Below, piece after piece: positions 1 to 38,108 of a DNA stretch of 38,108 nt. Positions within the stretch are counted from its first letter, which is position 1. Each line of letters starts with the position of its first letter. Below the pieces are notes generated by a model. That model was not told the origin of the DNA. It made no database searches and saw only the letters and a program-made list of their open reading frames with translations. This DNA is from Bacteroidota bacterium (GTDB lineage Bacteria; Bacteroidota; Ignavibacteria; Ignavibacteriales; Ignavibacteriaceae), in the NCBI GenBank assembly GCA_022562275.1, contig JADFPP010000027.1:1-38108 (forward strand), written 5' to 3'. Both the position numbers and the translations under genes were made by a program.

Positions 1-258
1 GCAAGGTGTATGAAAAAAAGATGGGATGAAAAAATATTAAAAGCTTTGGAAACTAATAAGCTACTGATAATATCACCTGTCAACAGCGCAATTAAAAGAG
101 TAACAAAGGAAACTTCCTTAATTAGAAATAAATATATTTTATTAAAGAGTGATAAAATATTTATTCCATATACTTCTCCTTCAGGTATGCTTACTCAAAT
201 AATAAAACCATTTCAGGATAAGATAATAAGCTTAAATAATTCTCAAACTCATTCATAA
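1..258 (+). CDS. C-terminal part of a DprA/Smf-like DNA-processing family protein (5' end outside window)
   Basis: The frame is open from base 1, so the gene very likely begins upstream; the Met at position 10 is probably internal. The roughly 85 visible residues contain a strand-loop pattern LLIISPVNSAIKRVTKETSLI followed by RNKYILLKSD and FIPYTSPSGM. This order (ISP, V-T-K-E, RN+, then a short strand and a G-rich turn) recalls the last part of the Rossmann domain of DprA/Smf-like proteins, where ISP and RN follow one another in the same way. DprA itself loads RecA on incoming single-stranded DNA, but many accessory homologues have no known role. No downstream gene continues the operon; the next coding signal is a pseudogene. 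The assignment rests on a short motif pattern only and could be wrong. Confidence 0.4.
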   Translation, partial: ARCMKKRWDEKILKALETNKLLIISPVNSAIKRVTKETSLIRNKYILLKSDKIFIPYTSPSGMLTQIIKPFQDKIISLNNSQTHS

Positions 259-379
259 TTACTTTCGCTTCGCTCTTGGCAAAAGACTATTCCTTACACG
301 TCTGATGATTTTAGATTATTTGAGTTGTATCATTGAACAGGAAGACTGAACTGTAGCTACAGAAGAAGATGGTTTTTGC

Positions 380-558
380 ACTAATTACTTTATAAAATTT
401 GGCAGCTATAGAAAGCAAATAAAAATACTCCCCAATATGAGAGGAGATATAAAGTAACCCTTCCCGAAGAAGTTTTAAATGATGATGATGAAACAGCAGT
501 ATTCAAACTAAATATAAAATCGGTTAAGATTGTTGATTCAAAGGACACTTTTAAATAG
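380..558 (+). pseudogene. C-terminal remnant of an M16 peptidase paralogue
   Basis: From 460 to the TAG at 558 the plus strand encodes 32 residues ending KIVDSKDTFK, matching 29 of 32 residues at the C-terminus of the M16-like protein that ends at 6469; nucleotide identity over these 99 bases is 90/99. Upstream the frame still reads like the same family (KANKNTPQY before LPEEVL), but a TAG at 409-411 interrupts it and no start or zinc-binding domain is left. What remains is the tail of a second, lost M16 gene. The preceding 120 bases (259-379) hold no recognisable gene. Confidence 0.8.
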
Positions 559-668
559 TTGATATTTTGTTTAAGTAAGCCGGGTGCTGGAACTAGTTTT
601 TTATTTTGCAGCTAAAATAATAAGATGTTGATAAAGATATGCTTAGGAAATAGAATAATCCCGCTCTG
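460..668. repeat. Diverged direct repeat, copy A (M16 3' end plus downstream DNA)
   Basis: The block matches 6371-6588. Similarity continues past the stop codon through shared stretches such as TATTTTGTTTA, TTTATTTTGCAG and AGAATAATCCCGCTCT, so a piece spanning a gene end and its 3' flank was duplicated, not just a conserved protein motif. The coding part is about 91% identical; the flank is less so. Confidence 0.85.
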
Positions 669-690
669 CGTTTGCATTGCGGGATTTTCT
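656..690 (+). terminator. Intrinsic terminator-like hairpin after the M16 remnant
   Basis: ATCCCGC (658-664) pairs with GCGGGAT (679-685) around a 14-base loop, followed by a short T-rich run (685-690). Copy B of the repeat (near 6567) keeps only the left arm, so the intact ancestral terminator is seen here. Confidence 0.6.
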
Positions 691-737
691 ATATGAGCGC
701 AATAATTAATGTGCCTGCTGGTTAATATCGTCCGATA

Positions 738-1076
738 TTATTTGAGCAACACCATTTTCTTAATTGAAATATTGCTGTTTACTTGTAGTCGATAAAGATA
801 AATTCCATTAGATAAATTTGAAGCTTCGAAAGAAACATTGTATTCACCCGCTCCTTTATTTTCGTTTACTAATCTGGCAACCTCGTTACCCAGCGTATCA
901 TACACTAGCAGTGTAACAAATCCGGCTTCGGAAATACTATATGTGATTGTGGTTGATGGGTTGAATGGATTGGGATAATTCTGTTTAAGGATAAATTCTG
1001 CTGGTGAGTTATCTCCGTCATTTACACCAGTTACACCAAACGAAACACTCGCTGCCTCAATACGATATCCTGTAGA
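738..1076 (-). pseudogene. Truncated type IX secretion cargo: C-terminal sorting domain only
   Basis: Read on the minus strand, about 112 residues form a type A type IX secretion sorting domain: a linker (SPAEF), the hallmark YPNPFNPSTTI, a strand with VYDTLGNEV, then GIYLYRLQ and the basic end IKKMVLLK. In the family this domain directs an exported protein through the outer membrane and is then cleaved. Here the passenger is missing. Although the frame stays open to 1376, everything before about 1076 is antisense to the hsdS relic and has no protein-like character. The break sits at about 1076-1080, exactly where hsdS similarity begins on the other strand. Confidence in the domain is high; whether the fragment is expressed is doubtful. 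Confidence 0.8.
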
Positions 1077-1080
1077 GTAA

Positions 1081-1891
1081 ATCCTTTTTAATAACCTTGA
1101 TAAACTGCTTGATGGCCCAAACGGAATTGAAAAAGCCCGCCAACTGATTTTGCAGCTTGCAGTGCAAGGTAAGCTTACAAAACAAAACCCAAATGATGAA
1201 CCCGCCAGCGAATTACTAAAGAAGATAAAAAAAGAAAAAGAAAAACTTATTGCCGAAGGAAAGATTAAAAAACAACCTGCCCGCCGTGGCGGGAAAACCA
1301 TTTGAACTGCCGAAAGATTGGGAGTGGGTGAGACTTGATATTTTAGGTGAAACACAAACAGGCACGACTCCGCCAAGATCAGATATGCAAAATTTTGGTG
1401 ATTTTATTCCATTCATCGGTCCGGGTGATATTTTAGATTATACAATTGATTATTCAAAGTATGGATTGTCTGAAAAAGGACTTAGTAAAGGAAGATTAAT
1501 TGAAAAAGGTTCTATCTTAATGGTTTGTATTGGTGGTTCGATAGGTAAATCCGCGGTAAATAATATCGATGTAGCTTGTAATCAACAAATAGATACAATT
1601 ACGCCATATATAAAACATAGTCTTGAATATTTATTTTATTCTTTGAATGCACCTTATTTTCAAAACAGTGTGATAAAATATTCCAGTGGGTCAGCCACGC
1701 CAATTATTAATAAACAAAAATGGATTAGTTTGTTAACTCCATTACATCCACTCAACGAACAAAAACGCATAGCAAAAAAAGTAAATGAACTAATGAGCTT
1801 GTGCGATACCTTCGAAGAAAAGTTAGAGAAAAAAGAAGAAAAAGGTGAGAGGTTGGTTAGGACGGTTGTGAATGGTGTTGGTAATAATTAA
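1081..1891 (+). pseudogene. hsdS: Type I restriction-modification specificity subunit, 5'-truncated and frameshifted
   Basis: HsdS recognises the target DNA for a type I restriction-modification complex. The N-terminal part lies in one frame (from 1081, no start codon; a TAA at 1078-1080 precedes it) with LLDGPNGIEKARQLILQLAV and the typical ELLKKIKKEKEKL helix. The frame then closes at TGA just after position 1300. A second frame, open from a TTG at 1250, continues with PFELPKDWEWVRL, a target-recognition domain (PFIGPGDI, GSIGKSA), the conserved NEQKRIAKKVNELMSLCD coiled region, and a natural end VVNGVGNN. The frameshift falls at a GC-rich palindrome (1276-1293); removing 19 bases restores KIKKQKPFELPK. 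No hsdM or hsdR lies nearby. Only one recognition domain is seen, so an N-terminal half may also be lost. Confidence 0.8.
1276..1293. repeat. Short GC-rich palindrome inserted in hsdS
   Basis: CCTGCCCGCCGTGGCGGG contains a perfect CCCGCC-GT-GGCGGG inverted repeat in otherwise AT-rich DNA. It resembles the CCTGCC...GGCAGG module nested in the repeat element at 11558-11576. It sits exactly where the hsdS frame breaks. Confidence 0.7.
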
Positions 1892-1905
1892 AAATTAAAG
1901 TATTC

Positions 1906-1922
1906 TTTACCCAAGGGGTAAA
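1906..1922. promoter_or_regulatory. Palindromic operator O1 of the toxin-antitoxin operon
   Basis: Perfect TTTACCC-AAG-GGGTAAA inverted repeat, followed by ATAT. The same design recurs 58 bases downstream. It lies just upstream of the -33 box. The probable ligand is the HTH domain of the antitoxin, since HigA-type proteins repress their own operons through such palindromes. Confidence 0.75.
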
Positions 1923-1931
1923 ATATATTAC

Positions 1932-1962
1932 TTGCATATATGTATAAATACTTATATATTTG
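1932..1962 (+). promoter_or_regulatory. Promoter of the toxin-antitoxin operon
   Basis: TTGCAT (1932-1937) and TATATT (1955-1960) are 17 bases apart. Extended to TATATTTG (1955-1962) the second box matches the Bacteroidota -7 pattern TAnnTTTG, with TTG about 20 bases upstream. The two operator palindromes bracket it. No experimental start is known. Confidence 0.6.
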
Positions 1963-1963
1963 C

Positions 1964-1980
1964 TTTACCCTAAGGGTAAA
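1964..1980. promoter_or_regulatory. Palindromic operator O2 of the toxin-antitoxin operon
   Basis: Perfect TTTACCC-TAA-GGGTAAA inverted repeat, again followed by ATAT, immediately after the putative -7 box and 20 bases before the toxin start codon. Occupation here would block initiation directly. Confidence 0.75.
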
Positions 1981-2000
1981 ATATTATTATCATACTATCG

Positions 2001-2312
2001 GTGCGCAGTTTGGAAATACAGTTTAGAACGAATTCTCTTAGGAAACGGTATCAATTCTCAAATCTGGCATTTAAAGCTTATGGTGTGCAAATAGGAAGAA
2101 AATATATCCAGAGAATTAATATTATAAAACAAGCAAAAAATATTGAGGAATTAAAATCAATTCGAACGCTCAGATGCCACCCATTAAAGGGTGATAGAAA
2201 AGGTGAGTGGGCAATTAAATTAACAGGATTTTATCGGTTGCTCTTTACCCTATTAGGTGAAAAACTTGAAATAGTAAGAATTGAAGAGGTTAGTAAACAT
2301 TATGATGACTAA
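2001..2312 (+). CDS. higB: HigB-type mRNA-interferase toxin (RelE/ParE superfamily)
   Basis: A protein of 103 residues or slightly fewer with the HigB/killer-protein pattern: LRKRYQ near the start, a helical middle, then LRCHPLKGDRKGEWAIKL and YRLLF, ending with a strand VRIEEVSKHYDD. Toxins of this family fold like RelE and usually cut mRNA on the ribosome. The GTG at 2001 gives the longest reading; a TTG at 2010 (LEIQFRTNS...) would fit the usual family start equally well. It comes first in the operon and its end overlaps the antitoxin start by about 11 bases, the usual toxin-first order of higBA. The palindromes at 1906-1922 and 1964-1980 probably provide autoregulation. All core family segments are present, so it looks functional. 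Confidence 0.85.
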   Translation: MRSLEIQFRTNSLRKRYQFSNLAFKAYGVQIGRKYIQRINIIKQAKNIEELKSIRTLRCHPLKGDRKGEWAIKLTGFYRLLFTLLGEKLEIVRIEEVSKHYDD

Positions 2313-3399
2313 AGAAATTTATAGCGATCTTCCAATTCCACCAGGTGAATTTCTTGAAGAGGTTTTAGAAAACCTGGGAATGGGAAAAGATGAATTAGCG
2401 AAAAGGATGAACAGACCGCCTGCAAAGCTTAGCGCTATATTTAGAGGAGATAAAGCTATTACTCCTGATACCGCATTACAGCTAGAAAAAGTTACCGGTG
2501 TTTCTGCTAATATATGGACCGGACTAGAATCGGAATATCGCCTTACCTTAGCCAGACTGCATGAGCAGACAGAACAGCTAAAAAGGAAAAAGGAAACGCC
2601 GTTGATAACCAAATTTTGTTACAACGAACTTGCTAAATTAGGTTATGTAGAACAGAAATCTAAACCAACAGAGAAAGTAGAAGAACTGCAAAAATTTTTA
2701 GGAGTCACTTCACTTACTAATCTGGATAATATAAGACGCTATCAAGCGTTATTTAAACAAAATATAAGCAGAAATCATAGAGTATCTCCTGAAGCTCTTA
2801 TCTCCTGGCTGCGAATAGGTGAAACAGAAGCTTATAAAATTGAAACCAATCAATTTAATGCAGCCAAGCTATTCAGCTTAATATCGCAACTAAGGAAAAT
2901 GACAACAAAATCCCCCGATAAATTTCAAAGAGAAATTGTGAAAAAGTTTTCTTATGCCGGTGTTGCCCTAATTATTGTTCCACACTTACGTAAAACTTGT
3001 GCCCACGGTGCTTCGTTCTGGCTGAATAAAAACAAAGCCGTTCTAATGATAACAATAAGAGGAAGATGGGCAGATATGTTCTGGTTCAGCTTATTACACG
3101 AACTCGGGCATATATTACTTCATAGCAAACAACAAGTTTTTATTGAAAGTGATGAAGTCGATTTTATAGTGCAGAAACCTGAGGATGAAGCTAATAAATT
3201 TGCTTCAGATAACTTAATATCTTCCACAGAATATGAAAATTTTATTGAACAAGGTAAATTTTATAAAAAGGAAATTTTACGATTCGCTAAAAAAACAAAT
3301 ATTCACCCGGGTATTGTTGTAGGAAGACTTCAGCACGATAAAATCATTCCTCCTTCCTGGCATAACGATTTAAGAGAAAGATATTTATGGGGCACTTGA
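2302..3399 (+). CDS. higA: HigA-like XRE antitoxin fused to an ImmA/IrrE (M78) metallopeptidase domain
   Basis: I place the start at ATG 2302 (366 residues), within the end of higB and preceded by AGAGG; a longer reading from TTG 2281 would overlap the toxin by 32 bases. Residues about 10-85 form a HigA-type helix-turn-helix (PGEFLEEVLENLGMGKDELA, then RPPAKLSAIFRGDKAITPDT). After a helical linker, the C-terminal half is an ImmA/IrrE domain with the zinc motif H266-E-L-G-H270 in SLLHELGHILLH, followed by DEANKFASDNL, the region where this family places its third ligand. ImmA cleaves a phage-type repressor and IrrE-like peptidases cleave an XRE repressor. Here the repressor and peptidase are one chain, so self- or trans-cleavage of the antitoxin is a possible trigger; that is inference. 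Confidence 0.85.
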   Translation: MMTKEIYSDLPIPPGEFLEEVLENLGMGKDELAKRMNRPPAKLSAIFRGDKAITPDTALQLEKVTGVSANIWTGLESEYRLTLARLHEQTEQLKRKKETPLITKFCYNELAKLGYVEQKSKPTEKVEELQKFLGVTSLTNLDNIRRYQALFKQNISRNHRVSPEALISWLRIGETEAYKIETNQFNAAKLFSLISQLRKMTTKSPDKFQREIVKKFSYAGVALIIVPHLRKTCAHGASFWLNKNKAVLMITIRGRWADMFWFSLLHELGHILLHSKQQVFIESDEVDFIVQKPEDEANKFASDNLISSTEYENFIEQGKFYKKEILRFAKKTNIHPGIVVGRLQHDKIIPPSWHNDLRERYLWGT

Positions 3400-3584
3400 A
3401 AAGACTGTTTTTCCTATTCTGAGAAGAGAAAAATTTCTACGAAAGTATATAAATATTTTATGCTATATTTAATATAGGTGCTAAAACTTTTTCAACCACT
3501 TATCCTATTAAGGTTGAGAATAAACAAATCAAAACACAATTTTAATTGTTAATTAATAAAATTCACTAGATCAGGAGAAGAAAA
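3400..3584. other. Intergenic region before the M16 pair
   Basis: AT-rich spacer. It contains one perfect 15-base palindrome, CTATATT-T-AATATAG (3463-3477), which could be an operator but may be chance in such AT-rich DNA. A ribosome-binding AGGAG stands about 8 bases before the GTG at 3585. No gene is seen. Confidence 0.4.
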
Positions 3585-4937
3585 GTGTATCGTGTTACCC
3601 CAATGTTGTTAATAGCCGGTTTCTTTTCCGTGGTGTTTTTTGGTGGTTGTTCGCAGGAGGAAAAAATTCTTCCCAATCCAATCTATCAGAAAAAACTAGC
3701 TAACGGCTTAAACGTTGTAACCGTGCCTTTCGATAGTCCCGGTCTCGTAGCATTTTATATAGTCGTAAGAGTTGGTTCACGGAATGAAATTGAAAAAGGA
3801 GTTACGGGTTTTGCCCACTTCTTTGAGCATATGATGTTCAGAGGAACAGATAAATATCCGCGTGAGGAATATAACCGCATTCTTAAAATGACCGGTGCGG
3901 CTGCAAATGCTAATACCTCGCAGGATAGAACAATATATCATATGACAGGAAATGTAGATTATCTTGAAACAATGTTTAAGCTTGAAGCCGATCGTTTTCA
4001 GAATCTTAACTATAGCGAGCATGATTTTAAAACTGAAGCAGGCGCAGTTAAAGGCGAGTACACCAAGAATCATGCAAGTCCTTATCAGCAACTGTATGAA
4101 AACCTGGTAAATACTGCCTTTGAAGTTCATACATACAAACATACTACTATGGGATTTTTTGAAGACATAGTAGATATGCCTAATCAATATGAATATTCTC
4201 TTAAGTTTTTCAACAGATATTACAGACCGGAATATTCAACAATTGTTGTTGTCGGTGATGTAAATGCTGGTGAAGTTAATACTCTGGCAGAGAAATATTT
4301 TGGTAATTGGGAAAGAGGTAATTACTCTGCTGATATTCCAACGGAACCAGCTCAAACGAGGGAAAAATTTACTCATTTGCAGAATGGTTCAATACCGCCT
4401 TATTTGAGTCTCAATTTTAAAGGACCGGCATTTAACGATAAGCAAATTGATATGCCTGCAATTGATGTTCTTAATACAATCCTTTTTTCACAAAACTCTG
4501 ATTTGTATAAAAAACTTGTAATTGATGAAAGAAAATTAAGATTTCTTGGTGGCGGAGCTGGTGATTCTCGTGATCCTAACCTTATTGGTATTCAGGCATC
4601 CTTCATCGATAAAAAAGATTTTCAGTATGTTAAAGATGAAATTATTAAAGCCATCGATGAAATTAAAAAGAACGGTGTTGATGAGAAGTTACTTACAGAA
4701 ACAAAATCTAATTTGAAATACAGCTTTGCAATGAGCATAGATAACCCGGATGCGATTGCAAATTCTATTGCTCATTATATTTATCTAACCGGCGATCCCG
4801 AATCTATTAACAGGCTTTATGCACAATATGAGAAAGTAACGAATGAAGATATAAAAATGGTTGTTAATCAATATTATGTAAAAAACGGACTTACCATTGC
4901 TACCATTTCAGAAGACAAGGAAGGAGGTGTGGAATAA
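3585..4937 (+). CDS. M16 family zinc metallopeptidase, lipoprotein, catalytic subunit
   Basis: 450 residues from GTG 3585, supported by AGGAG upstream. Residues 1-22 form a lipoprotein signal peptide (hydrophobic core, then FFGGC with Cys22), so the enzyme is probably anchored in the envelope facing the periplasm. The inverted zinc motif H78-F-F-E81-H82 lies in GFAHFFEHMMFRGT, and FKTEAGAVKGEY carries the distal glutamate region of M16 enzymes. A second M16 domain follows in the C-terminal half (LNTILFSQNSDLYKKLV, GGGAG). M16 peptidases degrade or process peptides inside a closed clam-shell cavity. The next gene overlaps by one base and lacks the motif, so the two likely form an active/inactive heterodimer like mitochondrial processing peptidase or the bacterial two-subunit M16B enzymes. 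Confidence 0.9.
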   Translation: MYRVTPMLLIAGFFSVVFFGGCSQEEKILPNPIYQKKLANGLNVVTVPFDSPGLVAFYIVVRVGSRNEIEKGVTGFAHFFEHMMFRGTDKYPREEYNRILKMTGAAANANTSQDRTIYHMTGNVDYLETMFKLEADRFQNLNYSEHDFKTEAGAVKGEYTKNHASPYQQLYENLVNTAFEVHTYKHTTMGFFEDIVDMPNQYEYSLKFFNRYYRPEYSTIVVVGDVNAGEVNTLAEKYFGNWERGNYSADIPTEPAQTREKFTHLQNGSIPPYLSLNFKGPAFNDKQIDMPAIDVLNTILFSQNSDLYKKLVIDERKLRFLGGGAGDSRDPNLIGIQASFIDKKDFQYVKDEIIKAIDEIKKNGVDEKLLTETKSNLKYSFAMSIDNPDAIANSIAHYIYLTGDPESINRLYAQYEKVTNEDIKMVVNQYYVKNGLTIATISEDKEGGVE

Positions 4938-6469
4938 TGAAATCATTTATTGTATTCTTGTTGTTAACCGGCTCAGTTATGGCACAGCAAATAGTCGAAC
5001 TGAAATTATCAAACTCCGATAAGATAGTTGTAAAACTAATGTTCAAAAACGGCTCGATAAGCGATCCATCAGGCAAGGGAGGTTTAACATATACTACAAC
5101 TTCACTCATTACACAGGGAGGGACGGGAGATCTCTCATACAGCGATATTCAGGATAAAATATATCCGATGGCTGCCAGATATTCTTCATCTGTTGATAAG
5201 GAAGTGTCGATCTTTACATTCCAATTTCACAAAGATTGGACAGATCAGTTTTATCCTATCCTTACTGGATTAATATTAAATCCAACTTTGATCCAGGCAG
5301 ACTTTGAGAGGGTAAAGACAAATCAACAGGCATACGTAGATCAGATAATTCGTGCTTCTTCTGATGAAGAATACAGCAAAAAAGCGTTGGAAGATTTTCT
5401 GTTTCGCGGTACAAATTACCAGCACATGGTAGAAGGAAATACTAAGTCCGTTAATTCAATCACTCTGGATGATGTAAAAGAACATTATAAAAACTTTTTT
5501 ACAAAGAATAATCTTATGATTGGAATTACAGGCAACTATCCCGATGATTTTCTGGAAAAATTGAAAGCAGATCTTTCAAAGCTTCCCGGCACTGAACCGG
5601 TACTTCCTCCCATTCCACGGATTGAGATGCCTGACGGAATTGAAATTGAGATCATCGCAAAAAACAATGCCTTTGGTTCTGCTATCTTCACCGGGTATCC
5701 GATTGATATTACCCGTGCTAATGATGAGTTTGCAGCTCTTGTAGTTGCTAATTCTTATTTAGGTGAACACCGAAAATCTTATGGTAAACTTTATAAGATG
5801 ATCCGCGAAAAACGCTCAATGAATTACGGTGATTATTCCTACATCGAATGGTATGATAACGGAGGGAGTAATATGCTTCCACCACCCGGTGTGCCGCGGC
5901 ATTCTAATTATTTTGCTTTGTGGATAAGACCCGTACAGATTGCAAAGCAGTTAAAAGTTCAATATGCTGAACTCGGAAAAATAAAAATAGGTCACGCGCA
6001 CTTTGCATTGAGAATGGCTCTGAGAGAAATGGATAAAATGATAAAGAACGGAATATCTGAAGAGGATTTTGAAGCTACAAGAGCATTTTTAAGAAGCTAT
6101 ATAAAACTTTATATTAAATCTCCAACCCAGCAGCTTGGCTATCTAATGGATTCAAAAATGTATGGAAGAGAAAACTATATTGAAGAATTGGATAATCTTC
6201 TGGCAGACCTCACTTTGGCGGATGTTAATAATGCCATAAAAACGTATATGCAGATTTATAATATGAAGATAACTATTGTAACCGATAAGAGTGAAGCTAA
6301 AGAGCTTGCCAGAAGTTTGAGGATGAATTTGTCATCACCAATGAGTTATGCAAACCTGGTTAAAGCAGGTCTTCCGCAGGAAGTTTTAAAAGATGATGAT
6401 GAAACAGCAGGATTCAAACTAAATATAAAATCAGTTAAAATTGTTGATTCAAAGGACACTTTCAAATAA
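4937..6469 (+). CDS. M16 family protein without zinc motif, non-catalytic partner subunit
   Basis: 510 residues. The ATG at 4937 shares one base with the preceding TAA and is served by a strong AGGAGG a few bases upstream, so translation is coupled. An N-terminal signal peptide (hydrophobic core FIVFLLLTGSV, cleavage after MAQ-type residues near 17) sends it to the periplasm. The M16 fold is evident (FYP..TGLILNPTL, HYKNFFTKNNLMIGITGNYP, EKRSMNYGDYSYIEWY), but the segment that should hold HxxEH reads GLTYTTTSLITQGG, so the zinc site is absent. The C-terminus ending DSKDTFK is duplicated at 460-558. In known pairs the inactive subunit shapes the cavity and substrate choice; that role here is inferred from the pairing. 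Confidence 0.88.
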   Translation: MKSFIVFLLLTGSVMAQQIVELKLSNSDKIVVKLMFKNGSISDPSGKGGLTYTTTSLITQGGTGDLSYSDIQDKIYPMAARYSSSVDKEVSIFTFQFHKDWTDQFYPILTGLILNPTLIQADFERVKTNQQAYVDQIIRASSDEEYSKKALEDFLFRGTNYQHMVEGNTKSVNSITLDDVKEHYKNFFTKNNLMIGITGNYPDDFLEKLKADLSKLPGTEPVLPPIPRIEMPDGIEIEIIAKNNAFGSAIFTGYPIDITRANDEFAALVVANSYLGEHRKSYGKLYKMIREKRSMNYGDYSYIEWYDNGGSNMLPPPGVPRHSNYFALWIRPVQIAKQLKVQYAELGKIKIGHAHFALRMALREMDKMIKNGISEEDFEATRAFLRSYIKLYIKSPTQQLGYLMDSKMYGRENYIEELDNLLADLTLADVNNAIKTYMQIYNMKITIVTDKSEAKELARSLRMNLSSPMSYANLVKAGLPQEVLKDDDETAGFKLNIKSVKIVDSKDTFK

Positions 6470-6588
6470 TTTATATTTTGTTTAGGCACGCCGGTGTGCC
6501 GGCACTGATTATTTATTTTGCAGTTAAAATAATTAGATGTAGATAAAGATATTTTTTGGTAATAGAATAATCCCGCTCTTTGTTTTGT
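6371..6588. repeat. Diverged direct repeat, copy B (M16 3' end plus downstream DNA)
   Basis: Partner of 460-668. The coding part (6371-6469) differs at 9 of 99 bases. The flank to about 6588 aligns with small changes and ends at AATAATCCCGCTCT, after which the second terminator arm seen in copy A is absent. Confidence 0.85.
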
Positions 6589-6830
6589 CTTTTATCAATG
6601 AACATCTCTAACATCATAAAATTTCTGCCAGAATTTATTATGTTAACAGAAATCAGTATTTCATTGGTCTACAGTAGGTGATCATTCACGTATAAAATTC
6701 CGCCATTTATCATACAAAGATTGATTCCCATACATTCATTAACTAATTTATATTTAACAAATTTCAATCATCCTTTTTTAAGGTGAACATGAAGTGCACA
6801 AACAAAATGATCTTAATATTTAATTATTAA
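6470..6830. other. Intergenic region after the M16 pair
   Basis: About 360 bases without a gene. The first 120 bases are repeat copy B. A GCCGG-TGTG-CCGGC hairpin (6490-6503) lies 20 bases after the M16 stop and could end transcription, though it has no clean T run. The rest is AT-rich and I see nothing else in it; a promoter for the next gene is presumably present. Confidence 0.5.
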
Positions 6831-7157
6831 TTGAAAAGTCTGAAACAATTTTTTAAAATAATAGGATTTGAAGCTGCAGTTTGGATTTCGGCTCTTCTGT
6901 ATTTAGCTTTTGTTCACCATCCCGGGGAAACTCATTTTACTATATGCCCGATAGGAAATTTAGGCTTCGATTTCTGTCCCGGTTGCGGATTGGGAAATTC
7001 AATTTCATACATTTTTAATGGGGAATATATTCAATCATTTCAATCTCATCCCCTTGGAATTTTTGCATTAGCAGTATTGTTATTCAGAATAATTTATCTA
7101 ATAAAATATAATAGGAGGAAACATGGCAAACATATTTCAACAAATGCCTTTTCTTGA
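6831..7157 (+). CDS. DUF2752 family membrane protein
   Basis: 108 residues in the longest reading, from a TTG at 6831; no good ribosome-binding site or ATG is seen, so the start is uncertain. There are two hydrophobic helices (about residues 11-27 and 77-92). Between them is FDFCPGCGLGNSISYIFNGE, the CPGCG-G motif that defines DUF2752, a small inner-membrane family of unknown biochemical role with a paired-cysteine motif. The end overlaps the next gene by 35 bases, and the next gene's GGAGG lies inside this one. A DUF2752 protein next to a TM2 protein is a recurring pairing, suggesting a joint membrane function. Confidence 0.75.
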   Translation: MKSLKQFFKIIGFEAAVWISALLYLAFVHHPGETHFTICPIGNLGFDFCPGCGLGNSISYIFNGEYIQSFQSHPLGIFALAVLLFRIIYLIKYNRRKHGKHISTNAFS

Positions 7158-7482
7158 AGGTGAGGAATTATTGTACGTTCAGGAGCTAATTAAAGATTTT
7201 GATGAAAGCCGTGCACAACAATTTGCATCAGTTTATTCTTCGAGAAGAAAAGACCCTACAACTATTATGATTCTTACTCTTCTTGGCTTTTTGGGTATTG
7301 CCGGTATCCAAAGATTTATTCTTGATCAAATTGGGATGGGGATTCTTTACTTTTTAACAGCTGGTCTCTGTTTAATCGGAACAATTATAGATCTTGTTAA
7401 CTACAGGAAACTAGCCTTTGAATATAATTCAAGGCAGGCGCAGCAAGTTGCGTCCTTAGTAAAGAATTTTTCTCAAAACTAA
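7123..7482 (+). CDS. TM2 domain membrane protein
   Basis: 119 residues from ATG 7123, preceded by AGGAGG inside the previous gene. A soluble N-terminus (about 45 residues) is followed by the TM2 domain: two hydrophobic helices joined by a short turn with GIAGIQRFILDQIGMGILYF, then GTIIDLVNYR, matching the usual G-x-G-x-H/QRFYLG...G..Q and D-hW pattern loosely. The basic RRKDP just before helix one favours a cytoplasmic N-terminus. TM2 proteins are widespread and functionally undefined in bacteria. Overlap with the DUF2752 gene implies co-expression. A terminator follows at 7492. Confidence 0.8.
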   Translation: MANIFQQMPFLEGEELLYVQELIKDFDESRAQQFASVYSSRRKDPTTIMILTLLGFLGIAGIQRFILDQIGMGILYFLTAGLCLIGTIIDLVNYRKLAFEYNSRQAQQVASLVKNFSQN

Positions 7483-7490
7483 GATTAAAA

Positions 7491-7528
7491 TACGGAGTCG
7501 TATTTCAGATATCGGCTCCGTTATTATA
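7491..7528 (+). terminator. Intrinsic terminator after the DUF2752-TM2 pair
   Basis: ACGGAGTCG (7492-7500) pairs with TCGGCTCCGT (7512-7521), with one U-G wobble, around a loop of about 11 bases, and is followed by TTATTATATT. It lies just after the TM2 stop codon. Confidence 0.7.
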
Positions 7529-7640
7529 TTCACATTAAAACCGCCCCTTATCTTTTATCGTTCTTAACCCAAATAATCTTAATGTTGGTAAATTTTTATA
7601 TTGAAATACAGTTCATATTCGGGTAGATTGTAGTATTAAG

Positions 7641-8480
7641 ATGAAGAATATTTCTTTTGCAAAAATGAGCGGGGCGGGTAATGATTTTATATTAATAAAA
7701 AAATCCCAAATCCCGAACGTTGTTCTTACAAATATTGTTATAAGCCAATTGTGCGATCGCAGAAACGGGATAGGCGCTGATGGAATAATAATTATTAAAA
7801 ATTCTCGGGGTTATGACTTTGCTATGGATTACTATAATGCGGATGGCTCTTCCGGCACACTTTGCGGAAATGCTGCACGATGTGCAATTAAATTCGCAAA
7901 TGACACCGGCATTACAGATTCTGATTCTGTTAGTTTTATATCAAATGAAGTTGAATTCAGCGGTGAACTTTTAGTAAATGGTTTGATTAAATTAAATTTA
8001 CAGCCACCAAAGGTAATTGATGAAAATATTATGATAGATGTTGGTGGGTCAAATGTTTCCGGTAGTTATGTTGATACCGGCTCACCGCATGTTGTGTTAA
8101 TAGTAGATGATTTAAATTTGCAGCCTATAGTTCAAACCGGAAAGGAAATCAGGTATAATCCTGCTTTTGCACCCGGTGGTACAAATGTAAATTTCATTAA
8201 ATTTGTAAATGGAAAAATTCACATTCGTACGTATGAAAAGGGAGTTGAAAATGAAACTCTTGCGTGTGGAACAGGTGCAGTTGCTGCAGCAATAATTGGA
8301 TTTAGAAAATTTGAAATTCAACCCCCGATTTTCTTACTAACAAAGGGGGGCGATGAATTAATTGTTAATTTTATTACAGATGGTTCGAAATTCAGTAATG
8401 TTTCTCTTACCGGGCCTGCAAAAAAAATTTATAACGGAGAAATAGGAATTAATTTTTTTAATCAATCTAACGGAGAATAA
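7641..8480 (+). CDS. dapF: Diaminopimelate epimerase
   Basis: 279 residues, full length for the family. It converts LL- to meso-diaminopimelate, the penultimate lysine step and the source of the peptidoglycan cross-linking residue. The two half-domains each supply a catalytic cysteine: Cys75 in GTLCGNAARC and Cys209 in ETLACGTGAVAA. The substrate-binding segments KMSGAGNDFI at the N-terminus and GSPHVV in the middle are intact. The ATG at 7641 fits the usual start. The next gene begins at the base after the TAA, so the two form an operon. PLP-independent, cytoplasmic. Confidence 0.96.
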   Translation: MKNISFAKMSGAGNDFILIKKSQIPNVVLTNIVISQLCDRRNGIGADGIIIIKNSRGYDFAMDYYNADGSSGTLCGNAARCAIKFANDTGITDSDSVSFISNEVEFSGELLVNGLIKLNLQPPKVIDENIMIDVGGSNVSGSYVDTGSPHVVLIVDDLNLQPIVQTGKEIRYNPAFAPGGTNVNFIKFVNGKIHIRTYEKGVENETLACGTGAVAAAIIGFRKFEIQPPIFLLTKGGDELIVNFITDGSKFSNVSLTGPAKKIYNGEIGINFFNQSNGE

Positions 8481-8780
8481 ATGGGAAAAGTTATTTTTAC
8501 TATTCAATATGAATTGGAAAAAGATAAAAGTGAAGAATATCTTAGCGTTATCAAAGAGTTAAAAAATTTATTAACAGACGATGATTTGGAAGAATATTCT
8601 GTATTTGCTGTAAAGGGAAAGCCAAACCATTTTCAGGAACAATATACTTTCGGTTCTGAAGAAGCTTTTGAAGCATTTGATGACCATGACGATGAAAGAA
8701 TTAATTTGCTCATTAATAAACTAAGCGATTTGACTCTCGATCATTCAACCAAATATATTACTCTCAATAAAATTACCTAA
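8481..8780 (+). CDS. Conserved-looking small acidic protein, unknown function
   Basis: 99 residues starting at the base after the dapF stop, with GGAG 8 bases upstream, so clearly co-translated with it. I do not recognise a defined family. The layout, a beta strand (VIFTIQYEL), a helix (EEYLSVIKELKNLL), a strand (EEYSVFAVKG), a strand with NHFQEQYTF, and a helix (SEEAFEAFDD), looks like a ferredoxin-like or dimeric alpha-beta barrel fold as in ABM-type proteins. It is strongly acidic (clusters such as TDDDLEEY and DDHDDE), has no signal peptide and no obvious catalytic set. A role linked to dapF is only suggested by position. Confidence 0.6.
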   Translation: MGKVIFTIQYELEKDKSEEYLSVIKELKNLLTDDDLEEYSVFAVKGKPNHFQEQYTFGSEEAFEAFDDHDDERINLLINKLSDLTLDHSTKYITLNKIT

Positions 8781-8936
8781 GATTATTAACTGTTATTACA
8801 GTTACATAAGGCAACTAGCCTTCTCAATTGTAAAGCAATAATTTTTAATTTTGTCACTTTTATTTATTTCTGTTAACTGATTTAGATGGGGTAGATGGAG
8901 AAATATTTAAGTACTTGAAAAACTAAATTTGAATAA
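8781..8936. other. Non-coding stretch after the dapF operon
   Basis: A small hairpin TAACTG-N6-CAGTTA (8787-8804) follows the stop codon but lacks a T run. The remainder is AT-rich. A scrap reading DGVDGEIFKYLKN before a stop (near 8886-8927) may belong to the beta-barrel relic that follows. Confidence 0.35.
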
Positions 8937-9317
8937 AAGATTACATCAAATTTACCATCCAGGGCAGCAATTATAACTATCAGCGATGGAGATATACGTT
9001 CAATCTCAATGATTCCTTTTATTAAATCAAGTTTAACTTTATCATATTCACGTTTATTCACCAATTACGTTAGAGGTTCTATATGGGGTTTTAGAATGTA
9101 TAAAGATCTTAACCTGGGACTTAGTCTCTCGTTAGGATATAGAAATACTAAATATCAGTTCAGTCAAAATATTGATGACACAACAGAGCAGTCAGTTTTA
9201 TTAGGAATTAGCACAAGATTGCTTAATCCGATATATATTAATTTTACGTACGAAGGTGTTTTCCAAAGAGTCGTTTCATCGGGCAGGGTGTTAATAAATC
9301 TTTCCTACCGTTTTTAA
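8937..9317 (+). pseudogene. C-terminal remnant of an outer-membrane beta-barrel protein
   Basis: The frame is open from 8937 to TAA 9317, with the first Met at 9009. The sequence alternates polar and hydrophobic residues in strands of about ten (SLTLSYSRLF, LGLSLSLGYRN, SVLLGISTRL, YINFTYEGVF) and ends VLINLSYRF, a terminal Phe strand that is the Bam insertion signal of outer-membrane barrels. About 100 residues would give only five or six strands and there is no signal peptide, so this is the tail of a larger barrel whose 5' part is gone. A complete small protein of unknown type is the less likely alternative. Confidence 0.5.
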
Positions 9318-9439
9318 ATCCTGTTTATTTGATACTCTAAAATTTACGCGATTCATCCTTAATATTTTCTCATAGAATCAATAGCCTTTTGATAGACTAA
9401 TTTTATTTCTATTTTAAAATTCATTTTTAATTAAAAAAT

Positions 9440-10489
9440 ATGTTTGAATACGTTGGTGCTATACATATGCATTCGATTTACTCCGATGGAACCGGAGAGG
9501 TGCCGCAGATCGCCAGGTTTGCAGATGAAGTCGGTTTGGATTATATAATTCTTACCGATCATAATACTTTACGTGCGTTGGATGAAGGTTATGAGAATTG
9601 GTACGGCAATACGCTTTGCCTTGTTGGAAGTGAACTGAACGATAAAGAAAATAAAAATCATTACCTGGCTTTTGGAATAAATAAAACTTACTCTACAAGA
9701 ATTTCTGCAAAAGAATATGTAAGAAAAGTAAAAGAAGATGGCGGAATTGGTTTCTTAGCTCATCCTCATGAGAAAAGAAGACATATGAAAGAACATCCAC
9801 CATACCCCTGGGTTGAGTGGAATACGGAGGATTTTGATGGAATTGAAATATGGAATCACATGTCTGAATGGATGGAGAACTTAACTGAAGATAATAAGTA
9901 TCAGGCATTTCTGCATCCTTTAAGAACCATTACTGCACCGCCTGAAGAAACTTTACAAATCTGGGATGAATTAAATCTAAAACGAAAAGTAGTGGGAATT
10001 GGTGGTATCGATGCGCACGCACATAAATATAATCTTCTTGGATTTATGGAGGTGGAAATATTTCCATACAAAGTACTTTTCAAATCTATTCGGACTCATG
10101 TTCTACTTAATACTGAATTAATAAAAGAAAAAAGTGAAGAAGCTATTAATGAATCGAAGAAACTAATTTATAATGCTCTGGTTAGTGGCAAATGTTTTAT
10201 TGCAAATGATTATCGTGCCGATTCAAAGGGATTCAGGTTTTTTGCAGAAGCAGATGCACAAATATATCAGATGGGGGATTATATTAATAGTGCGAACAAG
10301 GTAAAACTTAATGTGCTTCTACCTGTACAGGAAGCCACGATAAGGTTAATAAGGAATGGAATGAAAGTTTCAGAAACTATTGAAAAATCAGCTGAGTTTA
10401 TTATTAATGAAGAAGGCGCTTACCGGGTGGAAGTATATATTCACAACAAAGCCTGGATTTTTTCCAATCATATTAGAATTGGTATTTGA
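9440..10489 (+). CDS. PHP-domain metal-dependent phosphoesterase
   Basis: 349 residues from ATG 9440. The PHP fold shows in order: H9-M-H11 with D16 (GAIHMHSIYSDGTGE), ILTDHNT, the acidic GSELND, LAHPHEKRR, and near residue 190 GIGGIDAHAHKYN. These are the trinuclear metal ligands of the family (histidinol phosphatase, DNA polymerase PHP domain, nucleotide phosphatases such as TrpH/RNase AM). The C-terminal 120 residues look like a beta-sandwich (VQEATIRLIRNGMKV, GAYRVEVYIHNKAWIFSN), often present in PHP proteins annotated as hydrolases of unknown substrate. No signal peptide. It starts a two-gene unit with the following metallopeptidase, 21 bases apart. The substrate cannot be inferred. Confidence 0.8.
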   Translation: MFEYVGAIHMHSIYSDGTGEVPQIARFADEVGLDYIILTDHNTLRALDEGYENWYGNTLCLVGSELNDKENKNHYLAFGINKTYSTRISAKEYVRKVKEDGGIGFLAHPHEKRRHMKEHPPYPWVEWNTEDFDGIEIWNHMSEWMENLTEDNKYQAFLHPLRTITAPPEETLQIWDELNLKRKVVGIGGIDAHAHKYNLLGFMEVEIFPYKVLFKSIRTHVLLNTELIKEKSEEAINESKKLIYNALVSGKCFIANDYRADSKGFRFFAEADAQIYQMGDYINSANKVKLNVLLPVQEATIRLIRNGMKVSETIEKSAEFIINEEGAYRVEVYIHNKAWIFSNHIRIGI

Positions 10490-10510
10490 TCCCATCTTTA
10501 ATTTTATAAA

Positions 10511-11239
10511 ATGCGATTACGTATGTCTTACAAACATATACAAATAGGTGGAATAGGTACAATACGATTTGTAAAAAGCGAACGGGCAAAGCATATTAAC
10601 ATCACCGTAAAATCCTTTCAAAATGTAAAAGTGACTGTTCCAATTGGAGTTAGTTTTGCAGAAGCAGAGCGGGTTGTAAATGATAAATTAAGTTGGATTA
10701 GAAAACATCAGGCAAGGATGAGGAAGGTTGAAAAAGAACCTTTGATTTTCAATGAAAGTACTGAATTCAGCACAAAGCAACATCGGCTTATAATTAGTAA
10801 AACTAACAGCGATAAAATAACTGCAAAAATATCCGGCGGGAAAATAAATATGTTTTATCCTAAGCATTTAGATGTCGGTCATAAATCTGTTCAGTATTTT
10901 ATACGCAGAGTTATTGAGGAAGCTTTAAGAATGGAGGCGAAGCAGCACATACCTGCAAGAGTAAAGGAACTTGCAATAAAATATGGATTCACCTATAACA
11001 AAGTTTTTATAAAAAATATTAAATCGCGCTGGGGGAGCTGTTCAAAAAAAGGAAACTTAAATTTTAGTCTTCACCTGATGTGTCTTCCCTATGAATTAAT
11101 TGATTATTTAATACTCCACGAGCTTGCCCATACTGTTGAACATAATCATAGCAAAAAATATTGGGCTGTTTTAGATAATATTTATGGCAATGCAAAAGCA
11201 GTAGATAAAAAATTAAAGCAATATAGAATTGGAATATGA
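10511..11239 (+). CDS. YgjP-like (DUF45/WLM-type) zinc metallopeptidase
   Basis: 242 residues from ATG 10511; an ATG four codons later is an equally possible start. The YgjP layout is clear: an N-terminal strand domain (KSERAKHINITVK, VTVPIGVSFAEAE), then IKSRWGSCSKKGNLNFSL, then LPYELIDYLILHELAHTVEHNHSKKYW with zinc ligands H203, H207 and most likely H213, and E204 as catalytic base. The third ligand sits in NHSKKYW, as in the family. These cytoplasmic proteins often accompany restriction or repair genes but have no firmly assigned substrate. No signal peptide. All motif residues are intact. Confidence 0.85.
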   Translation: MRLRMSYKHIQIGGIGTIRFVKSERAKHINITVKSFQNVKVTVPIGVSFAEAERVVNDKLSWIRKHQARMRKVEKEPLIFNESTEFSTKQHRLIISKTNSDKITAKISGGKINMFYPKHLDVGHKSVQYFIRRVIEEALRMEAKQHIPARVKELAIKYGFTYNKVFIKNIKSRWGSCSKKGNLNFSLHLMCLPYELIDYLILHELAHTVEHNHSKKYWAVLDNIYGNAKAVDKKLKQYRIGI

Positions 11240-11547
11240 TAATTGAATAGCATAAAGCATTCTTATTTTATCACCTGCTAAATTCATTATTTAAGCAATG
11301 ACAATCTCCTGGACCAATAATAAAATGGATAAAAAAATATGATAGAACAATTTCTTCAAAAAAAGCAATATAGAAATTACAAAGCTAAAATGTGAGCATG
11401 AATTTGAAAAAGGTGTGGGTGAAATGTTAGATACATTATTATAGTATCATATCATATCTTTTTGGTGCTCATTGTCTTAATAACTCACCTTACGCAAAGC
11501 GATTTATTGTTATCATATAATCATTTTTTGTTGAGCAAATTCCTCGC
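11240..11547. other. Intergenic stretch with only ORF scraps
   Basis: About 300 AT-rich bases. Two short readings, MIEQFLQKKQYRNYKAKM (11341-11397) and, in another frame, CEHEFEKGVGEMLDTLL (ending 11445), could be one degraded small gene split by a frameshift, but I recognise neither. No RNA gene or terminator is evident. Confidence 0.3.
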
Positions 11548-11654
11548 TGTCATTCAGCCTGCCTGCGGTGGGCAGGAAAGAATCTTGTTAAATGATTTGT
11601 TAATCAGAATATTTGTTTATTCTGTTAATATAAAAAGATTCCTACGGAATGACT
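11548..11654. repeat. Interspersed palindromic element, copy 1
   Basis: The ends GTCATTC (11549-11555) and GAATGAC (11647-11653) are inverted repeats. Inside, AAGAATCTTGTTAA near the left is mirrored loosely by TTAATATAAAAAGATTC on the right. A nested GC-rich module with CCTGCC and GGCAGG arms (11558-11576) follows the left end. The short plus-strand reading across this region is not protein-like. Confidence 0.75.
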
Positions 11655-11799
11655 GTTGCGTAACGTGAATTAATAAATCAGAATTTAAAGTATCTGATGT
11701 AAGATTAAAATTATTAGAAAAGTTTAAACGTGATGATTAATACTCTATAAATTTATATTTTACGCAAAAGCAATTTTTAACTAAACAGGTAAAACGAAA
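11655..11799. other. Upstream region of the beta-barrel gene
   Basis: 145 AT-rich bases between the repeat element and the TTG start at 11800. An AGGT about 10 bases before the start is the only ribosome-binding hint. Nothing else is recognisable. Confidence 0.3.
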
Positions 11800-12654
11800 T
11801 TGAATTCTTCTAAGATCATCAAAAGTCCTGCAAAAATAATTTTACTTTTTTTGTTATTTGTTCTGCCAACGGAAAAGGTCTTTGGTGGTGCGTGGCCTCA
11901 AAAAAAAGGGAGTGGTTATTATAAAATATCTTTTCTCTATTTGAGCGGTGATAACATTTATAACTCCGATGGTGTTAAAATACCAATTGCACAATTCAAT
12001 GATTTTACCGTTGGGGCTTTCGGTTCCTTTGGTATCACAGAAAATTTAACCGGATTTTTGAATGTCACACTATTCAAATCAACTACTCTCGATTCTGCGT
12101 CTCAAGATGCCGGGTTTGATACAGAGGTATCGGGTTTTGGTGATATAGATATTGGAGTAAAATATGGTCTTTTAAAATTTGATAAAACAGTTATAAGCGG
12201 CAAATTACTTTTTGGTATTCCCACCGGAAAAGGAACTCCGGACGGCGGGCTGCTTACAGGTGATGGAGAATTTAATCAGGCGATTGGAATTGAAGCCGGA
12301 CATTCGTTTTGGCCTGTTAAAGTTTATCTAACAGAAGGTATTTTATTCAATAACAGGACTAAGGGATTCTCAGACGATTTCCGGTATTTTATAGAGAGCG
12401 GAATCAAAATCAGTAGTAGCTTATCACTTATTGTTAGGCTTCATGGCCTAATTTCTTTTAATAATGGTGATCCGGATGTAAAGGGTGGCTTTGGTATTTA
12501 TTCTAATAATCAACAGTACCTTGCTTATAATGCTGAGCTTGTTTATAAAATTACTTCTAACTGGGGAATAAGTGCTTATTATGAAAGCGGAACAAATGGG
12601 AAAAATATAATTTCTGCACCGATAATAAATGTTGGAATTTTTGTCACAAATTAA
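11800..12654 (+). CDS. Outer-membrane beta-barrel protein (phenol-degradation MetA-like transporter type)
   Basis: 284 residues from TTG 11800; no ATG lies before the signal sequence. A signal peptide spans about residues 1-29 (KIILLFLLFVLP core, ending VFGG). The mature part begins AWPQKKGSGYYKISF, and GAWPQ..G-Y is the way this transporter-like barrel family starts. Paired amphipathic strands with tight turns follow: VGAFGSFGITENLTGFLNVTL, the periodic GDIDIGVKYGLLK, GKLLFGIPTGKGTPDGG, then alternating strands to the end IINVGIFVTN. Probably an outer-membrane channel or structural barrel. The substrate is unknown. It stands alone; downstream on the opposite strand is a truncated dehydrogenase. 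Confidence 0.75.
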   Translation: MNSSKIIKSPAKIILLFLLFVLPTEKVFGGAWPQKKGSGYYKISFLYLSGDNIYNSDGVKIPIAQFNDFTVGAFGSFGITENLTGFLNVTLFKSTTLDSASQDAGFDTEVSGFGDIDIGVKYGLLKFDKTVISGKLLFGIPTGKGTPDGGLLTGDGEFNQAIGIEAGHSFWPVKVYLTEGILFNNRTKGFSDDFRYFIESGIKISSSLSLIVRLHGLISFNNGDPDVKGGFGIYSNNQQYLAYNAELVYKITSNWGISAYYESGTNGKNIISAPIINVGIFVTN

Positions 12655-12679
12655 ATAGCTTGTTAAGGATTGGGGAAAC

Positions 12680-12985
12680 TTAATTCAGAAAGAATTTTAA
12701 ACCGGGATTCGTGATATGAATTAGTTGAAGTCCTCTCGTTTTTGCATAGTCAATATCTAAATTATATGATCCGGAACTGGCACCGATTAGAAATTTAAGT
12801 TTTGGTGCGGCCGCTATAACCTTCGGTGAAATTTTAATTCCGTTTCTGAATATTATTATTTCTATATCATATACTAATGATATTAATTGTTCTTCAGATG
12901 CATTAAATGCACAGATTACATCATGCTTTTGTTTCAATTTTTCAACCGCACGTTTAGATATAGGACACGCTATCAGAATATTCAT
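12680..12985 (-). pseudogene. N-terminal fragment of a D-isomer-specific 2-hydroxyacid dehydrogenase (SerA-like)
   Basis: 101 residues matching the first part of the family: MNILIACPISKRAVEKLKQK, then ISPKVIAAAPKLKFLIGASSG with the conserved G-x-S-G/x-D-I-D region (YNLDIDYAKTRGLQLIHI). In a complete enzyme of 310-530 residues this is only the first half of the catalytic domain. The whole NAD-binding Rossmann domain and the catalytic Arg-Glu-His are missing. The frame ends shortly after a garbled NPGLKFFLN, where the family normally continues ...VAEL. The break lies about 25 bases from the end of the convergent beta-barrel gene, suggesting a deletion joined them. Confidence 0.75.
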
Positions 12986-13243
12986 AAACTTATTCTTTTA
13001 TAAACAATTGAGTTTTTTTGACACTATTAGAAAGAAAGACAAATTGTATTCCAATACTTTTTATTTGGATTTTTAGTTATTAGTGGAGCAGATTAATCTA
13101 AAATCTTTCTTGTATGTATTGAAATGATAAAAACACTGTACAGTTATTAGAAAATTTAATTCTAATATTATGCGTTTTCTTTATAAGATAGGAGAGTTAA
13201 AAAGAATTAATTATTTTTAACTATTAAAAAAAACTACAATAAT
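12986..13243. other. Intergenic region before tRNA-Arg
   Basis: About 260 AT-rich bases between the divergent dehydrogenase fragment and the tRNA. No further gene or clear hairpin is seen; promoters in both directions are expected here but none is convincing. Confidence 0.3.
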
Positions 13244-13317
13244 GCGCCCATAGTTCAATTGGATAGAACGTCGGATTCCGGTTCCGAAGGTTGGAGGTTC
13301 GAATCCTCTTGGGCGTA
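13244..13317 (+). tRNA. tRNA-Arg (anticodon CCG)
   Basis: Cloverleaf of 74 bases. The acceptor arm GCGCCCA pairs with TGGGCGT (a terminal G-U). The D arm is GTTC..GAAC. The anticodon stem TCGGA/TCCGA encloses the loop TTCCGGT, with anticodon CCG at 13278-13280 (reads CGG). The T arm GGAGG-TTCGAAT-CCTCT is intact and the discriminator base is A. No CCA is encoded, so it is added after transcription. Confidence 0.95.
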
Positions 13318-13416
13318 CGATTTTTGACCCAGCAATATTGGGAGATTGAATAATTTAGTGTTAATTTTAAACTCTTTTTTTAGGCAATTAAATAAAGAGG
13401 TTTAAAGGATTCGTTA

Positions 13417-14106
13417 ATGATTACTAAGAAGAAAAAACTTTCTAAAAAGGAAATTAAGGAAGATAAACTAGTTTCCTTTATGTTCAGGATTGAACATTTT
13501 TATGAAAAATACAAAAGTAAGTTAATGCTTTATGGCGGAATATTAGTCGTTGCCATTGCTGCAGCTTATTTTTATATAAATAAACAGGATGAACTGAACA
13601 ACCGCGCAAGTTTAGAGTTATCCCGTGTTATGAATATATTTGACTCAGGTTCATATCTTGAAGCAATTGAAGGAAGACAGGGGACAAATATAATTGGACT
13701 TAAGCGTATTGTTGAAGAATATGGCAGCACCGAAAATGGTGAAACTGCAAAAATTTATCTTGCAAACGCTTATTCTTATCTTGGTAATTACGAAAAAGCA
13801 TTTAAATATTACGAAGAGTACAGCGGAAGCATTGATATTTATAAAGCCTCTGCTCTTGCAGGAATGGCGGGATATTACGCTGCTAAAAATAAATATGAAA
13901 AAGCTGCCGATCTTTATAAAAACGCCGCAAATATAGTAGAAATTAATGCTCAAAATCCAGATTATCTATTAAATTCAGCACTAAATTATTATAACGCTGG
14001 TGATAAGGACGAAGCCAGGATATTATTTGAGAAAATTAAAGAAGATTACAGCACATCAAATGCACGAAGAGATGTTGACAAATATCTTGCACTGGTGAAC
14101 AGTTAG
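13417..14106 (+). CDS. Membrane-anchored tetratricopeptide protein, YfgM-like
   Basis: 229 residues from ATG 13417. The N-terminus is very basic (KKKKLSKKEIKEDK), followed by a single transmembrane helix at about 37-54 (LMLYGGILVVAIAAAYFYI), giving an inside-to-outside anchor. The remainder is helical with at least three TPR-like units (AKIYLANAYSYLGNYEKAFK, ASALAGMAGYYAAKNKYEKA, YLLNSALNYYNAGDKDEARI). This matches the layout of YfgM-type proteins, periplasmic TPR partners of the SecYEG translocon and chaperones, common in Bacteroidota. The link to YfgM is by architecture; the precise function is open. It lies downstream of tRNA-Arg and before efp. Confidence 0.7.
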   Translation: MITKKKKLSKKEIKEDKLVSFMFRIEHFYEKYKSKLMLYGGILVVAIAAAYFYINKQDELNNRASLELSRVMNIFDSGSYLEAIEGRQGTNIIGLKRIVEEYGSTENGETAKIYLANAYSYLGNYEKAFKYYEEYSGSIDIYKASALAGMAGYYAAKNKYEKAADLYKNAANIVEINAQNPDYLLNSALNYYNAGDKDEARILFEKIKEDYSTSNARRDVDKYLALVNS

Positions 14107-14302
14107 ATATATAATATTCAAGTAAAGTAATTATCTCTGGCAAGAAAGACAGACCTTTTGTAAGTTGATATTTAAGTTGTAATCGCACTTCAATAAGCCT
14201 ATCAGCCGTGCAACTCATGGAGGCATGCTTATTGTATAAAAATGTTGATTTTAGTGAATATCCCATTCTTTTTTCAGCAGGTGTTTTTTGAATACGGGAT
14301 TC

Positions 14303-14331
14303 TTGACTTTCAGAGTGTTAATATCTATTTT
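14303..14331 (+). promoter_or_regulatory. Promoter of the efp-acc unit
   Basis: TTGACT (14303-14308) and TATTTT (14326-14331) are separated by 17 bases, 24 bases before the efp ATG. Sequence match only. Confidence 0.5.
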
Positions 14332-14354
14332 TTTATTAATTTTAATGGAAATTT

Positions 14355-14918
14355 ATGGCTGACACTTCCGATTTTAGAAACGGATTAATAATAAAATTCA
14401 AAAACGATCTCTACACGATTGTAGAATTTCAACATGTAAAACCCGGTAAAGGAGGAGCCTTTGTCAGGAGTAAATTGAAAAACATCAGAAGCGGAAGAGT
14501 GCTTGATAATACATTTAGAGCAGGTGAAAAAGTTGATGTTGTTAAAGTTGAACGAAAAAAATATCAGTATCTTTTCAAAGAAGGTGAGTCGCTTGTGTGC
14601 ATGAATAACGAAGATTATGATCAAATAAATGTTCCGATTGAGTTATTTGGCGATGGTGTTGAATATTTGAAAGAGAGCGATGGAGTTGAGATCCTGTTTA
14701 ACGGTGCTGATATAGTTTTGGTTGATACACCTATTTTTGCTGAACTGAAAGTAATAGAAACAGAACCCGGGTTTAAAGGTAATACTGCAACAGGTGCAGT
14801 TAAGCCGGCTAAACTTGAAACCGGTGCAACTATAAACGTCCCGCTTTTCATTGAAACCGATGATATATTAAAAGTGGACACGCGTAAGGGGAATTATATG
14901 GAGAGAATTAAATCTTAA
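14355..14918 (+). CDS. efp: Translation elongation factor P
   Basis: 187 residues, full length. EF-P enters the ribosomal E site and relieves stalling at consecutive prolines. Its three beta-barrel domains are visible. The tip loop of domain I reads HVKPGKGGAF, with Lys32 as the residue that is modified in many bacteria; since the residue is lysine, an EpmA-type or other lysine modification, or none, is possible, and no modifying enzyme is encoded in this window. Domain II has VERKKYQYLF and EDYDQINVPIE. Domain III ends with LFIETDDILKVDTRKGNYMERI, the standard signature. It stands first in a run with accB, accC and gcvH, 15 bases before accB. Confidence 0.97.
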   Translation: MADTSDFRNGLIIKFKNDLYTIVEFQHVKPGKGGAFVRSKLKNIRSGRVLDNTFRAGEKVDVVKVERKKYQYLFKEGESLVCMNNEDYDQINVPIELFGDGVEYLKESDGVEILFNGADIVLVDTPIFAELKVIETEPGFKGNTATGAVKPAKLETGATINVPLFIETDDILKVDTRKGNYMERIKS

Positions 14919-14933
14919 TTATAAGGATTTATT

Positions 14934-15404
14934 ATGGACCTTAATTTAATAAGAAAGCTTGTGAAAATTGTTGATACGAGTGGCATTACCGATTTAGAAA
15001 TTGAAGAGGATGGAATTAAAATAAAGGTTGCCAAGAAGAGCAAAAATTCTCAAAGCACAGTACTGCCTCAGACGGTTATTCAAACGGAACCAGCTGTATT
15101 CACATCACCTTCTGCAACAGCGGAAAAAGAAAAATTACCAGCTGCAGTAATACCTTCGGAAAATTTACACGAAATCAAATCACCTATTGTGGGTACATTC
15201 TACAGGGCACCGGCACCTGATGCAGATGCTTATATTCAGGTGGGTGATTCAGTTTCATCGGGTACGGTACTTTGCATTATAGAAGCAATGAAGTTGATGA
15301 ACGAGATTGAATGTGATATAAACGGTAAAGTAGTAAAAATTTTAGCAGAGAACGGACAACCGGTTGAATATAATCAGCCGCTGTTTTTAATTGAACCCAG
15401 TTAA
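14934..15404 (+). CDS. accB: Biotin carboxyl carrier protein of acetyl-CoA carboxylase
   Basis: 156 residues. The N-terminal helix region LIRKLVKIVDTSGITDLEIE and a Pro/Ala/Thr-rich flexible linker (about 40-85) lead to the biotinyl domain, with biotin attached to Lys120 in IEAMKLMNEIE. The thumb-like insertion before it (FYRAPAPDADAYIQVG) is that of AccB rather than of other biotinyl proteins. It carries the carboxyl group from AccC to the carboxyltransferase for fatty acid synthesis. It follows efp by 15 bases and precedes accC by 24. ATG at 14934 is supported by AAGGA upstream. Confidence 0.96.
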   Translation: MDLNLIRKLVKIVDTSGITDLEIEEDGIKIKVAKKSKNSQSTVLPQTVIQTEPAVFTSPSATAEKEKLPAAVIPSENLHEIKSPIVGTFYRAPAPDADAYIQVGDSVSSGTVLCIIEAMKLMNEIECDINGKVVKILAENGQPVEYNQPLFLIEPS

Positions 15405-15428
15405 TATATCTATTAAGTTGAGAGAGAG

Positions 15429-16772
15429 TTGTTCAATAAAATACTGATTGCTAATCGTGGTGAAATTGCTCTTAGAATTATTCGGACTTGTAAAGAATTA
15501 GGAATTAAAACAGTTGCTGTATACTCCGAAGCAGATGCAGATTGCCTTCACGTTACATTTGCCGATGAAGCTGTTTGTATTGGACCCCCGCCAGGGAAAG
15601 ACAGTTATTTAAAGATCTCCGAAATCATTTCTGCTGCCCAAATAACGGGCGCCGATGCTATCCATCCCGGATACGGTTTTCTTGCAGAAAATGCAAACTT
15701 CTCAGAAATATGTGCCGAATCTGAAATTAAGTTTATCGGTCCTTCGCCGGAAATGATAAACGCAATGGGTAATAAATCCTATGCAAAGGATACCATGAAA
15801 AAAAATGGTGTACCTGTAATTCCCGGCAGCAATGGGATCATAAACGATGTTGATGAAGGAAAAAAAATTTCATCTGAAATCGGGTATCCGGTAATTGTAA
15901 AAGCATCTGCAGGCGGCGGCGGCAAAGGTATGCGTATCGTTTGGAAGGATGAAGAATTCAGTAATGCATTTCAGATGGCAAAGGCTGAAGCTGAAGCAGC
16001 TTTTGGAAATTCGGATCTCTATATCGAAAAGTTTTTTGAAAATCCCAGGCACATTGAAATTCAGATAATGGGTGACAGCCATGGTAATGTTTATCACTAC
16101 GGTGAAAGAGATTGTTCGGTACAAAGGCGTCATCAGAAACTAATTGAAGAAGCCCCATCGCCTGCAATAGATTCCGAGATGAGGAAGAAAATGGGTGAAG
16201 CCGCTGTTCTGGGTGCGAAATCAGTAAATTATGAAGGTGCCGGTACTATTGAGTTTCTGTTTGACAAAAATAAAAATTTCTATTTTATGGAAATGAATAC
16301 ACGGATTCAGGTAGAGCATCCGGTTACTGAAATGGCTTATGATGTGGATTTAGTTAGGCAGCAAATTTTAGTTGCATCGGGCGGGTATATTGAAACAAAA
16401 TCACAGGAACCGATAGGACATTGTATCGAGTTCAGAATAAATGCTGAAGATCCGTATATGGATTTTAGACCTTCACCCGGGAAAATTGTTTCGCTTCACT
16501 ATCCCGGCGGATTTGGAGTGAGAATTGATTCACATATTTATCAATCATACACTGTTCCCCCTTATTACGATTCTCTTATTGCGAAATTAATTGTGTGGGG
16601 TAAAAACAGAGAGCATGCAATAGCCCGCGGAAAAAGAGCTTTGGAAGAGTTTACGGTGGAAGGAATAAAAACCACAATACCATTTCACTTAAAAGTTCTT
16701 GAGGATAAAAGATTTTTATCCGGAAACTTCGATACAAGTTTTCTTGATAACTTTGAATTAACTGAATCTTAA
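15429..16772 (+). CDS. accC: Biotin carboxylase subunit of acetyl-CoA carboxylase
   Basis: 447 residues from TTG 15429; this reads [20 protein letters not shown], the exact family start, and a GAGAGAG stretch precedes it, so the TTG start is secure. The ATP-grasp enzyme carboxylates biotin on AccB using bicarbonate. Landmarks: [13 protein letters not shown], the glycine-rich ATP loop [14 protein letters not shown], the catalytic [35 protein letters not shown] with the metal-binding glutamates and VEHPVTE, and the C-terminal domain [13 protein letters not shown]. All are intact. The carboxyltransferase genes (accA/accD) are not in the window. Confidence 0.97.
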
Positions 16773-16798
16773 TTTTAATCTTACAAAATAAGGGATTT

Positions 16799-17179
16799 AT
16801 GAATATACCTGATAATTTAAAGTACACAAAAGACCATGAATGGATTTCCATTGATGGAAAAATTTGCACCATAGGAATTACAGATTATGCTCAAAGCGAA
16901 TTGGGCGATATTGTTTTTGTAGATATTGATTCAGATTTAAAAGATATTGTAAAGGGTGAATCAATTGGAAGTATTGAAGCTGTAAAAACGGTGAGTGATT
17001 TATTTGGACCATTCAATGGTAAAATTATCGAATTAAATAGTTTACTTCTGGATTCTCCGGAAATTATGAATACTGATCCGTATGGAGATGGATGGATGCT
17101 GAAAGTAGAGATTTCCGATTCATCCGAGTTAGACGATCTGTTGGACAGTGCTGGCTACAAAAGTCTGATTGGACAATAA
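16799..17179 (+). CDS. gcvH: Glycine cleavage system H protein
   Basis: 126 residues, full length. The lipoyl domain reads YTKDHEWISIDG at the start and has Lys63 in the lipoylation motif SIEAVKTVSDLFGP, with NTDPYGDGWMLKVE near the end. It shuttles the aminomethyl group between GcvP, GcvT and GcvL. None of those partners is nearby; in some bacteria GcvH also serves as the lipoyl relay to other complexes, which may be why it is placed after accC (26 bases) next to the structurally similar biotinyl protein. A terminator at 17245 ends the unit. Confidence 0.95.
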   Translation: MNIPDNLKYTKDHEWISIDGKICTIGITDYAQSELGDIVFVDIDSDLKDIVKGESIGSIEAVKTVSDLFGPFNGKIIELNSLLLDSPEIMNTDPYGDGWMLKVEISDSSELDDLLDSAGYKSLIGQ

Positions 17180-17244
17180 TAATCTAAATCGATCTTACAA
17201 GATTTCATTAATAAGATAGTTAATGAAATTTAAGTCTATTTTGT

Positions 17245-17269
17245 AAACCCGTATAGTGCGGGTTTTCTT
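17245..17269 (+). terminator. Intrinsic terminator after gcvH
   Basis: AACCCG (17246-17251) pairs with CGGGTT (17259-17264) over a 7-base loop, with TTTTCTT following. It closes the efp-accB-accC-gcvH unit before guaA. Confidence 0.75.
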
Positions 17270-17303
17270 AATTAATTTTTCTAATGCTTATTAATAAAAT
17301 TTC

Positions 17304-18845
17304 ATGAGCAATCACGAAACCATAATTATAATAGATTTCGGTTCACAATACACACAATTAATAACAAGAAGAATAAGGGAAGCTAACGTTTATTCTGAGG
17401 TTTATCCCCATACGATTGATATTTCCGCAATAGGAAATATTAATTTGAAAGGAATAATTCTTTCCGGCGGTCCTATGAGTGTTTATGATGATGATGCACC
17501 GGAATTAAATCCAGCACTGCTTGATTTGAATGTTCCTATATTAGGTATATGTTATGGTCTGCAATTACTTTGTTTGAATTATGGAGGCAAAGTAGAAAAA
17601 ACTAAAAATAGAGAATATGGTAAAGCAAAACTTCACATCTTATCAAATAATTCCTTGTTTGAAGATGTTAAAAATAATTCCACAGTTTGGATGAATCACG
17701 GTGATGTACTTTCGGAGCTGCCTGATGAGTTTGAACGGATTGGCGAATCTGATCACTCTCCAGTCTGTGCTATTTCAAACGGTAATAAACTTGTTTACGG
17801 CGTTCAGTTTCATCCCGAAGTGGTGCATACTGAGGAAGGAACTAAAATCATTAACAATTATTTATTCAATATTTGCAAATGTAAAGCTGACTGGACTCCG
17901 AAAAATTTTATTGATGAACAAATAATAAAAATCAAAAAGACTATTGGTAATGATAAAGCTTTATGTGCCTTAAGCGGTGGTGTAGATTCAACAGTTGCAG
18001 CCATATTGGTTAAAAAAGCAATTGGTGATAATTTAATTTCAATACATATTGATAATGGTTTGATGCGCAAAGATGAGAGTGCTAATATTGGAAAACTATT
18101 TGATGATAATTTAAAATTAAATCATATTTATGTAGATGCATCTAAAAAATTTTTATCCGCTTTAAAAGGGATTACAGATCCGGAGCAAAAGAGAAAAATT
18201 ATCGGTAAAATATTTATTCAGGTTTTTGAGGAAGAATCAAAAAAAATTAAAGATGTAAAATTTCTCGTACAGGGCACACTCTATCCTGATGTTATTGAAT
18301 CAGTTTCTGTTAAAGGCGCTTCCGTAACAATTAAAACTCATCACAACGTTGGTGGTCTGCCTGATAAAATGAATTTGATATTAATTGAACCCTTTCGTGA
18401 ATTATTTAAAGATGAAGTAAGAAACATAGGCAGAGAGTTAAATATCCCGGAAAAATTTATTGAACGTCATCCATTCCCCGGACCTGGTTTGGCTGTTAGA
18501 GTACCTGGTGAGGTAACGAAAACAAAACTTGACATTCTAAGAGAAGCTGACGATATTTTTATATCTGCAATTGAGGAAGAAAATTTATACAACAAAATTT
18601 GGCAGGCATTTACCGTATTGCTGCCTGTAAGCAGCGTTGGCGTGATGGGAGATTTCCGTACTTACGAATATGTTTTATCTTTACGAGCTGTAACTTCGGT
18701 TGATGGTATGACTGCAGATTGGTATCCATTTGAGCATGAATTTTTAACTGATATTTCTAATAAATTAATAAACAAAGTACGTGGAATTAATAGGGTGGTT
18801 TATGATATTAGTTCAAAGCCGCCTGCAACCATAGAATGGGAATAA
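17304..18845 (+). CDS. guaA: GMP synthase (glutamine-hydrolysing)
   Basis: 513 residues, full length. It aminates XMP to GMP. The glutamine amidotransferase domain (1-190) has the nucleophile Cys83 in GICYGLQLL and the His-Glu pair in VQFHPEVVHT. The ATP pyrophosphatase domain has the P-loop ALSGGVDSTVAA. The dimerisation domain follows with HHNVGGLPDKM and ends with the invariant ISSKPPATIEWE. ATG 17304 is the natural start. It heads a compact run: the TPR gene begins 11 bases after its stop. Confidence 0.97.
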   Translation: MSNHETIIIIDFGSQYTQLITRRIREANVYSEVYPHTIDISAIGNINLKGIILSGGPMSVYDDDAPELNPALLDLNVPILGICYGLQLLCLNYGGKVEKTKNREYGKAKLHILSNNSLFEDVKNNSTVWMNHGDVLSELPDEFERIGESDHSPVCAISNGNKLVYGVQFHPEVVHTEEGTKIINNYLFNICKCKADWTPKNFIDEQIIKIKKTIGNDKALCALSGGVDSTVAAILVKKAIGDNLISIHIDNGLMRKDESANIGKLFDDNLKLNHIYVDASKKFLSALKGITDPEQKRKIIGKIFIQVFEEESKKIKDVKFLVQGTLYPDVIESVSVKGASVTIKTHHNVGGLPDKMNLILIEPFRELFKDEVRNIGRELNIPEKFIERHPFPGPGLAVRVPGEVTKTKLDILREADDIFISAIEEENLYNKIWQAFTVLLPVSSVGVMGDFRTYEYVLSLRAVTSVDGMTADWYPFEHEFLTDISNKLINKVRGINRVVYDISSKPPATIEWE

Positions 18846-18856
18846 TAGAGTAAAAA

Positions 18857-19756
18857 GTGGATTATAAATTAGAACACAAAATTAAAACTGCAACAGAATT
18901 TGAAGCAAAAGGAAAATTTCTTCATGCCGTTCAAATTTACCAGACACTTATTAATGATTATCCGGAGATTTGTGAGCCTTATATTAATCTCGCAGATTTA
19001 TACCAAGCAATGAGACAAAAGGAGAGCGCTGAAAAATTACTTAAGATAATACTCACCCGGCAACCGGATAACTATGAGGTTATGCTTTATTATGCACAGT
19101 TTTTAATGCAGAATAATGAATGGAATAGTGCAGTTGTTAAACTTTTAGATGTATCTTTAGATGAATCATTCTTATCTTATTTAATTGGATATTGTTATTA
19201 TAGGCTGGGTGATTGTGAATTAGCAAGACTGCATTTTCTCCAATCTATAATATCTGATGCAGATCCTGAACTTATACACGAAATATATTTTTTATTGGCT
19301 AAGATTGGGATCGAACTCAAACAGTATGAGAGTGCATTAAAGTTTGCTAAAAAAGCAAAAGTTATGTACAATAATCATTGGGAATTATATCTGATAGTTG
19401 CAAAGATTTATTTTCATCTAAAAATGTATACTCATAGCTGCGATTCGATATTTAAAGGGATTAAACTCAATGCTGATGAAACTACTCTTTTTGAATGGGC
19501 TGGCAAAATCTATTTAAAACTTGATAACTTTGTTAAAGCAAAAGAATATTTTGAAAAACACATTGATTTGAAAGACAGTATAACTTCAAGTGATTATTTT
19601 TACCTTGCAGATGCATGCTTAAAAACCGGTGAATTGAATAAAGCGTTGGATTTTTTTAACTCCGCCATAAAATTTGATCCCGGAAATCATTCAGCATTAA
19701 AGGGGAAAGAGAAAGCAAACAATCTTATAAAAAATAAATTAGCATCGGATGTTTAG
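18857..19756 (+). CDS. Cytoplasmic tetratricopeptide repeat protein
   Basis: 299 residues from GTG 18857. No signal peptide or membrane segment. It is helical throughout, with roughly seven TPR-like units: GKFLHAVQIYQTLINDYPE, ICEPYINLADLYQAMRQKES, YEVMLYYAQFLMQNNEWNSA, LSYLIGYCYYRLGDCELARL, LYLIVAKIYFHLKMYTHSCD, TLFEWAGKIYLKLDNFVKA, and YFYLADACLKTGELNKALDF ending FDPGNHSALKGKEKA. TPR proteins scaffold protein contacts; the partner is unknown. The last 8 bases overlap the start of the next gene, an exported TPR/ligand-binding protein, and guaA is 11 bases upstream, so all are co-transcribed. Confidence 0.75.
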   Translation: MDYKLEHKIKTATEFEAKGKFLHAVQIYQTLINDYPEICEPYINLADLYQAMRQKESAEKLLKIILTRQPDNYEVMLYYAQFLMQNNEWNSAVVKLLDVSLDESFLSYLIGYCYYRLGDCELARLHFLQSIISDADPELIHEIYFLLAKIGIELKQYESALKFAKKAKVMYNNHWELYLIVAKIYFHLKMYTHSCDSIFKGIKLNADETTLFEWAGKIYLKLDNFVKAKEYFEKHIDLKDSITSSDYFYLADACLKTGELNKALDFFNSAIKFDPGNHSALKGKEKANNLIKNKLASDV

Positions 19757-21515
19757 ATATATATTATTTTTTTTGATTATAGAAAGTTCACTATGGTCAG
19801 TAACAACTGCCCAAACCGGTGTAAATCAAATTCATGTTGATTCGGATTTTAAATTAGCAGTTGAATTGTATAACTCCGGACAGTATGATATTGCCCTGGT
19901 GAGATTTGAAAAAATAATTGATGATTATGATCTGAATTCAAAAACTTCGGCATCGTATTTCTTCAAAATAAAGATACTTATTGATCAAGAAGATTACGGC
20001 GAAGCAAGATATACGGTCTCCAGATTTATTGAAAAATTTCCGGTAAGTAAATATATCGACGAAGTAAGAATTCAAATGGTAGAAATTAATTTAGAGAATC
20101 ATGATTACTTAGATGCTTTAAAAGAAATAACCTTTCTGATTGAAAGAACAAATTCAATTGCTTACAGGATTGAAGCAAAAGATATTGGCGATGAAATTTC
20201 CAATATTTTTCTTAATTCTTCAGACCTTCAACAATTGTACGATTCATTTACAAGTGGTAAAGTAAAACCTTATTTACTGTTATTACTTGCAAAATCATTT
20301 TTAAAAGAAAGAGATATAGAAAGTGCATCAAATTATTTTTCAATAATTCTGCAAAATTATTCCTCATCTGAGGAATATCCTGAAGCAAAAAACCTATATG
20401 AAAATCCTGTATTGCCGGCAGAGAATAATGGAACGACATCTATCATTGGGGTTTTACTGCCATTAAAAATGGAGAGCACAGGAAATTATAATTCTGCTGC
20501 AGCCAGTGAAATATTGGACGGTGTAAAGTTTGCTATCTCCGAATTTAATGACGGTAGAGATGATAAAATAGGAATTGTAATTCGAGATACGGAGAATGAC
20601 ATCGACAGGATAAGTGAAATTAGAGATGAAATTGGAGATAATGCAGAAATTAAAGTAATACTTGGGCCCATATTTAGTAATGAAGTACGGGTAACTTTAA
20701 ATGAATTTGAAGGGACTGATCTTGCTATCGTTTCACCCACTGCAACCGATAATGATTTGATATTTGTAAGCGAAGATTTCTTTCAGGCAAATCCGCCCAT
20801 TGCCGTAAGAGGGAAGCTAATGGCTCAATATGTTTATTTTGTTGAAAACAAACGATTGATGGCTGTTTTAAATGCAATTGATGGATACTCTCCATTGCTG
20901 GCTGCTACTTTTTCTGATGAATTTGAAAGACTTGGCGGAACAATAACTGTAAAAGCAACTTACAAGAGCAATTCTTTTTCCTTATCAGAACCAATTGCAA
21001 AAATTGCAGCGGCTGATACACTCGAAGGTATTTACATTCCACTGACAGACAAAATTGATGCAACTGCGATACTTTCTCAGTTAGGACAAGACTCAATTTA
21101 TTACCCAATTTATGGTAACCAGGATTGGTTCTCCGCTAAGGGATTTGAGTCCGCACCGGAGTTGAGTAATATGCTTACATTTTCATCAGATTATTTTATT
21201 GATTTTAGTGATGAAGATTACAATATATTTAGCGATAAGTATTCGGAGATTACCGGTAAAGATCCAAACAGGAATGTACTTTATGGATTTGATATCGCAA
21301 AATATCTTTTAACAATAATGAGAAATATTTCCCCCAGTAGAGCCAATATAAAAAATAAAATTATTTCCGGTATTATGAGCAAGGGTTTTCATAACAATAT
21401 ATCATTTAATGAAAGCAGGATTAACAGATTCCTGAATATTGTACGTTACAAAGATGGGATTTTTAAATTAGTAGAAAAGTTTCGTTATGCTAACCAAAAG
21501 GTGTCACAATTTTAA
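19749..21515 (+). CDS. Exported TPR plus periplasmic-binding-fold protein, LpoA-like architecture
   Basis: 588 residues. The ATG at 19749 overlaps the previous gene by 8 bases. A signal peptide covers about 1-22 (YILFFLIIESSLWSV core, ending TTAQ). There is no lipobox, unlike classical LpoA. Residues about 30-210 are TPR-like helices (AVELYNSGQYDIALVRFEKI, SYFFKIKILIDQEDYGEARY). From about 229 the chain becomes a type I periplasmic-binding fold: IIGVLLPLKMES, ILDGVKFAISEFND, KVILGPIFSNEV, AIVSPTATDNDLI and VLYGFDIAKYLLT. TPR followed by this fold is the layout of LpoA, the outer-membrane activator of penicillin-binding protein 1A, and also of LivK-type binding proteins fused to TPRs. The former is inferred, not shown. 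Confidence 0.7.
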   Translation: MFRYILFFLIIESSLWSVTTAQTGVNQIHVDSDFKLAVELYNSGQYDIALVRFEKIIDDYDLNSKTSASYFFKIKILIDQEDYGEARYTVSRFIEKFPVSKYIDEVRIQMVEINLENHDYLDALKEITFLIERTNSIAYRIEAKDIGDEISNIFLNSSDLQQLYDSFTSGKVKPYLLLLLAKSFLKERDIESASNYFSIILQNYSSSEEYPEAKNLYENPVLPAENNGTTSIIGVLLPLKMESTGNYNSAAASEILDGVKFAISEFNDGRDDKIGIVIRDTENDIDRISEIRDEIGDNAEIKVILGPIFSNEVRVTLNEFEGTDLAIVSPTATDNDLIFVSEDFFQANPPIAVRGKLMAQYVYFVENKRLMAVLNAIDGYSPLLAATFSDEFERLGGTITVKATYKSNSFSLSEPIAKIAAADTLEGIYIPLTDKIDATAILSQLGQDSIYYPIYGNQDWFSAKGFESAPELSNMLTFSSDYFIDFSDEDYNIFSDKYSEITGKDPNRNVLYGFDIAKYLLTIMRNISPSRANIKNKIISGIMSKGFHNNISFNESRINRFLNIVRYKDGIFKLVEKFRYANQKVSQF

Positions 21516-22189
21516 GTATTAAAGAATTACCTCCTGATGACAGACCGCGTGAAAAATTAATTCTTCATGGTCCTCAAAGTTTAAGTGATGCAGAATTATT
21601 AGCTATTCTTCTTCGAACGGGTACAAAAGGAAAATCTGTGTTGAGGATGGCACAAGAAATAATAAATAAATATAATAATTTATCAGTTGTTGCTGCAAGA
21701 TCTTTAGAATCGTTAACTCAGGAGCACGGAATCGGTAAAGATAAAGCTGCAACGTTACTTGCGGCATTCGAGTTGTGTAAAAGGATTCAATCACAATCAA
21801 GATTATTCCTGAATAAAACAATATCATCGCCCAATGATATTGCACAAACTTTCATACCTCTTTTAAAAAATGATGTAAAAGAAAAATTTATAGTTGTGTG
21901 TTTAAATGCAGCAAATAAAGTTATAAAATATGAAACAATTTCAATTGGTAATCTTAATTCAAGTGTAGTGCACCCGAGGGAAATTTATAAAGTGGCTATT
22001 GATTGTTCTTCGGCGAGTATAATATTGATCCATAATCATCCGAGTGGTAACCCCGAACCAAGTAATGAAGATATATCAATCACAAAAAAAATTGTTGAGG
22101 CTGGAAAAATTATGGATATCCCTGTTTTTGATCATTTAATAATAGCCGGAGATACTTATACAAGCTTTGTTGAGAAAAAATTGTTGTAA
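21509..22189 (+). CDS. radC: RadC family JAB-domain protein (start codon ATT proposed)
   Basis: 226 residues if read from ATT 21509; from GTG 21638 it would lack about 43 conserved residues. In frame upstream are LSIKELPPDDRPREKL and LSDAELLAILLRTGTKGKS, the standard RadC N-terminus, yet no ATG, GTG or TTG precedes them before a stop at 21491-21493. AAAGGTG sits 6 bases before the ATT, and the upstream stop (21513-21515) overlaps, so coupled initiation at a rare ATT is the best reading. The helix-hairpin-helix-like part is followed by the MPN/JAMM motif H175-N-H177-PSGNPEPSNED188. The RadC role in DNA repair or recombination is unsettled. Confidence 0.85.
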   Translation: MLSIKELPPDDRPREKLILHGPQSLSDAELLAILLRTGTKGKSVLRMAQEIINKYNNLSVVAARSLESLTQEHGIGKDKAATLLAAFELCKRIQSQSRLFLNKTISSPNDIAQTFIPLLKNDVKEKFIVVCLNAANKVIKYETISIGNLNSSVVHPREIYKVAIDCSSASIILIHNHPSGNPEPSNEDISITKKIVEAGKIMDIPVFDHLIIAGDTYTSFVEKKLL

Positions 22190-22352
22190 AAATTTTGTAT
22201 AAAATTAGCTGAATAGTTGTATATTTAAAATGAAATGTTTAAATAACTGTGCAATATTTAGATAATTTTGAAATTTCTAAGCAAAAGGGAATAAATTACT
22301 AAACAACTAGATTAGTAATAATTTCTCTATTTTAATAAACCTGGAGGAACAT
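22190..22352. promoter_or_regulatory. Upstream region of the lipoprotein-LysM pair
   Basis: AT-rich leader of 163 bases. The only firm element is GGAGG at 22343-22347, 5 bases before the ATG, a strong ribosome-binding site. No convincing promoter pair could be fixed by eye, though the strong site suggests abundant expression. Confidence 0.35.
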
Positions 22353-22628
22353 ATGAACATACTCAAATCTATCAAAATTCCGGTTGTGGCAGGAGCGCTT
22401 ATACTTAGTGCAGCCTTGCTTGCTGGTTGTGGAGGTGTTAGTGAAGCTCAATTTGCAGAGCTTAATGCTTTGCGGCAAGAAGTAAGATCTCTTGAAGGTG
22501 AAGCAAATACCTTGAAGGACGAAAGAGCGTCGCTCGAAACAGAGATTTCCGATATGAATCGGAAACTTGCAGAATGTAATAAACAAAAAGAAGAAACAAG
22601 CGCTAACTTAGAAAAAATACCCGACTAA
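22353..22628 (+). CDS. Small coiled-coil lipoprotein
   Basis: 91 residues. A lipoprotein signal ends in LLAGC with Cys26 as the lipidated residue. The mature part is a continuous heptad-like coiled coil from about residue 32 to 82 (FAELNALRQEVRSLEGEA, LKDERASLETEISDMNRKL), reminiscent in style of Lpp. No other domain. It follows a strong GGAGG and is paired with a LysM protein 47 bases downstream that also has a coiled coil and GGAGG. Together they suggest abundant envelope proteins linking outer membrane and peptidoglycan. This is inferred from architecture; I know no defined family. Confidence 0.75.
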   Translation: MNILKSIKIPVVAGALILSAALLAGCGGVSEAQFAELNALRQEVRSLEGEANTLKDERASLETEISDMNRKLAECNKQKEETSANLEKIPD

Positions 22629-22675
22629 CAGTTTGTTGATTTTTTAATAATTTAATTGATTTTGGAGGAAAATAA

Positions 22676-23362
22676 ATGAATCTAGCAAAATATATTCTAA
22701 GTCTTCTCTCTCTTGTTCTTCTTTTATCGGTTGTGTCTTTTGCACAAGAAGAAGAAATGACCGAAGATGAATGGCAGGCAGAAATGACTCGTCTAGGGGA
22801 AGTGAAGGCATCTCTATTAAATGAAACAGATGCACTTAATTCAGATATTGATAATCTTAATGCACAGAAAGCAGGTCTGCAACCCTATGAAGAATGTTTG
22901 GATGAACTTTATGGTATGGTTGGCGCATCCAGTAGTGACGTTACTAACTTTGGGAGTGCTGTAGATGAATTAGACGGAAAAATTAGAAGAAAAGAAGGTC
23001 CAAAAAAAGACAGACAGACCGATCTTGATGCTTTAAAAAGAAATAAGATCAGTGCCTTGTCTGAATTCTTCAATAAAGTTCATGTTCAAATGCAAAAAGC
23101 TCTTGATACATGGATTGATAAACCACTTGTAATTTCTTATAAAGTAGTTAGAGGAGATCATCTGTGGGGTATTGCTAAAAAGAAAGAGCATTACGGTAAT
23201 GCCTTTGCATGGCCTATTATTTACAAAACAAACCGTGATCAGATCAAGGATCCTGATTTAATTTATCCTAATCAGGTATTCAAAATACCGCCACTTACAG
23301 AAAATGAAAAATCTAAATATGAAAAACTAAGAAAGAATTACAAACCAGCTCCGGTTGAATAA
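22676..23362 (+). CDS. Exported coiled-coil protein with LysM peptidoglycan-binding domain
   Basis: 228 residues from ATG 22676, preceded by GGAGG. The signal peptide is about 1-23 (YILSLLSLVLLLSVV core, ending SFA). An acidic helical/coiled-coil region (about 25-140: EDEWQAEMTRLGEVKASLL, DIDNLNAQKAGL) precedes one LysM at about 154-205 (YKVVRGDHLWGIAKKK, YPNQVFKIPP), which binds N-acetylglucosamine polymers such as peptidoglycan. The basic tail (YEKLRKNYKPAPVE) adds no domain. The preceding lipoprotein is likely its partner. A strong terminator follows at 23399. Confidence 0.85.
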   Translation: MNLAKYILSLLSLVLLLSVVSFAQEEEMTEDEWQAEMTRLGEVKASLLNETDALNSDIDNLNAQKAGLQPYEECLDELYGMVGASSSDVTNFGSAVDELDGKIRRKEGPKKDRQTDLDALKRNKISALSEFFNKVHVQMQKALDTWIDKPLVISYKVVRGDHLWGIAKKKEHYGNAFAWPIIYKTNRDQIKDPDLIYPNQVFKIPPLTENEKSKYEKLRKNYKPAPVE

Positions 23363-23398
23363 AAATTTTTTTAGTTAAAGTAAAAATAAATTATAAAG

Positions 23399-23431
23399 AA
23401 ACCCTTATCAGGATATGATAAGGGTTTTTTT
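23399..23431 (+). terminator. Strong intrinsic terminator after the LysM gene
   Basis: AAACCCTTATCA pairs perfectly with TGATAAGGGTTT around the loop GGATA (23411-23415), followed by a T run to 23431. The next gene starts 19 bases later, so its promoter must overlap or lie upstream, or it is expressed by readthrough. Confidence 0.9.
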
Positions 23432-23449
23432 GTTTAAAATGGTGTTAGA

Positions 23450-24409
23450 ATGACGGCTGTAGAAAAAAAAATGGCTTTGGAAAGTGTTGATATGCTTTCT
23501 CTATTAGGTATGAATGATTCCAATCTCAAAATTGTTGAGGACAGATTTAATGCCACTATCACGGTGCGTGGAGAGAATGTTATAATAAAGGGTGTGAGCG
23601 AGGAAGTTGAAGGAATTGAAAAAATATTTAAAGAGATGGCTTACGTTCTAAATACAAGTGGAAAGTTATCCGAAGATGATGTTTTAACAATATTAAATTT
23701 AACTTCTGCAGGAGAACAAGTATTTGATGAGAAGGAATATGACTCAATTGTATTATACACAAAACATGATGTTATAAAGGCAAGAACTTCCGGGCAGAGA
23801 AAATATGTAGAAGCAGCTATACAGAATGATATTTGCTTTGCAATCGGTCCGGCAGGAACAGGGAAAACTTATCTGGCAGTTGCTTTAGCAGTTTCTTCAT
23901 TAAAAAAAGGACGAATAAAAAAAATTATTTTGGCAAGACCTGCGGTAGAAGCCGGTGAGAGTCTGGGGTTTCTTCCCGGCGATTTCAGAGAGAAGATCGA
24001 TCCTTATTTAAAACCACTTTATGATGCCTTGGATGATATGATACCGTCGGAGAAATTGCGGTCTTACCTGGAAAAGGGAATTGTGGAGATTGTACCTCTT
24101 GCATATATGAGAGGCAGAACATTAAACAATGCTTATGTTATTCTTGATGAAGCACAGAATGCCACAGCAATGCAAATGAAGATGTTTCTAACAAGATTGG
24201 GAGCTAATTCAAAAGCGATTATTACCGGCGATATTACGCAGATAGATCTTCCGCCAAAACAGGTAAGCGGGCTTGTGCAGGCACGTGATATTTTATCGAA
24301 TATAAAAGGTGTCTCCTTTGTTTATTTCGATCGTTCTGATGTTGTGCGGCACAGGTTAGTTAAAGATATAATTGATGCCTATGATAAGTGTAATGGAAAT
24401 AATAAATAA
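23450..24409 (+). CDS. PhoH-like (YbeZ-type) ATPase
   Basis: 319 residues. An N-terminal KH-like part (NLKIVEDRFNATITVRGENV, IKGVSEEVEGIE) precedes the PhoH ATPase: the Walker A loop GPAGTGKTY at about 138-146, LARPAVEAGESLGFLPGD, the YMRGRTLNN segment, and Walker B VILDEAQNAT, with GDITQIDLP as sensor. This group (PhoH/YbeZ) pairs with the YbeY endonuclease in ribosome maturation and RNA quality control; ybeY is not adjacent in this window. ATG 23450 is the first in frame. A palindromic repeat element and the convergent mazG gene follow. Confidence 0.93.
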   Translation: MTAVEKKMALESVDMLSLLGMNDSNLKIVEDRFNATITVRGENVIIKGVSEEVEGIEKIFKEMAYVLNTSGKLSEDDVLTILNLTSAGEQVFDEKEYDSIVLYTKHDVIKARTSGQRKYVEAAIQNDICFAIGPAGTGKTYLAVALAVSSLKKGRIKKIILARPAVEAGESLGFLPGDFREKIDPYLKPLYDALDDMIPSEKLRSYLEKGIVEIVPLAYMRGRTLNNAYVILDEAQNATAMQMKMFLTRLGANSKAIITGDITQIDLPPKQVSGLVQARDILSNIKGVSFVYFDRSDVVRHRLVKDIIDAYDKCNGNNK

Positions 24410-24431
24410 AGACTTCTGATAAATTTATTGT

Positions 24432-24532
24432 GGTCATTTTGATCCCGATTTATCGGGAGAAATATCTCGATTTTTATTATAAAACAGACTCTTCACTCCC
24501 GACTTCCAAAAGGCAGGTCGTTCAGAGTGACA
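24432..24532. repeat. Interspersed palindromic element, copy 2
   Basis: The ends GTCATTTTGA (24433-24442) and TCAGAGTGAC (24522-24531) are an imperfect inverted repeat (8 of 10 pair). A nested palindrome TCCCGAT-TT-ATCGGGA (24443-24458) follows the left end. It lies in the convergent gap between phoH and mazG and could act as a terminator for both strands. Confidence 0.7.
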
Positions 24533-24569
24533 GTAATGGAATAATTCAGAAGTCTCAAATAATAAATAA

Positions 24570-25334
24570 TCAATCAACAATATCCTTACTTTCCTCCCAG
24601 TATTTATCCATCTCTTCAAGATTAGATTCTGAAAGTTTCCTGCCTGATCCTGTTATTTTCTTTTCAACATAGCCAAACCTTTTTATAAACTTTTTATTTG
24701 TTTTCCTTAAAGCGTTTTCAGGATTTACTCCTAAAAATCTCGCATAGTTTACAAGAGCAAAAAACACATCACCAATTTCACTTTCAATTTCATCATGCGA
24801 TCCATCCTTCTCAGCGCGGTGCATTTCTTCAATTTCCTCTATCACCTTCCTCCACACATCTTCTTTCTTTTCCCAATCGAAACCAACTTTTGCAACTTTT
24901 TCCTGAAGCCGATGTGCTCTTTGAAGTCCCGGCAGTAATTCCGGTACACCATCTAAAAGATTTCCCCGTCCTTCGCTAAGCTTAATCTCCTCCCAGTTTT
25001 TTTTCACTTCATCAGCACCTGAAACTTTTACATCTCCAAAGACATGCGGATGACGGCGTATAAGTTTTTCCTGAATTGAATATATTACATCATCAATATT
25101 AAAATGGTTTGATTCCTCGGCAATTACAGTATGAAAAACTACGTGCAGCAAAAGATCACCAAGTTCTTTTCTTAACTCATCGTAATCCTTATTATCAATT
25201 GCTTCAACAACTTCATACGCTTCCTCTATTGTTGCTGCCTTAATTGAATCATTTGTTTGTTCTTTATCCCATGGACATTCTTTTCGCAGTCTTTTTACTA
25301 TCCGAACGAATTCATTAAATTTAGATTTAGTCAT
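24570..25334 (-). CDS. mazG: Nucleoside triphosphate pyrophosphohydrolase MazG
   Basis: 254 residues, full length with two MazG-type halves. The first half has RKECPWDKEQTNDSIK and the metal-binding TIEEAYEVVEAID...ELGDLLLHVVFH pattern. The linker region has RRHPHVFGD. The second half has KVGFDWEKKEDVW, KVIEEIEEMH and SEIGDVFFALVNYARFL, with E-E-x-x-E and E-x-x-D clusters. MazG removes non-canonical or excess nucleoside triphosphates, and in E. coli lowers ppGpp. Start ATG 25334 (MTKSKFNEF). It stands alone on the minus strand between convergent phoH and divergent ridA. Confidence 0.95.
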   Translation of the reverse strand: MTKSKFNEFVRIVKRLRKECPWDKEQTNDSIKAATIEEAYEVVEAIDNKDYDELRKELGDLLLHVVFHTVIAEESNHFNIDDVIYSIQEKLIRRHPHVFGDVKVSGADEVKKNWEEIKLSEGRGNLLDGVPELLPGLQRAHRLQEKVAKVGFDWEKKEDVWRKVIEEIEEMHRAEKDGSHDEIESEIGDVFFALVNYARFLGVNPENALRKTNKKFIKRFGYVEKKITGSGRKLSESNLEEMDKYWEESKDIVD

Positions 25335-25420
25335 GTATTAATATCCTTCATTAAATTTACTTACTTTTAATTGAGTGCAATTTATAAAAATAGTTTAATA
25401 TTAATTTCTGAGGTAATAAA

Positions 25421-25876
25421 ATGGTAGAAGAAAAAATAAAAGAACTTGGCTACACTCTTCCGGAAACACCCAAACCTCTTGCTGCATACATTCCTGCAAT
25501 CCGAACAGGTGATTATATTTATACCTCCGGTCAGGTTCCGTTTGCAGACGGAGAGTTAAAGTATTCCGGGAAGATTGGTTTCGATCTATCTATCGAAGAA
25601 GGGCAAAAAGCAGCAGAATTATGTGCATTGAACGCGCTTAGCGCTATTAAAAGTGTTATTGGTGATTTAAATAAAATAAAACAGATTATTAAAGTTACTG
25701 TCTTTGTAAATAGCGCCGATGCGTTTACAGATCAGCCGAAGGTTGCAAATGGTGCTTCCGAACTACTTGGAAATATTTTTGGTGATGCAGGAAAACACGT
25801 GCGTAGTGCTGTTGGTGTGAATGAATTGCCCATTGATTCCGCTGTTGAGATTGAGATGATAGTAAAGGTGAAGTAA
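25421..25876 (+). CDS. RidA family protein (reactive enamine/imine deaminase type)
   Basis: 151 residues of the YjgF/YER057c/UK114 fold: IPAIRTGDYIYTSGQVPFADG, the QKAAELCALNALSAIKSVIG helix, VTVFVNSADAFTDQPKVANG, and GKHVRSAVGVNELPIDSAVEIE. The conserved arginine (HVRSAVG) that binds the substrate carboxylate in active RidA enzymes is present, though the chain is about 20 residues longer than canonical RidA (about 128) and fits the longer YjgF subfamily. Such proteins hydrolyse toxic 2-aminoacrylate made by PLP enzymes. It is divergent from mazG and converges on the trp operon. Confidence 0.9.
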   Translation: MVEEKIKELGYTLPETPKPLAAYIPAIRTGDYIYTSGQVPFADGELKYSGKIGFDLSIEEGQKAAELCALNALSAIKSVIGDLNKIKQIIKVTVFVNSADAFTDQPKVANGASELLGNIFGDAGKHVRSAVGVNELPIDSAVEIEMIVKVK

Positions 25877-25898
25877 AAAATAACATCGATTTAAAGAA

Positions 25899-25987
25899 TG
25901 TCCTTCAGCAGGAAACTTGTTATTGCATTGGGAAACATAAATAGAGTAGAATCATTAAAATATTAACAAGATTCTGTCTGAATGACA
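25899..25987. repeat. Interspersed palindromic element, copy 3
   Basis: GTCCTTCAG (25900-25908) is mirrored by CTGAATGAC (25978-25986), 8 of 9 pairing. Inside, CAGGAAACTTGTTAT and ATATTAACAAGATTCTG form the second arms. It shares GGAAACATAAATA with copy 4. No nested short palindrome. It sits between convergent ridA and trpA. Confidence 0.75.
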
Positions 25988-25997
25988 ATTTCAGATT

Positions 25998-26789
25998 TTA
26001 ATTAACCAAACCACTTTTCAAATTACGAACCAAATCTAATGTTTTTTGATATTTGCTGTTATCATTCATTAGTGATTTAATAACAGCGCTGCCCACTATT
26101 ACGCCATCACAATGCGGCTTATAATATTTTACATCTTCAACAGATGATATTCCAAAACCAACAAGAACTTTATTGTTTGTACATTGTTTATAAGCATTTT
26201 TTATGAAGAGGAGATCATCTGTGCTTGCTGTTTTTCGGGCGCCTGTAATGCCTGTGATACTGACACAGTAAACAAATCCTGAACTTTTTTCATCGATCAG
26301 TTTTATTCTTTCAGTCGGCGTTGTAGGAGTGATTAAAAGAATAATATCTGTCCCCTTAAATTTGGAAGTGAAGAAATTATCGTATTCATCCAATGGAACA
26401 TCGGGGACAATCAATCCATTTAATCCAATAGTTCCGGCTTCATCGGCAAACCTCTCTATACCGTAGCTTAACAGGGGATTAGCATATCCCATCAGGATTA
26501 TGGGTTTGTTTGTATGCTCTCTAATCTCTTTTGCATAATTCAATGTTGCACTTAGATCAATTCCGCTGCTTAATGCTTTTTGAGATGAAAGTTGAATTAT
26601 TGGTCCGTCAGCAATGGGATCGCTGAAGGGAAAACCGATCTCAAGAATATCGGCGCCTGCATCCAATACATTTAATGCAAGTTCTGTGAAACTATTTTTG
26701 CGTGGAAAACCAGCGGTTAAAAACACCGAAAGAATTTTTTCGTTATTATTATTTTTATCTTCTATATATTTAGAAATTTCCGATCTCAA
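25998..26789 (-). CDS. trpA: Tryptophan synthase alpha subunit
   Basis: 263 residues, the last gene of the operon. It cleaves indole-3-glycerol phosphate to indole and glyceraldehyde 3-phosphate. The TIM barrel has the catalytic Glu in [18 protein letters not shown] and Asp in [13 protein letters not shown], with phosphate-binding VGFGISS and GVIVGSAVI. The start is TTG 26789 (reading [10 protein letters not shown]), overlapping the trpB stop as TTGA, so translation is coupled to trpB, its partner in the alpha2beta2 complex. Confidence 0.97.
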
Positions 26790-27994
26790 ATTTTATCCTC
26801 ATACGAATTCATTATAGTTGAAAGATCTTTATCACCTCTTCCGCTTATATTTATAATAATAATTTCATCTTTATTAGTATCAGGCAATAATTTTTCCAGG
26901 TATGCCACCGCGTGAGCAGTTTCTAATGCCGGTATTATACCTTCCTTTTGTGAAAGAAGTTTTACTGCATTCAAAGCATCCTCATCTGTAGCAGAATTAT
27001 ATTCAACAAAAGAATTTTCTTTTAAATAAGTGTGTTCCGGACCAACACCCGGGTAATCGAGCCCCGCAGAAATTGAATGTACTTCCGAGATCTGCCCATC
27101 CTCCGTTTGAAGAAGACATGTTTTCATCCCATGAAAAATTCCTTCTCTGCCAAGAGTTAAAGTTGCACAATGTTTGTTTGAATCCAATCCGTATCCAGCC
27201 GCTTCCACACCAATTAGTTTAACCTTACTATTAATGAAAGGATAAAATATTCCTATTGCATTGCTTCCACCACCGACGCACGCAATAATATAGTCAGGGT
27301 CCCTGTCTTCTCTTTCAAAAATTTGTTGTTTGGTTTCCTTTCCAATTATAGATTGAAAGTCTCTTACCATCATTGGATAGGGGTGAGGTCCTACAACAGA
27401 GCCGATTATGTAATAAGTATTCTTTACGTTTGTCACCCAATCTCTGATCGCATCATTTGTTGCATCTTTTAATGTTTTACTTCCCGAAGCAACAGGAATT
27501 ACTTTTGCACCCAGTAATTGCATTCTGAAGACATTTGGCTTTTGCCTTTGCATATCAACTTCACCCATGTAAATCACGCATTCCAATCCAAATTTGGCAC
27601 ATACTGTTGCAGTTGCAACCCCATGCTGCCCGGCACCTGTTTCGGCAATTATTCTTGATTTTCCTAATTTTTTTGCCAGCAGAATTTGACCGAGAGTATT
27701 GTTGATCTTATGTGCACCGGTGTGGCAAAGGTCTTCACGTTTGAGATATATTTTTGCTTTGCCGTAGTGAGAAGATAATGCACTTGCAAAAGTTAGAGGA
27801 GTGGGTCTTCCGGAATATTCTTTATGAAGCTGCAGCAATTCTTCGTTGAATTCCTTGTTGTGCTTTAGAGACAAGTAAGTGGCTTCGAGTTCCGCTAACG
27901 GAGCTATCAATGTTTCGGGAACAAATTTTCCACCGTACTTACCGAATTTCCCTTTATTATCGGGGAGTTTATTTGTCAACATGGAGCTCTGCAT
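26786..27994 (-). CDS. trpB: Tryptophan synthase beta subunit
   Basis: 402 residues from ATG 27994 (a second ATG at 27982 is possible). A PLP enzyme condensing indole with serine. The PLP lysine is Lys96 in [16 protein letters not shown]; the phosphate-binding loop is [17 protein letters not shown] and [12 protein letters not shown] are intact. It belongs to the TrpB1 type, as shown by [12 protein letters not shown] and by the adjacent trpA. The 5' end overlaps the end of the DAHP synthase gene by 26 bases (14 from the second ATG). Confidence 0.97.
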
Positions 27995-29009
27995 AGTTCA
28001 TCCTTTTATTTACTACAGATGCAATTTTTTCAATGTTTTCTAACAATGATTTGAAATTTTTAATTGTTAAGGACTGATACCCGTCTGAAAGAGCTTTCTC
28101 AGGGTGTGAATGTACTTCGATCATTAATCCGTGTGCGCCGCATGCCACTGCAGCCATTGCCATAGGAGTTACCTTGTCCCATATCCCAACGCCATGTGAA
28201 GGGTCTACAATTATAGGAAGATGAGAATGCTTTTTTATTACAGGGACAATATTTAAATCAAGAGTGTTTCGTGTATGGGTCTCAAATGTTCTTATGCCTC
28301 GTTCACAGAGAATAACATTATAGTTGCCTTGAGATAATATATATTCGGCGCTCATTAAAAGGTCTTCCATTTTCGCGGCAAGGCCTCTTTTTAAAAGAAT
28401 AGGATTTTTAATTTTACCCACTTCTTCAAGAAGTGAAAAGTTCTGCATGTTTCTCGCACCAATTTGTACGATGTCGGCAACTTCAGCAATAAGAGGTAAG
28501 GTTTGGGTATCTTTTGCTTCGGTAACTATTTTCATTCCGAATTCCTTTTTTACCTCAGCCAGATATTCGACACCTTTTTCTTTTAATCCCTGGAAGGAAT
28601 AAGGACTTGATCGAGGCTTATAAGCACCAGCACGTAAGAATTTTATTCCCAATTCGTTTAAAGCTCCGGCAATTTCAAATATTTGATCTTTACTTTCAAC
28701 AGAACAAGGGCCGGCAATAATTGTAAGTTCATCACCGCCTATCGAAGCATTTCCAAAATCTATTACCGTATCCTCAGGTTTCATTTCCCTGCCAACCAGC
28801 TTATATGGTTTTGAAATCCGAATTACTTCATCGACAGAATCCATTCCTAAAAACTCTTCAATGGTAAGATTACCCGATGGTCCTGTTATACCAATTGCCA
28901 GCTTAAGTGAACCGGGAATTTCGTGTGGAGTACACTGCTTGGAAACGATCTTCTCTTTTACCTTTTCAACGTCTTTCCTCGGTGCATTTAATCCCATTAA
29001 AATTAGCAT
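27969..29009 (-). CDS. aroF: 3-deoxy-7-phosphoheptulonate (DAHP) synthase, type I-beta with ferredoxin-like N-domain
   Basis: 346 residues from ATG 29009, with AAGGAGAT just upstream. It commits erythrose 4-phosphate and phosphoenolpyruvate to the shikimate pathway. Residues 1-75 form the ferredoxin-like regulatory domain seen in Thermotoga-type enzymes ([20 protein letters not shown]). The barrel follows with [61 protein letters not shown] and [14 protein letters not shown], all family signatures. It lies inside the trp operon between trpF (2 bases) and trpB (overlap), so precursor supply is under tryptophan control; feedback by tryptophan or tyrosine through the N-domain is possible. Confidence 0.93.
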
Positions 29010-29011
29010 TG

Positions 29012-29623
29012 CTATCTCCTTAATTGATTTACTTTGTTAAAAAACTTTTCCATCTTATTTTTATCTTTCTTACCTGGCGTTATTTCCAGCGAAGAAGAAA
29101 GATCAACCGCTGCCGGATTTATATTTTTATAAATGAATTCAATATTCTCCAACGATACTCCTCCGGCAAGAATAATATTATTTCTAATTTTAGCGGGAAT
29201 TTTTTCCCAATCAAACTGCTTCCCGGTTCCTCCATAACTTTTTTCTGAATAAGTATCGAGTAATATTGAACATCCGTTATATTGGTCAATCATTTTGTAA
29301 TCAAAATTTTCATCAACCCGGAAAACTTTTATTACGGGAAGTGAAATACTATTTATGATATCCTGCTTTTCATTACCATGAAGCTGTACAACATTAATCC
29401 CTGCTAGTTTTGATTTTGTATTAATTATCTCCGAAGATTCATTAACAAAAACACCAACCTTTATTGTGAAAGGGGAAAGAACATTCGTAATATCCCGTAT
29501 AGTTTCAGGCGCAACATATCGTTTGCCTTTTTCATAAAAGATGAAACCTATTGCATCCGCACCAAGAGATTCTGCTGCCAGGGCATCCTCTATATTTGTG
29601 ATACCACAGATTTTAATTTTCAC
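29012..29623 (-). CDS. trpF: Phosphoribosylanthranilate isomerase
   Basis: 203 residues. It isomerises phosphoribosylanthranilate to CdRP. The N-terminal KIKICGITNIEDA carries the catalytic cysteine; DAIGFIFYEKGKRYV is the family segment after it; LLDTYSEKSYGGTGKQFDW carries the catalytic Asp and phosphate-binding GGTG; ILAGGVSLENIE and AAVDLSSSLEITPGKKD complete the barrel. It starts inside the end of trpC with an 11-base overlap and ends 2 bases before the DAHP synthase ATG. Confidence 0.97.
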   Translation of the reverse strand: MKIKICGITNIEDALAAESLGADAIGFIFYEKGKRYVAPETIRDITNVLSPFTIKVGVFVNESSEIINTKSKLAGINVVQLHGNEKQDIINSISLPVIKVFRVDENFDYKMIDQYNGCSILLDTYSEKSYGGTGKQFDWEKIPAKIRNNIILAGGVSLENIEFIYKNINPAAVDLSSSLEITPGKKDKNKMEKFFNKVNQLRR

Positions 29624-30410
29624 TTTGGCACCACTCTTTTAATTGCATTAAGGCAGCTTCAATATTATCACTCGTCATTAAATATTCTCCAATGAGAATT
29701 GCATTGACATTATTTTTTTTAAGTTGATAAATGTCTTCCTTATCCTTTATACCGGATTCGGAAACAACTTTTACATCATCAGGCAGTTTTTTAGAAATAT
29801 TAATAGTTGTATTTAAATCAACTGAAAAATCGTTTAAGTTTCTATTGTTTATGCCAATCAGTCTGTTAAGATGAAAATCAATTTTATTCAATTGTTCTTC
29901 CGAATGAAGTTCAAGCAGCACTTCCAAACCGATTTCATAAGCGGCTTGTGTTAATTCAGCTATCTGGTTTTTTGAAAGGATTTCACTTATTAACAAAATT
30001 AAGTCTGCACCAAATGCTTTTGATTCAAAAATTTGATATTCATCAATTATAAAATCCTTCCTTAGCAGGGGAATATTTTTAAATCTGGCAATATCGCGTA
30101 GATATTCAATCTTACCCTTAAAAAAGTTAACATCCGTTAATACGGAAACTGCATCTGCACCATGTTGAAAATATGTTTCGGCGATTGCAATGTGATCAAA
30201 ATCCTCCCTGATCATTCCTTTAGATGGACTTTCTTTTTTTATCTCAGCAATAATTGAAACTATGTTATTTTTATTTAACTTCTCTGTAAAACGTGGGAGC
30301 CAGGACTCAAAAAACTCCATCTCAGTAAATGATGAAAGGGTATAATATTTTTTTAAATCAGAGACTTCTTTCTTCTTTACTTCTAATATTTCATCTAAAA
30401 TATTCATCAT
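29613..30410 (-). CDS. trpC: Indole-3-glycerol phosphate synthase
   Basis: 265 residues (two adjacent ATGs at 30410 and 30407). It forms the indole ring from CdRP. Landmarks are the helical N-terminus ILDEILEVKKKEV, the catalytic lysine region IIAEIKKESPSKGMIREDFD, LLRKDFIIDEYQIFES with the second catalytic lysine, LIGINNRNLNDFSVDL, and VVSESGIKDKEDI with LIGEYLMTS for phosphate binding. It is a monofunctional enzyme, unlike the E. coli TrpC-TrpF fusion. trpD ends 15 bases before. Confidence 0.97.
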   Translation of the reverse strand: MMNILDEILEVKKKEVSDLKKYYTLSSFTEMEFFESWLPRFTEKLNKNNIVSIIAEIKKESPSKGMIREDFDHIAIAETYFQHGADAVSVLTDVNFFKGKIEYLRDIARFKNIPLLRKDFIIDEYQIFESKAFGADLILLISEILSKNQIAELTQAAYEIGLEVLLELHSEEQLNKIDFHLNRLIGINNRNLNDFSVDLNTTINISKKLPDDVKVVSESGIKDKEDIYQLKKNNVNAILIGEYLMTSDNIEAALMQLKEWCQSEN

Positions 30411-30425
30411 TTTATCTTCATCTAT

Positions 30426-31430
30426 TTAGAATTCAATCAGCCTGTTTAATTTATCGTAAGCAGCCCCGTCCAAAATGGATTTTTCCGCAGCGTTTTTGCA
30501 ATCTAAAAGATTATCTGAAACACCTGCTGTGTAAAGAGCTGCTGCAGCATTAGCACATACAGTATAAAATATTCCGTTTTGTTTTTTATTCCTAAATAAT
30601 TCCGAAATTATTTGAGCATTGTCTTTAGCATCACCACCTTGAATTTCATTTACACTAACTTCGGGGTAACCAAAAGTTTCAGCACTTATTTCCGATTCAT
30701 TTAAACCATCTTTGTTGTATTCAATCATCTTTGTTTTTTGATCGAGTATGATTTCATCATATTTATTCCCAGCACATAAAAAGCAAACTTTTTCAAAATC
30801 GAGGTATTGTGCGGCTTGTGAATATAACTCGGAAGCGTTGTTATTATAAGTTCCTATGATTTGCTTTTTAACACCAGCAGGATTGGTTAAAGGTCCCAGC
30901 AGGTTAAAGATAGTTTTCGTACCAAGCTCCTTTCTAACCTGTGCAGCGTATTTCATTGCAGGATGATACTGTGGTGCAAATAAAAATGTGATACCGATTT
31001 TATTTAGAGCTTCAATAGATTTCTCTGCGGTGAGATTAATATTTACACCAAGTTCGGAAAGAACATCAGCACTTCCGCAGTTGCTTGATATTGATCTGTT
31101 GCCGTGCTTTGCCACTTTTACGCCGGCACCCGCAGCAACAAAAGCTGCTGCGGTGGAAATGTTGAAAGTGCCGGAATTATCACCGCCTGTGCCGCATACA
31201 TCAATTACGTTGTCATCAGGATAATTAAGTTTAATTCCTCTCTCTCGCATGGCTATTGTAAACCCTGCAACCTCTTCTGCTGATTCTCCCTTTACTTTTA
31301 GAGCTATTAATAATCCTGCTAACAAAGAATGATTTACATTTCCCTTCATTATTTCATTCATCACTTGCCTGGCTTCTTCCAAACTTAAGCCGGTGCCCGT
31401 TACTAATTTATCCAACATATTTTTTATCAT
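30426..31430 (-). CDS. trpD: Anthranilate phosphoribosyltransferase
   Basis: 334 residues when started at ATG 31430, which overlaps the trpG stop as ATGA; an ATG four codons earlier would give 338. It transfers phosphoribose from PRPP to anthranilate. Motifs: DVCGTGGDNSGTFNIST (PRPP loop), AKHGNRSISSNCGSADVLSE, PAMKYAAQVRKELGTKTIFN with the anthranilate-binding arginine, LLGPLTNPAG, and the metal-binding acidic pair near NKYDEI. It is unfused from TrpG, unlike the E. coli arrangement. Confidence 0.97.
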   Translation of the reverse strand: MIKNMLDKLVTGTGLSLEEARQVMNEIMKGNVNHSLLAGLLIALKVKGESAEEVAGFTIAMRERGIKLNYPDDNVIDVCGTGGDNSGTFNISTAAAFVAAGAGVKVAKHGNRSISSNCGSADVLSELGVNINLTAEKSIEALNKIGITFLFAPQYHPAMKYAAQVRKELGTKTIFNLLGPLTNPAGVKKQIIGTYNNNASELYSQAAQYLDFEKVCFLCAGNKYDEIILDQKTKMIEYNKDGLNESEISAETFGYPEVSVNEIQGGDAKDNAQIISELFRNKKQNGIFYTVCANAAAALYTAGVSDNLLDCKNAAEKSILDGAAYDKLNRLIEF

Positions 31431-31993
31431 AATCGAATCCAATTATTAATAATTTTATTACCTACTTTAGTTAATATCGATTCGGGATGAAACTGAATAC
31501 CTTCAACTGGGTATTCTTTATGCCGAACTCCCATTATTATATCATCATCTGTGCGTGCGCTTATCTCCAGTGCTTCCGGTAAAGAGGAGTTTTCTATAAT
31601 TAGTGAGTGATAACGCGTAGCGCTGAAATTTTGCGGGATATTTTGGAAGATAGTTTTAGCATCGTGGTTCATCAATGATGTTTTCCCGTGCATAATTCGG
31701 GGAGCTTTTATTACATTTCCACCATATGCAATGCCGATTGCCTGATGTCCCAAACACACTCCAAGAATGGGGATCTTACCGCCGAATTCTTTTATACAAT
31801 CTAAAGAAACATTAGAATCTTCTGCTTTACCGGGTCCCGGCGAGATAAGTATTTTATCAGGATTTAATTCACTAATTTCTTTAATTGTTATTTCATCATT
31901 TCGTTTAACAATGATTGATTCCACCTCGTTTCCTAACAACTGAACCAGATTGTAGGTGAAAGAATCATAATTATCAATTACTAAAATCTTCAT
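31427..31993 (-). CDS. trpG: Anthranilate synthase glutamine amidotransferase subunit
   Basis: 188 residues from ATG 31993 (MKILVIDNYDSFTYNLVQLL, the canonical start); a longer reading from 32008 only adds residues inside trpE. Class I amidotransferase triad: Cys80 in GVCLGHQAIG, and the His-Glu pair in GIQFHPESILT. It supplies ammonia to TrpE. PGPGKAEDSN and RYHSLI are further family signatures; the same subunit may also serve p-aminobenzoate synthesis in genomes with one copy. It overlaps trpE by 20 bases and trpD by 4. Confidence 0.96.
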   Translation of the reverse strand: MKILVIDNYDSFTYNLVQLLGNEVESIIVKRNDEITIKEISELNPDKILISPGPGKAEDSNVSLDCIKEFGGKIPILGVCLGHQAIGIAYGGNVIKAPRIMHGKTSLMNHDAKTIFQNIPQNFSATRYHSLIIENSSLPEALEISARTDDDIIMGVRHKEYPVEGIQFHPESILTKVGNKIINNWIRL

Positions 31994-33449
31994 CCAATGC
32001 CTCTGCAAATTTTAATGCTTTAACTAACGCTGCCGATTTATTTTTTATCTCTTTTGCTTCTAATTTTGGTATACTATCTGCAACAATGCCGGCACCTGCC
32101 TGCCAGGAAATTACTTTATCTTTTGCAAACATAGTTCTAATGGCAATACATAAATCCAGGTTACCTGAAAAATCAAAATAACCAACTGCACCGGCGTACA
32201 CATTTCTGGCGGAGTTTTCATATTTTCTTATTAGCTGCATTGCCCGGATTTTGGGCGCACCGGTTACAGTTCCGGCGGGAAAGCATGATTTAAGTGCATC
32301 AATTGAGTCCTTATCATCAGACAATTCTCCTTCAACTTTAGATACAATATGCATAACGTGTGAATAACGTTGAACTTTCATATAGTCCGTTACTTTTACG
32401 CTTCCGTATTTACAAACTCTTCCCAGGTCGTTTCTTCCAAGATCGACCAGCATTGTGTGTTCTGCTAATTCTTTTGCATCGTTCATTAAGTTTTTCTCCA
32501 AAGCAAGATCCTCGTCATTTGTTTCCCCGCGTTTTCTTGTTCCTGCAATTGGTAATAATTGTGCAACACCGTTCTTAACTTTTAATAGGTCTTCGGGCGA
32601 AGTTCCTATAATTGAAAAATCATTTTCATACTCAAGAAAGTACATATAAGGTGATGGATTAATAATTCTTAAAGCTCTGTAAACGTTTAAAAGATCACCC
32701 GAAAATTTTGCTGAAAACCTTTTTGAAATCACAATTTGAAAAATATCTCCCTCATAAATATGTTTTTTACTTGAATCAACATGCTCATAAAACTCTTGCG
32801 GATCAAAATCATTCTGCAGCTCATCGGTAAGTTTAAAATCCGATGAATATATTAATGGCTTTCGCAATTCATTTTTAAGAGCGGATAATTTCTTTTTTGC
32901 TGCCTTATATTCCTCTCTTAGGTTTGTCTCCTTATCAATTTTAACATTCGTAATAAGTATTATCTGATGCTTGAAGTGATCGAATGCGAGAACGGTATCG
33001 TAAAAACCAAAAATTGAATCCGGCTGATCTGTGAGATAAATATCATCTTTCAAAACATTCTCAATCAACGCAATATTCTCATAACCTAAATATCCAACTA
33101 AACCGCCGGTAAAGTCCGGGAGAATATCTAATTTTGGGTGATTGTATTTATTTATTTCTTTCCTGATAAATTCAAATACGTTTTCATTTCTCTCCGTTTC
33201 TTTTATACTGTTTCTGATCTTTATAATTCCTCCTTTGTTACTGAAAACAAAAGCCGGGTCCTTACCAATAAATGAATACCTTGATAAATTTTCTGCACCT
33301 TCAACGGATTCTAAAAGAAAATTGCATTTCTCCTTTTCTCTTATTTTCAGATATGCAGTAACCGGAGTGAGCATATCTGCCGTCATGAATTCATAAACAG
33401 GAATTAAGTTATACTCACGTGCTAACGATTTAAATGTGTCGTAATCCAT
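31974..33449 (-). CDS. trpE: Anthranilate synthase component I
   Basis: 491 residues from ATG 33449, with AGGATG upstream. It converts chorismate to anthranilate with TrpG. The feedback site LLES is present in CNFLLESVEGAENLSRYSF, indicating inhibition by tryptophan, and GLVGYLGYE lies in the N-domain. The chorismate-binding half has QIVISKRFSA, SPYMYFLEYENDFSIIGTSPE, LPIAGTRKRG, MLVDLGRNDLGRV, SHVMHIVSKVEG and CFPAGTVTGAPKIRAM. It is the first structural gene of the operon, 18 bases after the leader terminator. Confidence 0.97.
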   Translation of the reverse strand: MDYDTFKSLAREYNLIPVYEFMTADMLTPVTAYLKIREKEKCNFLLESVEGAENLSRYSFIGKDPAFVFSNKGGIIKIRNSIKETERNENVFEFIRKEINKYNHPKLDILPDFTGGLVGYLGYENIALIENVLKDDIYLTDQPDSIFGFYDTVLAFDHFKHQIILITNVKIDKETNLREEYKAAKKKLSALKNELRKPLIYSSDFKLTDELQNDFDPQEFYEHVDSSKKHIYEGDIFQIVISKRFSAKFSGDLLNVYRALRIINPSPYMYFLEYENDFSIIGTSPEDLLKVKNGVAQLLPIAGTRKRGETNDEDLALEKNLMNDAKELAEHTMLVDLGRNDLGRVCKYGSVKVTDYMKVQRYSHVMHIVSKVEGELSDDKDSIDALKSCFPAGTVTGAPKIRAMQLIRKYENSARNVYAGAVGYFDFSGNLDLCIAIRTMFAKDKVISWQAGAGIVADSIPKLEAKEIKNKSAALVKALKFAEALDEDFSN

Positions 33450-33467
33450 TCACATCCTATTGATAAT

Positions 33468-33500
33468 AAAAAAACCCTTCCCAGTGTACTGAGAAGGGTT
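33468..33500 (-). terminator. trp attenuator terminator
   Basis: On the minus strand AACCCTTCTCAG (33500-33489) pairs over 12 positions, one a U-G wobble, with CTGGGAAGGGTT (33484-33473) around a TACA loop, followed by 7 Ts (33474-33468). It lies between the leader peptide stop and trpE, so transcripts ending here would not include the operon. Confidence 0.9.
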
Positions 33501-33524
33501 TAAAATTACATACTTAACTCAGAA

Positions 33525-33620
33525 TCACCAAGACATATTAATATTCAATATTCTCCACCACCAGCCATTTAAAATAACTGATAAAAATGAATAATAATAT
33601 GTTTCGGTATTCCTTTTCAT
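33525..33620 (-). CDS. trpL: trp operon leader peptide (31 residues, WWW)
   Basis: A small frame from ATG 33620 to TGA 33525. Three Trp codons in a row are at codons 20-22 (33563-33555), and a fourth is the last codon (31, 33530-33528) before the stop; the peptide reads MKRNTETYYYS at the start and GWWWRIL in the middle. It ends 24 bases before the terminator hairpin. In the known mechanism, a ribosome stalled at Trp codons when charged tRNA-Trp is short lets an antiterminator form. A Tyr triplet (codons 8-10) precedes the Trp run. The start context is weak in ribosome-binding sequence, and the predicted transcript start is only a few bases upstream, so initiation may be nearly leaderless. 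Confidence 0.85.
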   Translation of the reverse strand: MKRNTETYYYSFLSVILNGWWWRILNINMSW

Positions 33621-33631
33621 ATCTTAATGTG

Positions 33632-33661
33632 TAAATATAATATACATTTTCATATTATCAA
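33632..33661 (-). promoter_or_regulatory. Promoter of the trp operon leader
   Basis: On the minus strand TTGATA (33661-33656) and TATATTTA (33639-33632) have 19 bases between the first TTG and the second box, close to the Bacteroidota pattern (TTTG, about 19 bases, TAnnTTTG). The leader ATG follows 11 bases after the second box. Confidence 0.55.
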
Positions 33662-33718
33662 GGGGGAAGGAATAATTTTTGGTATCTTTTAGAATACTTC
33701 TGAGAGGTATATTTGTCA

Positions 33719-33747
33719 TTGACTTTCAAAGGATTTTTATATATTAT
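33719..33747 (+). promoter_or_regulatory. Promoter of the exported protein gene
   Basis: TTGACT (33719-33724) and TATTAT (33742-33747) are 17 bases apart, 26 bases before the ATG at 33774. It diverges from the trp promoter, about 60 bases away. Confidence 0.5.
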
Positions 33748-33773
33748 TTAATTAGCTACAAAAAATTGTTAAA

Positions 33774-34268
33774 ATGAAAAAACTTTTTCTCATATTTATT
33801 ATAATTATAACAACTTCCTTATTTGCACAATATCGCGATGATGGACTTAATAAACCGGGCGTAAAAGAAGGGATTGTGGACCAGTCTTCAGGATATGCAT
33901 TTGGATTTTTGAACTCTGAAAATTTCCTGATGAGACATTCGTTTTCTCTTTCGTTTACTTCTTTCGGTGGAAATGGAATATCATTGGGTACATATACAAA
34001 TAGTATGTACTATAAATTGATGAATAATCTAAACGTTCAGATGGATATCAGTATGATCTTTTCTCCTTATAGTTCATTTGGTAAGAGTTTCCAGGATGAT
34101 ATAAACGGAATTTATATTAGCAGTGCCGCTGTAAATTACGCACCATTTAAGGATATGAATATTTCAATTCAATACCGAAGCTTGCCGTATGGCAGCTATT
34201 ACTCAAATCCTTTTTATGGATCATTCTATGGTTTCTACAATAATCCTTTCAGGGAGTATGATCATTAA
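33774..34268 (+). CDS. Exported protein of unknown function
   Basis: 164 residues. A clear signal peptide (MKKLFLIFIIIITTSLFAQ, cleavage after SLFA). The mature part shows amphipathic strands (HSFSLSFTSFGG, LNVQMDISMIF, AVNYAPFKDMNISIQYR) and ends in an aromatic, glycine-rich tail (YGSFYGFYNNPF). It may be a small outer-membrane or periplasmic beta protein. I do not recognise a family. It has its own promoter divergent from the trp operon, and is followed 59 bases later by the LytR_C protein, with which it may be co-transcribed. Confidence 0.6.
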   Translation: MKKLFLIFIIIITTSLFAQYRDDGLNKPGVKEGIVDQSSGYAFGFLNSENFLMRHSFSLSFTSFGGNGISLGTYTNSMYYKLMNNLNVQMDISMIFSPYSSFGKSFQDDINGIYISSAAVNYAPFKDMNISIQYRSLPYGSYYSNPFYGSFYGFYNNPFREYDH

Positions 34269-34327
34269 AAAGAACCTGAATCTTGAGATGAACATTAATT
34301 GTGTTTGCAGAAATAAGAGAAAACTGA

Positions 34328-34801
34328 GTGAACATTAAAACTCAAGAAACAAAATTGCATAAAAAACCTTACTCTACGAACATTAAATTATTCCTGAACA
34401 TTTCAATTTTAATCCTTTCTTTTGCAATTATATTTTTAGGCTATTCTCTCGTAAGCAAAATCAAAGCTATTTATTCACAGGCTGAAAGTAGTGATTCTTT
34501 GTTACCATCAGGGGTTATACAGGTTGAGGTTTTGAACGGATGTGGTGTCTCAAAAATTGCGGATAAGTTTATGGATATTCTTAGAGAGAAAAATTTTGAT
34601 GTAGTTAACTTAGGTAATTATAGATCATTCGATATTGATAAAACAATCGTGATAGACAGATCTGGTAAAAGTGAAAAGGCTGAATATCTTGCCGAAGTAA
34701 TTGGTATTGATAAATGGAATGTAATTCAACAAAAAAATAAAAACTACTTTTTGGATGTTTCTTTAATAATCGGTAAGGATTATAATAATTTTTTAAAATG
34801 A
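34328..34801 (+). CDS. Membrane-anchored LytR_C (LytR/CpsA/Psr C-terminal) domain protein
   Basis: 157 residues from GTG 34328. A basic N-terminus and one transmembrane helix at about 22-43 (FLNISILILSFAIIFLGYSL) place the rest outside the inner membrane. Residues about 63-155 form the LytR_C fold: IQVEVLNGCGVSKIADKFMD is the typical V-x-V-x-N-G-x-G-x-x-x-x-A opening, followed by FDVVNLGNYRSFD, DKTIVIDRSGKSEKAEYLAE and FLDVSLIIGKDY. The catalytic LCP transferase domain usually fused to it is absent, as in many Bacteroidota. It lies directly before rsfS (14 bases), an arrangement seen repeatedly with LytR_C-rsfS. Confidence 0.8.
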   Translation: MNIKTQETKLHKKPYSTNIKLFLNISILILSFAIIFLGYSLVSKIKAIYSQAESSDSLLPSGVIQVEVLNGCGVSKIADKFMDILREKNFDVVNLGNYRSFDIDKTIVIDRSGKSEKAEYLAEVIGIDKWNVIQQKNKNYFLDVSLIIGKDYNNFLK

Positions 34802-34815
34802 TTTAAGGATGAAAT

Positions 34816-35184
34816 TTGGACACTAAAATTTTTTCAAAAAAGATCACCGAGTTGATTTTTAACAAAAAAGGATATGATGTTGTTTTAATAAATTTAAAAG
34901 ATATTGCTTCATTTGCAGATTATTTTATTATTTGCTCTGCCGATTCCAATGTACAGGTAAAAGCCATAGCAGATGAAATTGATAAATCATTGAGGGATGA
35001 GGGGATAAAGTGCTGGCATAGGGAGGGTTACCGTGCCTTAAGCTGGGTGCTGCTCGATTATGTTGACGTTGTTGTTCACGTATTTAAAAATGATGCACGT
35101 GAATTTTATTGTCTGGAAAAATTATGGGGTGATGCACCGCAGGAGAAATTTACCGATCCGGCTTATTCACAAAGTATTAATTAA
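34816..35184 (+). CDS. rsfS: Ribosome silencing factor RsfS
   Basis: 122 residues from TTG 34816, with AAGGATGAA upstream. It binds ribosomal protein uL14 and blocks subunit joining during starvation. Family landmarks are DVVLINLKDIASFADYFIICSADSN, VKAIADEID and the C-terminal WVLLDYVDVVVHVFKNDAREFYCLEKLWGDAP, all intact. Initiation at TTG is the only option consistent with the family start. A palindromic repeat element follows. Confidence 0.96.
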   Translation: MDTKIFSKKITELIFNKKGYDVVLINLKDIASFADYFIICSADSNVQVKAIADEIDKSLRDEGIKCWHREGYRALSWVLLDYVDVVVHVFKNDAREFYCLEKLWGDAPQEKFTDPAYSQSIN

Positions 35185-35220
35185 GCTTCTAAAAAAACTT
35201 CTGTCATTGCCTTACCTTTC

Positions 35221-35316
35221 GGTCATTCAGCAGGCATCTTGTCCCGATTCATCGGGATGGAAAACATAAATATACTTTGTTCATATAATGTTAACAGAAT
35301 TCTTTCTGAATGACAA
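35221..35316. repeat. Interspersed palindromic element, copy 4
   Basis: The ends GTCATTCAG (35222-35230) and CTGAATGAC (35306-35314) are perfect inverted repeats. A nested TCCCGAT-TC-ATCGGGA palindrome (35242-35257) follows the shared CAGCAGGCATCTTG. GGAAAACATAAATA matches copy 3. It lies between rsfS and argS. An extra TGTCATT at 35202 may mark an older end. Confidence 0.8.
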
Positions 35317-35428
35317 TTTGATCAACCCGCCATCATAAATCAAAATCACTGATTTTTCTAATCCTCTCCTTAATTACTTATTTTGCACTTTACAAAAATT
35401 AAATTTCAATAATAATCTAAAGAATAAA

Positions 35429-37057
35429 TTGAAAAACTATTTAGAAAAGATATTTAATGAGGCAGCACAAAGATTGAGCTATCTATCGGATATTAAAATA
35501 AACTTTGATATTCCAAAGATAGAATCCCACGGTGATTTTTCGTGTAACGCAGCGATGATGCTCACAAAAAAGTTAAAGAAAAATCCAAGACAAATCGCAG
35601 AGGAAATTATTTCGAACCTTAAATATGATGAAGATATAATTCAAAAGATTGAAATTGCAGGACCCGGATTTATTAATTTCTTTTTCACACCTTCATTTAT
35701 TGCGAAGGTTATTAAAAGTATTTTAGAGCAAAAAGAAAATTACGGAAGAGTAGATAAGTACAAAGGTAAGAAGGCAAATGTAGAGTTTGTTTCTGCTAAT
35801 CCAACCGGGCCCCTGACTGTAGGACACGGAAGAAATGCAGTGATTGGAGATACTGTTGCAAACATGCTCGAATCAATTGGATATGAAGTTGACAGGGAAT
35901 ATTATTTTAATAACGCAGGAAGACAAATGCGTGTGTTAGGTGATTCGGTGAAACAGCGATATTTACAGTTGTTGGGCGATAAAATTGATTTCCCCGAAGA
36001 TTATTATCAGGGCGAATATATAAAAGATATTGCAAAGTTATTTTTTGATGAGCACGGGGATAAGCTTAAAGAAGAAAAACCGGAAGGAAAATTTAAAGAG
36101 AGAGCAGAACAGGAGATTTTTAATGATATTAAAAGATCATTGAAACTACTTGGAATAGAATTCAATACATTCTATAATGAAAATACTCTTTTCGAGGAAG
36201 GGAAAATTGAAGCTCTTTTAAATGCTTTTAAAGAAAAAAACTTATCCTATGAAAAAAATAAAGCTGTCTGGTTGAAGTTTATAGAGTTGGGCGGTGAACA
36301 GGATAAAGTTATTGTTAAATCAACTGGCGAGCCAACATATCGCCTGCCGGATATTGCATATCATATTACAAAGTTTGATAGGGGATACGATTTGATGGTC
36401 GATGTTTTCGGTTCTGATCATGTTGCATCTTATCCGGATGTGCTTGCAGGTTTAAAGGCACTTGATTATGATGTGAACAAAATAAAAGTAATTATCTATC
36501 AATTTGTAACGATACTAGAAAATGGTGAAGTGGTGAAGATGTCAACCCGTAAAGCCAACTATGTAACTCTTGATGAATTGGTTGATGAAGTGGGCATTGA
36601 TGTTGTGCGGTACTTCTTTATTATGAGAAACACTTCTTCTCATATGAATTTTGATTTAACACTTGCAAAAAAACAGTCTGATGAGAATCCTGTTTTCTAC
36701 CTGCAGTACGCACACGCAAGAATTTGTTCGATCATACGAACCGTTTCAGGGGAAAATATTATAGCATCCACCAGGCATCTTGATTTGTTAGTAAAGGAAG
36801 AAGAGCAGCAATTACTGAAAAAATTAAATAAGTACGAAGAAGAAATACTTTATGCTTCGGAAAATTTTGAACCGCACAGGATTTGTTCATACCTGGAAGA
36901 ATTGGCAGCGGCATTCCATAAATTTTATACTTTTTGCAGAATACTTGGAAGCAAAAAGAAACTTGCAGACGCCAGATTAGCGCTTGCCGAGGCTACTAAA
37001 ACTGTATTGCAAAACGGTTTGGGTATTTTGGGTGTTACTGCACCTGAGAGGATGTAA
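35429..37057 (+). CDS. argS: Arginyl-tRNA synthetase
   Basis: 542 residues from TTG 35429 (reading MKNYLEKIFNEA), full length. It charges tRNA-Arg. The N-terminal additional domain (1-100) contains GDFSCNAAMML and GPGFINFF. The HIGH-type motif is in NPTGPLTVGHGRNAV, with its second His at residue 133. The tRNA-binding and catalytic parts include FNNAGRQMRVLG, TYRLPDIAYH and MVDVFGSDHV, and the KMSK-type loop is VKMSTRKANYVTLDEL. The anticodon-binding DALR domain ends with LGILGVTAPERM, the usual terminus. It is monocistronic as far as visible. Confidence 0.97.
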   Translation: MKNYLEKIFNEAAQRLSYLSDIKINFDIPKIESHGDFSCNAAMMLTKKLKKNPRQIAEEIISNLKYDEDIIQKIEIAGPGFINFFFTPSFIAKVIKSILEQKENYGRVDKYKGKKANVEFVSANPTGPLTVGHGRNAVIGDTVANMLESIGYEVDREYYFNNAGRQMRVLGDSVKQRYLQLLGDKIDFPEDYYQGEYIKDIAKLFFDEHGDKLKEEKPEGKFKERAEQEIFNDIKRSLKLLGIEFNTFYNENTLFEEGKIEALLNAFKEKNLSYEKNKAVWLKFIELGGEQDKVIVKSTGEPTYRLPDIAYHITKFDRGYDLMVDVFGSDHVASYPDVLAGLKALDYDVNKIKVIIYQFVTILENGEVVKMSTRKANYVTLDELVDEVGIDVVRYFFIMRNTSSHMNFDLTLAKKQSDENPVFYLQYAHARICSIIRTVSGENIIASTRHLDLLVKEEEQQLLKKLNKYEEEILYASENFEPHRICSYLEELAAAFHKFYTFCRILGSKKKLADARLALAEATKTVLQNGLGILGVTAPERM

Positions 37058-37150
37058 ACGATTGAGTTTAAAACCAATATTAATGCAAGATTACATTACA
37101 GTACAAGTGAGAATATTGCAGATTATTAATATGTTAGGCGTATTGATAAT

Positions 37151-38108
37151 ATGAAAAATATTAATAAAATAATTGGTCCAATTTCATTTGAAAATTGGAA
37201 AGCATATTTAAGCAAATCTGTGCTTGTGGAAACTTCTGAATATCCACTTCATACAGACGCTCATATTACTGGTGAATTAACAGAAAATTTAGGACCGTAC
37301 AAATTATTCAATACAGTTCCACTTGATATTAACAACCTCGATATACCAGCCTTGGTTTTAAGACTTGATTACCATTTAGAAGTTGATCATTCTAAAATAA
37401 AAATGAATAAAACTGATACTAGCAGATATCACGGTGGTGACTTGGTTGATGAAATTGCTGCTTTAGTTTCGCTCTGTTTCGGTATTAGATTAATGGCTGG
37501 TGGAGTTATTAGAGAATTTAGAGGAAATGATCCTAAAGGTCGACCCGTATCATATGGTTCATATGTTAAACAACCACTTACGTTTAAGAAAAAAGATAAA
37601 AGATTAATCCTTCCTCAAAAGTTGGGAACTTTTAAATTACTTCCAAATAATCATTTATCAAGATTCCACGAATTATCCGAAGAAAATGCAATTGAACTAG
37701 TAAGGGCTGCAAGATTATATCAAACTGGCTTATGGATTTCAGAAAATCAACCTGAACTTGCCTGGATTATGTTTGTATCTTCTATTGAAACGGTAGCAAA
37801 TAAATGGAGAAAAGAAAAAGTAGATCCTATAGAAAGATTAAAATTGTTTAAACCAAATTTAGAAAAAATATTGAGAGAACAGGGCGGTATTGACTTGGTA
37901 GAAAAAGTTGCAAATGAAATTTCAGATTATATGGGTGCAACAAAAACATTTGTTGATTTTACTTTGGAATATTTTCCTGAAGAACCAAAAGAAAGACCAC
38001 CAATTCATGGTCGCATTGATTGGTCTAAAAAATCATTTGAAAAATATCTGCGCCAGATATATGATTATAGATCAAAAGCCTTACACGGTGGGACACCGTT
38101 CCCTTTTC
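37151..38108 (+). CDS. HEPN-like (ApeA-type) hypothetical protein, 3' end outside window
   Basis: The frame is open from ATG 37151 to the window end, 319 residues without a stop. The first 190 residues are mixed (KIIGPISFENWKAYLSKSV, DIPALVLRLDYHLEV) and unlike anything I can name. From about 205 the chain is helical with ELAWIMFVSSIETVANKWRK, the hydrophobic pattern of a HEPN bundle, and near 307 comes YDYRSKALHGG, an R-x4-H motif (Arg307, His312) typical of HEPN ribonucleases, here in the R-S-x-x-x-H-G form of ApeA-like HEPN proteins. HEPN proteins often act in phage defence or toxin systems. The 93 bases between argS and this gene show no clear promoter. Confidence 0.6.
   Translation, partial: MKNINKIIGPISFENWKAYLSKSVLVETSEYPLHTDAHITGELTENLGPYKLFNTVPLDINNLDIPALVLRLDYHLEVDHSKIKMNKTDTSRYHGGDLVDEIAALVSLCFGIRLMAGGVIREFRGNDPKGRPVSYGSYVKQPLTFKKKDKRLILPQKLGTFKLLPNNHLSRFHELSEENAIELVRAARLYQTGLWISENQPELAWIMFVSSIETVANKWRKEKVDPIERLKLFKPNLEKILREQGGIDLVEKVANEISDYMGATKTFVDFTLEYFPEEPKERPPIHGRIDWSKKSFEKYLRQIYDYRSKALHGGTPFPF

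Follow-up and report, generated by a model that had tools for sequence, protein, structure and literature searches.

A probable ribosome-mediated trp operon attenuator with a reversed antiterminator in Ignavibacteriales

The closest described system is the trpL leader of E. coli (Yanofsky), with which the locus studied here shares a leader peptide with tandem Trp codons, an intrinsic terminator before trpE and a four-segment logic in which a 1:2 hairpin masks the antiterminator, the antiterminator competes with the terminator, and the position of the ribosome is the input. In Bacteroidota, trp leaders with Trp codons are described by the Bacteroid-trp family RF01692 (Weinberg et al. 2010, PMC2864571). 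For Flavobacterium psychrophilum there is a note on trp attenuation (PMC6414381) and a transcriptome with clues to leader-peptide attenuation (PMC9723704); trp attenuation in Bacteroidetes was already suspected. In Actinobacteria, amino-acid attenuators with ribosome-mediated leader peptides control biosynthetic operons (PMC1262725). We found in the open literature no paper on attenuation in Ignavibacteria and no description of an antiterminator directed at the terminator's loop and 3′ arm; earlier accounts for Bacteroidetes may exist in subscription papers. The window, that is the whole 38,108-nt stretch of DNA analysed, carries upstream of trpE what we read as a ribosome-mediated attenuator of the trp operon, with Yanofsky's logic and a reversed antiterminator; we put the probability of this reading at roughly 0.8. 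Our verdict is a regulator ordinary by purpose and new by wiring. It differs from E. coli trpL as follows: the main target of the antiterminator would be the loop and 3′ arm, with the 5′ arm serving a short inner half; the antiterminator element takes in the leader stop codon; and the predicted promoter, of the Bacteroidota type, leaves hardly any 5′ UTR.

The controlled operon lies on the minus strand, as does its leader. Its first gene is trpE (31974-33449; anthranilate synthase component I, PF04715 and PF00425), and trpG, trpD, trpC, trpF, a DAHP synthase gene, trpB and trpA make up the remainder (25998-32008), assigned by Pfam matches and tight spacing. The DAHP synthase (PF00793 with the ferredoxin-like domain PF18152) is encoded at 27972-29009, flanked by trpF and trpB, and through it the attenuator would reach the shikimate pathway at its first step. 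Near the operon there is an ORF with a LytR_C domain (PF13399; 34328-34801, plus strand), adjoined by an ORF at 33774-34268 with no Pfam match. Upstream of trpE, a leader frame of 31 codons (MKRNTETYYYSFLSVILNGWWWRILNINMSW*, 33620-33525) contains three tandem Trp codons, W20-22 (33563-33555), the putative sensing (stalling) site; W31 is its last codon, directly 5′ of the stop. The 12-bp terminator hairpin follows 24 nt past the frame (AACCCTTCTCAG, 33500-33489; loop TACA; CTGGGAAGGGTT, 33484-33473), and its 7-T run (33474-33468) ends 18 nt before the trpE ATG (33449); in the RNA, the 3′ arm CUGGGAAGGGUU with the 7-U run spans 33468-33484. The sequence-only reading had described this frame with WWW at codons 20-22, the hairpin, the T tail and every distance, and was correct to the base. 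The fold of the leader RNA is far more stable than those of shuffled sequences (MFE -50.6 kcal/mol, z -6.4). The predicted promoter is of the Bacteroidota type (TTG 33661-33659, 19 nt, TATATTTA 33639-33632) and places the predicted transcript start a few nucleotides 5′ of the leader ATG, in keeping with an earlier remark that the promoter reads differently here and leaves little 5′ UTR. Most relatives have TTGA, a spacer of about 19 nt and TAnnTTTG, with 6-12 nt between the end of the -7 element and the leader ATG; translation would therefore begin almost at the 5′ end of the transcript.

Relatives from the same genus, family and order were found by a TrpE search. All 41 genomes with trpE, the window's own included, have upstream of trpE a short frame with at least two Trp codons, followed by a hairpin and T-run; WW is present in 37 and WWW in 27. 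The hairpin was seen in none of the 41 without the Trp codons or the frame. TrpE matches that of a Melioribacteraceae MAG (L051) at 62%, which puts the genome in or near Ignavibacteriales; L051 has a WWW leader as well. It had been claimed that such an arrangement is not chance, and the counts agree: the Trp triplet TGGTGGTGG has one copy in the window, where shuffles predict 0.06, and the combination TGGTGGTGG-N45-70-CCCTTCTCAG has a single occurrence in the entire 3.4-Mb genome. The conservation in 41 of 41 genomes argues more strongly against chance. When the trpE upstream regions of relatives are aligned, the Trp codons are conserved and the antiterminator pairings covary. The idea of a Trp attenuator before trpE is thus strongly supported across the order, with leader, terminator, position and promoter all conserved and with alternative, ribosome-dependent structures predicted. 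The distance from terminator to trpE is usually 10-70 nt; at L009, a locus of the window's own family f1, it is 224 nt.

A motif search over the 62 nt before the terminator, blind to the terminator sequence, returned CYYRGTGA in nearly every relative, a motif that can pair with the terminator's upper 3′ arm and the loop bases just before it. The corresponding element A in the window (CUUGGUGA, 33525-33532) lies over the leader stop codon and would form the outer half of the antiterminator by pairing with 33486-33480 (D, CACUGGG), the last two loop bases and the upper 3′ arm, as covariation and folding indicate. In each species the leader stop codon falls somewhere from 17 nt upstream to 10 nt downstream of the point where A ends. 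Over 37 species, 243 of 296 A:D pairs are Watson-Crick, compared with 206.4 ± 4.4 after permutation (0/20000), where partners were dealt out among species and, as in all our covariation tests, relatedness was ignored. When the partner is slid by 1-3 nt, the pairs fall to 46-91. The exchanges are TA/CG/AT at position 2 of A, CG/TA/AT at position 3, AT/GC at position 4, GC/TA/AT at position 7 and AT/GC/TA at position 8; two-sided changes include CCAAGTGA:TCACTTGG, CCCGGTGA:TCACCGGG, CTTAGTGA:TTACTAAG and ATCAGTGT:ACACTGAG. A second element, B (CUGAG, 33518-33522), pairs with CUCAG (33493-33489) in the terminator 5′ arm, C (AACCCUUCUCAG, 33489-33500). This CTGAG:CTCAG pairing had been the only candidate antiterminator named before. 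It is real in that the B:C duplex energy beats the same kind of permutation, blind to relatedness (-3.95 vs -3.02 ± 0.19, 0/20000). At 5 bp in the window, B:C is weaker and less uniform than A:D, and the comparison indicates that it is the minor, nested half of a hairpin of which A:D is the main half. Since A:D encloses the 5′ arm, the terminator could not form beside it without a pseudoknot. The locus thus has the short Trp leader ORF and the intrinsic terminator before the first structural gene that are expected of an attenuator, and in A:D with B:C a predicted, covariation-supported antiterminator mutually exclusive with the terminator.

The alternative that survives best is a textbook attenuator, in which the 5′-arm pairing CTGAG:CTCAG alone is the antiterminator and A:D is a by-product of the resemblance between A and C, each being required to pair with region 1 or B. 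The window does contain B:C, which covaries; the sequences of A and C are alike, and covariation of C:D is forced by the terminator, so that part of the A:D signal could be passed on via C:D. The likeness of A to C could inflate A:D in this way, yet the loop bases argue against it: A:D takes in loop bases (UCA/GUGA, ACAC/GUGU, CCGC/GUGG, UUGC/GUAA) that are free of the constraint of the C:D stem. L008 has no match to B, but its A:D pairs 8/8, and B:C amounts to just 5 bp in the window. Over 39 species, complementarity of the leader to the 5′ arm and loop is no better than in shuffles (z -0.6), whereas that to the loop and 3′ arm reaches z -2.5. We consider the textbook arrangement unlikely for this locus. 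The reversed antiterminator bears out an earlier suspicion that the switch may differ from the textbook one.

The whole-leader MFE fold pairs region 1 (33595-33613), which encodes TxTYY, with region 2 (33521-33540), which contains element A; region 1 would thereby mask the antiterminator element. In family f1 (19 species) the 1:2 pairing covaries, with 208 of 304 pairs Watson-Crick compared with 172.7 ± 5.4 after permutation irrespective of relatedness (0/10000). At the same place in the sister families f2/f3 the covariation is absent (87 vs 90.2, relatedness again ignored). There, another upstream stretch often pairs with A in single-sequence folds, though none does in L030, L033 and L036. 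The evidence for a masking hairpin is thus the MFE fold of the window with covariation in f1, and folds only in f2/f3; sequence comparison establishes the predicted hairpin in f1, the window's family, alone. Comparison of relatives likewise establishes, as predicted RNA features, the leader, the terminator and the A:D and B:C pairings. The earlier reading missed both the 1:2 masking hairpin and the main half of the antiterminator. Its appeal to E. coli-type logic was apt: the Trp-codon leader, terminator, masking hairpin and competing antiterminator are all represented.

TxTYY near the leader N-terminus is conserved in f1, which would suit a TnaC-like arrest peptide, with the Trp run as part of it and the nascent chain sensing free tryptophan or another ligand. 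TYY is already accounted for by RNA pairing through region 1, and the motif is lost or moved in f2/f3, so the Trp run is the sole peptide feature common to the leaders of f1 and f2/f3; moreover, the genes under control are biosynthetic, not catabolic. We regard this alternative as very improbable. The position of W31 reads CAG, CGG or TGG before the stop in relatives, so the last codon is Q, R or W. The presence of a fourth Trp codon directly before the stop had been correctly noted; the sensing meaning attached to it does not stand, and W31 as a second stalling codon was rejected because the codon is not conserved among relatives. W31 is no sensing codon; it is there as a by-product of the element that pairs across the stop. 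That both TYY and the last codon lie inside RNA pairing stretches would be reason enough for their conservation. Least credible of all is an unregulated, constitutive upstream terminator whose neighbouring ORF is there by chance: all 41 genomes have both leader and terminator, the alternative structures covary and the fold z-score is -6.4.

The reversed attenuator would operate as follows. With no ribosome on the leader, region 1 would pair with region 2 and hide A, and the terminator would form. When charged tRNA-Trp is scarce, a ribosome stalled at W20-22 would open the 1:2 hairpin and free A and B; as the terminator is being made, B would pair with the upper 5′ arm, while A would take up the loop together with the upper 3′ arm; the resulting single long A-B/C-D hairpin would exclude the terminator, so that trpE is transcribed. 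When charged tRNA-Trp is ample, the ribosome would reach the stop codon within A and cover A and B, and the terminator would form. With its strand placed over the stop codon, the antiterminator would be blocked by the very ribosome that is released there. The dependence on ribosome position was modelled for 39 species by equilibrium folding of the RNA not covered by a ribosome, in transcripts reaching no farther than the upper half of the 3′ arm. For a ribosome stalled at the Trp codons, the mean pairing was 0.87 for A:D, 0.72 for B:C and 0.02 for C:D, with A:D above C:D in 38/39; for a ribosome at the stop, C:D was 0.57 and A:D 0.01, with A:D below C:D in 39/39. L019 departs from the ribosome-position model. 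Once the full terminator has emerged, it beats the antiterminator at equilibrium in 37/39 for either ribosome position, so in the model the choice must be kinetic, made while the 3′ arm emerges. We infer how the cell responds to Trp and in what order the steps occur.

The wiring was compared with that of other leaders. Six E. coli leaders (trp, thr, leu, his, phe and ilv) show the stronger pairing with the 5′ arm. Across Bacteroidota, grouped into families with labels assigned by the search tool, the loop and 3′ arm are clearly favoured only by Ignavibacteriales (39 members) and by f28 (18), which we take to be Flavobacteriaceae from its RF01692 matches. The 5′ arm is favoured by f30, f23, f20, f35, f32, f27 and most other Bacteroidota families, and the topology is ambiguous in a few families of one to four members (f25, f36, f40, f48, f14, f4 and f21). 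In f28 the stop-codon element CGTCGTGA is complementary to TCACGAC of the loop and 3′ arm (L069-L086), and this 7-bp GTCGTGA:TCACGAC match is conserved; its covariation is insignificant (123 vs 119.9 ± 2.3, relatedness ignored), so the Flavobacteriaceae parallel is suggestive only. On balance we lean slightly towards a reversed class of attenuator, in which a strand at the stop codon pairs first with the terminator loop and then onward along the 3′ arm, used with unrelated letters in trp leaders of Ignavibacteriales and Flavobacteriaceae, most other Bacteroidota being textbook. The trp leaders of f30 (L063-L068, L135-L145) have WWW(P) followed by GGCAGTGG, which is complementary to the terminator 5′ arm; their topology is textbook, and RF01692, the only Rfam family tested on them, does not cover them.

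The RF01692 covariance model gave no match above its gathering score (49 bits) in the Ignavibacteriales leaders and no match at all in the window's own genome. It ends at the terminator 5′ arm and holds neither the 3′ arm nor the CGTCGTGA:TCACGAC complementarity. An Rfam scan at gathering and relaxed thresholds returned for the leader only chance-level matches to terminator-bearing families; in the window there was no T-box match, and the only gathering-level match was tRNA. The attenuator would fill an annotation gap: Rfam lacks a family for this trp regulator, which spans the order, and RF01692 omits what looks like the decisive pairing. If the reading is right, a classical attenuation switch can run via the other side of the terminator, and the reversed wiring alters when and how the race between polymerase and ribosome is decided. 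The odd peptide conservation (TYY and a last codon Q, R or W) would then be RNA structure, a caution for readers of small ORFs.

A scan for leaders upstream of leuA in the relatives, where the flanks are short, found none. Near hisG, leaders with His codons (HHH to HHHHH) and terminators occur at L200, L212, L205, L207, L209 and L210, resembling the trp leader as ribosome-mediated leader peptides over biosynthetic operons of Ignavibacteriales relatives. In L200 and L212 the pairing, judged by eye, is with the 5′ arm and loop and is textbook-like, so the reversed form is no rule of the clade. A TrpE scan of the genome contigs gave only three loci, one of them informative on taxonomy. In a same-genus genome (G001, contig C1), trpE is in two pieces, at 891134-892030 (minus strand) and 936703-937308 (plus strand), about 45 kb apart and covering residues 1-299 and 289-490; this split reflects either a rearrangement or an assembly error.
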